DNA of 49,908 bases from Candidatus Velthaea versatilis (GTDB lineage Bacteria > Vulcanimicrobiota > Vulcanimicrobiia > Vulcanimicrobiales > Vulcanimicrobiaceae), in the NCBI GenBank assembly GCA_003134035.1, contig PLAE01000023.1, positions 1 to 49,908 of the forward strand. The letters run 5' to 3'. The translations under genes and the position numbers were made by a program. The notes below the pieces were generated by a model. That model was given only the letters and a program-made list of their open reading frames with translations. It had not been told where the DNA came from and did no database searches. Positions 1-49,908 of the stretch are shown in pieces (within the stretch, counting starts at the first letter, position 1; each line of letters starts with the position of its first letter).

Positions 1-1311
1 GGTTCGGACCTCGCCGCCGTGCACGCCAAGGCCGTCCCCGACGGCGATCACTACAAGATCACGGGACAGAAGATCTTCATCACGTTCGGCGATCACGACT
101 TGGCGCCCAACATCATTCATCTCGTGCTGGCCCGGCTGCCGGACGCGCCCGAGGGCGTCAAGGGCATCTCGCTCTTCATCGTTCCCAAGCGGCTGGTCAA
201 TGCCGACGGCAGCTTGGGTGCGGCCAACGACGTCTACACGGCGGGCATCGAACACAAGCTGGGCATCAACGGTAACCCGACCTGCACGCTGAATTACGGT
301 GAAAAAGGCGGCGCGATCGGGTACCTCGTGGGCGAAGCGAACCGCGGACTCGCCTACATGTTCGTCATGATGAACTCCGCGCGTTTCAGCATGAGTCTGC
401 AAGCCCTGGGGATCGCCGATCGCGCCTACCAGAGTGCGCTCGAATATGCCGCCGAGCGGCTGCAGTCACGCGAAGTCGGCGGCAAATCCAAGGCCGCGGC
501 GCCGATCATCAAGCACGCCGACGTGCGGCGCATGCTCATGTCGATGAAGTCGCAAATCGAAGCCATGCGCGCGATCTCATACGTCGCGGCGGCGGCATTC
601 GATCTCGCCAAGCGGCATCCCGACGAGGCCGTGCGCGCGGAGCACAAGGCGTTCATCGAAGTGATGATTCCGGTCCTCAAGAGCTGGTGCGCGGAGACCG
701 CGACCGAGCTGTGTTCGACCGCCGTGCAAATCTTCGGCGGGGCGGGCTACATCGAAGAAACCGGCATCGCACAACAGTATCGCGACATTAAGATCGTCGG
801 CATCTACGAGGGCACGACCGGCATTCAGGCCGTCGACCTCGTCGGGCGCAAATTAGTGCGCGAAGGCGGCGCCGCGCTCACGCTGGTCCTCACGCAGATG
901 CGGCAAACCGCCGCAACCCTCGACTCCTCCAACGCCGAGCTAAGCGTGATAAAAGAGCAGCTCACCAAAAGCATCGAGCTGCTCGACGAAGCGACGCGCT
1001 ACGTCGGACAGAGCGGCGCGACCGATCTCAATATGGCGCTAGCGTGCAGCGTTCCGTACGCCAAGCTGTGGGGCGTCGTCGCCGGCGGCTGGCAGATGGC
1101 CCGCGCCGCGGCGATCAGCGCGGCGAAAATCGCGGCCGGCGACGCCGATCCGTTCTATGCCGCCAAGATTGCCACAGCGCGCTTTTACGCCGACCACGTG
1201 CTGAGCCAGGCGTTTTGGCTCCAGCACGAGATCGTCAACGGTTCGGCGTCGGTCTTCGCGCTGTCCGAAGAGCAGTTTAAGCTCGACCGTCAACTGCTGG
1301 TGGTGGCGTAA
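1..1311 (+). CDS. acyl-CoA dehydrogenase, DmdC-like (5' truncated by window edge)
   Basis: The frame is open from base 1 (GSDLAAVHAK...), so this is the C-terminal ~436 residues of a longer protein; the N-terminal alpha-helical domain lies outside the window. The sequence has the middle beta-domain stretch GQKIFITFGDHDL, the FAD-domain stretch VQIFGGAGYIEETGIAQQYRDIKI ending in IYEGTTGIQA, and a long C-terminal extension. That layout is typical of the ~600-residue acyl-CoA dehydrogenases with an acetyl-CoA dehydrogenase-like C-terminal domain (the DmdC-type, 3-methylmercaptopropionyl-CoA dehydrogenase-like group). These flavoenzymes form the 2,3-enoyl-CoA and hand electrons to ETF, whose genes and quinone oxidoreductase are also in this window. 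The stop is 1 bp before the next start, so it is probably translated in one operon with the bifunctional beta-oxidation enzyme. The substrate cannot be read from the sequence. Confidence 0.93.
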   Translation, partial: GSDLAAVHAKAVPDGDHYKITGQKIFITFGDHDLAPNIIHLVLARLPDAPEGVKGISLFIVPKRLVNADGSLGAANDVYTAGIEHKLGINGNPTCTLNYGEKGGAIGYLVGEANRGLAYMFVMMNSARFSMSLQALGIADRAYQSALEYAAERLQSREVGGKSKAAAPIIKHADVRRMLMSMKSQIEAMRAISYVAAAAFDLAKRHPDEAVRAEHKAFIEVMIPVLKSWCAETATELCSTAVQIFGGAGYIEETGIAQQYRDIKIVGIYEGTTGIQAVDLVGRKLVREGGAALTLVLTQMRQTAATLDSSNAELSVIKEQLTKSIELLDEATRYVGQSGATDLNMALACSVPYAKLWGVVAGGWQMARAAAISAAKIAAGDADPFYAAKIATARFYADHVLSQAFWLQHEIVNGSASVFALSEEQFKLDRQLLVVA

Positions 1312-1312
1312 G

Positions 1313-3412
1313 ATGAGTGCGGCGAACGCCTCTCCGCTCGTGACGTCCGCGGACCGCCCGGGCGGCATCCGCGTCCTCACCATCGACAACCCGCCGGCGA
1401 ACGCGATCTCGCTCGCGTTAGCGGCCGCGATCATCGCCGCCGTCGAAGCGGCCGACACCGATCCGGCGGTTCGCGCGGTCGTCATCACCGGCGCCGGCGG
1501 AAAGTTCAGCTTCGGCGCGGACATCAAGGATTTCGCGAACGAACCGCCTCCGGGCAGCAAATCGGTCCAAGACGTGATGGCCGCCGTCGAGCGCAGCGGA
1601 AAGACGTATGTCGCAGCCATCGACGGCGACGCGCTGGGCGGCGGCTTGGAACTCGCGCTCGCCTGCGACTATCGCATCGGTGGGGCCAAAACAAACGTCG
1701 GCTTCCCCGAAATAAAGCTCGGCATCTTTCCGGGCGCGGGGGGAACGCAGCGCTTGCCGCGGCTCATCGGCGCCGCCGACGCGCTGACGTTGATGCTCAA
1801 GGGCGATACGATCCCCGCCGCGGACGCGCAGCGCCGCGGCATTCTCGATGAGATCGCGACCGGCGGCGTCGTCGATGCGGCGGCCGCCCGCGCGGAACGC
1901 GCACTCGCGGACGCACCCAAACGCCGGCTCTCGGAACGCCACGCGGAGACGGCCGGCTTCGATGCCGCGGCGGCGCACAAAACCGTTCCCGCCGAAGCCA
2001 AGGGCGGGCTCGCGGCGCACCGCCTCATCGACGCGGTGGCGGGTTCGGTCGAACTCGATTTCGCCGACGGCTTGGCGCTCGAGCGCCGGCTCTTCGACGA
2101 ACTGGTCCGCTCGGCGCCGGCGGCAGCACTGCAGCACGTCTTCTTCGCCGAGCGGCAGCTCGGCAAGATTCCCAAACTGCCGCCGTCCGACGCGCTCGCC
2201 GTCGAGGCAGCGGCCGTTATCGGCGCCGGAACGATGGGCACCGGGATCGCGCTTGCTTTCGCCGCCGCCGGCATCCCCGTCGTGCTCATCGAGCCGTTCG
2301 CCGAACAAATTACGCGCTCAAAAGCGCTGGTCGCGAGCACGTTCGCCGGCCAGGTGAAGCGCGGCACTCTGAGCACCGAGCAAGCCGCGCGCTACGCGGC
2401 CGCCATTACTTGGGATGCCGAACTGCGCGCGGTCGGCGACGCCGATCTCGTCATCGAAGCGGTGTTCGAGAGCATGGACGTCAAGAAAGACGTGTTCGGT
2501 AAGCTCGGGCGCATCTGCAAACCGCAGGCGATCCTAGCATCGAACACCTCGACGCTCGATATCGACGAGATGGCCGCGGCGAGCGGACGGCCCGAAGCCT
2601 TCATCGGGCTGCACTTCTTCGCGCCGGCCAACATCATGAAGCTGCTCGAGATCGTGCGCGGCGCGAAGACCTCGGCGCAGACGCTCACGACCGCCGTGAA
2701 GCTCGGCAAGACGCTGCGCAAGTTCGCCGTCGTTTCGGCCAATGCGTTCGGCTTCATCGGCAACCGGATGTTCTTCGATTACGTGCGCGAAGCGCTGTAT
2801 CTGCTCGAAGACGGCGTCGCGCCCGAGCGGGTCGACCGGGTCGCAAAGGGCTTCGGCTTTGCGATGGGCCCGTTCGCAACGATCGACTTGTCCGGGATCG
2901 ACGTGTTCTGGCATATCCGCGAAGGGCGTCCCGATGCGCTGGGCCCTAAGCGCACCAACATCATCGACCGCCTCTACGAGGCCAAACGCTTCGGTCAAAA
3001 AACCGGCGCCGGCTTCTACAAATACGACGGGGTCAACAAACGCGAAGCGCTGCCCGATCCGGCGCTGATCGCGCTAGCCGCCGAAGAGGCGGCCAAGGCC
3101 GGCATCGCGCCGCGCGACGTGACCGATACCGAAATCCTCGAGCGGCTCACCTACGCGCTGGTCAACGCCGGCGCGGAACTGCTCGAAAAAGAGATTGCGC
3201 TGCGGCCGGGCGACGAAGACATCGCGTTCATCTACGGCTACGGGTTTCCGCGCTACCGCGGCGGCCCGATGTGGTATGCCGATGAAATCGGCGTCGGCAC
3301 GATTGCGGCGCGCATTACCGAATTTGGTTGGCCCCTCTCACCGCTGCTGGCCCGAATCGCGGCCGGCGCGGGAACGCTCGCCGGGTATCAAGCCGAGCTC
3401 ACTCACGCGTGA
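1313..3412 (+). CDS. bifunctional enoyl-CoA hydratase / 3-hydroxyacyl-CoA dehydrogenase (FadB/FadJ/EHHADH type)
   Basis: 699 residues. Residues ~15-190 form a crotonase fold (FSFGADIKDF oxyanion loop, ALGGGLELALACDYRIG, GIFPGAGGTQRLPRL with the catalytic-type acidic segment). Residues ~300-480 are an NAD-binding 3-hydroxyacyl-CoA dehydrogenase domain with GAGTMGTG at ~302-309 and HFFAPANIMKLLEIV; two C-terminal dehydrogenase repeats follow (GNRMFFDYVREALYLLEDG; YGYGFPRYRGGPMWYAD). The size and order match the monomeric multifunctional beta-oxidation enzymes. It hydrates 2-enoyl-CoA and oxidises 3-hydroxyacyl-CoA to 3-ketoacyl-CoA in the cytoplasm. The ATG is 1 bp after the stop of the acyl-CoA dehydrogenase, giving successive steps of one cycle in one operon. 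The thiolase step is probably met by the BktB-like gene at 19.5 kb. Confidence 0.95.
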   Translation: MSAANASPLVTSADRPGGIRVLTIDNPPANAISLALAAAIIAAVEAADTDPAVRAVVITGAGGKFSFGADIKDFANEPPPGSKSVQDVMAAVERSGKTYVAAIDGDALGGGLELALACDYRIGGAKTNVGFPEIKLGIFPGAGGTQRLPRLIGAADALTLMLKGDTIPAADAQRRGILDEIATGGVVDAAAARAERALADAPKRRLSERHAETAGFDAAAAHKTVPAEAKGGLAAHRLIDAVAGSVELDFADGLALERRLFDELVRSAPAAALQHVFFAERQLGKIPKLPPSDALAVEAAAVIGAGTMGTGIALAFAAAGIPVVLIEPFAEQITRSKALVASTFAGQVKRGTLSTEQAARYAAAITWDAELRAVGDADLVIEAVFESMDVKKDVFGKLGRICKPQAILASNTSTLDIDEMAAASGRPEAFIGLHFFAPANIMKLLEIVRGAKTSAQTLTTAVKLGKTLRKFAVVSANAFGFIGNRMFFDYVREALYLLEDGVAPERVDRVAKGFGFAMGPFATIDLSGIDVFWHIREGRPDALGPKRTNIIDRLYEAKRFGQKTGAGFYKYDGVNKREALPDPALIALAAEEAAKAGIAPRDVTDTEILERLTYALVNAGAELLEKEIALRPGDEDIAFIYGYGFPRYRGGPMWYADEIGVGTIAARITEFGWPLSPLLARIAAGAGTLAGYQAELTHA

Positions 3413-3472
3413 CGCGCCGCGGACAGCGCGCGTCGACCACCCACGACAACTCCAATCTTGAAGGACGTGATG

Positions 3473-4486
3473 ATGAAAATCGCTTTTTTCAGCGCCCACG
3501 AGTTCGATATAACCTTCTTCGATCGTGCGAACCTCGACTTTCACCACGAGTTGTTTTACCACAAAGAGCGGCTTCATCCCAAGACGGCGGTGATGGCCGA
3601 GGGCTGCGATGCGGTTTGCGCGTTCGTGAACGACTCGCTCGACGCGCCCACGCTGACCGCCCTCGCGGCCGGCGGCACGCGCCTGATCCTCTTGCGCTGC
3701 GCCGGCTTCGACCGCGTTGATCTTGCCCAGGCGGAGCAACTCGAGCTTACCGTTCTGCGCGTCCCGGCGTACGCACCGGAGGCGATCGCCGAACACGCCG
3801 TCGCGCTCATGATGTCACTCAACCGGAACATCCATCGGGCTCACGACCGGGTCCGCGAAGGCAACTTCGACCTGACCGGACTCGTCGGCTTCAATATGCA
3901 CGGCAAGACGGTCGGCGTCGTCGGCACCGGGAAGATCGGCCTCGCGCTGACGCGCATCATGGCGGGCTTCGGCTGCAACCTCTTGGGGTACGATGTTTTT
4001 CACAATCCGGCGTGCGAAGCGCTCGGCCTCAAATACGTCGACCTGCCGGAGCTGCTGCGCGATTCCGACATCGTCTCGCTGCACTGCCCGCTCATCCCGG
4101 AAACCAAGCACCTCATCAATGCCGAGAAGCTCGCGCTGATCAAACCCGGCGCGATGCTCATCAACACTTCGCGCGGCGGCGTCGTCGATGCGCAAGCGGT
4201 CGTCGATGCTCTCAAGTCGCGCAAGCTGGCCTATTACGGGATGGACGTCTACGAGAAGGAGGGCGCGCTCTTCGGCGAAGACCTGTCGTCGACGATCATC
4301 ACCGACGATCTCTTTGAACGATTGAACACCTTTCCCAATGTCATCATCACCGGCCATCAGTCGTGGCTGACGGATACCGCGCTCAACGAAATTTCCCACG
4401 TCACGTTGAGCAACGCCGCGGACTTCGTCGCCGGCAAACCCAAAGCCGAGAACATCGTGCAGCAGCCCCGCGCCGTCGCCGTGTGA
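3473..4486 (+). CDS. ldhA: D-lactate dehydrogenase (NAD-dependent 2-hydroxyacid dehydrogenase)
   Basis: 337 residues from the chosen ATG. AAGGA at 3461-3465 sits 7 nt upstream of ATG 3473 (an adjacent in-frame ATG at 3470 is the alternative; the far-upstream TTG at 3458 overlaps the ribosome-binding site and is rejected). The protein resembles fermentative E. coli-type LdhA over its length: LRCAGFDRVDL and VPAYAPEAIAEHAV in the substrate domain, GVVGTGKIG as dinucleotide fold, INTSRGGVVD carrying the active-site Arg, and TGHQSWLT carrying the catalytic His. It reduces pyruvate to D-lactate with NADH, or runs in reverse. A lactate permease gene lies 6 kb away, so lactate exchange is a likely theme. 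It follows the beta-oxidation genes by 60 bp on the same strand. Confidence 0.9.
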   Translation: MKIAFFSAHEFDITFFDRANLDFHHELFYHKERLHPKTAVMAEGCDAVCAFVNDSLDAPTLTALAAGGTRLILLRCAGFDRVDLAQAEQLELTVLRVPAYAPEAIAEHAVALMMSLNRNIHRAHDRVREGNFDLTGLVGFNMHGKTVGVVGTGKIGLALTRIMAGFGCNLLGYDVFHNPACEALGLKYVDLPELLRDSDIVSLHCPLIPETKHLINAEKLALIKPGAMLINTSRGGVVDAQAVVDALKSRKLAYYGMDVYEKEGALFGEDLSSTIITDDLFERLNTFPNVIITGHQSWLTDTALNEISHVTLSNAADFVAGKPKAENIVQQPRAVAV

Positions 4487-4511
4487 CCCGCCGCGCGGCG
4501 GGCGGCCTGAC

Positions 4512-5876
4512 GTGAGCGGCGTCGAGACCGAATTCGCGCGCAAGCGCTGCACCGCGGACGCGGTCGCCGCACGGATCACGTCCGGCGACCGCATCTTTTT
4601 CGGAGAATTCGTGCTGCGGCCGCAGTCGCTGGACGAGGCGCTTGCGCGGCGCGTCGCGGAACTCGAAAATGTCATCGTCGACGGCGTCTGCATCACGGAT
4701 GTGCCGAAGTTCATCGCGGCCGATCCGCGCCGCGAGCACTTCATCTACGACGACTGGCACTTCTCGGCGATCAGCCGGGACTTGGCAAAGCGCGGCTTGT
4801 GCAGTTACATCCCGCTAAGCTACCACCAGGGACCGCGCATCATCCGCAAATACCGATCGTACGACTTCGTGTTCGTCAGCGCGCGTCCGATGGACAAACA
4901 CGGGTATTTCAACTTCGGCTTGGTGAACTCCATCACGTCGGCGGCGATCACCAAGGGCAAGACCGTCGTCGTCGAGGTCAACGCGGCGCTGCCCCATTGT
5001 CTGGGCGGCGCGCAGGAATCGGTCCATATCTCGCGCGTCGACTACGTCGTCGAGGGCCCCAACACGGCGATCCGCGAACTCCACCCCGCCGAGCCCTCCG
5101 ACGTCGAACGCCGGATTGGCTTGCACATCATGCCCGAGATCCAGGACGGAGCCTGCCTGCAGCTCGGCATCGGCGGGCTGCCCAATGCGATCGGGTCGCT
5201 GATCGCGCAAAGCGATTTGCGGGACCTCGGAATCCATTCCGAAATGCTCGTCGACTCGATCATCGACCTGGATCTCGCCGGAAAAATTACCGGCAACGGC
5301 AAGCGGATCGACCGCTTCAAGATCGCGTATACGTTCGGCATGGGGACGCAGCGGCTCTATGACTACATCGACGGCAACCCGGCGTTCGCCTCGTATCCGG
5401 TCAACTATACCAACGATCCGAAGCTGATCGCGCTCAACAATAAGGTGTTCGCCGTCAATAGCGCCATTGAGGTCGATCTCTTCAGCCAAGTCAGCTCGGA
5501 ATCCGTGGGTCCCGTGCAAGTCAGCGGTACCGGCGGCCAACTCGATTTCATCTTGGGCGCGTTCGCCTCGCACGGCGGCAAGGGCATCATCGGGATGAGT
5601 TCCACGTTTACCGACAAGGACGGCAACGTTCAATCGCGGATCGTTCCCACGCTGCGTCCCGGCTCGATCGTCACTCTTCCGCGCTCGATCGTGCAGTACG
5701 TCGCCACCGAATTCGGACTCGTCCAGCTTAAGGGCAAGTCGACTTGGGAGCGCGCCGAGGCGCTGATCGGCATCGCCCATCCGAGGTACCGCGACGAACT
5801 GATCCGGCAAGCCCAAACGATGAACATTTGGCGCGGCGCGCACCGGCACGACGGCGAGTCCATCCTCGCATCCTAA
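4512..5876 (+). CDS. acetyl-CoA hydrolase / CoA-transferase family protein
   Basis: 454 residues, GTG start 25 bp after ldhA. The N-terminal half has the first CoA-transferase domain (IMPEIQDGACLQLGIGGLPNAIGSL); the C-terminal half has the acetyl-CoA hydrolase C domain (SGTGGQLDFILGAF, IVTLPRSIVQYVATEFGLVQLKG). The conserved catalytic glutamate of the family is present as SSESVG, Glu330. The family includes acetyl-CoA hydrolases and butyryl-, 4-hydroxybutyrate- or succinyl-CoA:acetate CoA-transferases; the sequence alone does not tell which. In this operon it most likely moves CoA between acetate and short-chain acyl groups from beta-oxidation or lactate metabolism. Its stop is only 8 bp from the stop of the convergent LuxR-type regulator. 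Confidence 0.9.
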   Translation: MSGVETEFARKRCTADAVAARITSGDRIFFGEFVLRPQSLDEALARRVAELENVIVDGVCITDVPKFIAADPRREHFIYDDWHFSAISRDLAKRGLCSYIPLSYHQGPRIIRKYRSYDFVFVSARPMDKHGYFNFGLVNSITSAAITKGKTVVVEVNAALPHCLGGAQESVHISRVDYVVEGPNTAIRELHPAEPSDVERRIGLHIMPEIQDGACLQLGIGGLPNAIGSLIAQSDLRDLGIHSEMLVDSIIDLDLAGKITGNGKRIDRFKIAYTFGMGTQRLYDYIDGNPAFASYPVNYTNDPKLIALNNKVFAVNSAIEVDLFSQVSSESVGPVQVSGTGGQLDFILGAFASHGGKGIIGMSSTFTDKDGNVQSRIVPTLRPGSIVTLPRSIVQYVATEFGLVQLKGKSTWERAEALIGIAHPRYRDELIRQAQTMNIWRGAHRHDGESILAS

Positions 5877-5884
5877 GCCCAGCG

Positions 5885-6985
5885 TCAGAGGTGGTGCTTG
5901 CGCGGGGTCGACTCCCAGCCCAGGACGCGCGCGATGAGTTCACTGCGGTTGTTGCTGTGCGTCTTGTGCAGCATGTTCTTGACGTGGTCTTGCGCGGTCG
6001 ACGCGGTGATGTTGAGCTGCTTTGCGATTTCGTGCAAATGACAGCCGTCGAGCAGCATCGCAAGCACCTGCAGTTCGCGCGGCGAGATATGAAAGCGTTC
6101 GGCCGCCCCGAGCAGCGAATGTTGCGGCCGGTAGCGGTCCACGTGCACGCCGATGAACAAGCCGGCCGGCCCACAGAGCGGCTCCGTTCGCACGACCAGA
6201 AACGGAACCGGACGCGCGACGCCGCCTTGGTTCGATGTCCCCTTCGACCAGGCGTTGGTCAATTCGCGCACCGTGTTTTCAAGCACCGTCGGCAGGCGCG
6301 CGGCAAGCTGGGTCTGCAAACCCATGAGCGAGACACGGCGCTTGTCGTCGGCGCTCCACGTCAGGACGACATGTAAATCGGTGTCGAGCACGTAGAACGC
6401 GCCTTCCATCGGCGCGAGCGCGCCGGCGTCCGTCGAGCGGTCGGCGGCGCTGAAGGCGGGATGGAGCCGCAGCGTCGACAGCCGGTCCGATAGGGCGTCG
6501 AGCGCGAAGGTCAGCATGCTGATCTCGCTGGTCGTAAACGGTCCAAATTCGGCCGTGCGCAGCAGCGTGAGGATGCCGTACGTGGTCCGCGCATCGGCGA
6601 ACAGCAGCGTGATCCCACTGGCAAAGTCGTCGAGGGGCCCGAGCGTGGCGCAAAGTTGCGGCCCCGTGGGCGTCTTCATGCGCTGACGGTTGAACTCGTC
6701 GGCGATTCGGCTCAGCTCGGTGCCTTCGGCATCCGAGCAGTAGAACGACGTCAGCGCACCGTCGGCGTCGACCCGCGCGAACGTCCAACGCGAGGCCGGA
6801 ACGACGCCGAATATGCCTTCGAGAATGGGATACGCCGGATCGGTCGGCGGCATTGCGCCGCGGAGCGAACGCACGGCGTCGCTCTGCATCCGCAGCGACG
6901 CACGGGGCGCGGAGCCGTTCCCATTCGTCGGCTCGACAACGCCCGTTAGCGGCTTGGTATTCGCACCGGCATCACGTGAAGGCAT
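5885..6985 (-). CDS. LuxR-type transcriptional regulator with N-terminal sensory region
   Basis: 366 residues from ATG 6985. The last ~65 residues are a LuxR/FixJ-type helix-turn-helix: ISPRELQVLAMLLDG, HEIAKQLNITASTAQDHVKNMLHKTH, NRSELIARVLG. The N-terminal ~290 residues contain no response-regulator receiver motif; they look like a GAF/PAS-type or novel sensory module, which I cannot name. The frame is open further upstream to 7123 but crosses an A/T run at 7031-7043 more like promoter DNA than coding sequence. A purine-rich GGGGGAG lies 9 nt before an in-frame TTG at 6991, so that codon is an alternative start. It is convergent with the CoA-transferase gene and probably regulates nearby carbon genes, which is inference from position only. 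Confidence 0.82.
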   Translation of the reverse strand: MPSRDAGANTKPLTGVVEPTNGNGSAPRASLRMQSDAVRSLRGAMPPTDPAYPILEGIFGVVPASRWTFARVDADGALTSFYCSDAEGTELSRIADEFNRQRMKTPTGPQLCATLGPLDDFASGITLLFADARTTYGILTLLRTAEFGPFTTSEISMLTFALDALSDRLSTLRLHPAFSAADRSTDAGALAPMEGAFYVLDTDLHVVLTWSADDKRRVSLMGLQTQLAARLPTVLENTVRELTNAWSKGTSNQGGVARPVPFLVVRTEPLCGPAGLFIGVHVDRYRPQHSLLGAAERFHISPRELQVLAMLLDGCHLHEIAKQLNITASTAQDHVKNMLHKTHSNNRSELIARVLGWESTPRKHHL

Positions 6986-7149
6986 AACCAATGTGGTACG
7001 CTCCCCCAAGCGGTCGCTAAGTTTAGGGCAAAAAAATTTTTCTCGCTTGTGCGGATTGAACCTTTCGACGGATCGGCCCGTCGTCGCGTCTCGCAACGCG
7101 ACGTCGGCCACGCACGCTGGCACAGGGAGCGACCAGCCGCAACCTGGCG

Positions 7150-7845
7150 CTACTCTAGGACCGAAATGCTCGTTGCAAGCCGAGTGACGGCGGCGACCAT
7201 TCCGCCCGCGGCAACCGCGCTCTCACAGCCGTAAGCCGCGCGGATCGCCGCGGCGGTTTCGGCGCTCGCTGCATAGACCTCGATCGGATACGCTTTTTCG
7301 GCCGTCCAACCATGGTCGTGTTCGATCACCGTGCCCCAGAGTGCGACGGTTCCGACGACGACGTTCGCGCCGCCGATTTCGGAGCCGATATAGTCAAGCA
7401 GGCCGGCGCCAGTTTTGAAGGCATGGATGCCCAGGCTCGCCGGCTCGGCCTGCATCGCTTGCCCGGGCGGCCAAAACGCATGCTGTATATGCCAGGAGTG
7501 CAGGCAAAACGCCGGACCGCGGCCGTTCGCGCGCCACGCGCGCAGTCCGACGATCTCGCGGTCGCTCCGCGATTCCGGCAGTGTCGCGCGTGCGGCGGCC
7601 GCTCTCGGATCCGGGTCAGTCAGCGCTCGCGCGGCGACCGCGAGGCAGCCAATCGAAGCGAACGAAGCGATCGACGCCACCATGAACACGCGCTCGAGCA
7701 GCTTAGCGTGGAGCCGCAGATGCGCCAGCGAAGCGGCGTACGAACAGGCCACCGAGACGGCCAGCGCCAGCGCGACAAGCGCGTAGATGACGTTGACTTT
7801 TGAGGGCTGGAACGGTTTCGCGGTCAGCGCGCCATCCAACGACAC
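7150..7845 (-). CDS. two-TM membrane protein with WPPG/ALWG domain
   Basis: 231 residues, GTG start with AAGG upstream. Two hydrophobic helices at ~18-41 and ~52-74 are followed by a cytosolic or exported domain from ~97: IVGLRAW, WPPG (125-128), GIHAFKT (139-145), VALWG (167-171), EHDHG (175-179), AYP (185-187). The same string of motifs in the same order occurs in the protein at 36337-36870, so the two are paralogs in one window. I know of similar uncharacterised proteins in actinobacteria but no function. The gene starts 6 bp after the stop of a 43-codon Pro-rich small ORF, and the same pairing occurs at 36.3 kb. No catalytic residue set is recognisable; the conserved Trp/Gly/His positions suggest a binding fold. 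Confidence 0.75.
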   Translation of the reverse strand: MSLDGALTAKPFQPSKVNVIYALVALALAVSVACSYAASLAHLRLHAKLLERVFMVASIASFASIGCLAVAARALTDPDPRAAAARATLPESRSDREIVGLRAWRANGRGPAFCLHSWHIQHAFWPPGQAMQAEPASLGIHAFKTGAGLLDYIGSEIGGANVVVGTVALWGTVIEHDHGWTAEKAYPIEVYAASAETAAAIRAAYGCESAVAAGGMVAAVTRLATSISVLE

Positions 7846-7851
7846 GGGAAG

Positions 7852-7983
7852 CTACCTTTCGGCGGGTACTTTCTCGGGCTCGGTCGGCGCTCGAGGTGAC
7901 GGCATCGGCTCCAGCGGCTGCGGCACGGGAATGACCTTCGGTCTGACGACGATTCGCCGGCGAGGTTCTCCGATCGATGCCAT
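7852..7983 (-). CDS. small Pro-rich peptide, partner of the WPPG-domain gene
   Basis: 43 residues starting MASIGEP, with the pattern IGxP, then VxPxxIPVPxPLEPMPSP, ending in VPAER. AAGGTT lies ~10 nt upstream of the ATG. A 35-residue ORF at 36344-36451 has the same pattern (MEIGKP, VNPKEIPIP, LPPLPTP, VPVPA-like end), also immediately before a WPPG-domain gene. Two independent copies of the arrangement argue strongly that this is a real gene. No transmembrane helix or signal is visible; it should be disordered or polyproline-helical. I do not know its function; a ligand or chaperone-like partner for the domain encoded next to it is a guess. Confidence 0.68.
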   Translation of the reverse strand: MASIGEPRRRIVVRPKVIPVPQPLEPMPSPRAPTEPEKVPAER

Positions 7984-8171
7984 GGCGTTAAACCTTAACC
8001 TTTCGCAGACCGTCGAACGCCCCGCGTAGACTAGACATTCCCGTTCCGACGGCGGCAAAACGCCGGGGCCGTCCCGGGCGCGGCGATCACGCGGTCATGC
8101 TTTACGCAATTCTCGCGCTTCGGGCTCCGATCCTTACTCGACTCGCCGCGAGGCGTTGGCCACGGGCGGCG

Positions 8172-9830
8172 TCAGCAGTTCGTGTAGACGGGACCCTCGC
8201 CGCCTTGCGGCGGCACCCAGGTGATGATCTGATAGGGGTCCACGATATCGCACGTTTTGCAGTGGACGCAATTCGAAAAATTAATGTTCAGCGTGCCTTC
8301 GACGCCCTTGCCGTTGCGGCTGAACTGCGGATCGTAGACGGCTGCCGGGCAAAAATACTGGCACGGGTTGCCGTATTCGACGGTGCAGCGCTCGGCGCAG
8401 ATGCCGGTATCGGCAACGTGCAGGTGCGCGGGCTGATCTTCGTCGTGCGCCGTGCCGCTGTTGAAGACGTCGGTCAATTTGTCGAACGTCAGCACGTTGT
8501 CGGGAGCGATACGCCGCTCGCGTTGCTGGGGCGCGCGCTCCGTGATCTTGACCATGCGCGCGTAGCCTTCGTGGCCGCCGAGGTTATCGACGAGACCGAA
8601 GCCGCGGCCGCCGGAGACCAAACCCAGTGCGGCGTTGATCAGCCCAGGGATCCGGCCGCGATCGAAGCCGGCGTGAAAATTGCGGCCGGCATGCAACTCA
8701 GCGTAGGCCCACGAGGCGCGAAACTTCTCCTCGTACGCCTCCAGCGACGCCGCGCTGACGTCGTCTTTCACGAGCGCCTCGAAGATCGCTTCGGCGGCGA
8801 GCATGCCGGATTTCATGCCGAGGTGAATCCCTTTGAGATGGAGGCCGTTGAGAAAGCCCGCCGTGTCGCCGATCAGACACAGGCCGTCGGCGTAGCAGCG
8901 CGGCATCGCGTTGAGGCCGCCTTCGGGGAGTGCTTTGGCGCCGTAACGCAGCAGCTTTCCACCCTCGAGCAACGGTTTGATGGCGGGATGCAGCTTGAAT
9001 TGCTGAAGCAGTTGATGCGGATCGGTGGTCGGATCGCGGTAATCCAATCCGGTGACGAGGCCAATGTCGAGGATCTCGCCGTTCATTCCGTAGAGCCAGC
9101 CGCCGCCGAAGGTGTCGGCGGGCAGCGGCGCACCCAGCGTATGCGTGACGTCGCCCGATTTCACGCGGCCCGGCGCCAGCTGCCAGAGTTCCTTGACGCC
9201 AACGGCGTAGACTTGCGGCAAGCGCCCGCGGTCGAGGCCTAGTTTCGCGATCGCCGTTTTGGCCAGCGTTCCGCGCGGCCCTTCGCCCAGGACGACGACC
9301 TTGGCCCGCAGATCCGGTCCGGGCTCGAAGTTCGCCTTGGGATTGCCGTTGTGGTCGACGCCCTTGTCGCCGACGCGCACGCCGACGACCCGCTCCCCCT
9401 CCCACAGCAGCGCTTGGCCAGGAAACGCCGGGAACACGTCCGCTCCAGCGGTTTCGGCCTTGTCGCCCAGCCACTTGGTGAGCACGTTGAGCGATGCGAT
9501 ATAATTACCGGAGTTGTCGAGCGCGGAGGGCAGCATGGGCGCTGCGATCCGGCCGCCGGCCGTGAGATACCACATCGCGTCCCCGGCGACCGGGGCGTCG
9601 AGTCCGGCGGTAATGTCTTCGTCGGGGAACAGTTCGCGCAACGCTCGCGGATCGACGATGGCACCCGAGAACCCGTGATTGCCGATCGCACCGCCTTTTT
9701 CGATTACCATCACCGAGACGTCGCGCTGCGCGGCAGCCGCCAATTGGCGCAAGCGAATCGCCCCCGCCAAACTTGCCGGCCCGGCGCCGACGAACAGTAC
9801 GTCAACGTCGAGCGAATCACGCTCCGGCAT
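8172..9830 (-). CDS. electron transfer flavoprotein-ubiquinone oxidoreductase
   Basis: 552 residues from ATG 9830 (MPERDSLDVDVLFVGAGPAS). The frame extends to 9941, but the extra 37 residues are unlike the family and have no ribosome-binding site. FAD-binding GxGxxS-type motif at the N-terminus, GFSGAIVDP, GCLIGDTAGF-like LCLIGDTAGFLN, and a C-terminal 4Fe-4S ferredoxin-like region with cysteines in CAERC, PCQYFC and CVHCKTC. It transfers electrons from reduced ETF to quinone at the membrane, the outlet for the acyl-CoA dehydrogenase in this window. EtfA and EtfB are encoded 11 kb downstream. A good sigma70-like promoter lies at 9977-10004. Confidence 0.95.
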   Translation of the reverse strand: MPERDSLDVDVLFVGAGPASLAGAIRLRQLAAAAQRDVSVMVIEKGGAIGNHGFSGAIVDPRALRELFPDEDITAGLDAPVAGDAMWYLTAGGRIAAPMLPSALDNSGNYIASLNVLTKWLGDKAETAGADVFPAFPGQALLWEGERVVGVRVGDKGVDHNGNPKANFEPGPDLRAKVVVLGEGPRGTLAKTAIAKLGLDRGRLPQVYAVGVKELWQLAPGRVKSGDVTHTLGAPLPADTFGGGWLYGMNGEILDIGLVTGLDYRDPTTDPHQLLQQFKLHPAIKPLLEGGKLLRYGAKALPEGGLNAMPRCYADGLCLIGDTAGFLNGLHLKGIHLGMKSGMLAAEAIFEALVKDDVSAASLEAYEEKFRASWAYAELHAGRNFHAGFDRGRIPGLINAALGLVSGGRGFGLVDNLGGHEGYARMVKITERAPQQRERRIAPDNVLTFDKLTDVFNSGTAHDEDQPAHLHVADTGICAERCTVEYGNPCQYFCPAAVYDPQFSRNGKGVEGTLNINFSNCVHCKTCDIVDPYQIITWVPPQGGEGPVYTNC

Positions 9831-9976
9831 CTCGTCTGCACCTGCTCCAACGCGCGACTGCAGTTGCGCTCGTTCGCGCCGACGGGCGACGCGAACGGCG
9901 TTACGCGACAAAACATACCGGCTGGGGCCGCGCGCAGCCATAGCAAATTAAGGGATAGCGTTCTGCTTACGGGGCC

Positions 9977-10004
9977 ATTATCCTAAAAAGACGAACTGGG
10001 TCAA
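9977..10004 (-). promoter_or_regulatory. predicted sigma70-like promoter for ETF-QO
   Basis: On the minus strand TTGACC (10004-9999) is followed after 16 nt by GATAAT (9982-9977), each a close match to consensus. Predicted transcription start is near 9970, giving a 5' UTR of about 140 nt to the ATG at 9830. The divergent lactate permease gene starts 165 bp to the right. Confidence 0.5.
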
Positions 10005-10168
10005 GCTCTTCGCTCTATTTAGCGTTGCCGCGCGCACCGGCAACTTTCCGAAGACGTTCCGGAACTCTCGACGTCGCCCGCGGTCGACCGCGCGACGGCT
10101 GTGTCATCGATGAGCTTGCCGCCGCACAACCTGCGGATCGAGCAGCACCGTCCGACTGTGGAGGATAT

Positions 10169-11779
10169 ATGTTCCAGCAGCTGATTACACCGGTGTCGGG
10201 CGCCCTGCTCCCATCATTCATCGTTGCGACGCTGCCGATCGTGGCCGTGCTGCTGATGCTGGGCGCGTTGCGGCGGCCGGCGTGGCAAGCCTCGCTGTGC
10301 GGTTTGCTCGTCGCGCTGGCGATCGCGATCGGGCTCTGGAAATTTCCCGTCGGGCTGGCGCTCTCAGCCGTCGAAGCGGGCGCGACGTTCGCCGTCTGGC
10401 CGGTGATGTGGATCGTCGTCAATGCGCTGCTGCTCTATAACGTCGCGGTCCGCAGCGGACGCTTCGCCGATTTTCGCGAGTGGATCCTCAACCATTTACC
10501 CAACGATCGGCGCGTTATTCTGGTCGTGATCGGCTTCTGTTTCGGCGCGATGCTCGAAGGGATCGCCGGTTTCGGCACGCCGATCGCGATCACCAGTTCG
10601 TTGCTGATCGCCGTCGGTTTCCCCGCCATCGACGCGCTGGTGTTCACGCTGATCTTCGACACCGCACCAGTTGCCTTCGGCGGCTTGGGCGTGCCGATTA
10701 CGGTGTTAGGCGCCGTCACGCATCTGTCGCCGACCGTCCTCGCCGCGATGGTCGGCCGCCAACTGCCGCTCTTCGCCTTCGGCTTGCCGTTCTATGTCAT
10801 GGCCGTCTACGGCGGGATCAAATCGGTCCGGGAGCTGTGGCCGGTCCTGTTGATGAGCGGCGGGACGTTCGCCGTCATTCAATACCTGTGCTCGAACTAC
10901 ATCAGCTACCAGCTCACCGACGTTCTGTCGTCGCTGGGTTCACTGTTGGCAACGCTGATGTTCCTGCAGTACTGGAAGCCGCACCACAATCCGGCCTTCG
11001 CCGTCACCGACGTGCTGCCGGCGGAGCGCCGAGCGCAAACGGGGGCATCGTCGGCGCTCGGCGCGTGGCTGCCCTGGATCGTGGTCACGCTGACGGTCAT
11101 CGTGTGGACGACCTTCAACGTCCCCGCCTTCGGCGACGCCAAAATTCCCTGGCCCGGGCTGCACAAGCTGGTCTCGATCACGCTCTATGCGGGGATGCCG
11201 TACGCCGCGATCTGGGACTTCCAACCGCTGGCCACCGGAACCGCGATCCTCGTCGCGGCGGTCATCACGGCGCTGCTGGTGCGACTCCCACCGCGCGACT
11301 TCATCGGCTGCGTCGGCGAAACGTGGGGCCAGACGCGCGTGCCGATTGCCACCGTCATGCTGATCATCGCGCTGGCCTACTTGATGAATTACTCCGGCCT
11401 GAACTACACGCTGGGTATGGGGGCCGCATCCGTCGGCGTGCTCTTCGTCATGCTGTCGCCGTTCTTGGGATGGGTCGCCGTTTTTCTCTCGGGCAGCGAT
11501 ACCTCCGGCAACGCGCTGTTCGGCAATCTGCAAGTCATTGCGGCGAATCAGCTCAATCTCAATCCGGTGCTCTTCGCCGCGACCAATACGTCGGGCGGTG
11601 TGATGGGCAAGATGATCTCGCCGCAAAACATTTGCACCGGTGTCTCCGTCACTGACCTCAAAGGCCAAGAAGGCCTCGTGTTTCGGCGCACGTTCCCGCA
11701 CAGCATCGTTTTGACCGTGTCGCTGGGCATCCTCGTCGCGATCCAGCAATACGTCATACCTTGGATCATCCCGCGTTAG
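10169..11779 (+). CDS. lldP: L-lactate permease (LctP/LldP family)
   Basis: 536 residues from ATG 10169; GGAGG at 10160-10164 selects this start over the longer open frame from 10025. About a dozen hydrophobic helices, with family motifs such as FGAMLEGIAGFGTPIAI, FDTAPVAFGGLG, AFGLPFYV, FLSGSDTSGNALFGNLQ and NTSGGVMGKMISPQNI. The family (TC 2.A.14) carries lactate and glycolate with protons across the inner membrane. Together with ldhA and the CoA-transferase it suggests uptake or release of lactate linked to the storage-polymer pathway. Divergent from the ETF-QO gene. Confidence 0.95.
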   Translation: MFQQLITPVSGALLPSFIVATLPIVAVLLMLGALRRPAWQASLCGLLVALAIAIGLWKFPVGLALSAVEAGATFAVWPVMWIVVNALLLYNVAVRSGRFADFREWILNHLPNDRRVILVVIGFCFGAMLEGIAGFGTPIAITSSLLIAVGFPAIDALVFTLIFDTAPVAFGGLGVPITVLGAVTHLSPTVLAAMVGRQLPLFAFGLPFYVMAVYGGIKSVRELWPVLLMSGGTFAVIQYLCSNYISYQLTDVLSSLGSLLATLMFLQYWKPHHNPAFAVTDVLPAERRAQTGASSALGAWLPWIVVTLTVIVWTTFNVPAFGDAKIPWPGLHKLVSITLYAGMPYAAIWDFQPLATGTAILVAAVITALLVRLPPRDFIGCVGETWGQTRVPIATVMLIIALAYLMNYSGLNYTLGMGAASVGVLFVMLSPFLGWVAVFLSGSDTSGNALFGNLQVIAANQLNLNPVLFAATNTSGGVMGKMISPQNICTGVSVTDLKGQEGLVFRRTFPHSIVLTVSLGILVAIQQYVIPWIIPR

Positions 11780-11855
11780 GGGCATCTCCCGCGGCCGCGC
11801 ACGGCCGCATCGGCGCACCCTCAACGCCTTACGTCATCCCGCAGAAAGGCTTGCT

Positions 11856-12656
11856 ATGGAAACATCCACCCTCGCGGCTCAGAACATCGATCCCGATCCC
11901 CGGTCGCCCAAACCGCTGCTCGGCCGCGTCGCCCTCGTGACGGGCGGATCGCGCGGTCTGGGTGCGGCGATCGCACGCGAACTCGCCGATGCGGGCGCGA
12001 TCGCGGTCCTGAATTATAACAAAACGGATGACGCCGCCGCTCACGTCGTCGCCGAGATCGAAGCGGCCGGCGGCACTGCGTTCTCCGAGCAGTGCAACGT
12101 TGCCGACTACGACGAAGTCGAGCAGATGTTCGCTCGCATCAAAGACAAATGCGGACGGCTCGACGTGCTGGTCAACAACGCGGCGATTCTGCGCGACCAC
12201 AGCTTTCGCAAGATGACCGCGCAAGAGTGGCGCGACGTCATCGACACCGATCTCACCGCGCTGATGTACACCTGCCATTTCGCCGTGCCGATGATGCTCG
12301 GCGGCGGCTGGGGCCGTATCATCAACATCTCGTCGACGACGGGCCAACTCGTGGTGACCTTCGGCCAAGCGAACTATGCCGCAGCGAAAGCCGGCATCAT
12401 CGGCTTCACCAAGGCGCTGGCGATCGAACTGGCGCGCAACAACATCACGGTCAACGTCGTCGCACCGGGCGCGATGGCCACCGAGATGTGGGATACCATA
12501 CCGGCCGAGATCAAGGAAAAAATCTACGAGAAGATCCCGATGCATCGGGCCTGCACACCCGAAGAAGTCGCGCGCGGGGTCCGTTTCCTGGCCACCGAGG
12601 GCGCCTATATTACCGGCCACGCGCTCAACATGAACGGTGGCATTTACCAAGGTTGA
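11856..12656 (+). CDS. phaB: short-chain dehydrogenase, acetoacetyl-CoA reductase type
   Basis: 266 residues; GAAAGG at 11844-11849 is 6 nt from the ATG. Classical SDR: TGGSRGLG at 29-36, NNAAIL, ISSTTG, and the catalytic Tyr/Lys in NYAAAKAGIIGFTKALA; VNVVAPGAMATEMW and the C-terminal YITGHALNMNGGIY closely fit the PhaB/FabG branch. PhaB reduces acetoacetyl-CoA to (R)-3-hydroxybutyryl-CoA with NADPH, feeding PHA synthesis. The adjacent convergent genes encode PHA depolymerase and PHA synthase, which favours PhaB over FabG. An unusual ~20-residue N-terminal extension precedes the Rossmann fold. Confidence 0.87.
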   Translation: METSTLAAQNIDPDPRSPKPLLGRVALVTGGSRGLGAAIARELADAGAIAVLNYNKTDDAAAHVVAEIEAAGGTAFSEQCNVADYDEVEQMFARIKDKCGRLDVLVNNAAILRDHSFRKMTAQEWRDVIDTDLTALMYTCHFAVPMMLGGGWGRIINISSTTGQLVVTFGQANYAAAKAGIIGFTKALAIELARNNITVNVVAPGAMATEMWDTIPAEIKEKIYEKIPMHRACTPEEVARGVRFLATEGAYITGHALNMNGGIYQG

Positions 12657-12691
12657 CCGGCGGCGTCCGCGCGGCGCCGGATCGTCACAAA

Positions 12692-13546
12692 TTAACGATT
12701 GGCCGCCGCCGGCGCGGCATGGGTGCGCGCCGGTTCGTCGCTGGTGAGAAACTCCGCGACGATCGCCGCGCTCTCGGGCGCGCTCGTCACCAAAAACAAA
12801 TGCCCGTCGTCGATGGTCACCAGGCGCGCGTTGGGAAGCAGTCCGGCGAGGATGCGTCCGTTGGCCGCCGGGACGATCGGATCGTCCGCTCCGACCATGA
12901 CCAACGCCGGTTGCCGCAAACGGCGCAACCAGAGCGCGCTGGTCCACCCAAGGCCGGCGAGGAGCTGAAAATAATAGCCGCTGCCGTGCGGCGCGCGCAG
13001 CTGTACGGCGTACTTGGCGATCAAATCGGGGTTGTTGCGAAATTTGCCGCCGTACAGGTCGCCGGCGATGCGCGCCATGAACGCGGGTTCCGCGTAGCGC
13101 CGCGGGCTCAGGAGCTTGGCGAGCGCCGACAAGCGGCCGGGGATGGCCACCGAGCCGGCGGTGGTCGCGGCGAGCACGAGCCGGCGCACGCGTTTGGGGT
13201 ACTGGTGAGCGAACTCTTGCGCCAAGCCGCCGCCCCAACTCACGCCGCCGACGTCGACTTGACCGTCGATACCGACGGCGGCGAGCACGTTCGCGGCCAG
13301 CGCCGCGAGCGACCGCAATCGATACGGTACCGGTGGCGGGCTCGAACCGCCGGTGCCCGGAACGTCGAAGATCACGATGCCGATGCCGAAGCGGCCGATC
13401 TCGTCGGCGAAGCCGCGCACGAGGTCGAGGTTGGCGCCGATCCCATTAAAAAACAGCAACGGCACCGAGCCCGGCCGGCTCGGACTGGTTCCCACTCGCA
13501 GCGTTCGACCACCGACCGCGAGGGTGCGAACGTCCAGCTCACTCAT
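12692..13546 (-). CDS. phaZ: intracellular poly(3-hydroxyalkanoate) depolymerase
   Basis: 284 residues, alpha/beta-hydrolase. It follows the Pseudomonas mcl-PHA depolymerase sequence closely: LLFFNGIGANLDLV, FDVPGTGGSSPP, lipase box GVSWGG with Ser103, SPRRYAEPAFM, YYFQLLAGLGWTS, GADDPIVP and IDDGHLFLVT carrying the catalytic His. It cleaves stored polyester to 3-hydroxy acids. The ATG overlaps the stop of the PHA synthase gene by 4 nt (ATGA), so the two are translationally coupled, as in pseudomonads where phaZ follows phaC1. The frame is open upstream to 14038 but that part lies inside phaC and is a shadow. Confidence 0.92.
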   Translation of the reverse strand: MSELDVRTLAVGGRTLRVGTSPSRPGSVPLLFFNGIGANLDLVRGFADEIGRFGIGIVIFDVPGTGGSSPPPVPYRLRSLAALAANVLAAVGIDGQVDVGGVSWGGGLAQEFAHQYPKRVRRLVLAATTAGSVAIPGRLSALAKLLSPRRYAEPAFMARIAGDLYGGKFRNNPDLIAKYAVQLRAPHGSGYYFQLLAGLGWTSALWLRRLRQPALVMVGADDPIVPAANGRILAGLLPNARLVTIDDGHLFLVTSAPESAAIVAEFLTSDEPARTHAAPAAANR

Positions 13547-15234
13547 CGTTCGTGCACGTAGGTGCCGGGCGCATCTTGCGCGGCCGGATGGACGACACTG
13601 CCGACGTGTGCCGGCGCAGCGATTTCGTCGCCCGAACGCGCGGCGAGCCACTCCAGCCAATGGCCCCACCACGATCCCTTGTTCGGCGTCGCGGATGTTA
13701 GCCAAGCACCGGGGTCGGCGACATGGTCGGGATTGAGATAATATTCGCGCTTCGCCGCATCCTGGGGCGGGTTGATCAAGCTTTGAATGTGGCCCGCCGC
13801 ACTCAACACCATCGTCGGTTCGCCGCCCAGCATCATCATCGTCGCGTACACCCCTTTCCAGGGCGCGATATGATCGGTAATCCCCGCGACGACGTACGTG
13901 TCGAGCGTGACCTGCCGCAAGTCGATCGGGTGTCCGAGCACGGTCACGCCGCCGGGTTGCTTGAACCGGTTCTCGACGAACGCATCGACGATTTCGCCGT
14001 GAAATTTCGCCGGCAGCCGGGTGTTGTCCGCGTTCCACGCCAGGATGTCGAAGGCCGGCGGACTCTTGCCCAAAAGATAGTTGTTCACCCAGTAGTTCCA
14101 GACCAAATCATTGGGCCGCAGCCAAGCAAAGACGCGGCTCATCTCCGAACCGTCGAGCACGCCTTTGGCGGCCGTCTCCGCTTTGGCAATCTTCGCGCCC
14201 TCGGGCGTCATGAACAGCGTCATCGTCGATTCGGCCTCGCCGTCGAGCACGGCGACCATGAGCGTTGCGGATCGGATCGGGTTCTCGCCGTTGTGCGCGG
14301 CGTAATACCCCAGCAGCGCCGAGAGCGTCATCGCACCCGCGCAGGCTCCCGCGATATTGACTTGCGGCGCGGCGCTAATTTCTTGCGCCGCCGAGAGCGC
14401 CTCGACGAGCGCGCTCACGTACGTGTCGATGCCCCAATCGCGCTGGTCCGGCGTCGGATTGCGCCAGCTCACGATGAACGCGTGGATCCCGCCTTTGATG
14501 AGAAAATCGACCATGCTTTTCTGCGGCGACAGATCGAAGACGTAAAATTTGTTGATCTGCGGCGGCACGATCAAGAGCGGGGTCGCGTAGACGCGCTCGG
14601 TTTGCGGCCGGTATTCGATGAGTTCGAGCACGGCGTTGCGGAAGACGACGCTGCCCGGCGTGACGGCCAAATTCTGGCCGACGGTGAAGGCGCGCTTGTC
14701 GACCAGCGAGGGCATCCCGCCGTTGGACGCCAGGTCCGACAACATGTTGCGCAGCCCGTCGACCAGACTCGCGCCGCCCGTCTCGATGAGGCGCTTCACG
14801 GGCGCGGGCGCGGCGAGCGAATTGCTCGGCGCGACCGCGTCGGTGAGGAGTTGGCGAACGAAGTGGGCGCGCGCCTTGGTGCGCTCGTCGAAGGTCGATG
14901 CATCGATGAACTTGTCCAGCGCGCTGGTCCAAGCTAAGTAGCCGCCCAGCGTCAGCCGGTAGAACGCATTTTGACTCCAGCCGGCGTCGCCAAAGCGTTT
15001 GTCCTCGCGCGCCGGCTTGAGCTTGGACTCGCCAGCCAAGACCAGCGCGATCTCGCGCACGAGCGCCGCTTCTTGCTCCAGCACGAGAGTCGGATGCGCG
15101 ACGGCCTCTTTGGTGAGTTCCGCGGCCGCGGTCAACACGTCTTGGCTGCGGATTCCGATGAACGGATTGGGGCCGAGAATGGCATGCGACGCGGTTTCCG
15201 TCAGGTGCTCGTGATGCACGTCGCGCTCAGACAT
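13543..15234 (-). CDS. phaC: poly(3-hydroxyalkanoate) synthase, class II-like
   Basis: 563 residues, close to the ~560 of class II synthases. Lipase-like box GACAGA with catalytic Cys298 (Pseudomonas PhaC1 uses Cys296), FRNAVLELIEYRPQ, LLIVPPQINKFYVFDL, VSWRNP, WNADNTRLP and the C-terminal AAGHIQSLINPP with the catalytic His, then WGHWLEWLAARSG. It polymerises (R)-3-hydroxyacyl-CoA on the granule surface. The N-terminal NPFIGIRSQDVL and DAGWSQNAFYRL stretches also match class II. No clear ribosome-binding site precedes the ATG. Coupled to phaZ downstream; divergent from the DUF3141 gene. Confidence 0.94.
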   Translation of the reverse strand: MSERDVHHEHLTETASHAILGPNPFIGIRSQDVLTAAAELTKEAVAHPTLVLEQEAALVREIALVLAGESKLKPAREDKRFGDAGWSQNAFYRLTLGGYLAWTSALDKFIDASTFDERTKARAHFVRQLLTDAVAPSNSLAAPAPVKRLIETGGASLVDGLRNMLSDLASNGGMPSLVDKRAFTVGQNLAVTPGSVVFRNAVLELIEYRPQTERVYATPLLIVPPQINKFYVFDLSPQKSMVDFLIKGGIHAFIVSWRNPTPDQRDWGIDTYVSALVEALSAAQEISAAPQVNIAGACAGAMTLSALLGYYAAHNGENPIRSATLMVAVLDGEAESTMTLFMTPEGAKIAKAETAAKGVLDGSEMSRVFAWLRPNDLVWNYWVNNYLLGKSPPAFDILAWNADNTRLPAKFHGEIVDAFVENRFKQPGGVTVLGHPIDLRQVTLDTYVVAGITDHIAPWKGVYATMMMLGGEPTMVLSAAGHIQSLINPPQDAAKREYYLNPDHVADPGAWLTSATPNKGSWWGHWLEWLAARSGDEIAAPAHVGSVVHPAAQDAPGTYVHER

Positions 15235-15451
15235 GATTGCGGCGCGCTCGGCGGGCTGGGGCGATCATCTTCATGCGGGATCACGTCTCCAAAGACGGCG
15301 CGCTGGCGGCGGAAACGCGTGCTCGCCGCGTTAAAATTGCCGGACCGAAGTCGTATCGAAAGAATAAACTTCGTGCGCTAATGATACTAAATAATTCGAC
15401 GATCGTGTAGTCTCCACGGAGCACGACACAGAGACACAAGGGGGCTCGGCT

Positions 15452-17836
15452 ATGTTGCTTCCAAGACTTGCGGGGCAAGCTGTGAGTGTCTGGTCAGACA
15501 CCTTCTTGCGCCCGCTGCTCTCGACGGGCGGTAACTCCGCCGGCACGAACGCTACGTCGGCGCGCATCGGCGCCACGTCGGACCACACCAACGGCAAAGG
15601 CGCGGCGGCAAACGGCGCGGCCACGAACGGCACCGTCGCGCGCGCCGCGAAGCCAGGCGTACCGCTGGCGGGCGGCGGCGCGTTGCCCGGGATCGGTTTC
15701 GGCGCGCAGCTGATCGACTATTGGTTCGACCGCGCGCAGCGTTCGCTATTGCTCCTCGACGTGCTGCGCGAGCGCGGAAACAATTCGCTCGATCATAGCC
15801 GCGACGGGATGCCGCCGGTGTTGACCTTCGACTCCGAGCTGATCCTCGACGGACGAACCCTCGACCGGCCGGCGAACTACGCGCTGCTCGAAGTCAAACC
15901 GCGCGATCATCAGCGCATCGATCCCCAAAAACGTCCGTACATCATCGTCGATCCGCGAGCGGGCCACGGCCCGGGTGTCGGCGGCTTCAAAGAAGACAGC
16001 CAAATCGGCATGGCGATGCGCGCCGGACACGCCTGTTACTTGGTGAGTTTTTTCCGCGATCCGGTGCCGGGTCAAACGATCGCCGACGTGCATCACGTCC
16101 AGACGATGTTCGTGCGCGCAGTGCGCGAACGGCATCCCGACGCCGACAAACCGGCCGTGCTGGGCAACTGCCAAGGCGGCTGGGGCGTGGCGATCGTCGC
16201 GGCCGAGGCGCCCGACGATTTCGGTCCGCTCATGCTCACCGGTGCTCCGCTGTCGTATTGGGCGGGCGCCAAAGGCGACAGCCCGCTGCGGTTCGCCGGC
16301 GGTTTGCTGGGCGGGGCTTGGGTGCTCTCGTTCCAAGGCGACGTCGGCAACGGCCGCTTCGACGGCGCGAACGCGGTTGCGAATTTCGAGCTGATGAATC
16401 CGGCCAACTCGATGTGGGGCAAAACGTACAGCCTGTTTCGTAACATCGACGGCGAAGCCCAGCGATTCTTAGATTTCGAGCGCTGGTGGGGTGCTTTCTT
16501 CCTCACGAACACGGAGGAAATACGCTTCATCGGCAGCGAGCTCTTCATCAGCAACAAGCTCGCGCAAGGGCGGCTCGTCCAGGACGAAGGCCGCGACCCG
16601 GTCGACTTGCGCAACATCCGTTCGCCGATCATCGTGTTCTGCTCGTGGGGCGATAATATCACCCCGCCGCATCAAGCGCTGCACTGGATCCTCGACACGT
16701 ATCCGACCGACGAGGATCTGCTGGCCAACGAACAGACGATCATCTACATGCTGCACGACACCGTCGGGCATCTGGGGATCTTCGTTTCGGGTGACGTCGC
16801 GCGCAAAGAGCATGCCGAAGTGATCCGGACGCTCGAGATGGTCGACATGCTGCCGCCGGGTCTGTACGAGATGAAGATCCGCGACCGCGAACCCGGTCAT
16901 GCCGCGGACGAACCGATCCCGCACCGGTATCTCGTGAACTTCGAGGAGCGCACACTGGCCGACATCCGCAACATGGGCGGCAGCGTACCCGATGAACGCC
17001 CGTTCGAGGCCGCGGCACGGCTCTCGGAAATCAACGAGCGGCTGTATCGGCGCTACGTTTCGCCCTGGGTTCGTCTGCTGGCGAACGAACCGGCGGCCGT
17101 GCTGCAGCGCACCCTGCATCCCGGGCGCCTGCGCCAGTACGCGTTTTCCGATCGGGTCAACCCGGCGATGCGCATCGTCAAAGCCGCCGCGGCGCGCGTG
17201 CGCAAGAATCGGCGGCCGGTCGCCGGCGACAATGTTTTCGTCGAGCTCGAGCAAGCCTTCTCTGACCGCGTCATCAAGACGCTCGACGGGGTGCGCGACG
17301 TGCGCGACGGATCGCAGGAGCGGCTGTTCAGGATCGTGTACGAGAACGCGACCGTGCAGGCCATTTTGGGCGCGCGCACGCACCGCTCGATTGAGCGCGG
17401 CGATGAAGCCGCGCGCCGCGCGCAGCTCACGGCGCGACTCGAAGCGATCACCGCGCGCGACACGCGCGGTGGAACGCTCGAAGCATTCGTTCGTATCTAC
17501 GCGTACATTCACGGCGGGCAGTCGGCGGCCGAAGAGCGGGGCTTCCTTTCGCTGCGGCAGATCTACCGGGAGGCGCACGAAAACACGCAAACGACGCTGA
17601 TCGAATTCAAAGCCGCCGTGCGCGAGCAGACGTTCCTCGTGCGCCTCGACGAAGAGCGCGCGCTCGCGACACTGCCCGGGTTGCTACCCGATTCCGAGCA
17701 CCGGATCGCCACCATGCACGCCGTGCGCGAACTCGAGCGCACGTTGGGCCCGGTCGACGAGGCGCGCGAAGCGCGTATCCGGCGAGTCGAAGAGATCCTC
17801 GACGTCGATGAGAAGCCACTCGTAAACATCTCGTAA
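15452..17836 (+). CDS. DUF3141 protein (PHA synthase-related alpha/beta-hydrolase)
   Basis: 794 residues; AAGGGGG lies 7 nt before the ATG. An alanine/threonine-rich N-terminal ~75 residues is followed by an alpha/beta-hydrolase core: RPYIIVDPRAGHGPGVGG, then a nucleophile elbow GNCQGGWG with Cys240, LTGAPLSYWAG, FCSWGDNITPP and VGHLGIFVSG. These match the DUF3141 family, which is related to PHA synthases and is often annotated as 3-hydroxyalkanoate synthetase. The C-terminal ~300 residues are helical and charged. Function is unproven for the family; the position beside phaC with a shared divergent region supports a role in polyester metabolism. Confidence 0.88.
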   Translation: MLLPRLAGQAVSVWSDTFLRPLLSTGGNSAGTNATSARIGATSDHTNGKGAAANGAATNGTVARAAKPGVPLAGGGALPGIGFGAQLIDYWFDRAQRSLLLLDVLRERGNNSLDHSRDGMPPVLTFDSELILDGRTLDRPANYALLEVKPRDHQRIDPQKRPYIIVDPRAGHGPGVGGFKEDSQIGMAMRAGHACYLVSFFRDPVPGQTIADVHHVQTMFVRAVRERHPDADKPAVLGNCQGGWGVAIVAAEAPDDFGPLMLTGAPLSYWAGAKGDSPLRFAGGLLGGAWVLSFQGDVGNGRFDGANAVANFELMNPANSMWGKTYSLFRNIDGEAQRFLDFERWWGAFFLTNTEEIRFIGSELFISNKLAQGRLVQDEGRDPVDLRNIRSPIIVFCSWGDNITPPHQALHWILDTYPTDEDLLANEQTIIYMLHDTVGHLGIFVSGDVARKEHAEVIRTLEMVDMLPPGLYEMKIRDREPGHAADEPIPHRYLVNFEERTLADIRNMGGSVPDERPFEAAARLSEINERLYRRYVSPWVRLLANEPAAVLQRTLHPGRLRQYAFSDRVNPAMRIVKAAAARVRKNRRPVAGDNVFVELEQAFSDRVIKTLDGVRDVRDGSQERLFRIVYENATVQAILGARTHRSIERGDEAARRAQLTARLEAITARDTRGGTLEAFVRIYAYIHGGQSAAEERGFLSLRQIYREAHENTQTTLIEFKAAVREQTFLVRLDEERALATLPGLLPDSEHRIATMHAVRELERTLGPVDEAREARIRRVEEILDVDEKPLVNIS

Positions 17837-17854
17837 CCGCCGAACGTTCGCCAC

Positions 17855-17889
17855 GCGCGACGGGCCGGTTTACCGCCGGCCCGTCGCGC
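17855..17889. terminator. bidirectional hairpin between convergent genes
   Basis: A perfect 14-bp G/C-rich inverted repeat (17855-17868 with 17876-17889) with a 7-nt loop TTTACCG. It lies 18 bp after the DUF3141 stop and 8 bp from the stop of the convergent kinase gene. There is no U tract on either strand, so it may act as a Rho-assisted or 3'-end-protecting structure. Confidence 0.6.
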
Positions 17890-17897
17890 ACTTGAGT

Positions 17898-19406
17898 TCA
17901 GGGGACCTTTTCGCTTACGCGTTCCGCTTTAGCCCAGAGACGCAGGGCGTCTTTCCACGTCTGCACCCAGTATCGAGTCGGCATGAAAAACAGCGCGCCC
18001 CAGGTGCAAACGAGATCGGCATTGGAAAGATGCGTCCCGAAATCGCGCGAGCGCAGCGGCGCGAGCGGCCGGTTCATCAGATCGCGCACGAACTGCGCCG
18101 CGCCGGCTTTGGTCAGCACATCGACGATCGACGGCGATTCCGAAACGTCGGCGATGACTTCGGACAACGTGAGCAGCGCTTTGCTGAACAGCGTGAGCTC
18201 CTGCGGGAACGTCATCGCGCCGGCCGCGATGAGCCGCTCGACGAGCGCGGTCAACCACTCGAAGCCGGGAAACGCGCCGAGCCGCACGAGGTGAAACGAT
18301 TCGGCGACGGCGGCCTCGAGCTTGCGCTCATCCAACACGCGACCGGCCGACTCGAGCGCGCGAAGCGTACGCGCTTTGTCGAGCGTCATCGCGCCGAGGA
18401 TCGCATTCATCACGGCGGCGCGCTGCTCCATGCTGAACTCGACGATCAGCGACCAGTCCAAAATAGCCAGTCGCCCATCGTCGGTCGCGAACAAGTTCCC
18501 GGCATGCGGGTCGGCGTGAAAGATCGCCATCGGCTCGGTGCTCCAGAACGGCTTGGCCAGGAGCGAGTCGGCGATGATTCGCGCGAGCCGGCGCCGCCGA
18601 TCCGAAGGGAGACTTGGATCGGTGACCTTGCGGCCGTCGATGCGTTCCATCGCCGTCACGCGCGGGGTGCAGAACGGCAGCAAGCGCGGGATGACGACGT
18701 CCGAGAATGCGGCGTAAAAACGTTCCGCCTTCGCGAGGTGGATCTGCTCGAGGTCCAGCCGCGTTTCGGTGAGCAAGAGCTCGCGCACGCTAGCGAGCGT
18801 TCCGCGATAGTCGAACGACGGCAGATGATAATACCGGCAGCGTTCTTCCAAGTAATCGCCCAGCGCCGGCCAGCGCGCGAGCTCCTCGCGCAGCCGTTCC
18901 TCGGCTTGCGGCTTGACGATCTTGAACACGCCGCGCCGCGCCGTACTCGCGCCCGCCGGCGTCCAGTGGAACGGAAGAACGATCGCGATGCTGCCCTCGG
19001 CCAACGCTTCGGGCGCGAGTTCGATTCCCGCCGGCAGTCCGTCGAGCTCGCGCTCGAGCAGGCGCTGAATCTCGGCGCGGTCCAACGACGGCGGCAGGGA
19101 CTCGAGCGACTGCAAGTGCCGGCGCAACCCGATGTCGAGCCGCTTGTCATGACCGACGACCTGACCTAATTTGTGCAGCGTCGGGCATTGGTGCAGCAGT
19201 TTTACCAAACGTTCGTCGACGCTCGTCGTCGCCGGCAGCGCCAGTTGCTCGGCGACGATCGTTTGGAGCCGCTGCGCGGGCAGGCTGCTCAAGAAAAAGA
19301 CGAAGCCGTCGGTCACGACCGGCCGCGCCCACGCATATATGTCCGGAACGAGCGGCAAGTGTTCGAGCCGTTCCCGCAACGTGGTCGCAAGCGTCCTATC
19401 GAGCAT
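17898..19406 (-). CDS. AarF/UbiB (ABC1) family atypical kinase
   Basis: 502 residues. The family signature KLGQ is at ~79-82 (LHKLGQVVG), followed by the variant of the ExD region, GVFKIVKPQAEERL with the ATP-site Lys, FHADPHAGNLF with the catalytic HxDPHxGN, and LAILDWSL in place of DFG. UbiB-family proteins support quinone biosynthesis or lipid-linked processes and usually act at the membrane. It is the last gene of an apparent etfB-etfA-thiolase-kinase set on the minus strand (79 bp after the thiolase), which fits a quinone link to ETF electron transfer. Divergent enough that the exact role is open. Confidence 0.85.
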   Translation of the reverse strand: MLDRTLATTLRERLEHLPLVPDIYAWARPVVTDGFVFFLSSLPAQRLQTIVAEQLALPATTSVDERLVKLLHQCPTLHKLGQVVGHDKRLDIGLRRHLQSLESLPPSLDRAEIQRLLERELDGLPAGIELAPEALAEGSIAIVLPFHWTPAGASTARRGVFKIVKPQAEERLREELARWPALGDYLEERCRYYHLPSFDYRGTLASVRELLLTETRLDLEQIHLAKAERFYAAFSDVVIPRLLPFCTPRVTAMERIDGRKVTDPSLPSDRRRRLARIIADSLLAKPFWSTEPMAIFHADPHAGNLFATDDGRLAILDWSLIVEFSMEQRAAVMNAILGAMTLDKARTLRALESAGRVLDERKLEAAVAESFHLVRLGAFPGFEWLTALVERLIAAGAMTFPQELTLFSKALLTLSEVIADVSESPSIVDVLTKAGAAQFVRDLMNRPLAPLRSRDFGTHLSNADLVCTWGALFFMPTRYWVQTWKDALRLWAKAERVSEKVP

Positions 19407-19485
19407 CGGCGATCATGGCTTTCTGCGGCGCGCACTCGCACCGATGACGTGCCCCAAGGGCGCTCCGCCGTTCCACGGCTGGAGG

Positions 19486-20673
19486 TTAGAGCCGCTCGTA
19501 GATGGCCGCGATGCCTTGACCGCCGCCGATGCACATGGTTACCAGCGCGTAACGGCCCCCGGTGCGATGCAGTTCGGCGATGGCTTTGACCGTCAGGATA
19601 CACCCCGTCGCCGCGATGGGATGACCCAGCGCGATCGCACCACCGTTGGGATTGACTTTGGCGGGATCGAAGCCCAGCTCTTTTGAGACGGCGCAGGCCT
19701 GCGCGGCGAATGCTTCATTCGACTCGATCACGTCGATCTCGTCGATCGTCAGGCCCGCCTTCTCGAGCGCTGCGGGCACGGCGAACACCGGCCCGATGCC
19801 CATGATCTTCGGCTCGACGCCGGAATGACCGTAGGCGACCAGCCGCGCCAGCGGCTTGCGGCCCGCCCGCTCGGCGGCGCCGGCTTCCATGAGGACGACG
19901 GCCGCCGCGGCATCGTTGAGCCCCGACGCGTTGCCGGCCGTAACAGTGCCGTCCTTGCGAAAGACCGTTTTGAGTTTCGCCAAGCCTTCGACGGTCGCGT
20001 CCGTTCGCACGTGTTCGTCGGTATCAAACACGACCGTCCCTTTGCGCGTCTTGATCTCGATCGGCACGATCTGCTCTTTGAAATACCCGGCGGCGATCGC
20101 TTTGGCGGCCCGCCGATGACTTTCGAGCGCGAATTCATCTTGCGTTTCGCGATCGATTCTAAACTTCTCCGCAACGTTCTCGGCGGTTTCGCCCATATGA
20201 ATCTTATCGAACGGATCGGTCAAACCGCCGATGACCATGTCGACGGCCACGCCGTTGCCCATCCGCTGTCCCCAGCGTTCGCTCTCCAAGAGGTAGCCGC
20301 CGCGCGACATCGATTCGGCGCCGCCGGCGACCGCCAATTGGGTGTCGCCCGTCGCGATCGATTGCGCGGCCATCACGATGGCCTGCAAACCGCTCCCGCA
20401 CAAGCGGTTGACCGTCACCGCGGGCGTGTGGAACGAGAGCCCGCCCTCGATCGCAGCGACGCGCGAAAGATAGATGTCTTGCGGACCGCTTTGGATGCAG
20501 TTGCCGAAGACGACCATGCCGACGTCCTTTGGGTCCACCCCGGCACGGCCGACGGCTTCGCGAACCACGATGGCGCCGAGCTGCGTCGGCCGGAAATCCT
20601 TGAGGCTGCCGCCGAAATCGCCGATCGCGGTGCGCGCACCGCTGACGACCAAAACATCGCGTTGAGCAATCAT
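19486..20673 (-). CDS. bktB: acetyl-CoA acetyltransferase / beta-ketothiolase, BktB-like
   Basis: 395 residues from ATG 20673, with GGAGG 8 nt upstream; the longer open frame to 21018 runs into etfA and is rejected. Thiolase active-site Cys92 in NRLCGSG, NEAFAAQ with the active-site His region, GHPIAATG and the second Cys in CIGGGQG. The sequence follows the Ralstonia BktB pattern closely (FGGSLKDF, GNASGLNDAAAAVVLME, SYGH-like AYGHSGVEPKIMGIGP). It condenses or cleaves 3-ketoacyl-CoA; it can both close the beta-oxidation cycle here and supply acetoacetyl-CoA or 3-ketovaleryl-CoA to the PHA pathway. Lies 55 bp after etfA. Confidence 0.94.
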   Translation of the reverse strand: MIAQRDVLVVSGARTAIGDFGGSLKDFRPTQLGAIVVREAVGRAGVDPKDVGMVVFGNCIQSGPQDIYLSRVAAIEGGLSFHTPAVTVNRLCGSGLQAIVMAAQSIATGDTQLAVAGGAESMSRGGYLLESERWGQRMGNGVAVDMVIGGLTDPFDKIHMGETAENVAEKFRIDRETQDEFALESHRRAAKAIAAGYFKEQIVPIEIKTRKGTVVFDTDEHVRTDATVEGLAKLKTVFRKDGTVTAGNASGLNDAAAAVVLMEAGAAERAGRKPLARLVAYGHSGVEPKIMGIGPVFAVPAALEKAGLTIDEIDVIESNEAFAAQACAVSKELGFDPAKVNPNGGAIALGHPIAATGCILTVKAIAELHRTGGRYALVTMCIGGGQGIAAIYERL

Positions 20674-20728
20674 GAAACGAGCCTCCGTCTCTGTGGGGGA
20701 ACCGGCGACCGCGGCGGTCCGATTCGAA

Positions 20729-21706
20729 TTAGACGTGCACGGCTCGCGCATCGCGAACCGCGCTAACGAGTTCGGGGACGATGGCGAACGCATCGCCCAC
20801 GACGAGCAAATCGGCAAACGCACCGATCGGCGCATCGGGATCTTTATTGATCGCGACGATCGTCGCCGCGGTGCGCATACCGACTTTGTGCTGGATCGCT
20901 CCGGAAATTCCGACCGCGATGTACAGTGCGGGGCTGACCGTCTTGCCGGTTTGGCCGATTTGATGCCCGTAAGATATCCAGCCCGCATCGACGGCGGCGC
21001 GCGATGCGCCGACGGCACCGCCGAACGCGTCGGCCAAATCTTTGAGCAGCGTGGTGAACGGTTGGGGGCCGCCCAAGCCGCGGCCGCCGCTGACGACGAC
21101 GGAGGCCTCCTCGACGCCCAGCTCCGGAGCCGCTACTTCGACGTCTTCTTCGAGCGTCACGGCGTAGGCTCTCCCCGCCGGTTCGATGGCGACGATCTGC
21201 GCCGAACCGCTGCCGGGGGTCGCCGCGAACACGTTGGGGCGAATCGCCGCGACGCCGTACTCGCTGCGAAAGACGCACGTCGTGATGACCAGACCGCCGA
21301 GTTTGGGTGAGACGCAACTCACTCGGCCATCACGCACGTCGATGGCGACCGCGTCGGCGTTGAGGCCGGCATCGACGCGGGCCGCGAACCGGCTGCCGAC
21401 GTCGCGTCCGATCATCGTGTTGCCGACGAGAACGAGCGACGGTCCCAGCGCAAGCGCGACGGTCGTGAGCGCGTCGACCGCCGGGTCGATCAGGCCGTCC
21501 GCAGCCGCGTCGGCCAAGACGTGAATCGTATCGAGCGGATAGGCTTTGAGTTCGCCCGCGATCGCGGCCGCGTCGCCGCCGACGACGACGGCGTGTGCGG
21601 TGCCGCCGAGTTGATCGGCGACCGTACGCGCCGCACCGGCGGCCTCGAGCGAAACGCGGCGCGGCCGGCCGTTCTTGTGTTCGATGAACGCGATGACGTT
21701 TTTCAC
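20729..21706 (-). CDS. etfA: electron transfer flavoprotein alpha subunit
   Basis: 325 residues. C-terminal FAD-binding region with VVSGGRGLG, SRAAVDAGW, QIGQTGKTVSPALYIAVGISGAIQHKVGM and INKDPDAPIGAFADLLVVGD, diagnostic of EtfA. Pairs with EtfB to accept electrons from acyl-CoA dehydrogenases and pass them to ETF-QO. The GTG start shares one base with the etfB stop (TAGTG), so translation is coupled. Confidence 0.96.
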   Translation of the reverse strand: MKNVIAFIEHKNGRPRRVSLEAAGAARTVADQLGGTAHAVVVGGDAAAIAGELKAYPLDTIHVLADAAADGLIDPAVDALTTVALALGPSLVLVGNTMIGRDVGSRFAARVDAGLNADAVAIDVRDGRVSCVSPKLGGLVITTCVFRSEYGVAAIRPNVFAATPGSGSAQIVAIEPAGRAYAVTLEEDVEVAAPELGVEEASVVVSGGRGLGGPQPFTTLLKDLADAFGGAVGASRAAVDAGWISYGHQIGQTGKTVSPALYIAVGISGAIQHKVGMRTAATIVAINKDPDAPIGAFADLLVVGDAFAIVPELVSAVRDARAVHV

Positions 21707-22494
21707 TACAGCAGGTTCCGCTCTTTGAGAAAAGCGACGATCGTTCGTGCGCCGGCGTTGCCGTCCGCGGCGGTGACGGTCTTCCCCGCCGCGCGCGCCG
21801 GCGAGGCGGTCAATTCGGTGACCTCGAGTTTCGCGCCGTCGCCGCCGACGGCTTGGGCAATTTCCAAGTCGGCCAACCGCAAGACCGCGATCTCCTTTTT
21901 CTTCGCGGCCATGATGCCTTTGAGCGAGGCGAAGCGCGGCTCGGCGGCCGACTTCGTGATGCTCGCCAGTGCCGGCAGCGGCGCGCTCAGCGTCTGATAG
22001 CCGGTATCGGTCTCGCGCTTGACGCGCACCCGACCGGCGGCGACGTGGATTTCGCGCGCGTAGGTCAGCCCCGGCACGCCGAGATACTCGGCCAGTGCGC
22101 CGGGCAGTTCACCGGTGATCGCATCGGTCGACTGCGTTCCGGTCAGCACGAGATCGAAGCCGATCCTGCGAATTCCGGCGGCCAGCACGTACGCGGTCGC
22201 CCAAACATCGGAACCCGCGAAGGCGGGATCGCTAAGCATGACGGCGCGATCGGCGCCCATCGCGAGGGCTTTGCGCACGACCTCTTTGCCGCTCTCCGGC
22301 GCCATGGTCACGATCGTGACGCTCGATCCGTCGGCCAATTGTTCTTTGAGCTGCAGCCCCGCTTCGATGGCGTACTCGTCGAACGGATTGAGCACCGTCT
22401 CGGCCGCGCTGCGCACCAGTCGCCGCGTCTGAGGATCGATGCGTTTATCGGCATTCGTGTCGGGGACCAGCTTCACGGCTACGACGATGTTCAG
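21706..22494 (-). CDS. etfB: electron transfer flavoprotein beta subunit (predicted CTG start)
   Basis: 262 residues if begun at CTG 22494. EtfB family proteins begin MNIVVAVKLVPDTNADK or similar; here the codon in the Met position is CTG, giving xNIVVAVKLVPDTNADKRIDP. A perfect GGAGG (22507-22503) is 8 nt upstream of that CTG. The only other candidate, TTG at 22518, has no ribosome-binding site and would place GGAGG inside the gene. Core motifs: NPFDEYAIEAGLQLKE, VLTGTQSTDAITGELPG (AMP site) and RKALAMGADRAV. It forms the ETF heterodimer with EtfA. Confidence 0.93.
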   Translation of the reverse strand: MNIVVAVKLVPDTNADKRIDPQTRRLVRSAAETVLNPFDEYAIEAGLQLKEQLADGSSVTIVTMAPESGKEVVRKALAMGADRAVMLSDPAFAGSDVWATAYVLAAGIRRIGFDLVLTGTQSTDAITGELPGALAEYLGVPGLTYAREIHVAAGRVRVKRETDTGYQTLSAPLPALASITKSAAEPRFASLKGIMAAKKKEIAVLRLADLEIAQAVGGDGAKLEVTELTASPARAAGKTVTAADGNAGARTIVAFLKERNLL

Positions 22495-22782
22495 TTGGCG
22501 ATCCTCCGGAATAACCAAAGCCGGCTCGCCACGCGTTGCGCGACGGCAAAAAATCGGCGAGAAGCGAATGGCAATACGCTACCCGGGAACGAGCATACGA
22601 AGTTCGTGTTCCGCTTGCCATAGTAAAATGGGGGATATGGCGCTCGAGACGGCGCCGCGCGATACTTCGCGCCCTTGGCGATTAGCGGCAAGAAAGTTAA
22701 AATGTTGGCGATGCGCAAATGAAACAGCCATGTAGCGAATCGAAAACATCGTCTTGCTGTCGAACAAGGAGTGAAGGGCGCT

Positions 22783-24462
22783 ATGAATACGCGGCACTTT
22801 CCGTTCTGGCCCAAGAAACGGCCGCGAACGCTCCCGCCGGTCGAAACGAATCTCGCCGACAATCTGCGGGTGACCGCGCAGCGGTTTTCCGACCAGCCGG
22901 CAATCGTCTATTACGATACGCCGATCACGTACGCGCGACTGTGGTCGCACGTCGAAGCGTTGGCCGGCTGGCTGCAGCAGCGCGCCGGCGTCAAAGCGGG
23001 CGACCGCGTCTTGCTCGACATGCAAAACTCGCCGCAATTCATCATCGCGTATTACGCGATCGCGCGCGCGAACGCGGTGATCGTGCCGATCAATCCAATG
23101 AACGTCACCGACGAATTGCGCGTGTTGCTGGCGGACAGCGGCGCGACCGTCGCCGTCACGGGCCAAGAACTTTTGCCGCGCCTGCAGCCGCTGCTCGGCG
23201 ATCCGCTCACGCACCTCGTCGTCGCGGCGTACAGCGATTACCTCGAGCACGAAACGGCAATCGATCTCCCGCCGGCCGTGGCCGCGCCGCGCGCCGATTT
23301 GCCGGCGGCCGGCGACCGCATCACGGCGTTCGCCGATGCGATTGACGCTGCGCTAGCGCCCGGGCCAATGACCGCGCGCGGTGAAGACATCCTACTGCTG
23401 CCGTACACGTCGGGCACCACCGGCCAGCCGAAAGGATGCGTGCACACGCACCGTTCGGTGCAGACGACGACGTTGGGAACGCCATACTGGTTCGGCACCG
23501 CGGCGCCCGGCGGCCGGCTCCTGTCGGTGCTGCCGTACTTCCACGTGACCGGGATGACCATCGACATGAACGGCGGGCTCATGGCCGGGGCGACGATCGT
23601 GATGATGACCCGCTGGGATCCGGCCACGGTCCTGAGCCTCATCGAACGCTACGAAATTCTCTCGTTTACCGCGATCAGCACCATGATCGTCGATCTGTTG
23701 GCGCACCCCGCCTATCATGCGAGCACGCTGCGGTCGTTAATGAGTATCTTCGGCGGCGGTGCACCGTTGCCGGCGGCCGTCAGCCGCGAACTCACCGAAC
23801 GCCTCGGCCTGACCTACACCGAGGGCTACGGCCTTACCGAGACGATCGCGATGACCCACGCCAACCCACCCGACCGGCCAAAGCTGCAATGCCTGGGCGT
23901 ACCGACTTTCGGCGTCGACTCGCGCATCATCGACCCCGATAGCCTCAAAGAACTTGGGGCCGGCGAAACCGGCGAGATCGTGATCCACGGCAATCAAGTC
24001 ATGCGCGAATATTGGCGCCAGCCCGCAGCGACGGCCGCGGCGTTCGTCGAAATCGACGGGAAGCGCTTCTTCCGCACGGGCGACCTTGGGTACATGGACG
24101 AGGAAGGCTACTTCTTCATCGTGGACCGCGTCAAGCGCATGATCAACGCGTCGGGCTACAAGGTGTGGCCGGCCGAAGTCGAGACGAAGCTGTTCGCGCA
24201 CCCCGCGGTGCGCGAAGCGTGCGTCATCGCGTCGATCGATCCGCGCCGCGGCGAAACCGTCAAAGCGCTCATCGTCAAACGCGATGACGCCGACGTCACG
24301 GCGGACGATATCATCGGCTGGGCGCGCGCTCAACTGTCGGCCTACAAGGTCCCAACGGTCGTTGAGTTCGTCGATGTCCTGCCGCGCGGAGCGACGGGCA
24401 AAGTGGCGTGGCGTCTCCTGCAAGAGCAAGATGCGCGACGGATGGCGCCTTCGAGGGTGTAA
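22783..24462 (+). CDS. AMP-dependent acyl-CoA synthetase
   Basis: 559 residues from ATG 22783. AAGGAG at 22766-22771 serves this start; the GTG at 22771 overlaps that site and is rejected. ANL-superfamily motifs: YTSGTTGQPKG (P-loop), EGYGLTE, GEIVIHGNQVMREYW, FRTGDLGYMDEEGYFFIVDR, and the C-terminal domain with INASGYKVWPAEVE and PRGATGKVAWR carrying the catalytic Lys. It activates a carboxylic acid, most likely a medium- or long-chain fatty acid, to its CoA ester for the beta-oxidation and PHA genes to the left. Divergent from etfB across ~290 bp. Confidence 0.93.
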   Translation: MNTRHFPFWPKKRPRTLPPVETNLADNLRVTAQRFSDQPAIVYYDTPITYARLWSHVEALAGWLQQRAGVKAGDRVLLDMQNSPQFIIAYYAIARANAVIVPINPMNVTDELRVLLADSGATVAVTGQELLPRLQPLLGDPLTHLVVAAYSDYLEHETAIDLPPAVAAPRADLPAAGDRITAFADAIDAALAPGPMTARGEDILLLPYTSGTTGQPKGCVHTHRSVQTTTLGTPYWFGTAAPGGRLLSVLPYFHVTGMTIDMNGGLMAGATIVMMTRWDPATVLSLIERYEILSFTAISTMIVDLLAHPAYHASTLRSLMSIFGGGAPLPAAVSRELTERLGLTYTEGYGLTETIAMTHANPPDRPKLQCLGVPTFGVDSRIIDPDSLKELGAGETGEIVIHGNQVMREYWRQPAATAAAFVEIDGKRFFRTGDLGYMDEEGYFFIVDRVKRMINASGYKVWPAEVETKLFAHPAVREACVIASIDPRRGETVKALIVKRDDADVTADDIIGWARAQLSAYKVPTVVEFVDVLPRGATGKVAWRLLQEQDARRMAPSRV

Positions 24463-24515
24463 GCGGGCGGCGGCCTGCGGACCCTTATTTCTGGGAATTT
24501 GCTGCGAACCAGCAG

Positions 24516-24887
24516 CAGCAGATAACCCCTTTGTCGAATTGGCCGCCTCCATGACGGATAGCCAGCGTCAAATGGGCGGTCGTTCCCGCCAGCGGCGCAA
24601 CGATCGTGTACTGGGCATTTGATCCGCCTCACTGTACTCACGTGCCGGCTGAAACGCATTACTTCACGCAGCTGGGTGTCGTCCTCAGGGGGAAGATGTC
24701 CATGACCTTCGGCGACGGCACACAGCAGCACTATGGTCCGAACGAGCTTTACGCGATCGCGCCGGGTATGGTGCACGGAGCCCATTTTCCGAGAGCACGA
24801 TCCTTGTCGACGTGTACACGCCCAACCATACTCGAATTCGAGGCGCTCTTCGCGCAGCAACGCGAGCGAGTCGACAAGAAGGCTTAA
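24516..24887 (+). pseudogene. cupin-domain protein, broken by several frameshifts
   Basis: Cupin-like sequence can be followed only by changing frame. One frame gives NPFVELAASMTDSQRQ; a second, open from 24555, gives WAVVPASGATIVYWAFDPPH, HVPAETHYFTQLGVVLRG, MTFGDGTQQHYGPNELYAIAPGMVHGAHF; a third gives ESTILVDVYTPNH; then the second frame resumes with EFEALFAQQRERVD and a stop. At least three indels are needed, two of them compensating near 24790 and 24835. The parent would be a ~110-residue single-domain cupin. Sequencing error cannot be excluded, but the neighbouring sequence is also decayed. Confidence 0.65.
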
Positions 24888-25176
24888 ACAAAGCCTTCCT
24901 TCGGGAGCGGCGGCCGTCGCTTTGTTATCGTGCCGGTTTTGTTATCGTGCCGCTCACGTGCCCTGATGCGGTCATGGCCACGATGGTAAGACTAGCGACC
25001 CGCCGCGCATAGCGTTCATGACTATCACCTCGTCGATTTTGGGCATCGAAACGACGCATGTGACAACGTTAGCCGCAGCTCTTCAAGAGCAAACTCCATA
25101 CAAATTTTTCATTTCATAAGCGAACTCGACGCGCTGGTGCGGCTGTGCCGACGGGTGTGACGCGCACCGAGCGACG
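24888..25176. other. intergenic, no gene seen
   Basis: No coding signal on either strand. It contains a 15-nt direct repeat at 24921-24952 and a short perfect inverted repeat GCTCTT-C-AAGAGC near 25079. Confidence 0.5.
24921..24952. repeat. 15-nt direct repeat, period 17
   Basis: TTTGTTATCGTGCCG occurs at 24921-24935 and again at 24938-24952, separated by 2 nt. It lies just after the broken cupin gene and looks like a slippage duplication. Confidence 0.7.
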
Positions 25177-26628
25177 TTAAAATTGGGCGTGGTAGCGCAG
25201 GCCGTAGACGGAAACCGGACCGCGCACCGTGTCATACCCCGGATTGGTGATGCGCTGAACGTCGAACGTCAATCCGAACGCCGGTGAAATGCCGAGTTTG
25301 TAATACGTTTCAATGATGTGCTCGCCGGCGTACGACAGCGCCCCGTCACCGACGAGCACCCCCAGACCCCCGGCCGCGAAATACTGCTGCGCCGGGCCGG
25401 AGATGCCGTTGCGGGCAACGGCCAGCCCGACCGCGTCATTCGGCCGGTGATACCGCTCGCCGGCGACGGAGACGCCGCCGGAAATCGACCGGTCGATCTC
25501 CGTGAAGTCGTACGCCTCCCACGTGCCGTTCATCGCGCTGAGCCGCGCGAACACGCCGATGTCGGGCGCGACCTCCTGCGCGATGTTCAATCCCGCGCCC
25601 GCCTTGATATGTTTGTTGAAACGGACGTCGGCCGTGAGCGGCAGCGTACCGCCGGCTGCGCCAAGCGCAACGGCATCCGCGTACGCACCCATGTAACCGA
25701 TATCGGCGTAGAACAATCCCTTGACGGCGCCCGGGTGGCCGCCCAGGAGGTTCGTGCGCCGCTCGCATTCGAGCACGGCGCCGTACTGCCGGAGCGGCTG
25801 ATGCTCGATCTCGATTTCGTTCGGCGTCGCGGACAGTTGGAAGAGTCCCGCCCGCAGCGTCGAGGCGCCGCGAGTCAGTTCCGCGCTCACTCCGTACGTG
25901 TACCCCCATGCATCGGCCGGGTAATCGAAGGAGCCCATGTCGACGATCGACCAGTTGAGAAAATCGTTCTTGGGATCGTGCGCGTACGGATTCGTATCGA
26001 AGACGTCGACCACACCGAACTTCCCGGCGGTGACGATAAGATTCGCCGGCTCGAGCGTGCCGCCCAATTGATTGATCGCCGGGGCAACGGCCTGCGGATC
26101 GCCGCCGCCCAAGCCGAACGTTTGCCGCACGAAAACGCGCTGAATGCGGCCATACGCGCTGCCGCGACCAACTTTGTAGGCTTCGGCGCTCACGAATCCG
26201 GCGACGCCGAAGGTGCCGTTGTACATTTGTCCCAGCGCGGCCGGCGGATTGCCTAAGCCGAAGCCCTGATCGAACTCCGGGTTTATGTAAAATTCGGTGC
26301 CTTTGCCGAGCCGGACGCCGAAAAAAATGGTCGCATCGACGGTCTTGGCCGTGTCCGGGTTCGGCGTGAGGCTCTGCGACCCGGAGTATCCCGCCGGAAA
26401 CGCACCGTGGTATTGCTGCGTATCGGTGATCTGCGCGTGAATGCTCAAGCGTTCGGGTCGCACGGCAGCGGTTGCGGTCGGCGCCGGATCCGGTGTCGCG
26501 GACGCCGCCGGAACCGGCGCATCAGGTGCCGCCGGCGCCCGATCGGCGCCTAGCACGAAGCATATCACGAAGGCAACGCCGAACGTCGCCGCGCTTGCTA
26601 ACTTCGGGATCTCCCGCCGGCAGCGCAT
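25177..26628 (-). CDS. OprB-type carbohydrate-selective porin
   Basis: 483 residues. N-terminal signal peptide (basic start, hydrophobic core ASAATFGVAFVICFVLGA, Ala-rich cleavage region), then an alternating beta-strand pattern ending in the aromatic YHAQF typical of outer-membrane barrels. Internal features fit the OprB family: AQITDTQQYHGAF, TVDATIFFGVRLGKGTEFYINPEF, GRIQRVFVRQTFG, NDFLNWSIVDMGSFDYPADAWGYTYG, and the C-terminal ETYYKLGI and FDVQRITNPGYD. It would allow diffusion of sugars or similar solutes through an outer membrane and is the best evidence here for a diderm envelope. No transport partner genes are adjacent. Confidence 0.85.
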   Translation of the reverse strand: MRCRREIPKLASAATFGVAFVICFVLGADRAPAAPDAPVPAASATPDPAPTATAAVRPERLSIHAQITDTQQYHGAFPAGYSGSQSLTPNPDTAKTVDATIFFGVRLGKGTEFYINPEFDQGFGLGNPPAALGQMYNGTFGVAGFVSAEAYKVGRGSAYGRIQRVFVRQTFGLGGGDPQAVAPAINQLGGTLEPANLIVTAGKFGVVDVFDTNPYAHDPKNDFLNWSIVDMGSFDYPADAWGYTYGVSAELTRGASTLRAGLFQLSATPNEIEIEHQPLRQYGAVLECERRTNLLGGHPGAVKGLFYADIGYMGAYADAVALGAAGGTLPLTADVRFNKHIKAGAGLNIAQEVAPDIGVFARLSAMNGTWEAYDFTEIDRSISGGVSVAGERYHRPNDAVGLAVARNGISGPAQQYFAAGGLGVLVGDGALSYAGEHIIETYYKLGISPAFGLTFDVQRITNPGYDTVRGPVSVYGLRYHAQF

Positions 26629-26682
26629 CGACTCCCAGTATTACCGCGGCGTCCGGTTTCGTCAAGCCGGAGCCGGCGCGCA

Positions 26683-27056
26683 TTATCGCTGTGTGCCGCT
26701 GCGATTCCACCAGCCGCCGCCGAGTGCTTGAAAAAGCGCGGCCGTGTCGGCGTAGCGATTTGCCTGCGCTTCAACGAGCGCGAGTTCGGCCTGTTGGTCG
26801 GTCTGCAGCGCGTTGAGCAGGCCAACCCCGGGACTTCCCCGTGCAGAATGAGTACCAGCAAGAGGCTGACCGGAACGAAGATGCCCAAGCGCGCCAGCGC
26901 TTCGTTGAATTCCGTGAGCTCGCCGACCCACTCCAGTCGAACGCCGCTGGGCAAACGAACCTTCTTCGCCACTTGCCCCTGCGCGTCGAGTACCGCGCTG
27001 CCCAAATCCCGCCCGCCGGTTGCGCATGACGATTCGACACTACTTTCGAACTTCAT
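26683..27056 (-). pseudogene. RND pump fragment joined to outer-membrane factor C-terminus
   Basis: In the first minus-strand frame the text reads VRLPSGVRLEWVGELTEFNEALARLGIFVPVSLLLVLIL, a piece of the transmembrane/porter junction of HME-type RND pumps (CusA/CzcA-like). Directly after it, with a shift of frame, comes GVGLLNALQTDQQAELALVEAQANRYADTAALFQALGGGWW, the end of a NodT/TolC-type outer-membrane factor. Pumps of this kind are ~1000 residues and the factors ~450, so more than 95% is lost. A deletion that fused two genes of one efflux operon explains the junction at about 26860. Confidence 0.7.
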
Positions 27057-27174
27057 ATGATAGACGGGAGCGGCGAGAATCGGGACGGCGGGTCGCGGAC
27101 GAGCTTAAAATCCGATTAGGAGACGGCCGCCCCGACGCCGGGGTTGATTCCCCGGCACCGGTCGTAACCTCCGC

Positions 27175-27607
27175 TTAGAACCATTGGATCAGATCGATCC
27201 TGATCGTTCTCTGATAGTTTTTGGTGCCCACGAAGCCCGACGCGGACTCGAGATTGTCGCTGGCGTTCACGCCCTTCGCGAAGTTTTTCTCGAGCCGCAG
27301 TTCCGGCCGGAACCAGGTAAGCGGCGTGAAATGATGCGTGACACCCAGAGTGAGGCTTCCGTACGACGTTCGATAGCCGGTGCGCCAGCCTTGCGGGTCA
27401 TTCATGTAATCCGTCCGGAACGAAACGACGTCTTGCGGCGGAGAACTTGTACTCCAGGTAATCGACCATACCGACCGCGGTCGAACGGCCCGGGATGAAC
27501 GCGCCGGGGCCGCCGCCCGCCGCATACTGCAGCGGACCATTGCTGATCGAACCGTCCTCCGGTGCGTTGCGCGTCCAGAGATAATCGGCCTCGAACGCGT
27601 TTTGAAA
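27175..27607 (-). pseudogene. beta-barrel porin (OmpL/BBP2-like), C-terminal remnant with frameshift
   Basis: Minus-strand translation gives NAFEADYLWTRNAPEDGS, AFIPGRSTAVGMVDYLEYKFS in one frame, then after a shift near 27440 DVVSFRTDYMNDPQGWRTG, SLTLGVTHHFTPLTWFRPELR and a terminal RTIRIDLIQWF. Alternating strands and the terminal aromatic residue mark an outer-membrane barrel; the wording is like the putative beta-barrel porin-2 family. Only about 140 of the expected ~400 residues remain and the frame is broken, so this is a remnant. Confidence 0.6.
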
Positions 27608-28623
27608 GGACGTTCGTTACCGCTCGCTCGCGGCCAGTTTTACCCGATACGAGGTCACGAGCCCGTTCCGCCTTCGTCACTTCCGTTCGAGTTGAGCGCC
27701 ACGTTGCTGCAAACGCGCCGCCACAACGGGAGCCGCCCGACGAGCGTGCTCGTTCGAACTCTGCGCGAACGTTCGTCCGGCAAACGATGTGCATATTCAC
27801 CGGAGCGCGATAAAAGTGCGAACCAATAGCATTCCTCGTTGCGCTCAGTACTCGATCGTCCCGCCCAATGAGGGTTCGCTAAATGGTCGCCACTGGCGTC
27901 TTTTCCGTCCCGGTCAGTATGTAGGCCGGAGAGAGCACCGGCATGTCGTGTCTCGGAAATCGACCCCTGACGATTCCGATAATCGGAGGACTGTCGCTCC
28001 GACGCCGCCTATCAAGGGTGATGGTTTTCTGGGGCGCCCCTCGCGTGCAACTCAGAATCAATCACGAGGCGGCGCGCTGTTTCGAATAAAATCGCACTCA
28101 CCCACTTGACTCGATTTTTTAACTGTGCGAGAGTGATTGCGGGATGAAACGACATGGCTAAGCTCCCGTCATCGGGGTTCACGAACACGATCGACCAAGC
28201 TCGCCGAGCTGGCGTCGCTCCGTGCGACGGGCTGTCGAAATCCTGTTCCGTTTGCAGCGAGAACTGTACGCGGTAGCATTCCGCATTGCCGGCTAGAACG
28301 AACCGCCAAACGTGAACGCGGTGATCGCTTTCTTTGTCATGTCCACAGAAACATGACGACGCAGAGCCAAACGGGCAGACGCCGCTAGCTCACTCCGGCG
28401 ACCATTAGCAGGCAGACGGCAGCGTCCTGCTCGGGCGCATCACGGCCGAGACCGTGCAGCTATTCCATCTCCGTGACGACGCCGGCCGGCGCGCCGGTTC
28501 GTTTCTTCGCGCATTCGCGACCGATGTCCAAGCGATCTCGTCTGATCGGCTGATCAGCACACGGCGTGCGTTCAGCGGTAACAAATCGACGTCACCACAA
28601 ACCTTAATCAGGAGATAAGATAC
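27608..28623. other. about 1 kb without recognisable genes
   Basis: Short open frames on both strands lack ribosome-binding sites and read as Arg/Ser/Pro-rich shadow translation. No tRNA, riboswitch core or mobile element was recognised. The last ~60 bp carry the leader of the Q/N-rich gene (AGGAGA ahead of ATG 28624). The stretch follows two decayed outer-membrane genes and is likely further decay. Confidence 0.5.
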
Positions 28624-29550
28624 ATGTCTACCATTCAAGATCGATCCTTCAATAACGACCTCGCCGCCGCCGTTGGGGATGTCGTGCGTGCAAGGGGAAG
28701 CGTCTACAACGGCAACAATTATGCCGGTGCGAACAATGCCTCCGACGCCAACCTCGTCGCGCAAATTGCACCGGTGGTCCTCACATCGCTTCGGACATTG
28801 GCCCAGCACGGCGGACAACAGGCAAACTGGTCGCAGTGGCAGCAACAACCGCAATCCGGATACCAAACGCAACAGGGTCTCCAAGCGCAACAAGGGCAGC
28901 AGAACCAGGGACCGCAGAATCAGCAGAATCAGCAGAATCAGAATCAGCAAAATCAGGGACAGCAGAATCAAAACCAGCAGTATCAGGATCAGCAGAATCA
29001 GCAGAATCAGAACCAGCAGAATCAGAATCAGAACCAGCAGAATCAGAACCAGCAGAATCAGGGCTACTGGGTGCCGCAAGGGCAGGGATATCAACGGCAG
29101 GGCAACGGCAACTACGGTGCGTCTGGGTTAAGCCCCCGCGGGACGCTCGCCGCTGCCGTCACGCCGATCGTTGCCGAAGCGCTAGCCAGATATCAGCCGC
29201 TGCAGAATTCGGCCGGCGGCAATAACCAGCCGCGACCCTTCGATCGCGATTGGCTCGAGAGCATTTCGAGCGTCGTCGCGGATGTCACGCCGACAGTAAT
29301 CGACGCGCTCAAAAACTTCCAGCCGCAACCCGGCTCACAGCACAGCCACAACGCGGCGAACCTCCAAACCGCAGCGCAACGCGGTGCTTTCGACGATCTC
29401 ACGAGCGTCGTTGCCGCGACTTTGCCGGTCGTCGTCAACGCCCTTCGCGACTATCAACCACAGCAGGCACATCCATCGCGGCGTAACGGTTCCGACGACG
29501 TATTCGACGTTGCAAGGCTCGCCGCGCCGATCGCGATCGGCGCGCTCTAA
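28624..29550 (+). CDS. Q/N-rich prion-like protein with repeated helical modules
   Basis: 308 residues, no signal peptide. Residues ~84-148 are almost pure Gln/Asn built from a QNQ/QQN unit with rare Gly/Tyr/Asp. Around it is a ~25-residue amphipathic module seen at least four times: LVAQIAPVVLTSLRTLAQ, LAAAVTPIVAEALARYQP, ISSVVADVTPTVIDALKNFQPQ and LTSVVAATLPVVVNALRDYQPQ, with a last partial copy VARLAAPIAIGAL. The modules share a hydrophobic VV...P.V..AL..(Y/F)QPQ pattern. AGGAGA precedes the ATG, and a strong hairpin follows the stop. I recognise no family. The layout suggests a self-assembling or granule-coating protein; that is inference. Confidence 0.75.
   Translation: MSTIQDRSFNNDLAAAVGDVVRARGSVYNGNNYAGANNASDANLVAQIAPVVLTSLRTLAQHGGQQANWSQWQQQPQSGYQTQQGLQAQQGQQNQGPQNQQNQQNQNQQNQGQQNQNQQYQDQQNQQNQNQQNQNQNQQNQNQQNQGYWVPQGQGYQRQGNGNYGASGLSPRGTLAAAVTPIVAEALARYQPLQNSAGGNNQPRPFDRDWLESISSVVADVTPTVIDALKNFQPQPGSQHSHNAANLQTAAQRGAFDDLTSVVAATLPVVVNALRDYQPQQAHPSRRNGSDDVFDVARLAAPIAIGAL
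28908..29064 (+). repeat. CAGAATCAG-type 9-nt tandem repeat inside the Q/N-rich gene
   Basis: CAG, AAT and AAC codons recur in an irregular 9-nt (QNQ) and 6-nt phase for about 150 bp. The repeat is in frame and encodes only Gln and Asn with few exceptions, so copy number can change without shifting the frame. Confidence 0.85.
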
Positions 29551-29581
29551 CCCACTCTCCGGATCAGCCGATTGCTGCCGA

Positions 29582-29616
29582 GCAGGGTCGCGCATCTTCT
29601 AGCTGCGCGACCCTGC
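29582..29616 (+). terminator. strong hairpin after the Q/N-rich gene
   Basis: Perfect 13-bp inverted repeat GCAGGGTCGCGCA / TGCGCGACCCTGC with a 9-nt loop, 32 bp after the stop codon at 29550. There is no U tract after it, so termination may need Rho. Confidence 0.6.
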
Positions 29617-29667
29617 GGCATCAATTCCACCAATCGGCGGTACTTTCGGACGTTCCGGCTGTCGAAT

Positions 29668-29700
29668 GAAGGGCGCCACTAATGGAAAGAAGGGCGCCAC
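29668..29700. repeat. 12-nt direct repeat, period 21
   Basis: GAAGGGCGCCAC at 29668-29679 and 29689-29700, centre spacing 21 bp (two helical turns), upstream of the SLOG-like gene. Could be an operator pair or a chance duplication. Confidence 0.5.
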
Positions 29701-29821
29701 CGAAGGAACCGCGCCCTCGCGAGGACGCGCCCGCGCGCATCCCAGAAGACGAGCCGCTACTTCCGCACGGACGCCCGAGCGCAGCGCACGGTAACCGGCG
29801 GCTCTTCGCGAAGCCGGGAGC

Positions 29822-31648
29822 ATGCCCGCCGAACTCGACCTGCAGCGCTTGCCCATCGTCGTCGCGGTGACCGGACATCGCCATCTGCGTCCGGGCGATG
29901 AGCCCGTCTTGGCCCAAGCGGTTGACGACATCTTTGCCGAGTTGCAGCGAGCGTATCCGTCGACGCCGCTGCTGCTGCTCACGCCGCTGGCACAAGGGGC
30001 CGACCAGCTCGCCGCCGAGGTCGCGCAACGGCGCTCGATCCCTTACCGCGTGCCGATTCCGATGCCCTTGCCGTGCTATCGCGAGGATTTCACCGCTCCC
30101 GAACATTTAGCTCGGTTCGAGGAATTACTGCGGGCCGCAGACGGTCCGCCGTATGCGATGCCGTTTTTCCAATCCAACACCGAGACGAACTTGGGCGACG
30201 AGAGCCGGCGGGCCCACCAATACGCGCTCGTCGCGGCGCACCTGGCGCGGTCCGCACATATCATGATCGCCCTCTGGGACGGTCTTCCGTCGCAGCGCGT
30301 CGGCGGAACGGCGCAGGCCGTCCGCTTCCGCGTCTTGGGCGTGCCGCGGCAGTACGGCCGCGCGAGCATCGTCGATGCCGCTGAGAGCGGCCCGGTGTAC
30401 CAGGTGTACGCCGCGCGCCGCAACGACACGCCGCTCGACCATCCGGTCGGCTATCGCAGCCTGCGCATGCGGCGTTCCGCGACCGCTGATGCCGTCGATG
30501 TTCCGCGGTCGCTGGCCGAGCAATTCGCGCAGATCGCCGAGTTCCCGGCGCAAACGCCGGACCCGTTCGCACCCGTCTACGAACGGATCGAAACCTTCAA
30601 CGCGGATTGCGCGCGGGTCGAACGGCCGCCGCGCGATCCGCGCGAATCCGCGGCACGCTCGCTCATGCGTGTGTCCGAAAGCGTTGCGACGGTGTACCAG
30701 CGCAAGTTCGTGACGGCCCTGCGCGTGATCTTCTTCGCCACGGGCGCGGGCGTCCTCAGCTATCTGACCTATGCCGACGTCGTGCCGCACGCCTATCCGG
30801 TCGTCATCCTCTACCTGACGGCGTCCGCGATCGCGCTCGCGACGTACATCGCGGCGCGGCGCGGACGCTGGCAGGATCGCGCGCTCGACTACCGCGCCTT
30901 GGAGATCGGCCTGCAGGTTCAGGAGGCATGGGACGCCGCCGGTCTCAATCGATCCGTCGCCGATTACTATATTCGACGCCAGCACAGCGAACTGGATTGG
31001 ATTCGCGATGCGATCCGGACCGTGCATACCGTGGATCGGCAACGCGTCGTCGATGACACGCGCGCGGTCGCGACCGTGCGCGAGTTCGTGCTCGGACAGT
31101 ACGCCTATTTTGCCGGAACCGACGCGGATCCGCGAATTGCCGCCTATGCTGGCGGCACGCACTTTGCCGGCCGCGCGGCGCGCGAGCATCGCAAAGCGCA
31201 CCTCCACCATCGGCTCAATACCATCGCCTTGCGCGTGAGCTTCGGCTTTTCGATCGTGCTCGTTGCCTACGGCATCGTGGCGTGGTTTGCTCCGGCGGCC
31301 ATCGCGGGGCTCCCCGAAGAAGAACACTGGCACGGCGACATGATGTTCGCGATCGGATCGACCGCCGCCGCCGCGGCGCTCTTCCACGAGTATCCGGCGC
31401 GCCGCGCGCATACCCAGCAAGCGCGGCGCTATGAACTCATGGCCGAGATGTACCGGCGCGCGCTCGATGCGCTCGATGGATCCGAGCAGCGGTCGCCATG
31501 GCGCGCCCCCGAAGACGGTCCGCCGCTCTCGCCGATCGAAACCGCGCGCGCATGCATTCTCGAACTGGGCCACGAGTCGCTCAGCGAGAACGGCGACTGG
31601 CTCCTCATGCACCGCGAACGCCCGATTCAATTGATTTCGGTGCATTAA
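29822..31648 (+). CDS. SLOG-like Rossmann protein with SLATT-type transmembrane segments
   Basis: 608 residues. Residues ~10-120 form a Rossmann-like domain opening PIVVAVTGHRHL and continuing LLLLTPLAQGADQLAAEVA, the TGHR and GAD pattern of the SLOG superfamily, which is proposed to bind or process nucleotide-derived signals. Two 2-TM hairpins follow: ~298-318 with ~323-345, and ~472-496 with ~507-522. The C-terminal ELGHESLSENGDWLLMHRERPIQ is typical of SLATT-like effector proteins. SLOG/SLATT proteins are predicted membrane-disrupting effectors in bacterial conflict systems. The gene faces a TIR-NB-ARC gene tail to tail. GGGAG lies very close to the ATG, so the start is not certain. Confidence 0.7.
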   Translation: MPAELDLQRLPIVVAVTGHRHLRPGDEPVLAQAVDDIFAELQRAYPSTPLLLLTPLAQGADQLAAEVAQRRSIPYRVPIPMPLPCYREDFTAPEHLARFEELLRAADGPPYAMPFFQSNTETNLGDESRRAHQYALVAAHLARSAHIMIALWDGLPSQRVGGTAQAVRFRVLGVPRQYGRASIVDAAESGPVYQVYAARRNDTPLDHPVGYRSLRMRRSATADAVDVPRSLAEQFAQIAEFPAQTPDPFAPVYERIETFNADCARVERPPRDPRESAARSLMRVSESVATVYQRKFVTALRVIFFATGAGVLSYLTYADVVPHAYPVVILYLTASAIALATYIAARRGRWQDRALDYRALEIGLQVQEAWDAAGLNRSVADYYIRRQHSELDWIRDAIRTVHTVDRQRVVDDTRAVATVREFVLGQYAYFAGTDADPRIAAYAGGTHFAGRAAREHRKAHLHHRLNTIALRVSFGFSIVLVAYGIVAWFAPAAIAGLPEEEHWHGDMMFAIGSTAAAAALFHEYPARRAHTQQARRYELMAEMYRRALDALDGSEQRSPWRAPEDGPPLSPIETARACILELGHESLSENGDWLLMHRERPIQLISVH

Positions 31649-31728
31649 CGGCCTTTGCGCACGGAATGCGCGCGGCCCTCGCGCTCGGACGATGAAGCGA
31701 CCGCGGCGCGAACGCTCCAGCACCGCGC

Positions 31729-34467
31729 CTAAAAGCGAGCCGTTGCGAGGTGGGAGCTCTTGGTGTCGCGAGGACCGACAAACGCCAGATCGATGGCCTG
31801 CGCATCTTTGAGCTGCGCACCGTCTTCGAGCAGCCGTTCGAGACGCTCCCTACCCAGGGCGCCGCTCAGCGCGGCGATCGTGCGATGGAACTCGAGCTGT
31901 TCGGTGAGCTCGCGGGTAACCTCGATCGCCCCCAACTTTTTCTCGACGTAGCCGGCGAGCCGCGCCGATGCTTCCCGAGCAGCGATCCCCCGCTCGCGGT
32001 TCGCCGTGGGCGCAAGTGCGAGCACCGCCGAGCAATGCTGCAACAGCACGGTGACCCAGAATTGCGACTGGTGCACGAGCGCAGCGCGCAGAGCTTCGTG
32101 AGCGCAAGTAAGGGCTTCGTCAAAGCGATCCAGAGCGATCAAGAATGCGGCTAAGTTGCTCTGAATCCAAACCTTGGCGTCGCTTTTGAGCTCGTCGGCG
32201 GCGGCCAGCGCGGCCTGCGCGTGCCGCACCGCGATTTCGGCGTCGCCGCCGTGAAACTCGGCCTCGGCCAGCGTTCCGGCCGTGATCGCAACTTGAGCTT
32301 CGTCTCGGTCGAGCTCGAATTGATGGAGTGCGCGCGCAAACAATTCGCGCGCGCCGACAAGATCGCCGCAGGCCGAACGGGCCGAGCCCAGATCGAGCAA
32401 CAGCGGGCCGACTTGCCCCAAACCGAGCGTGGTATAGGTTTCGAGCGCGCTGCGCACGAGCGGTTCACCTTCGGCAACCTCGCCGAGCAGGATCAGCGAT
32501 CGGCCCGCAAAGCGTTTGGCGTTCGCGATCCCGCGCCCGTCGCCGACCGCCTCGAAACGCTCGAGCGCGCGACGCGCGGCGGCGAGTGCGGCGTTGAATT
32601 GGTTGAGCCTCGAGGCCATGATGGCGTCGGCTAATTCGAGCCGGGCGACGACGAGCGACGGCGTTTCGGCGGTCACGTGTTCGAGCGCGGTCCCAACCCA
32701 ACGCCGCGCTTCCGCCGGATGCGACGCGTCGAAGATTCGCCGGAGTGACGCGGCGAGGCGCAGCCCGAGTTCGACGTCGCCGGACGCGCCGAGCGCCCAG
32801 GTCAAAGCCGTGCGTATATTTTCGACTTCGCGTGCGGCCCGGACCCGAGCACGATAGCCCGTCGTGGCGTAATCGTCGTCGAGCCGTTCGGCAAGCTCGG
32901 CATAGGCGGCGGCATGACGTCGGGCGATCACGTCCCGCGAGCCGCTCCCGTCGAGCCGCTCGCGACCATACTGGCGCATCGATTCAAGCAGCCGATAACG
33001 GGTGTCTTCTTCGGCTGCGTCGGCGATAACCAGCGACTTATCGACCAGCGACGTGAGCCCGTCGAGCACCTCGAAATCTTCGATCTCGTCGCCGACACAT
33101 ACCGCCAGCGCCGATTCCAACAGAAAGCTGCCGCTGAACACCGAGAGCGCATCGAAGAGCGCACGTTCGCGCTCATCGAGCAGGTCGTAGCTCCAATCGA
33201 TGAGCGCCCGCATCGTCTGCTGCCGCGGCAGTGCGTTGCGTGCTCCTCCGGTGAGGATGCGAAACCGCTCGTCGAGCTTCTGCTCGAGTTGACGCGGTGC
33301 AAGGACCCGGATGCGCGCGGCCGCGAGTTCGAGCGCGAGCGGGATGCCGTCGAGCCGCCGGCAGATCTCGGCGACGCTGGCGACATTTTGCGGAGTCAGC
33401 GCGAAGCGCGAATCGGCCGCCCGCGCACGCGCGACGAAGAGCGCGATCGCGCCGTACTGCAGGGCGTCCTCGACCGTGAGGCCGGCGCTGCGCTCGGGCG
33501 CCGCGAGCATCGGCAGATGGTAGACATGCTCGCCGCTTATTTTGAGCGGTTCGCGGCTGGTCGTCAGAAACGACACGCCCGGGCACGCCGGCAGCAGAGC
33601 GCTCACGAGTTGCGCGCACGCATCGATGACGTGCTCGCAATTGTCGAGCAAGATGAGCACCTTCTTGGCGCGCAGATGGGCGGCCAACATTTCGATGCCG
33701 GGACGCTTCGCCGATTCGACCAGCTGGAAAACCGCGGCTGTCTCGGCGGCCACCAGACGCGGATCGGTCAACGCCGCGAGACCGACGAACCACACCCCGT
33801 CGGCAAAATTCGGGAGCAGTCCGGCGCCGGTTTTGAGCGCGCAGCTAGTCTTCCCGACGCCTCCGACGCCGACGAGCGTGACGAGCCGCTCGTGCGCCAA
33901 CAACTCCGCAATCTGCGCAATGTCGGCGTCGCGGCCGATCAGTTTCACGTCCGCGGGCAGATTGTGTTGGACCAGGCCCGCGTCGAGCAAATCCGGCGAT
34001 TCGATTCGCACCGGCTCGCGATGGTCGCGGCGGACGGCGCGGCAGACCGTCTCGGCAAAAAGCTGCGGATTGTCCTGCACGGGAACGAGATCCCAGTACG
34101 CTAGTCCAGCCAACAGGCCGCGCGGCTCGCAATCGACGATCCGCAGCAAAATCAACCGTCCCTTGCGGTTGAGCGGATCGTTGGCGATCGCATTCATCCA
34201 CTCGGCCTGACAGTGATCGCTGCGCAGATAATCCGGTGAAAGCAGCGCGACGACGCGCGCGCCGCTCGCAAGCGCCTCGTGCATGCGCTCCAAGAAATGC
34301 CGGTTAGCGAAGTCCCATTGCTGCAAAATAACGCCGTAGCCGGCGGATTGCAGGACACGCCCGACCTCGGCCGCGACAGCGGCATCGGCGCCGGCCCGGC
34401 TGATAAAAAGCGCCTGCGATTCCGGCTCCGCGGTAACGGACTGCGCCCGATCTGCTGCGGCGTCCAT
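31729..34467 (-). CDS. TIR / NB-ARC (STAND NTPase) / TPR protein, NLR-like
   Basis: 912 residues; GAGG lies 7 nt before the ATG. Residues ~18-145: TIR domain (LFISRAGADAAVAAEVG, VVALLSPDYLRSDHCQAEW) with the NADase-type glutamate in place (Glu89). Residues ~175-500: NB-ARC ATPase with Walker A GVGGVGKT (200-207), Walker B LILLDNCE (271-278), LTTSRE and GIPLALE, then a winged-helix MRALIDWSYDLLDERERALF. Residues ~560-900: TPR-like helical repeats. The ATPase and TPR parts resemble the predicted ATPases usually tied to transcription-factor domains; here TIR sits in that place. This is the layout of bacterial NLR-like immune proteins that sense phage and deplete NAD. No phage-sensing specificity can be read. 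Confidence 0.87.
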   Translation of the reverse strand: MDAAADRAQSVTAEPESQALFISRAGADAAVAAEVGRVLQSAGYGVILQQWDFANRHFLERMHEALASGARVVALLSPDYLRSDHCQAEWMNAIANDPLNRKGRLILLRIVDCEPRGLLAGLAYWDLVPVQDNPQLFAETVCRAVRRDHREPVRIESPDLLDAGLVQHNLPADVKLIGRDADIAQIAELLAHERLVTLVGVGGVGKTSCALKTGAGLLPNFADGVWFVGLAALTDPRLVAAETAAVFQLVESAKRPGIEMLAAHLRAKKVLILLDNCEHVIDACAQLVSALLPACPGVSFLTTSREPLKISGEHVYHLPMLAAPERSAGLTVEDALQYGAIALFVARARAADSRFALTPQNVASVAEICRRLDGIPLALELAAARIRVLAPRQLEQKLDERFRILTGGARNALPRQQTMRALIDWSYDLLDERERALFDALSVFSGSFLLESALAVCVGDEIEDFEVLDGLTSLVDKSLVIADAAEEDTRYRLLESMRQYGRERLDGSGSRDVIARRHAAAYAELAERLDDDYATTGYRARVRAAREVENIRTALTWALGASGDVELGLRLAASLRRIFDASHPAEARRWVGTALEHVTAETPSLVVARLELADAIMASRLNQFNAALAAARRALERFEAVGDGRGIANAKRFAGRSLILLGEVAEGEPLVRSALETYTTLGLGQVGPLLLDLGSARSACGDLVGARELFARALHQFELDRDEAQVAITAGTLAEAEFHGGDAEIAVRHAQAALAAADELKSDAKVWIQSNLAAFLIALDRFDEALTCAHEALRAALVHQSQFWVTVLLQHCSAVLALAPTANRERGIAAREASARLAGYVEKKLGAIEVTRELTEQLEFHRTIAALSGALGRERLERLLEDGAQLKDAQAIDLAFVGPRDTKSSHLATARF

Positions 34468-34589
34468 CGGCCGACCTCATTCGCGTGCCCGTTGCAGCAG
34501 TCCGCTCGGCCTAGACCGCGTCCCCGCGCAGGCAGCACCGGGCATGCTCAAGTATATGGAGGAAGCTCGTCCTTCTGGGGAGCGGTGAT

Positions 34590-36080
34590 GTGCAGCTGCG
34601 CGCTTTTGTGTTTGCCGTGCTGGGGCTGTGGGCAACCCTCGGCCTCGCCGGTTGCGGCGGCGGCGAGAGCACGACGCCGGCCGGTACCGCCGCTGGATTG
34701 AGCGCCGCGGGTAGCGCGACGACGACGGCGCAGAGCCCGTATCGCGATGCATCGACGCAAACCGTCGGCGTTCAAGGCCGAGCAACGACCGCGAACTTTG
34801 TCCTCGATGACGGCTCGCGCGGCTCGCTCACGCTGCACTCGACGACCAGCAACGCAAGCTTGAACATCCACACGGGCGCTTCGGCAGCGTTCCGCTCGGC
34901 AGAGTCGTTGCGCATCTGCCCCGCTCCGGAGCCGATCGTCATAACGAATCCGTTTGCGTTTCCGATAACCGTGACGATCGATGCCTTCACCCTCGTTTTG
35001 CCCTGTTCGGTAAACGGTTTGCTGTTCGGCGCAAGCGCGTACCAATCGAATCCTGTACCGCCGTCGCTCGTATCGACGAAACTCGGCAATGCCACCGGAA
35101 GCGGAAACGCGATCGCCTTCAAGCCAACGGTCTCGCAGCTCACGTTTCCGGCAAAAACCACGTTGACGATCGCGATCTTGGCGGAGACCTCAACGGCCTT
35201 CACGCAGCTTCCCGCGGTCCCGACCGCGGCCGTCACCCTCACCTCGAACGCACCCCAGGTCCCGAACTCGCTCGCGCTCACCGCGTCGGGCGTGAGCGGT
35301 GGAACGACGTTCCAAAGCGCATGTTATCTGCCGGGCGACCCGGCTGGACCGGGCTTGTCCGGCCAGCCGATCTTAGGCACGCCGTCGTTCTACTGCGTGC
35401 TCCTTCCGGGTCAAGCCGGCACCAGTACGGCCTTCGGCTCGAACGGCAAGAACGGGACTGTTACCTTCACCTTAGGACCCAACGCAAAGCCCGATGCATC
35501 GTACGTCTCGCTTGACGGTCCGGCGATCTTTGCCCCGTGCGCGCCGGCCGGCAGCGGACAAACTTGCATCGTCGGGCCCTTCTCGCTGCCGACCTACTCC
35601 AAAGCGATCGTCGGCAATGTTGGCGGTATCGCGGTGTGTGTGCCAGCGACCGAAAATACCGACTGCAACGGCGCCGCGGGCAATCCGCCGGCGCCCGCTG
35701 CGCCTGCCGTGCCGGCCCATGGCGGATTTCAATTGCTCTTTGCCGACGACCCGACCTACGACTCCGCGAACGGCTTTGGGGGGGTGACCCTATCGATTGC
35801 CGCCGCTTCGCTCCCCTATTGCGCGATCCAAACCGCCGCCGACGACGAGAACGACGCGCCGCCGGGCTATTTCGATGCCCCGACACCGTCGAACGCGACG
35901 CCGTCGCAGGCGAATTTTGCCGGTGTCGGACCCGATGTGGAGTTCGACGTCGTCGCACGTAAGCCGACGGCTTTCGCACCGAACACTACTCTCTGCACGA
36001 TAACCTTGACGGAAAATAGCGGGCTCAAACGCAGCTTCACCTATTCCATCGCGGTGCAGCAGCCGGGGAAGGAACAATGA
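34590..36080 (+). CDS. predicted lipoprotein, unknown function
   Basis: 496 residues, GTG start with GGGGAG 7 nt upstream. A lipoprotein signal is clear: basic/hydrophobic start then lipobox LAGC with Cys22, followed by a Gly/Ser/Thr/Ala-rich linker. The mature part is Thr/Ser/Ala/Pro-rich with a beta-sandwich flavour (many VTIDAF, VTLTSNAP, VTFTLGPN-like strands) and about ten cysteines that could pair. No family recognised. Divergent from the TIR gene across 122 bp; it may be an envelope component unrelated to that gene. Confidence 0.75.
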   Translation: MQLRAFVFAVLGLWATLGLAGCGGGESTTPAGTAAGLSAAGSATTTAQSPYRDASTQTVGVQGRATTANFVLDDGSRGSLTLHSTTSNASLNIHTGASAAFRSAESLRICPAPEPIVITNPFAFPITVTIDAFTLVLPCSVNGLLFGASAYQSNPVPPSLVSTKLGNATGSGNAIAFKPTVSQLTFPAKTTLTIAILAETSTAFTQLPAVPTAAVTLTSNAPQVPNSLALTASGVSGGTTFQSACYLPGDPAGPGLSGQPILGTPSFYCVLLPGQAGTSTAFGSNGKNGTVTFTLGPNAKPDASYVSLDGPAIFAPCAPAGSGQTCIVGPFSLPTYSKAIVGNVGGIAVCVPATENTDCNGAAGNPPAPAAPAVPAHGGFQLLFADDPTYDSANGFGGVTLSIAAASLPYCAIQTAADDENDAPPGYFDAPTPSNATPSQANFAGVGPDVEFDVVARKPTAFAPNTTLCTITLTENSGLKRSFTYSIAVQQPGKEQ

Positions 36081-36264
36081 CGGCATCCGCACCTGGAAAG
36101 CTGCCCGTCGGCGTCCGACCCGAACCAGGGTCCCGTTCCGTCTTGACGGGCAGAAGCGCATCGTTGGTCCGCCGTCGAATAGCGCGGTGCTCCTGATGGG
36201 TCAAGGAAGTGCGGTTTCGGCATCGCGGCCGGATTGAGCGATCGGCATGCTTGCCTTCCCTGGG

Positions 36265-36296
36265 TTTGAGCGACGGATTTTTAGATATAGTAAAAT
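36265..36296 (+). promoter_or_regulatory. AT-rich promoter-like segment
   Basis: The region 36278-36300 is strikingly AT-rich for this DNA. TTGAGC at 36266-36271 and TAAAAT at 36291-36296 could form a promoter with a long 19-nt spacer; TATAGT at 36286-36291 is another -10 choice. It lies ~40 bp before the small-peptide gene. Confidence 0.35.
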
Positions 36297-36336
36297 TTAA
36301 ACGAAAGCTATTCCACAAAGTAAGGTTGAGGAGACG

Positions 36337-36870
36337 ATGAACGATGGAGATTGGGAAGCCCTCCGAGGAAGTTATCGTGAATCCAAAGGAGATCCCGATA
36401 CCGAGCACGCTGCCGCCGCTGCCGACCCCGGCCCAACCGGTGCCGGCCTAAGAGAGATCGACGAAGTCATCGTCGGCTGGCGCGTCTGGGAACTCGCGCT
36501 GCTGCCGGGACGCTCGCCCAACGACAAAACCAGCCCGCTCATCCTCAAGAGTACCTTCATGACCAATGATTGGCCGCCCGGGAAAATCATGACGGCTTGC
36601 TGCGGCAAGAACTTCTTGCGCCATGGCATGCATGCGTTCGCGACGCGCGACCAAACGCAGGAATACATCCGCGACGGGCTCAAGCCCCGGCGGCGCTACA
36701 TCTTCGGCGAAGTCTCCCTTTGGGGACGGGTGGTGATCCACGAACACGGCTATCGCGCCGCCTACGCCTATCCCAAGCGTTTGTTCATCCCCGAGAAGTA
36801 CCGCGGCGGTCGCGATTACGTCAACGAATTACGGCGCTCGTACGGCGTCGAAGTGGAGTGGAGCGCCTAA
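36337..36870 (+). CDS. WPPG/LWG-domain protein (soluble paralog); N-terminus uncertain
   Basis: 177 residues if begun at ATG 36337. The domain from ~42 onward (IDEVIVGWRVW, WPPG 79-82, GMHAFAT 97-103, GEVSLWG, HEHG 135-138, AYAYP, LRRSYGVEV) matches the domain of the 7150-7845 protein motif by motif, but without transmembrane helices. The first ~38 codons overlap, in another frame, the small Pro-rich ORF at 36344-36451. Their third codon positions are G/C in only 18 of 37 cases, unlike the neighbouring genes, so that stretch probably is not conserved coding in this frame. No in-frame ATG/GTG/TTG exists nearer the domain, so the true start mechanism is open. Function unknown. Confidence 0.72.
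   Translation: MNDGDWEALRGSYRESKGDPDTEHAAAAADPGPTGAGLREIDEVIVGWRVWELALLPGRSPNDKTSPLILKSTFMTNDWPPGKIMTACCGKNFLRHGMHAFATRDQTQEYIRDGLKPRRRYIFGEVSLWGRVVIHEHGYRAAYAYPKRLFIPEKYRGGRDYVNELRRSYGVEVEWSA
36344..36451 (+). CDS. small Pro-rich peptide (paralog of the 7852-7983 peptide)
   Basis: 35 codons: MEIGKP, VIVNPKEIPIP, LPPLPTP, PVPA then TAA. GAGGAG at 36328-36333 is 10 nt upstream of the ATG (only 3 nt from the competing ATG at 36337). Third positions are G/C in 27 of 34 codons, as expected for real genes here. The pattern IGxP...V.P..IP.P..L.P.P.P...VPA is shared with the 43-residue peptide at 7852-7983, also next to a WPPG-domain gene. No membrane segment; function unknown. Confidence 0.7.
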   Translation: MEIGKPSEEVIVNPKEIPIPSTLPPLPTPAQPVPA

Positions 36871-36946
36871 AAGAGCTGCTCGTCGCATGGTCGGCTCGTT
36901 GGTGCAACACGGTCGCAGGATCGCGCAATGAGAAAGAGGTCAGCCG

Positions 36947-38164
36947 GTGGGAGCGATGCAGGCGCCGCTGCACGGCGTTCGGGTTTTGGAGCTTGGCAGC
37001 ACGATTGCCGGACCATCGGCCGGAAGGCACTTGGCCGATCTGGGCGCCGAAGTCATCAAAGTCGAGCAGCCCGAGGGCGATCAGCTCCGCACTTGGGGTG
37101 AACTCGCACCCGACGGAACGTCGTGGTGGTTCAAGTCGCACAACCGGAACAAACAGCTCGTAACCTTCGACCTGCGCGCTCCCGACGACGTCGCGACCGT
37201 TCGGCGTCTAGCGCTGAGCTGCGACGTTGTGCTCGAGAATTTTCGCCCCGGCTGGCTGGAGGAACGTGGGCTTGGTCCGCTCGCGCTGCGCGCGCAGAAA
37301 CCCGAGCTGATCTACGTTTCGATCAGCGGCTACGGACAGACCGGACCGTATGCGAACCGGCCGGGATATGGGAACATCGCCGAAGCGATGGGCGGGTTGC
37401 GCTACATCACCGGCGAGCCGGACGGTCCGCCGATGCGCGTGGGGATCAGCATCGCGGACGAACTCGGCGGCCTGTACGCGGTCATCGGTGTGCTGGCGGC
37501 GCTGCACGCGCGGTCCCGCGACGGTCGCGGGGAGCGCGTCGACGTGTCGCTCATCGAGAGCACGTTCAGCCTCATGCAGGCGACGCTGCCGGAGTACGTG
37601 CACTGCGGCCGGGTCACCGAACGGACCGGCAACCGCTATTTACGCGCGGCGCCGAATTCGGTCTACCCGACGCGCGACGGCGGTTGGCTGGCCATCGGCG
37701 GCAACAGTCAAAGCATCTTTCGCCGGCTCGTCACGCTCATGGGCACGCCCGAGGTGGCCGACGATCCGCGCTTTGCGACCAACCAAACCCGCGCGGCGAA
37801 CGCCCCGGAACTCGACGCGCTCATCGCCGCCTGGACGAAAACACTCGACCTTGCCGAAGCGAACGGCGCGCTCGCCGCGGCCGGCGTGCCCGCCGGGCCG
37901 GTGATGTCGATCGAAGCGATCGCGGCCGACCCGCACTTTCGCGCCCGCGGCGCCGTTACGAGCGTTCCGGACGACGATGGCGCGGCGGTCGCGACCTACG
38001 GCGCGGTGCCGCGCCTGAGCGAACATCCGCTGCGCCTCGAGCGCGCCGCCGGCCGGCTGGGCCGCGATCAAGCGGCGGTGCTCAGGGCGCTCGATGCCCC
38101 GGCCCCCGAGCGCGCCGCGCCGGGCAGCGCGGGAGCTCTGGCGCCAACGTCGATTGCAACGTAG
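36947..38164 (+). CDS. family III CoA-transferase (CaiB/BaiF type)
   Basis: 405 residues, GTG start with AAAGAGG 8 nt upstream (ATG 36956 is the alternative). Begins with the family pattern LHGVRVLELGSTIAGPSAGRHLADLGAEVIKVE, has NRNKQLVTFDLR, ENFRPGWLEERGLG, SISGYGQTGPY, and the catalytic-type Asp in GISIADELGGLYA. Family III enzymes move CoA between carboxylic acids. It precedes hpd and hmgA by 15 bp on the same strand, so it may act on an acid from aromatic amino-acid breakdown, or merely share the transcript. Substrate cannot be told. Confidence 0.9.
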   Translation: MGAMQAPLHGVRVLELGSTIAGPSAGRHLADLGAEVIKVEQPEGDQLRTWGELAPDGTSWWFKSHNRNKQLVTFDLRAPDDVATVRRLALSCDVVLENFRPGWLEERGLGPLALRAQKPELIYVSISGYGQTGPYANRPGYGNIAEAMGGLRYITGEPDGPPMRVGISIADELGGLYAVIGVLAALHARSRDGRGERVDVSLIESTFSLMQATLPEYVHCGRVTERTGNRYLRAAPNSVYPTRDGGWLAIGGNSQSIFRRLVTLMGTPEVADDPRFATNQTRAANAPELDALIAAWTKTLDLAEANGALAAAGVPAGPVMSIEAIAADPHFRARGAVTSVPDDDGAAVATYGAVPRLSEHPLRLERAAGRLGRDQAAVLRALDAPAPERAAPGSAGALAPTSIAT

Positions 38165-38179
38165 TTAGGGGGTGTCACG

Positions 38180-39310
38180 ATGGGACCATATCCGCACGAC
38201 GCCGGACCCGCGACGATCAGCGAAACGAACCCGGCCGGAACCGACGGCTTCGAGTTCGTCGAGTTCGCGCACCCCGATGCGCAGGCGCTCGACACGCTCT
38301 TCGAAACGCTCAAATTCACCCCCGTGGCGAGGCATAAACACAAGGCGATCACGCTGTGGCGTCAGGGCGGGGTCAACTTCCTAGCTAATGCGCAACCCGG
38401 CTCGCACGCCGTGCAGTTCACGGTCGAACACGGCGCGTGCGCTGCGTCGATGGCGTGGCGCGTCGCCGATGCGCGGCACGCGTTCGAACACGCGGTGGGC
38501 TTGGGCGCGGAGCCCGCGCAACTGCCGGCCGCGCAGAAGGCGCTCGACGTTCCGGCGATCCGCGGCATCGGCGGCTCGCTCATTTATTTCGTCGACCGGT
38601 ATCGCGACGGCGCGACCGCATACGATGCGGAATTCGCCTGGACGAACGAGCGCGATCCGCAGCCGGCGGGCAGCGGTCTGTTCTACATCGACCACTTGAC
38701 GCACAACGTCCGGCGCGGCCGGATGGACACGTGGGCCGGTTTTTACGAACGGCTCTTCGGCTTCAAACAAATTCGCTATTTCGATATCTCCGGAAAGGTG
38801 ACCGGGCTGCTGTCGCGCGCGATGACGAGCCCCTGCGGCAAGCTGCGCATTCCGATCAACGAATCGGCCGACGCGAAAAGCCAGATCGAGGAGTATCTGA
38901 CCGCTTACCGCGGCGAAGGCATCCAGCACATTGCCTGCGGCTCGCGCAACCTTTACGACAGCGTCGACGAACTGCGCGCGCGCGGACTTGCGTTCATGCC
39001 GGCGCCCCCGCCGGCATATTACGACCGTATCGACGCGCGCCTCCCGGGCCATGGCGAACCGATCGAACGATTGGCCGAGCGCGGCATTCTGATCGATGGT
39101 GAGCACGTCGAGACCGGGGCGCAAACCAAAGTGCTGCTGCAGATTTTTTCGGGCACCGTGATCGGCCCGATCTTCTTCGAGTTCATCGAGCGCAAAGGCG
39201 ACGACGGCTTCGGCGAAGGCAATTTCCGCGCGCTCTTCGAGTCGATCGAAGACGATCAGATTCGCCGCGGCGTGCTCGACGCGCCGCGGCCCGCGCACGC
39301 CAAAGTTTGA
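38180..39310 (+). CDS. hpd: 4-hydroxyphenylpyruvate dioxygenase
   Basis: 376 residues; AGGGGG lies 7 nt before the ATG. Two vicinal-oxygen-chelate halves; the iron ligands of the C-terminal half are in [17 protein letters not shown] and [25 protein letters not shown] and the C-terminal [20 protein letters not shown] are typical. Converts 4-hydroxyphenylpyruvate to homogentisate in tyrosine degradation. Directly followed, 1 bp later, by the gene for the next enzyme. Confidence 0.95.
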
Positions 39311-39311
39311 C

Positions 39312-40676
39312 GTGGGAAACGCCATCGGCTCCGCCGCGCCCGCCGCCGAACCGCTTGGGGCGGCGCCGTCCGTGCCGGCGCGAGCGCTCATCTACCAGTC
39401 AGGCTTCGGGAACGAATTCGCGACCGAAGCGCTGGCCGGCGCGTTGCCGGCCGCGCAAAATTCGCCCCAGCGGCCGCCCTACGGATTGTATGCCGAACAG
39501 CTGTCGGGCACGGCGTTCACCGCGCCCCGCGGCGTCAACCGCCGCTCGTGGCTGTACCGCATCCGGCCCGCCGCGGTCCATCGGCCCTTTGTCCGGATCG
39601 ACAACCGGCTCATCCGCGCCCGTTTCGACGAGGTTCCCGCGCCGCCGAACCAACTGCGCTGGGACGCCTTCGCGGTCCCGACCGAGCCGACCGACTTCGT
39701 CGACGGTCTGGTCACACTCGGCGGCAACGGCGATCCGGCCACGCAGACGGGCTGCGCCATCCACGTCTACGGCGCGAACCGCTCGATGGCCGGCCGTTAC
39801 TTTTACGATGCCGACGGCGAACTGCTGATCGTGCCGCAGCAGGGCCGGCTGCGGCTGGCGACCGAACTCGGCGTGCTCGAAATTGAACCGCAGGAGATCG
39901 CGGTCATCCCGCCCGGCATCCGCTTGCGCGTCGAGTTGCTCGACGGCGCGTCGCGCGGATACGTGTGCGAAAACTACGGCGCGCTCTTGCGCTTGCCGGA
40001 TCGGGGCCCGATCGGCGCCAACGGGTTAGCGAACCCGCGCGATTTCCGCACACCCGTCGCCGCGTACGAGGATCGTGAGGGCCACTTCGAACTCGTTGCG
40101 AAATTCTTGGGCAACCTGTGGTCGGCCGAGATCGGTCATTCGCCGCTCGACGTCGTCGCCTGGCACGGCAACTACGTCCCGTACAAGTACGATCTGCGGC
40201 GCTTCAACGCGATCGGTTCGATCAGCTACGACCATCCCGACCCCTCGATCTTCCTGGTCCTGCAATCGACGACCGATAGTCCGGGCGTGGACAATATCGA
40301 TTTCGTCATCTTTCCGCCGCGCTGGCTGGCGATGGAGGACACGTTCCGCCCGCCGTGGTTCCATCGCAATGCCGCAAGCGAGTTCATGGGCCTCATCCAC
40401 GGCGTGTACGATGCGAAGGAAGCCGGGTTCGTGCCGGGCGGCGCAAGCCTCCACAATCGGTACAGCGGGCACGGTCCGGATGCGCAGACCTTCGAGAAAG
40501 CGATGGCGGCGGATACCGGCGCGCCGGTTCACGTGACGGACACCATGGCCTTCATGTTCGAATCGCGCTTGGTGATTCACCCGACGCGCTTCGCGTTGGA
40601 AACGCCGCGGCTGCAAGACGACTACTTTGCCTGTTGGCAAGCTCTGCCCAAACGTTTCGACCCCGCGCGGCGGTAG
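39312..40676 (+). CDS. hmgA: homogentisate 1,2-dioxygenase
   Basis: 454 residues, GTG start 1 bp after hpd. Opens with [19 protein letters not shown] and carries [14 protein letters not shown]-like [24 protein letters not shown]. Iron-site residues lie in [18 protein letters not shown] (His, Glu) and [14 protein letters not shown] (His). Opens the ring of homogentisate to maleylacetoacetate. No maleylacetoacetate isomerase or fumarylacetoacetase gene is next to it in this window. Confidence 0.96.
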
Positions 40677-41091
40677 CTTGACGGTCTTCGGGGCGGGCCG
40701 CGCCGGGCGCCCCGCTCCCTTGCGTCGGCGCGAAACCCGCGACTAAGGAAGATCTCGCGACTTCCTCTGGACGACTTCCGAGCAAAACTGGCGCTAGTGC
40801 GCAGCATGTGCGTGGAAGGTCGCGTCGATCAAGTCCCGCGGCTAAGGCCCTACCGCGCAACTCGCGCTGCGACTCTTTCGGATCGCCTTCTCCGACGGTC
40901 AGGCCTGGTGTAGCGCAAGAGAACGGGACGGCGCGAAGGCGTGGTTCCGGACGTGATGCCGCCGCTGCCGCGGCGCGTGTCGGCACCCCACGCCCTTTGC
41001 CACACCGCTCGTTTATCTGCCGATAGAGAAAGGACGGGGTCGGGAATTTGACGATCCTCGCCGTTTGCACGGCCTGCAATTGAGGATGTTC
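40677..41091. other. intergenic, no gene recognised
   Basis: About 415 bp between hmgA and the chemoreceptor gene. No convincing frame; no riboswitch core or U-tract terminator was seen. It must contain the chemoreceptor promoter, but no clear -35/-10 pair stood out. Confidence 0.45.
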
Positions 41092-43146
41092 ATGCTCTCG
41101 TTTTGGAACAACTGTAAAATCGGCGTCAAACTGCAGGCTGCTTTTGCGCTGGTGATGCTTGTTTTTTTGGGAGCGCTCACCGGGGTGTTCGTCGTCAACG
41201 GACGCGTTGTCGCTGAGCAAGCCGTGCAAGGTACCCAGTTGATTCCGGCGAGAGTCAACATCTTTCAGATGGAGCTAGCTGCTCGAAGCGCCGATGACGA
41301 GGGTTGGTTTTATCTTGCAAATCGTAACCCCGCGGCCGCGGCGCGATATCTCGCCAACTACCGACAGCATATCGCGGACCTCCTAACCGACATTGAACGA
41401 GCGACCACGTTCGCGGACGACGACGCAGAACGCGCCGCGATCGCAGATTATCACAAATTTCTTGACGGGCCGCAAGGCTATCTACAAGGCAATGAAGTTG
41501 CGTTCGCGGCAAAGTCGGCCGGCAAGTACGCTGACGCCATCAAAGCGTATGGCGATACGTCGGTAGATCCGCTCGTCGACGCCGGACAGAAATATTGGAA
41601 CGACATCAATGCCCAAGTCGATGCCAGCAAAGTGCGCGAAAGTCAGCTCAAAACGCTCGCTAACACCATCGGCCTGACCCTCTCAGGGATCGCCTTAGTG
41701 CTGGGGTTTACGATTGCGACGATCCTTTCACGAGCCATCTCGCGTTCGGTCGGGGCGACTACGATCGCAATCAAAACGATCGTCGACGAAGATATCGCCG
41801 AGCTTGAGCTGTCCTTGGAATATCTGGCCGGCGGCGATCTCACCGCCCGGTTTACTTCAAGCCGGACCGCGCTGCAGGTCGACGGCACCGATGAAATCGG
41901 CGCATTGACGACGAGCTATAACGCCTTAGCCCAAGCCCTGAGCCGGATCGCCGGGCAGTACGGCGCCACGACCAAGAATCTGCGCGACCTCATTTCGGTC
42001 GTCGCCGCCAACAGTACGTCGCTGGCGGCGGTTTCGGACGAAGCGTCGGCGGCAGCCCAGCAATCAACGGTCGCGGTCGGTGAGATCGCCCTGGCAATTG
42101 ACCTGGTCGCCACGGGAGCCCGGGACCAGGCCAGCACGATCAGCGATACAACGGCCGCGATCCAAGGCCTGAGCCGGACGGCTGAGGAGATCGCCATGGT
42201 CGCCACCCATCAGGCCGAGTCGATCGGCCTGACGACCGCCGCTCTGGGCAAGCTCGACGAGGGCATCGGCGCCCTCTCGACGCAAGGCACCATGCTGACC
42301 GCCGCGGCCCGTGAGGCTTCATCTGAAGTTGCTAGCGGGACGGCGGCCGTAACGGAGACCGCCGGAACCATCGCTCAGCTCAAGTCGGTGTCCGCCAAGG
42401 CCGCCGGCGCCATGGCCAGCCTCGAAGAACGATCGTCACAAGTCGAAGAGATCGTCGATACGATTGAAGACATCGCGGATCAGACCAATCTGCTTGCGCT
42501 TAATGCCGCCATCGAAGCCGCGCGCGCCGGCGAGCATGGACGCGGATTCGCCGTCGTGGCCGATGAAGTGCGTAAGCTAGCCGAACGCAGTTCGACGGCA
42601 ACCAAAGAGATCTCCAAGATTTTGGGCGATATCAAGCGCGAAACGGTCCTTGCCGCCGAGGCCATGCGGTCCTCATCGGACTCGATGGATTCGGGAATCA
42701 CCGTCTCCCAGCGTGCCTCGCGCTCGCTCGAAACCGTTGGGCTTGCGATCGGGACGACCACGACCGTTGCCGAGTCCCTGGCGGTCCAGGCCGTGCAAAT
42801 GCGTGATGCATCAGCACGCGTGACGGAGAACATGGACAGTGCGACGGCTGCGGTTGAAGAGAACGCGGCGGCGGCGGCAGAAATGCGCAGTACGACCGGG
42901 TCCATCACCAACGCGATGATTCCCGTCGCGGCAACGGCTTCACAGAACGCGGCGACCGCGCAGCAAGCGGCAATGTCTACCCAGCAGCTTGCACTCGGCA
43001 TCGCCGAGATCGAATCAACGGCCCGCACATTGAGCGATCAGGCACAGCAGCTCAAGAACCTCGTTGCCAAGTTCACCTTCGAGGAGTCGCCTGCCGCTCC
43101 ACCACGCAAGATCGCGGCGAACCGACCGTTGGTACTCCGTCGCTAA
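41092..43146 (+). CDS. methyl-accepting chemotaxis protein
   Basis: 684 residues from ATG 41092 (GAGG at 41082-41085, 6 nt upstream; the TTG at 41065 is rejected). TM1 at ~14-38, a ~150-residue periplasmic four-helix-bundle sensor, TM2 at ~182-207, a HAMP region, then a long cytoplasmic coiled coil. The signalling tip is canonical: [43 protein letters not shown]. The periplasmic part resembles the 4HB/CHASE3-like class, which often senses small molecules. No che genes are adjacent. Confidence 0.93.
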
Positions 43147-43157
43147 AGTAAGCGGCG

Positions 43158-43187
43158 TTGACAGCGCGGAACTCGGCGTGCTAAAGT
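43158..43187 (+). promoter_or_regulatory. promoter of Cys-leader unit 1
   Basis: Perfect -35 TTGACA (43158-43163), 18-nt spacer, TAAAGT (43182-43187) as -10. Predicted start near 43194, 0-4 nt before the leader ORF ATG at 43198. It lies just after the chemoreceptor stop. Confidence 0.6.
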
Positions 43188-43197
43188 TCGCTCTGAG

Positions 43198-43278
43198 ATG
43201 AATCCCGGTCGTTCGCTTTGTCTTGGCTGTCGGTGCCGCTGCTTCCATGAGGATGTGGTGAGGCTGTCGCTGGGCTGA
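43198..43278 (+). CDS. Cys-rich leader peptide 1 (26 codons)
   Basis: ATG to TGA, 26 residues. Starts MNPGRSL, then the cysteine cluster CLGCRCRC (Cys at 8, 11, 13, 15), and ends HEDVVRLSLG. No ribosome-binding site; the ATG sits at or within a few bases of the predicted transcription start, as in leaderless ORFs. An intrinsic terminator begins 28 nt after the stop and a desaturase gene begins after that. This is the layout of a ribosome-mediated attenuator that would sense charged tRNA-Cys. Confidence 0.65.
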   Translation: MNPGRSLCLGCRCRCFHEDVVRLSLG

Positions 43279-43306
43279 CGCAAACGCATTGCGCTGTTAC
43301 CCGAGC

Positions 43307-43332
43307 AACCGCCGTCTGGGCGGTTTTTTTTT
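43307..43332 (+). terminator. intrinsic terminator of Cys-leader unit 1
   Basis: AACCGCC / GGCGGTT stem (43307-43313 with 43319-43325), 5-nt loop, followed by a run of nine T (43324-43332). It is the strongest intrinsic terminator in the window and lies 31 bp before the GTG of the desaturase gene. It also ends transcription from the chemoreceptor gene. Confidence 0.85.
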
Positions 43333-43363
43333 GTGTTTATTTGTTTATTTGAAAGCGAGACGC

Positions 43364-44341
43364 GTGGGAGCGATTGCACGGAGGCTGTACGGAAATGTGC
43401 GTTCGCGCTGGGAGCGCTACGAAGGTCCGACGTGGATCGTCGCGTTGATCGTGTACGGATGGTGGGCGGCCCTAGTTTGGTTCCATGCGTGTATTCCGTG
43501 GTGGCTCATAATTCCGTTGGGCGCCATTGCGATCGCGTGGCACAATTCGCTGCAACACGAAACGATTCACGCACTCGTTCGCGTACCGCAGCCGGTGCGC
43601 TTCACGGTCGCTTTTCCACCGCTGGGTTTATTCGTACCCTACCCGATCTATTGCCGGAGCCATCGCGAGCATCATCGCGACTCGCGCTTGACCAGTCCGG
43701 TTGACGATCCCGAGAGTTACTATCATCGCGAGGACGACTGGCAGCGTTATTCGCGCGCCGTCCGGGGCGCCTATCTCTTCAATCAAACGCTGATCGGGCG
43801 TTTGACGATCGGCCCGCTGATCAGCCTCAATGGATTCTTCAGACGCGAGCTACGCCGTTTCGCCGCCGGAGACCGCTCAAACCTATCGACGTGGGGGTGG
43901 CATATCGTTTGCGTCGGCGCGGTCTTGTTTTGGGTTGGCGCGATCGCACGCATGCCGTTGTGGCAATACGTCTTCTGCGTCGTCTATCCCGGACTCAGCC
44001 TGGGGATGCTGCGGTCTTTTAGCGAACACCGCTACGCCGCGCGCCCCCAACACCGCACGGCGCTCGTCGAAAGCCGCTTTCCGTTCAATCTGCTCTTTCT
44101 CAATAATAGTCTGCACCTCATCCATCATCTGCGGCCCGCGCTGCCCTGGTATCGTATTCCGGGCGTTTGGCGCGAATCGCGCACCAAACTCTTGGACTAC
44201 AACGGCAGATTTTATTTTGCGGGCTATGGTGCCATCGCCGCACGGCACGCATTCCGCCCGTCTTTCGTTCCGGCGCAGCCTCACGCTGAAGCCGCGGGAT
44301 CCAGCGCGCGCATCAACGTTCGGCCGGCACGTGCGACATGA
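43364..44341 (+). CDS. membrane fatty-acid desaturase family protein
   Basis: 325 residues from GTG 43364; the longer open frame from 43289 would run through the terminator and is rejected. Three histidine boxes of the family: H60NSLQHETIH69, H100REHH104 and LHLIHH near 250. Hydrophobic helices flank them (WIVALIVYGWWAALVWF, PWWLIIPLGAIAIAW, HIVCVGAVLFWVGAIA). Di-iron enzymes of this family desaturate or hydroxylate lipids in the membrane; substrate unknown. The stop overlaps the next gene's start by 4 nt (ATGA), so the two are coupled. It sits downstream of a predicted cysteine attenuator, which is unexpected for a lipid enzyme. Confidence 0.88.
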   Translation: MGAIARRLYGNVRSRWERYEGPTWIVALIVYGWWAALVWFHACIPWWLIIPLGAIAIAWHNSLQHETIHALVRVPQPVRFTVAFPPLGLFVPYPIYCRSHREHHRDSRLTSPVDDPESYYHREDDWQRYSRAVRGAYLFNQTLIGRLTIGPLISLNGFFRRELRRFAAGDRSNLSTWGWHIVCVGAVLFWVGAIARMPLWQYVFCVVYPGLSLGMLRSFSEHRYAARPQHRTALVESRFPFNLLFLNNSLHLIHHLRPALPWYRIPGVWRESRTKLLDYNGRFYFAGYGAIAARHAFRPSFVPAQPHAEAAGSSARINVRPARAT

Positions 44342-45084
44342 GTTTTCCAATGTACGACCTGCCTGAACTCGAGGATGCGAACGACGCACTTGTGACAGCG
44401 TTTGAAATGCTCGCGCTCGAAGCGGGCGTCGATCCGCCGATCGCTCCGGTGACGCAGATTTGCGGTTATCCGCTGCAGACCGTCGACCGGGGCAAATATA
44501 CGCTGCTCGGCATTCCCTGCTACCGCCTTACCGGATGCGACGGCCCGGCACACCGTTCGTTCATCGTCGTTTCGCGGTCGTCGCGGGCGAAGACGATACG
44601 CGACTTGCGCGGCGGCAGCTTCGCGCTCAACAGCCTGGACTCGAACACCGGCATGAACCTGCCGCGCCGCAGCTTCGCGGCAATCGCCCAGCGCAAGCCG
44701 TTCTTCAACAACGTGATCGTGACCGGCAGTCATCGTTCGAGTATGCGAGCCGTCGTGCAAGGTCAGGCGGATGCGGCCGCCATCGACTGCGTCACTTTCG
44801 GCCTTCACGCCGATTACAATCCCGCCGCAATTGCCGGGCTGCGCATCTTGGCGCACACGAGCGCGAGTCCCGGCATTCCGTTCGTCACCGCGCGCACGAC
44901 GAGCCGGCGCACCGTCGGATCGCTGCGCCGGGCGCTGCAGACCTTCTCCACACACGCCGGCTTCGTGCCGCTGCGCAAAGCACTGCGCATCGAGCGCATC
45001 GCACCGCCCTCCGAAACGGCATACGATGTTGTCCTGCACTACGCGGCCGAAGCAGCCGCGCTGGGTTACCCCGAGCTGACCTGA
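44338..45084 (+). CDS. PhnD/SsuA-like substrate-binding protein without signal peptide
   Basis: 248 residues. Periplasmic-binding-protein fold of the PhnD/SsuA type: SFIVVSRSSRAKTIRDLRGGSFALNSLDSNTGMNLPRRSF, then VTGSHRSSMRAVVQGQADAAAIDCVTFGL and a C-terminal ASPGIPFVTAR. Relatives bind phosphonates, phosphite or sulfonates for ABC transporters. There is no signal peptide or lipobox, and no permease or ATPase gene beside it. Coupled to the desaturase gene by ATGA. Its place under a Cys-type leader would fit an organosulfur ligand; that is inference. Confidence 0.78.
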   Translation: MSFPMYDLPELEDANDALVTAFEMLALEAGVDPPIAPVTQICGYPLQTVDRGKYTLLGIPCYRLTGCDGPAHRSFIVVSRSSRAKTIRDLRGGSFALNSLDSNTGMNLPRRSFAAIAQRKPFFNNVIVTGSHRSSMRAVVQGQADAAAIDCVTFGLHADYNPAAIAGLRILAHTSASPGIPFVTARTTSRRTVGSLRRALQTFSTHAGFVPLRKALRIERIAPPSETAYDVVLHYAAEAAALGYPELT

Positions 45085-45270
45085 TCGCGGCGGTACCCGC
45101 CGCCGCACGCGCCGGGTGTTTTGGCATCACCTGGCGGCTTGACTGCTTTCCAATGCCATCTGCGTCAACCCCGCGTACCAAGAATGGAAGCCGATGGGAG
45201 CGACGGCGCTAAGGTAGCATCGCCCGACGCCGTGTGGTTCCGGTCGCAAGGCGTCGGTGAACTCACACGC

Positions 45271-45294
45271 TAAGACAAGCAGTAAGACAAGCAG
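45271..45294. repeat. 12-nt tandem duplication
   Basis: TAAGACAAGCAG occurs twice without spacer, at 45271-45282 and 45283-45294. Confidence 0.85.
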
Positions 45295-45305
45295 ACCGAA
45301 CTTCT

Positions 45306-45345
45306 TTGCCCCTCTGACGAGTTGCTTGCCCCTCTGACGAGTTGC
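45306..45345. repeat. 20-nt tandem duplication
   Basis: TTGCCCCTCTGACGAGTTGC occurs twice without spacer, at 45306-45325 and 45326-45345, 11 nt after another tandem duplication and 44 nt before the encapsulin remnant. Confidence 0.85.
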
Positions 45346-45388
45346 TTCGTCTTGCTGAAAATGTGCACAGAAAGTTGGCGAACGAACG

Positions 45389-45499
45389 ATGAGCGAAACA
45401 CCAGCATCGGCACCAGCACGGGCCCTCGGCGACACTGCCGCCCGGCAACTCGCGAACGCCACCAAGACGGTCCCACAATACGACATCATCACGCCTCGC
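45389..45499 (+). pseudogene. family 2A encapsulin shell protein, N-terminal remnant
   Basis: 37 codons, ATG at 45389: MSETPASAPARALGD, TAARQLANATKTVPQ, YDIITPR. This is the conserved N-terminal arm of family 2 (SrpI-like) encapsulins, which continues with W and a ~300-residue HK97-fold shell; here it stops at the junction with a cysteine desulfurase C-terminus in another frame. Family 2A shells package a cysteine desulfurase and are encoded with serine acetyltransferase, and both are found right next door. Identification rests on a short stretch recalled from the family, so it needs a search. Confidence 0.65.
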
Positions 45500-45761
45500 G
45501 GCCGAAAAAACCGGCGTGATCTCGTTCGTCCTGGCGGGGATCGATCCGGTCGAAGTTGGAACGGCGCTCAACGAAGAGGGGATCGCCGTGCGCGCCGGAC
45601 ACCACTGCGCACAACCGATCCTGCGCCGCTTCGGTCTCGAGCAAACGGTACGGCTCTCGCTCGCGCTTTATCACACGGCCGGCGAAGTCGATGCATTCGC
45701 AGCGGCCGTGCGCCGAATCCAGTCCAAGCGGACGCCGCCGACGCCCGCGCGGTTGGCTTGA
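45498..45761 (+). pseudogene. SufS-type cysteine desulfurase, C-terminal remnant
   Basis: 87 codons in a frame different from the encapsulin remnant: AAEKTGVISFVLAGIDPVEVG, NEEGIAVRAGHHCAQPILRRFG, TVRLSLALYHTAGEVDAF. The loop cysteine that takes the persulfide is present (HHC), but the PLP-binding N-terminal three quarters is missing, so it cannot be active. Class II (SufS/CsdA-like) enzymes of this sort are the cargo of family 2A encapsulins. It ends 20 bp from the stop of the convergent serine acetyltransferase gene. Confidence 0.8.
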
Positions 45762-45781
45762 AATGAAAGCGCGAAATAAAA

Positions 45782-46687
45782 TTATATCGAAAACTCCGAG
45801 TGCTCGTACGATAGGAGCTTGAGGATTTTGTCGAGCCCCTGCCCCTGCGTACTTTTTCCCGACGACTTGACGATTTTGGCGGGGATACCAGCGACCGTCG
45901 AGTGCGGCGGCACCGATTGGAGCACGAGCGCGCCGGCGGCGATGCGGGCAAACGATCCGATCTCGATATTACCGAGGATCTTGGCACCCGCGCCGATCAT
46001 CGCGCCGCGCCGGATTTTCGGATGCCGGTCACGCGATTCTTTGCCGGTTCCACCCAACGTCACGTCTTGCAGCAGCGAGACCGCATCTTCGATGACGGCG
46101 GTCTCGCCGACGACCAGCCCCGTCGCGTGGTCGAGAAAGATGCCCTTGCCGAACTTCGCCGCCGGATGGATATCGGTTTGAAAGACATCCGAGGAACGGC
46201 TCTGGAGATAGAGTGCGAAATCCCGCTCGACATGATTCCATAGCCAGTGCGCCACCCGATGCGTTTGAACCGCGTGGAAGCCCTTGAAGTAGAGGACCGG
46301 CTCGATGAGCCGCTCGCACGCCGGATCGCGCTCGAGCACGGCTGCGATGTCGGCACGCATGGCCTTGCCGATCGAGGGCGCCGCGCGAAAGGCGCGCTCG
46401 AACGTTTCGACCAGAACGTCGATGCCCACTGCGCTGTGCGCCAGCCGCACGGCAATCCGATAAATGATCGCCGCCTCGAACGTCGGTTGCGCGAGGATCG
46501 AGTCGACGAACAGTGCAGCGAGCATCGGTGCGCGCCGGTAGGCGTCCTCCGCTTCGGTCCGCAGACGCAACCAAAGCTCGTCGCCCGCCGCTTCCTGCGC
46601 ATGCTGCGCAGCGGTCTCCTCGGGGACGGTCGAACCGGCATCGGGGGCTATCGAAACGACGTGGGTTTTGACGGATTGCAGAGGCAC
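45782..46687 (-). CDS. cysE: serine O-acetyltransferase (EpsC/CysE type)
   Basis: 301 residues, GTG start. The N-terminal half is helical (LRTEAEDAYRRAPMLAALFVDSI); the C-terminal half is a left-handed beta-helix of hexapeptide repeats with the family's key stretch DIHPAAKFGKGIFLDHATGLVVGETAVI, VTLGGTGK and DRHPKIRRGAMIGAGAKILG. It makes O-acetylserine, the carbon acceptor for sulfide in cysteine synthesis. The EpsC form is the one found in family 2A encapsulin loci. Upstream on the same strand are a promoter, a Cys-rich leader ORF and an intrinsic terminator, so expression is probably attenuated by cysteine supply. Confidence 0.93.
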   Translation of the reverse strand: MPLQSVKTHVVSIAPDAGSTVPEETAAQHAQEAAGDELWLRLRTEAEDAYRRAPMLAALFVDSILAQPTFEAAIIYRIAVRLAHSAVGIDVLVETFERAFRAAPSIGKAMRADIAAVLERDPACERLIEPVLYFKGFHAVQTHRVAHWLWNHVERDFALYLQSRSSDVFQTDIHPAAKFGKGIFLDHATGLVVGETAVIEDAVSLLQDVTLGGTGKESRDRHPKIRRGAMIGAGAKILGNIEIGSFARIAAGALVLQSVPPHSTVAGIPAKIVKSSGKSTQGQGLDKILKLLSYEHSEFSI

Positions 46688-46721
46688 GCGTGTTGACCCC
46701 GTACGTTCGACCAGAGAAATT

Positions 46722-46758
46722 TAAAAATAAAAAGCCCCTCGGCAAACAGCGAGGGGCT
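46722..46758 (-). terminator. intrinsic terminator of Cys-leader unit 2
   Basis: On the minus strand AGCCCCTCG (complement of 46758-46750) pairs with CGAGGGGCT (46741-46733), 8-nt loop, followed by TTTATTTTT. It lies 41 nt after the leader ORF stop and about 45 nt before the cysE GTG, where an attenuator would be. Confidence 0.8.
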
Positions 46759-46799
46759 CGTACCATGACGCACCGATCGGTCACATCGTCGCTGGCAAG

Positions 46800-46877
46800 C
46801 TACCGCCGTTTAACGGGCACACGGAAAAACAAACAACGACAACGGCGACAACCCACGACGGACCAGCTGCGGTGCAT
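46800..46877 (-). CDS. Cys-rich leader peptide 2 (25 codons)
   Basis: ATG at 46877, TAG at 46800. Begins MHRSWSVVG, then the cluster CRRCRC (Cys at 10, 13, 15), ends LFFRVPVKRR. No ribosome-binding site: the -10 hexamer ends 6 nt before the ATG, so the A of the ATG is the predicted first transcribed base, i.e. a leaderless mRNA. It precedes an intrinsic terminator and cysE. Stalling at the Cys codons when tRNA-Cys is uncharged would be expected to prevent terminator formation. Confidence 0.7.
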   Translation of the reverse strand: MHRSWSVVGCRRCRCLFFRVPVKRR

Positions 46878-46883
46878 TGTAAA

Positions 46884-46912
46884 TATATACCAGCGCCGCA
46901 AGGCGCTGTCAA
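46884..46912 (-). promoter_or_regulatory. promoter of Cys-leader unit 2 / cysE
   Basis: Perfect -35 TTGACA (46912-46907), ideal 17-nt spacer, TATATA (46889-46884) as -10. The predicted start falls on the leader ORF ATG at 46877. It is the best promoter match in the window. Confidence 0.75.
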
Positions 46913-46948
46913 ACCGGAGTTGCGTGCTTAGCCGGCGACGGCTGAGCC

Positions 46949-47293
46949 CGCGGTTCGGCGCGCGAAGTAAGCGATGCCTTCAGCAATTGGCGCGTCGCAA
47001 TCGACGGAGTTCGGCCGAAAACGAGCGCACTTTGGCAAGAGTTCACGCTCGCCTACCAGCGCCGCTTCGTCCGTCACGTCCAGCCGTATTGGAACGTTCA
47101 CCGGCACCGGATGGCGCCCCAGGTCGCCGAGCAGCTGGCCGGACTTGTCGCGGCGGGCTCACTGCGAATGCTGGCCGGCCGGCCGCAGCACTTTACGGCC
47201 GCGCCGGACGCGGTGCGGGTCTCGATTCGTTCGCGCGGCAGCGACGAGCGGATCGAGATCGACGCGGGGCGCGTCCTCAATTGCAGCGGACCG
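46949..47293 (+). pseudogene. YdhS-like FAD/NAD(P)-binding protein, internal fragment
   Basis: One frame reads SNWRVAIDGVRPKTSALWQEF, RRFVRHVQPYWNVHRHRMAP, QVAEQLAGLVAAGSLRMLAG and ends with a dinucleotide-fold segment RVLNCSGPE. This is the middle part of the FAD/NAD(P)-binding family that includes YdhS (about 450-600 residues). The N-terminal FAD site and the C-terminus are absent; downstream the text stops making sense. The frame stays open to 48046, but past 47300 the translation is Arg/Ser-rich noise. Confidence 0.5.
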
Positions 47294-47439
47294 GAACACC
47301 AAACGGATCCTGCGGGAAGCGCCCGATGCGGGAAGATCCGCGACCGATTTTACGCGCAGCGCCTTATAGCGGAGGACTCGGTTCGAGACGAGCGTGCGGA
47401 ACCGCCGTGCATGTCCGGGTGCAAATGTGGTGCGGGGCA

Positions 47440-47469
47440 TTGCACCAGCGGTACAAGCCGTGTTAAGGT
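47440..47469 (+). promoter_or_regulatory. possible promoter of Cys-leader unit 3
   Basis: TAAGGT (47464-47469) fits the TAnnnT -10 pattern and ends 6 nt before the leader ATG, the same distance as in unit 2. A weak TTGCAC lies 18 nt upstream. The -35 match is poor, so support comes mainly from the shared geometry. Confidence 0.4.
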
Positions 47470-47475
47470 TTCGGC

Positions 47476-47538
47476 ATGTTACGTGAACGCGAACTTTGCT
47501 GTCGTGAGTTCTGTTGTCCGCCGGAGGATCGCGGCTAG
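47476..47538 (+). CDS. Cys-rich leader peptide 3 (20 codons)
   Basis: ATG to TAG, 20 residues: MLRERELCCREFCCPPEDRG, with two Cys-Cys pairs at 8-9 and 13-14. No ribosome-binding site; the ATG is at the predicted transcription start. A 6-bp hairpin and then an intrinsic terminator follow, the terminator starting 41 nt after the stop exactly as in unit 2. The next recognisable gene downstream is a SulP sulfate permease, 430 nt beyond the terminator. Confidence 0.68.
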   Translation: MLRERELCCREFCCPPEDRG

Positions 47539-47551
47539 GGCTTGCGTGGAA

Positions 47552-47566
47552 CGACGGCCGCCGTCG
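47552..47566 (+). promoter_or_regulatory. hairpin between leader ORF 3 and its terminator
   Basis: CGACGG / CCGTCG with a 3-nt loop, placed between the leader stop and the terminator. It could be part of the alternative (anti-terminator) fold. Confidence 0.4.
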
Positions 47567-47579
47567 CGCTCCGTGTCGG

Positions 47580-47613
47580 GACCCTCGCCGTTGGTGAGGG
47601 TCTTTTTTCTTTT
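47580..47613 (+). terminator. intrinsic terminator of Cys-leader unit 3
   Basis: GACCCTCGCC pairs with GGTGAGGGTC (47580-47589 with 47593-47602, one G-U pair), 3-nt loop, followed by TTTTTTCTTTT. A textbook intrinsic terminator with no complete gene upstream to terminate except the leader ORF. Confidence 0.85.
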
Positions 47614-47760
47614 ACGCCCATCCCTGAAAGAAGCCGGATTGTTACGTCAATTGGCCGCCCTCGGCCCCAACTCGACGCGGAAGCGACGCGCGAACGTTCG
47701 ACGCGAAGCCCGCGTGCGAAGAATCCGACAATCGCAAAGCGTTCGTGAGGAAAGCGAAAA

Positions 47761-47973
47761 ATGCACGTCCGTCTGGGGCAAATCGCTTGGGAACTCGACC
47801 TCATCGCGCACGATAAAGCGTGCCGTGAGGATTCGACGGACGCACGCACCCGACCAGCCGAACGGAACGCCGCCATGGCTCACGATCGCGCTGAGGAGAT
47901 TCAATTCAGCCGGCGTCCGGGGATCTTCGCGCGTCTTGCGGCGCGCCTTTCGTTTACAAGCGGTCAGCGCTAA
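47761..47973 (+). CDS. possible small protein, unknown
   Basis: 70 codons from ATG, with GAGG about 9-10 nt upstream: MHVRLGQIAWELDLI, then a charged middle and RPGIFARLAARLSF. It resembles nothing I know and has no paralog here. It would be the first gene after attenuator 3. The last 19 bases are the first copy of a direct repeat. May be spurious. Confidence 0.25.
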   Translation: MHVRLGQIAWELDLIAHDKACREDSTDARTRPAERNAAMAHDRAEEIQFSRRPGIFARLAARLSFTSGQR

Positions 47974-47994
47974 TGTACAAGCGGTCAGCGCTAA
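47955..47994. repeat. 19-nt direct repeat, period 21, upstream of SulP
   Basis: TACAAGCGGTCAGCGCTAA occurs at 47955-47973 and 47976-47994, exactly 21 bp apart. Each copy holds the short inverted repeat AGCG-GTCAG-CGCT. The centre spacing of two helical turns and the position ~50-90 bp before the SulP start make an operator pair possible; a slippage duplication is the alternative. Confidence 0.6.
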
Positions 47995-48042
47995 AGACGA
48001 AGGTAGGTACGTGATGTCCCCCAGCCTCGGAGTGCCCGGCAC

Positions 48043-49836
48043 GTGAGCGCGGTGTTTCGCCGGCCATTTGCGTATAGCCTAACGGCTTTTCGCAGCGACC
48101 TCATTGCCGGTGCGACGGTCGCCGCGATCGCGGTTCCCCAAGCGATCGCGTACGCGTTGATCGCCGGCGTCGATCCGCGCTACGGCCTCTACTCCGCCAT
48201 CATCGTAACCATCGTTGCATCGCTGCTCGGGTCGTCGTCGCATTTGATCAACGGACCCACGAACGCGATTTCGCTCGTCGTCTTTAGCGCCCTCGCACCG
48301 TTTACGGGCCAGGTAGACGGGTACCAAGCGCTGTTTTTGTTGGGCATCATCGCCGGCTCGATGCAGATCGTCATCGCGGCATTGCGGCTCGGCGACTTGA
48401 CGCGCTACGTTTCCGAATCGGTGATCCTCGGCTTCATGGCCGGGGCCGGCTTGCTCATCGCGATCGGCCAAATCGGTAATTTCATCGGCGCCGCCAAAAA
48501 GGGTTCGGGCGATCAATCCGTTCTCGTGAACACGTGGCTCACGCTCAGCCAAGGCGTCTTCAACCTGCGCGCGGTTGGGCTGGGCGTCGGCACGATCATT
48601 GTGGTCCTGGCACTGCACCGCGTCATCACCAAGTACAAGCTGCCGCGCGTCGACATGCTTGCGGGCTTGATTCTCGCCTCGCTCGTCGCCGCGTATTTCG
48701 GTTGGTCGCTGCCGTCTCCCACCGGGAAAACGATCGTTTCCGTCGTTGGCGCCATTCCCGCGGCGCTTCCATCGTTTCATCTTCCGGTGATCAACGTCGC
48801 TTGGGCTTTGCGACTCATCAACGGTAGTTTGGCGATTGCTCTGCTCGGATTGCTCGAAGCGCTCGCGGTCGCTAAATCAATTTCGACCTATACTCGGCAA
48901 CCGCTGAACTACAACCGCCAGTGCCTCGCCGAAGGCGTCGGCAATGTTGTCGGCGGCTTTTTTGAGGCGCTGCCGGGCTCGGGATCGTTGACGCGCTCGG
49001 CGATCAACTTCCAAGCCGGCGCAGTAACGCGAGCGTCGGGTGTGTATTCCGGTATCATCGTCGGCCTCGTCGTTCTCGCCCTTGGTCCGTATGCCCGGTT
49101 CATTCCGAAGTCCGTCCTGGCCGGTTTGCTCTTCATCACGGCAGCCCGCTTAATCGATTGGAAGCGCCTCAACTATGCGATTCGGGCTTCACGTTTCGAT
49201 GCCGCGCTCGTCGCGGTCACGGCGTTCACGGCGATCTTCATCGACGTCGAAGACTCGATTCTCGCGGGCGTCGCTCTCTCGATCATCCTGTTCTTGCTGC
49301 GTGCGTCGAAACCCGGCCTGCGCGAGCTCATCGTCGGCCCCGAACGTGTCGTTCGCGAGCGGCGAAGCGGCGAGCTGCGTCAAGCGGGACTTCTGATCTA
49401 CGATCTGGAGGGCGAGCTCTTCTTCGGCGCAGCGCCGCAATTCGAACGCCTTCTGCACGACATCGATGCCGAGACCGATCGGGACGGCGCCACCTATCTC
49501 GTGCTTCGCTTGAAACGGACCTGGAATCCCGACATGGTCGTCGTCGAACATCTCGAGCAGTTTCTGCGCGCGGCCGAAACGCGCGGGTTGACCGTTCTGC
49601 TCGCCGGTATTCGACCCGATCTGATGCGCATATTCGGCAACATTGGGCTCACGACATGGTTTCCGTCCGAGCGCATCTTCCCCGAAGAGGACGAGGCCTT
49701 TTCGGCGACGCTGCGTGCCGTGCGCCATGCCGGCGAGTTGGCGAACCGGCACCAAACGGCGGCGGCAGATCAGCCCGCCGCTACGCCCGAGTCGGTTCGT
49801 TGGGACGAGATGAACGCGGCGTATTATCTGGTCTAG
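48043..49836 (+). CDS. SulP family sulfate permease with STAS domain
   Basis: 597 residues, GTG start with GGAG 10 nt upstream. N-terminal ~420 residues: about 12-14 hydrophobic segments with family motifs AGATVAAIAVPQAIAYALIAGVDPRYGLYSAI, SHLINGPTNAISLVVF, ISTYTRQPLNYNRQCLAEGVGNVVGGFFEALPGSGSLTRSAINFQAGA. C-terminal ~440-570: STAS domain (LRQAGLLIYDLEGELFFGAAPQFERLL, TYLVLRLKRTWNPDMVVVEHLEQFL). SulP proteins carry sulfate, bicarbonate or other anions; lying downstream of a Cys-type leader and beside cysE, sulfate is the best guess. Confidence 0.93.
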   Translation: MSAVFRRPFAYSLTAFRSDLIAGATVAAIAVPQAIAYALIAGVDPRYGLYSAIIVTIVASLLGSSSHLINGPTNAISLVVFSALAPFTGQVDGYQALFLLGIIAGSMQIVIAALRLGDLTRYVSESVILGFMAGAGLLIAIGQIGNFIGAAKKGSGDQSVLVNTWLTLSQGVFNLRAVGLGVGTIIVVLALHRVITKYKLPRVDMLAGLILASLVAAYFGWSLPSPTGKTIVSVVGAIPAALPSFHLPVINVAWALRLINGSLAIALLGLLEALAVAKSISTYTRQPLNYNRQCLAEGVGNVVGGFFEALPGSGSLTRSAINFQAGAVTRASGVYSGIIVGLVVLALGPYARFIPKSVLAGLLFITAARLIDWKRLNYAIRASRFDAALVAVTAFTAIFIDVEDSILAGVALSIILFLLRASKPGLRELIVGPERVVRERRSGELRQAGLLIYDLEGELFFGAAPQFERLLHDIDAETDRDGATYLVLRLKRTWNPDMVVVEHLEQFLRAAETRGLTVLLAGIRPDLMRIFGNIGLTTWFPSERIFPEEDEAFSATLRAVRHAGELANRHQTAAADQPAATPESVRWDEMNAAYYLV

Positions 49837-49908
49837 TGTGTGGGTCTACTTTGCCGACCCTTCGTGGTCGGGCTGCGCCCCAGCCGCCAGTCGTCGACGT
49901 GTCGGGCA
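49837..49908. other. window end; possible hairpin after SulP
   Basis: CCGACC (49854-49859) can pair with GGTCGG (49866-49871) 17 bp after the SulP stop. No U tract follows, so it is only a possible 3'-end structure. The rest of the window shows no gene. Confidence 0.35.

Follow-up and report, generated by a model that had tools for sequence, protein, structure and literature searches.

Leaderless-type cysteine-codon uORFs with intrinsic terminators in Candidatus Velthaea versatilis: candidate attenuators of a cysteine regulon

Three short upstream open reading frames (uORFs) with clustered Cys codons lie in the window (the whole 49,908-nucleotide stretch of contig PLAE01000023.1 that was analysed), each set between a promoter-like site and a terminator hairpin. 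Do these elements sense cysteine, and if so, by what mechanism and across how much of the genome? Judging from sequence and folding, we consider it very probable that each is a ribosome-mediated transcription attenuator sensing charged tRNA-Cys, and that the shared signal makes them a distributed regulon.

The three leaders of the window

Re-reading the sequence and scanning it for promoters and terminators found the uORFs, their Cys clusters, the promoter-like sites and the terminators where the earlier note had placed them (Table 1), and Pfam returned the downstream genes that it had named: a desaturase with a Phosphonate-bd protein, a serine acetyltransferase and a SulP/STAS permease. The distances from uORF stop to hairpin, put there at 28, 41 and 41 nt, are 28, 40 and 39-41 nt for leaders 1, 2 and 3 when remeasured; the -10 elements end 10, 4 and 6 nt before the respective ATG codons, and transcription starts are predictions from this spacing. 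Leader 3 carries a caveat, its terminator lying ~440 nt upstream of the SulP start. The full combination of promoter (score ≥ 7), uORF (at least 3 Cys in 10 codons) and terminator (score ≥ 19) occurs three times in the window, against 0.005 times per dinucleotide-shuffled window (200 shuffles).

Table 1. Features of the three leaders and the genes that follow them.
Feature	Coordinates	Strand	Details
Leader 1 promoter-like site	43158..43187	+	TTGACA 43158-43163, 18-nt spacer, TAAAGT 43182-43187; scanner score 14.9
Leader 1 leaderless-type Cys uORF	43198..43278	+	MNPGRSLCLGCRCRCFHEDVVRLSLG; read from sequence
Leader 1 predicted antiterminator	43262..43313	+	segment right before uORF stop vs terminator 5' arm
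Leader 1 intrinsic terminator	43307..43332	+	AACCGCC-GTCTG-GGCGGTT + T-run; -11.7 kcal/mol
Fatty-acid desaturase family gene	43364..44341	+	PF00487, E=1.4e-31 (Pfam); GTG 43364 the likely start, frame open from 43289
Phosphonate-bd (PhnD-like) protein gene	44338..45084	+	PF12974, E=1.9e-21 (Pfam); overlaps the desaturase gene
cysE, serine acetyltransferase, 301 aa	45782..46687	-	SATase_N, PF06426, E=6.4e-34 (Pfam)
Leader 2 intrinsic terminator	46729..46759	-	GAGCCCCTCGCTGTTTGCCGAGGGGC + TTTTT; arms GAGCCCCTCG/CGAGGGGCTT; -19.1 kcal/mol
Leader 2 predicted antiterminator	46750..46805	-	AACGGCGGTAG (includes uORF stop TAG) vs CTCGCTGTTT; p=0.07 vs shuffles
Leader 2 leaderless-type Cys uORF	46800..46877	-	MHRSWSVVGCRRCRCLFFRVPVKRR; read from sequence
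Leader 2 promoter-like site	46882..46912	-	TTGACA 46912-46907, -10 TATATA/TATATT; score 15.8
Leader 3 promoter-like site	47440..47469	+	TTGCAC, 18-nt spacer, TAAGGT; score 7.2
Leader 3 leaderless-type Cys uORF	47476..47538	+	MLRERELCCREFCCPPEDRG; read from sequence
Leader 3 predicted antiterminator	47533..47589	+	GCGGCTAGGG (includes stop TAG) vs CCCTCGCCG; -11.4 kcal/mol, p=0.10
Leader 3 intrinsic terminator	47578..47610	+	GGGACCCTCGCCGTTGGTGAGGGTC + T-run; arms GACCCTCGCC/GGTGAGGGTC; -19.8 kcal/mol
SulP-type sulfate permease with STAS domain	48043..49836	+	PF00916, E=6.2e-83; PF01740 (Pfam)

Leaders in the rest of the genome and in relatives

A local cysteine regulon had been proposed for this locus; Cys attenuation is supported as a reading, but the extent of the proposed regulon is genome-wide. 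Besides the three of the window, the same genome holds at least six further leaders: Cys leaders ahead of the cysH-cysC-sulfate ABC operon (cysHC-cysA-sbp-cysTW), of cysI (sulfite reductase), of an ssuABC-like ABC operon, of a 2OG dioxygenase gene and of a second tRNA-Cys gene, and a Met+Cys-codon leader ahead of metY. The total of at least nine is a lower bound, obtained from pattern and protein searches and selected genome stretches. A promoter-only pattern, blind to Cys, matched 37 sites in this genome vs 6 in the reversed control, and every match found to open into a short uORF and terminator was a Cys or Met/Cys leader; leaderless ArsR genes starting MSMQRCC (C206) were false positives of this pattern. 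A Pfam ThiF search of the genome gave no further leaders.

Seven relatives contributed 19 additional leaders, 28 in total with the nine above, counts that are not a random sample because many of the surveyed loci were picked for their sulfur genes. Cys leaders precede cysI in G019, G008 and G007 (one each) and in G005 (two), the cysH-cysI pair in G014, cysH in five of the seven genera (the cysH genes of G024 and G026 are without one) and the tRNA-Cys gene of G019; metY leaders are present in G005 and G008. Conservation of the Cys codons against the rest of the leader, the check put forward with the original observation, was borne out: Cys (or Met/Cys) codons are kept and the peptides are otherwise unrelated, even at orthologous cysI genes (50-66% identity for cysI of the relatives). 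The window's three leaders have no testable orthologue (the nearest SulP is 32%); a search with cysE detected no attenuator ahead of the relatives' shorter cysE genes, and the cysE-like gene of G008 lacks one too.

The geometry is nearly constant. The ATG-to-T-run distance is 115-144 nt for every Cys leader in the lineage, and the Cys codons fall mostly at positions 3-15 of the uORFs. The predicted 5' UTR would be a few nucleotides at most, because only 4-10 nt separate the -10 element from the ATG (predicted starts). The scanner placed an intrinsic terminator between uORF and first gene in 27 of 29 leaders; visual inspection shows a GC-rich hairpin in the two that it missed and in the metY leader of G008, with T-tracts that are less regular.

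The design is not confined to sulfur. Leaderless-type uORFs with Ile/Leu/Val codons stand ahead of ilvB in all 16 testable relatives, the same design recurs at leuA (again Ile/Leu/Val codons) and at ilvE, and a Phe/Tyr/Trp-codon leader precedes a DAHP synthase gene. Codon make-up matches the downstream pathway (Cys at cysteine and sulfate genes, Met/Cys at metY and hom, Ile/Leu/Val at ilvB and leuA, aromatic codons at DAHP synthase).

Alternative folds and the proposed mechanism

An alternative fold competing with the terminator had also been named as a check, and it is predicted across 27 leaders taken together, though not significantly in leader 1 alone (p=0.85 against shuffles). In folding models the antiterminator averages -9.3 kcal/mol vs -5.2 kcal/mol in shuffles (combined z = -8.4, 27 leaders); on its own, the cysI leader is likewise no better than shuffles (p=0.32). 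The partner segment lies beneath a ribosome stopped at the stop codon in 24 of the 27, and the pairing left after the uORF stop amounts to just -2.6 kcal/mol. In the models the antiterminator, whose 5' strand overlaps the uORF stop, stays free when the ribosome is held at the Cys codons and is masked once the ribosome has reached the stop. Over the full length, many leaders have the terminator as their minimum-energy fold even with a ribosome at Cys, so antitermination would have to be kinetic.

We hypothesize that RNA polymerase starts at the ATG or within about 4 nt of it, so that a 70S ribosome would bind the 5' end of the RNA directly, needing no Shine-Dalgarno sequence, and trail the polymerase. 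With ample Cys-tRNA, the 19-27-codon uORF would be read through to its stop, where the ribosome would cover the antiterminator 5' strand; the terminator would then fold and transcription stop at about +120 to +145. With scarce Cys-tRNA, the ribosome would stall on the Cys cluster, some 20-45 nt before the stop, and the antiterminator, which pairs a 5' strand located at the stop codon with the 5' arm of the terminator, could form first, letting the polymerase continue into the sulfur genes. Sharing the Cys-tRNA signal, the parallel elements of this genome, at least nine in number, would thus form a regulon without a regulator protein. It is rather likely, in our estimation, that the Cys regulon consists of leaderless transcription attenuators alone and includes a second, inducible tRNA-Cys gene under its own Cys-codon attenuator, so that Cys-tRNA shortage would raise both cysteine supply and tRNA-Cys, and that it is one branch of a lineage-wide system for several amino-acid pathways.

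Known systems, rival explanations and meaning

Several known systems share parts of this anatomy. In mycobacteria, leaderless Cys uORFs precede several cysteine-metabolism operons and respond to Cys-tRNA (Canestrari et al. 2020, as related in PMC9031893 and PMC13236596); in those bacteria a stalled ribosome exposes the ribosome-binding site of the gene that follows, and no terminators were found (PMC1262725, PMC9031893, PMC13236596). The mycobacterial precedent first invoked for this locus holds for the Cys uORFs with their predicted leaderless start and not for the mechanism: mycobacterial control is translational, whereas the present leaders have an intrinsic terminator and antiterminator, belong to another phylum, include a tRNA gene among their targets and comprise mixed Met/Cys versions. 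In the uORFC-8-2 motif of Rhodobacterales (PMC8632094) an intrinsic terminator comes after tandem Cys codons, and ribosome-mediated transcription attenuation was proposed; the motif is found at cysS only, has a conserved two-stem RNA with Cys at codons 14-15 and was not described as leaderless or as a regulon, whereas the present leaders serve other genes. Streptomyces lividans trpL1, leuL2 and ilvL combine a leaderless start with an apparently Rho-independent terminator, but use Trp, Leu and Ile/Val/Leu codons, and a Cys regulon is absent; its metL (MSTTSD...ARCMCRRMCAF) carries C/M codons without a typical terminator (PMC8079986). The classical trp/his-type attenuator of Proteobacteria has a pathway-codon leader ORF, an intrinsic terminator and a mutually exclusive antiterminator masked at the stop codon, all found or predicted here (the antiterminator across the 27 leaders), except that the present leaders have no Shine-Dalgarno sequence and no room for one. 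On this reading the leaders would work by classical trp-type transcription attenuation begun from a leaderless uORF.

Translational attenuation of the mycobacterial type, in which stalling would free the first structural gene's ribosome-binding site and the hairpins would be incidental, can draw on the leaderless polycysteine uORFs established in M. smegmatis (cited in PMC9031893 and PMC13236596), but we hold it very unlikely: a strong hairpin and T-run sit at nearly constant distance in the leaders, the start codon lies anywhere from a few to ~440 nt beyond the T-run, the antiterminator competes for the terminator arm, and one target is a tRNA gene, which has no ribosome-binding site. Slightly less likely still is a novel riboswitch or RNA-binding protein governing the terminators, with the Cys codons a by-product. 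Terminator/antiterminator pairs alone would fit any sensor; however, leader codons track the downstream pathway, no conserved RNA or aptamer is evident among the leaders outside the stop/terminator segment, and Rfam (E≤1) gave no match over positions 42900-48300, SAM riboswitch, T-box and uORFC-8-2 included, a sub-threshold ALIL match elsewhere excepted.

That the products of the uORFs are themselves functional, as small Cys-rich proteins for metal or redox binding, with terminators simply ending their transcripts, we judge highly improbable. CxC and CC motifs are typical metal ligands, and the ArsR genes matched by the promoter pattern do have a Cys-rich N-terminus; yet no residue is conserved but Cys (or Met, where the leader belongs to the Met pathway), orthologous cysI genes included, the uORFs adjoin sulfur genes, their stop codons overlap the antiterminator, and the same architecture carries Ile/Leu/Val or Phe/Tyr/Trp codons at matching pathways. 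Least credible of all is that GC-rich sequence was read as Cys codons beside ordinary terminators of upstream genes. TGC/TGT runs do occur elsewhere in the genome, and loose Cys patterns (four spaced Cys codons; T-run + CxC + ATG) are no commoner than in reversed controls and useless alone, but chance as a general explanation is already refuted by the shuffle test and by the recurrence of leaders at orthologous genes in other genera. Cys-responsive attenuation remains the best-supported reading, Cys being the sole common trait of unrelated peptides in several genera, with a predicted alternative fold beside it.

Read in this way, the leaders would carry the concept of ribosome-directed regulons beyond mycobacteria into a remote and mostly uncultured phylum, in a Cys version built on transcription termination. 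They would also make a tRNA gene subject to a codon-specific attenuator whose signal is the charging level of that very tRNA; a limited search of the literature (open-licence papers only) found no precedent for leader-peptide control of tRNA genes. The layout (TTGAC, TAnnnT, ATG, ~20 codons, terminator near +125) is so regular that it offers a simple rule for reading genomes: which amino acid governs an operon can be told from the codons of the leader ahead of it. Such a rule may help to assign genes of unknown role: the desaturase/PhnD-like pair, for example, would fall under sulfur supply.

Cysteine leaders in the window and across the genome

The positions and peptides that an earlier note had given for three Cys-rich upstream ORFs (uORFs) were confirmed in the sequence, and a scanner combining a promoter score (15-19 nt spacing), a uORF with clustered Cys codons and a hairpin with T-run matched exactly these three leaders in the window. 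When the 49,908-base window was shuffled 200 times with dinucleotide content preserved, similar criteria gave one match in total, 0.005 per window versus 3 observed. In leaders 1, 2 and 3 the distance from the end of the -10 element to the ATG is 10, 4 and 6 nt, meaning that a transcript begun 5-9 nt past that element would have its predicted 5' end at, or a few bases from, the ATG; this predicted start leaves no space for a Shine-Dalgarno sequence, in line with the claim that the uORFs lack one. The SulP start lies ~440 nt beyond the leader 3 terminator, a weak point of that assignment; this long gap contains a direct repeat of 19 nt in tandem, TACAAGCGGTCAGCGCTAA, with a spacing of 21 nt. 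The C-terminal remnant of a class-V aminotransferase of cysteine-desulfurase type (PF00266, E=9e-19, covering the last 62 positions only) lies between cysE and the PhnD-like gene and looks like a decayed gene.

The cysteine regulon proposed earlier is probable, and would be genome-wide rather than local: pattern and protein searches, together with selected stretches, place at least nine leaders, that of SulP included, on several contigs. A Cys-blind, promoter-only pattern (TTGAC-N17..20-TANNNT-N3..11-ATG) had 37 matches in this genome versus 6 with a reversed control, and those found to run into a short uORF and terminator are the leaders of the desaturase gene and cysE in the window and the six on C19 (two), C103, C222, C154 and C78 tabulated below. 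The SulP and 2OG-dioxygenase leaders have TTGTCCnCCGGAG, GGCTAGGG and GCCGTTGGTGAGGG in common and look like paralogues, a likeness suggesting that attenuators were copied between operons.

Positions of leaders and neighbouring features (C, contig; L, DNA stretch; G, relative's genome)
Feature	Position	Detail
Leader 1	window 43198-43278 (+)	fatty-acid desaturase family gene + PhnD-like gene
Leader 2	window 46800-46877 (-)	cysE, serine acetyltransferase with SATase_N
Leader 3	window 47476-47538 (+)	SulP/STAS permease; -35 TTGCAC
SulP leader, shared region	window 47476-47610	
2OG-dioxygenase leader, shared region	L102 2101-2235	
Direct repeat	window 47955-47994	
Aminotransferase remnant	window 45513-45758 (+)	
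MQYVLCCCPCRCFGDSVGPA	C19	cysH-cysC-cysA-sbp-cysTW; divergent from MTQPPFGCPRLGCCRVMRRRVMSALLP leader
MTQPPFGCPRLGCCRVMRRRVMSALLP	C19	sulfite reductase; divergent from MQYVLCCCPCRCFGDSVGPA leader
MLPRPLACRCCPCWPLLVSRTN	C103	tRNA-Cys gene
MPALIACTSPCCRPALGRRSFHLI	C222	ssuABC-like transporter
MKRAARHGCPGRFCPPEQQG	C154	2OG-Fe(II) dioxygenase
MNGPAGRCQTMKTSMLCLLREVV	C78	metY
tRNA-Cys-like sequence, G019	L200 ~5738-5803	
cysI site, bog_1524	L207 2915-3003	
Non-Cys leaders	L332-L349, L288, L319-L323	
Mini-ORF, own genome	L104 (C183:15000-20000) ~3640-3570 (-)	
Mini-ORF, G005	C1:837952, C3:2004218	
Mini-ORF, G008	C1:2097365	
Mini-ORF, G019	C48:35438	
Chloroflexi tandem units	L259 2681-2926	
Gracilimonas mengyeensis leader	L282 1517-1636	

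Conservation in relatives and tRNA-Cys genes

By sulfite reductase, the nearest named relatives are 'Candidatus Eremiobacterota' records (61-65% identity), from which we infer the phylum. Among 60 genomes, cysH was found in only 7 and a sulfite reductase match in 9, six of them strong. A Cys leader with terminator precedes cysI in G019, G008, G007 and G005 (twice in the last) and cysH in G019, G014, G007 and G008; none was found at cysH in G024 and G026. The peptides (MLARACCCPGCPPARSIGTG, MLLCCCLLMACPASVARRSASS, MIYRCCRYACGTCAFAAHGRVVI and MFSAHAIMMMCCISPLRGSA, among others) have Cys as their sole common feature, although the enzymes are 50-66% identical. Met and Cys codons are mixed in metY leaders of three genera (MNGPAGRCQTMKTSMLCLLREVV; MSAHARMMTMAMCCFPRGSA; MNRRSLAMMMCCCSPRGTV) and in the homoserine dehydrogenase leader of G024 (MISFASRMSTCC...), bringing the lineage to 28 Cys or Cys/Met leaders in eight genomes. 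In the record bog_1524, the cysI promoter is nearly base for base that of G019, with the Cys uORF and terminator gone; this would be a natural attenuator loss.

Two tRNA-Cys genes are present in the genome, one in an ordinary tRNA-Gly/tRNA-Cys pair (C45) and a second behind the predicted attenuator on C103. G019 matches this layout, with a pair (C51) and a further tRNA-Cys behind MKHVGVCCCACCISPALPCRLGATSA and a terminator, an ABC permease gene coming next. In the remaining relatives examined tRNA-Cys is solitary or adjoins tRNA-Gly, and no Cys leader was found beside it. G019 also carries a third, degenerate tRNA-Cys-like sequence, not accepted by ARAGORN.

Leader geometry and competing folds

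Across the lineage, Cys leaders measure 115-144 nt from ATG to T-run, with uORFs of 19-27 codons and 16-43 nt from stop to hairpin. For 27 leaders, RNA from 12 nt past the first Cys codon to just short of the terminator 3' arm was folded and compared with dinucleotide shuffles of the intervening segment: upstream pairing of the terminator 5' arm averaged -9.3 kcal/mol versus -5.2 (combined z = -8.4), with 8.4 versus 5.9 bases paired. In 24 of the 27, the upstream partner of this arm reaches into the -14..+12 region of the stop codon, and when RNA is freed only past a ribosome at the stop, stabilisation is down to -2.6. The stop codon recurrently lies inside the antiterminator strand; pairings are GCGGCTAGGG with CCCTCGCCG at SulP, AACGGCGGTAG with CTCGCTGTTT at cysE and CGGCGTAG with CTCGCCG in relatives. 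A competing fold, on which the earlier proposal depended, is supported for the leaders jointly but not for leader 1 alone; the cysI leader on its own was likewise not significant against shuffles. With the 3' arm transcribed, the terminator is often the preferred structure at equilibrium, so the switch would have to be kinetic, as in known attenuators.

Other amino acids, other lineages and known systems

In five relatives, the promoter-only pattern retrieved leaders of the same layout at leuA (MRNRAIGLILVLTGSSTT, MNARTIVLSIILSGVPPA, MNGPTIFSDLLLSGTPQA), ilvB (MISAQSLILVVLISRPVGIG, MSQLVLVVSLLIREPHGSA), ilvE (MNLARLRLGLVILGATRRTRLRSS) and, with aromatic codons (FAYWYWF), DAHP synthase (MSRRMFAYWYWFTPQRMLVR), genes being named by eye from translations. 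An Ile/Leu/Val leader with terminator stands at ilvB in 16/18 orthologues, including that of our genome (MFELSSIPVVVSLRLAVLLGRRAAFT); in the other two ilvB is apparently not the first gene. That leader codon content follows the pathway is the strongest independent support for the attenuator reading. Several genera also have, after a TTGAC promoter, a recurrent mini-ORF of leaderless type that is 4-5 codons long (MPLGG*, MPLGR*, MPLG*, MSIGG*). In our genome a hairpin with T-run and then a gene reading as rpoB come after it; in G005 it precedes a hairpin-like element and a gene reading as rpoC (both by eye). It is possibly an attenuator of RNA polymerase genes.

A survey of 80 sulfite-reductase loci from GTDB gave single candidate cases outside the lineage: a Gemmatimonadetes MAG (leader of leaderless type, MVTCPSTTCCPCCRRMC..., and a terminator), a Chloroflexi MAG (two tandem Cys uORF-terminator units before sulfite reductase) and Gracilimonas mengyeensis (...CCCMCMCMMC... 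leader with terminator before a rhodanese-like gene).

In mycobacteria, leaderless polycysteine uORFs reportedly shown by Canestrari in 2020 to act on translation are described in two papers (PMC9031893, PMC13236596); the leaders here join leaderless-type Cys uORFs to intrinsic terminators. The Cys leader peptides predicted in Actinobacteria in 2005 (PMC1262725) lack the terminators found here. A Cys-codon leader with terminator was predicted at Rhodobacterales cysS (PMC8632094), and in Streptomyces lividans leader peptides for Trp, Leu and Ile/Val are reported that are leaderless and come with terminators (PMC8079986). What is new is (i), the combination of leaderless-type Cys leaders and intrinsic terminators as a probable regulon; (ii), a tRNA-Cys gene as attenuator target; (iii), mixed Met/Cys leaders; and (iv), the use of this design lineage-wide.

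Follow-up and report, generated by a model that had tools for sequence, protein, structure and literature searches.

The window analysed here, a 49,908 nt stretch of contig PLAE01000023.1 from Candidatus Velthaea versatilis, carries a promoter, the short leader ORF MHRSWSVVGCRRCRCLFFRVPVKRR, a strong intrinsic terminator and cysE, in this order and all on the minus strand (Table 1). The first-pass annotation had proposed a 25-codon ORF with three Cys codons in six, a terminator between this ORF and the cysE GTG, and a serine acetyltransferase as the controlled enzyme, and all three features were recovered: the ORF was read at 46877-46800, with Cys at codons 10, 13 and 15 (46850-46848, 46841-46839 and 46835-46833; CRRCRC), an independent terminator scan returned 46758-46723, and the target was identified as cysE by both PF06426 and TIGR01172. 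Approximately 40 bases separate the leader stop codon from the terminator and another 40 or so separate the terminator from the cysE GTG, upstream of which there is only a weak Shine-Dalgarno-like GGGG. Comparison of the leader peptides with NCBIfam gave zero matches.

Convergent to cysE lies a cysteine-desulfurase-like C-terminal fragment of a class V aminotransferase (45516-45758, plus strand; PF00266 positions 311-371), and the remainder of this gene was not found in the same frame. On the other side of the unit, no gene was recognised in the segment between two divergent Cys units (46913-47439); one frame there resembles the end of a FAD/NAD-binding protein by eye, with no match in Pfam. 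Elsewhere in the window, a 912-aa protein with TIR, nSTAND-like and TPR domains (31729-34467, minus strand) is a possible anti-phage defence protein.

Table 1. Features of the cysE unit and its sister units in the window, and loci of related epsC-type leaders
Feature	Position	Strand	Details
Promoter of cysE unit, TTGACA-17 nt-TATATA	46884-46912	-	Direct sequence reading; most relatives' leaders arranged alike
Leader ORF of cysE unit	46800-46877	-	MHRSWSVVGCRRCRCLFFRVPVKRR, then stop; 25 sense codons
Region 1, CGCCGUU	46841-46847	-	Inside Cys codons; pairs with region 2 (folding)
Region 2, AAACGGCG	46804-46811	-	Last leader codons, at stop; pairs with region 1 or 3 (folding)
Region 3, CGCUGUUU	46744-46751	-	Covers the last part of the terminator 5' arm and the loop; pairs with region 2 as antiterminator (folding)
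Intrinsic terminator	46723-46758	-	AGCCCCTCG-CTGTTTGC-CGAGGGGCT-TTTTATTTTT; 9-bp GC-rich stem, 8-nt loop, long T-run
cysE, serine O-acetyltransferase	45782-46687	-	301 aa, GTG start; PF06426 6e-34, TIGR01172 above cut-off
Sister unit 1, TTGACA-18-TAAAGT-10-ATG	43158-43335	+	Leader MNPGRSLCLGCRCRCFHEDVVRLSLG, then stop, 43198-43278; terminator 43307-43325 plus T-run
Genes after unit 1	43364-45084	+	Fatty-acid-desaturase family protein 43364-44341 (PF00487); PhnD-like binding protein 44338-45084 (PF12974)
Sister unit 3, TTGCAC-18-TAAGGT-6-ATG	47440-47610	+	Leader MLRERELCCREFCCPPEDRG, then stop, 47476-47538; terminator 47578-47604 plus T-run
SulP-family permease with STAS domain, after unit 3	48043-49836	+	PF00916 6e-83
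epsC-type Cys-run leaders (outside the window)	L087, L088, L097, L100, L106-L109, L111, L134, L136; L085, L090, L092		First group one family, second group another

Promoter architecture and the 5' end of the leader transcript

The promoter TTGACA-17 nt-TATATA had been put forward as the best in the window. Its elements are present, with the -35 hexamer at 46912-46907, a spacer of 17 nt and the -10 hexamer at 46889-46884, but its top rank found no support in the consensus scan, which overlooks this promoter because TATATA matches at only 4 of 6 positions and lacks the final T. An alternative -10 element, TATATT at a spacing of 19 nt, has a higher score (11/12) but lies just 4 nt from the ATG, and the -10 assignment of the cysE unit is ambiguous between the two hexamers. 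Six nucleotides (TTTACA) separate TATATA from the leader ATG at 46877, and choosing this hexamer matches the 6-8 nt gap in most relatives' leaders, which makes it likely that the transcript starts on the A of the ATG or only a few bases away from it. A perfect 7-bp palindrome (CAGCGCC-TTGC-GGCGCTG, 46891-46908) fills the promoter spacer, possibly as an operator and possibly by chance.

The same layout was examined in a catalogue of 23 accepted leaders, for which the acceptance criteria were fixed while looking. In most of these the gap between a -10-like hexamer and the ATG is 6-8 bases (9-10 bases in a few others), and a TTGACN-like hexamer stands 17-19 bases ahead of the -10. A -10 element so placed would put the first transcribed base on the A of the ATG or next to it and leave no room for a Shine-Dalgarno site, and leaderless initiation is thereby supported as the probable mode in most units. 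With transcription of the cysE unit starting at or beside the A, its leader would therefore probably be translated as a leaderless mRNA. An arsR-like gene of the same genome (G000:C206; L213, about 1136-1173, plus strand) with the arrangement TTGACA-18-TAGTAT-6-ATG was considered and rejected as a leader; its promoter layout suggests that leaderless genes occur outside Cys units as well.

Folding of the leader RNA and the proposed switch

The leader RNA was folded with a ribosome footprint modelled as the A-site codon plus 12 nt, with E. coli trpL (sequence from the MG1655 record) as a positive control. Three segments of the cysE leader (regions 1-3, Table 1) take part in mutually exclusive pairings: with no ribosome, region 1 pairs with region 2 and leaves the terminator free; a ribosome stalled at the Cys codons allows region 2 to pair with region 3 ahead of synthesis of the terminator 3' arm; and a ribosome at the stop codon covers region 2, leaving the terminator free again. 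The computed sequestration of the terminator 5' arm was 0.76 in the stalled state versus 0.13 at the stop codon, a difference that no dinucleotide shuffle of the spacer matched in 200 trials. The trpL control behaved like the cysE leader in the same test (0.39 versus 0.15), and the two share the 1:2, 2:3 and 3:4 pairing logic, with Trp codons in trpL where the cysE leader has Cys codons; trpL also has an untranslated leader and a Shine-Dalgarno site. The complete RNA favours the terminator in every state and in all cases, including the trpL control, and the choice would therefore have to be kinetic, made during transcription.

The switch that we propose would work as follows. When Cys-tRNA is ample, the ribosome would reach the stop codon and cover region 2, the terminator would form and RNA polymerase would halt before cysE. 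Under Cys-tRNA shortage, it would instead stall at Cys codons 10-15 and leave region 2 free to pair with region 3 before the terminator 3' arm exists, and polymerase would read into cysE. Since O-acetylserine, the product of CysE, is the direct precursor of cysteine, the regulatory loop would close, with cysE most likely switched on when cysteine is short. Clustered Cys codons, a terminator before the gene, a position-dependent antiterminator in the computed folds and a gene that makes the sensed amino acid are all found together at this locus, and the cysE element is very probably a ribosome-mediated transcription attenuator sensing Cys-tRNA(Cys). Attenuation by a Cys leader and terminator, as the first-pass annotation had read the locus, is thus supported by the stall-dependent antiterminator seen in folding alongside the trpL control, and by the related Cys leaders described below.

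Across 20 related leaders the switching effect gave a combined P of 6e-8, with most leaders not significant individually and two changing in the opposite direction. Switching was weak or reversed in the leaders of several relatives, among them that of the metY-like gene of Vulcanimicrobium alpinus (0.15 stalled versus 0.37 at stop). This weak dependence on the ribosome in some leaders, like the palindrome in the promoter spacer (46908-46891), would fit a different sensor acting on the same terminator, either a riboswitch or a protein with its binding site in the leader or the palindrome. Against such a sensor, Rfam covariance models gave zero matches in the window at the gathering threshold, and the leaders are variable in RNA sequence, with the Cys clusters as their one recurring feature. 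We consider this the least probable of the explanations weighed here. The leader peptides have little in common apart from Cys, which would be expected if the codons, and not the peptide, matter.

Cys leaders in the genome and the family

At least seven Cys leaders were found in this genome, before cysE, sulP, cysH, sulfite reductase, a sulfonate-type binding protein, a desaturase operon and tRNA-Cys, a set that is a lower bound. The genome, assembled from a metagenome and 90% complete, belongs to the Vulcanimicrobium family of the Eremiobacterota. In addition to the units in the window, contig C19 carries Cys leaders before cysH and, divergently, sulfite reductase, contig C222 carries one before a NMT1/SsuA-like binding protein, and contig C103 has a Cys leader and terminator immediately before a tRNA-Cys(GCA) gene (L210:2482-2700, plus strand). 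Units at tRNA-Cys are present in two genomes of different genera (L210, and L216 from G019), with the leaders MLPRPLACRCCPCWPLLVSRTN and MKHVGVCCCACCISPALPCRLGATSA; at the other tRNA-Cys loci examined, no Cys leader was found beyond those two genomes. Other genera have Cys leaders before cysH, sulfite reductase, sulfonate-type binding proteins and a permease, and also before a CysA-like ATPase of the sulfate ABC type, a FAD enzyme, a molybdopterin oxidoreductase and a peroxiredoxin. The only leader found in V. alpinus WC8-2 (G008), the first cultivated representative of the Vulcanimicrobium family in the Eremiobacterota (PMC9758169), was MNRRSLAMMMCCCSPRGTV (L278:4710-4769, minus strand; G008:C1, about 2,681,740), which is followed by a GC hairpin with a poor T-run and by the gene for a metY-like PLP enzyme of Cys/Met metabolism. 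Given the poor T-run, this unit may work in another way.

The window holds 247 ATG ORFs of 15-45 codons, seven of them Cys-rich. A strict terminator within 130 nt downstream follows only three of the 247, each of them Cys-rich (post hoc hypergeometric P = 1.4e-5), namely the cysE leader and the leaders of the two sister units. Over 518 kb of loci that were not selected for Cys, a promoter and terminator filter reduced 3288 short ORFs to eight, six of them with clustered Cys. On the window test and this filtering, a chance short ORF was rejected as an account of the leader. Cys was fivefold enriched among the filtered short ORFs of the same 518 kb, which were picked as sulfur or tRNA-Cys loci, so that the enrichment tests Cys among the amino acids and not the link to sulfur. 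The pattern TGYCGNTGYCGNTGY occurred in the genome at control level and was uninformative.

The recurrence of Cys clusters also bears on whether the promoter and terminator simply delimit a separate small RNA of about 150 nt, with cysE transcribed from its own promoter and the Cys codons either incidental or coding for a small protein. The promoter-to-terminator span alone would yield a discrete short RNA, but the clusters occupy the same position ahead of sulfur genes across many genera, in peptides that are otherwise dissimilar, and the consensus scan listed no promoter between the terminator and cysE; we regard a separate small RNA as highly improbable. On a wider reading, to which we give even odds, leaderless Cys-codon transcription attenuators would form a regulon that governs much of the cysteine and sulfur economy throughout this bacterial family and that in some genera includes a tRNA-Cys gene. 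Were this true, the level of charged tRNA-Cys would control the synthesis of tRNA-Cys itself, an unusual self-sensing loop.

Relation to known attenuators and origin of cysE

Leaderless polycysteine uORFs are known from mycobacteria (Canestrari 2020, cited in PMC13236596, PMC9031893 and PMC9094748; earlier Seliverstov 2005, PMC1262725, and Shell 2015, PMC4633059). They resemble the units described here in being apparently leaderless short ORFs with clustered Cys codons before cysteine and sulfur genes, with a presumed cysteine-dependent ribosome speed; however, the mycobacterial units lack an intrinsic terminator and their mode of action is given as translation attenuation, whereas the cysE unit, in a different phylum, has a strong terminator and a matching antiterminator. 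The -10 to ATG distance of the cysE unit, as read from the sequence, is compatible with a mycobacterial-type transcript start at the uORF start codon, but its strong terminator sets it apart from control of downstream translation without a terminator.

The uORFC-8-2 motif, found before cysS in Rhodobacterales and proposed to act by ribosome-mediated transcription attenuation, likewise combines a Cys-codon uORF with two hairpins and a terminal U-run (PMC8632094). The available part of that source describes two Cys codons, cysS only and a single alphaproteobacterial order, in contrast to the multi-gene set found here in another phylum, and it describes no leaderless promoter; the present unit is distinct from that motif by gene (cysE) and by host (Eremiobacterota). 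Leaderless leader peptides before amino-acid genes (ilvL, the leuA leader and metL) are also known from Streptomyces lividans, with promoters of the form -10 TAnnnT and -35 nTGACn, but these concern other amino acids in Actinobacteria, and the leuA leader is reported to lack a typical terminator (PMC8079986). We found no report in the open-licence literature of Cys-leader attenuation in Eremiobacterota, or of a leader peptide that governs a tRNA gene. Elements of this kind are already known, from mycobacteria and from cysS of Rhodobacterales; what is new is the way the parts are combined, the scale and the phylum. Reports of cysteine-specific attenuation are few, consisting of mycobacterial translation attenuation and one predicted cysS motif. 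Added here is a leader that is apparently leaderless and is followed by an intrinsic terminator, at loci for sulfur uptake, sulfate reduction, cysteine synthesis and tRNA-Cys in one Eremiobacterota family. Regulation in this barely studied phylum becomes testable from sequence.

Comparison of the leaders of cysE/epsC orthologs, which had been suggested as a check on the locus, was carried out. Besides the units at sulfur and tRNA-Cys loci of the same family described above, it revealed Cys leaders upstream of cysE genes of epsC type in further families of this class. Two such families have Cys-run leaders ending, for example, in ...SCRCCC or ...CCCCCCGCCCCC before the stop codon, often with a GC hairpin right after it. 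In one of these families, 7 of 11 genomes show a 7-8 base complement between the leader sequence GTCCTGC and the Shine-Dalgarno region of cysE. These epsC-type leaders probably act by translation attenuation, in the mycobacterial mode, and the phylum may therefore use both transcription and translation attenuation. The latter mode, known for leaderless polycysteine uORFs (PMC9031893, PMC13236596) and matched by the complements in this other family, might be extended to the window, where a stall at Cys would free the cysE ribosome-binding site and the terminator-like hairpin would be secondary. Such a reading is unlikely in view of the 9-bp GC-rich stem, long T-run and matching antiterminator of the cysE unit, in which a comparable complement to the cysE Shine-Dalgarno was not seen, and of the two such units that precede a tRNA gene, which is untranslated.

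The CysE encoded in the window is of an alphaproteobacterial type, with best matches of 68% identity in Acetobacteraceae and Rhodospirillales, and most members of its own family carry a shorter enzyme of another, EpsC-like type. By the criteria used, no convincing Cys leader was found upstream of EpsC in the Vulcanimicrobium family, including this genome's second serine acetyltransferase. A Cys leader was found upstream of none of the 80 nearest CysE homologues examined, nearly all of them proteobacterial, which leaves arrival of the leader together with cysE unsupported; the gene seems instead to have been captured by a resident module, that is, probably acquired and then put under a local attenuator. 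The terminators of the cysE and sulP units have in common the core CCCTCGCYGTT...GAGGG (46732-46759 and 47578-47604), which is absent elsewhere in the genome and points to a duplication between these two divergent units.
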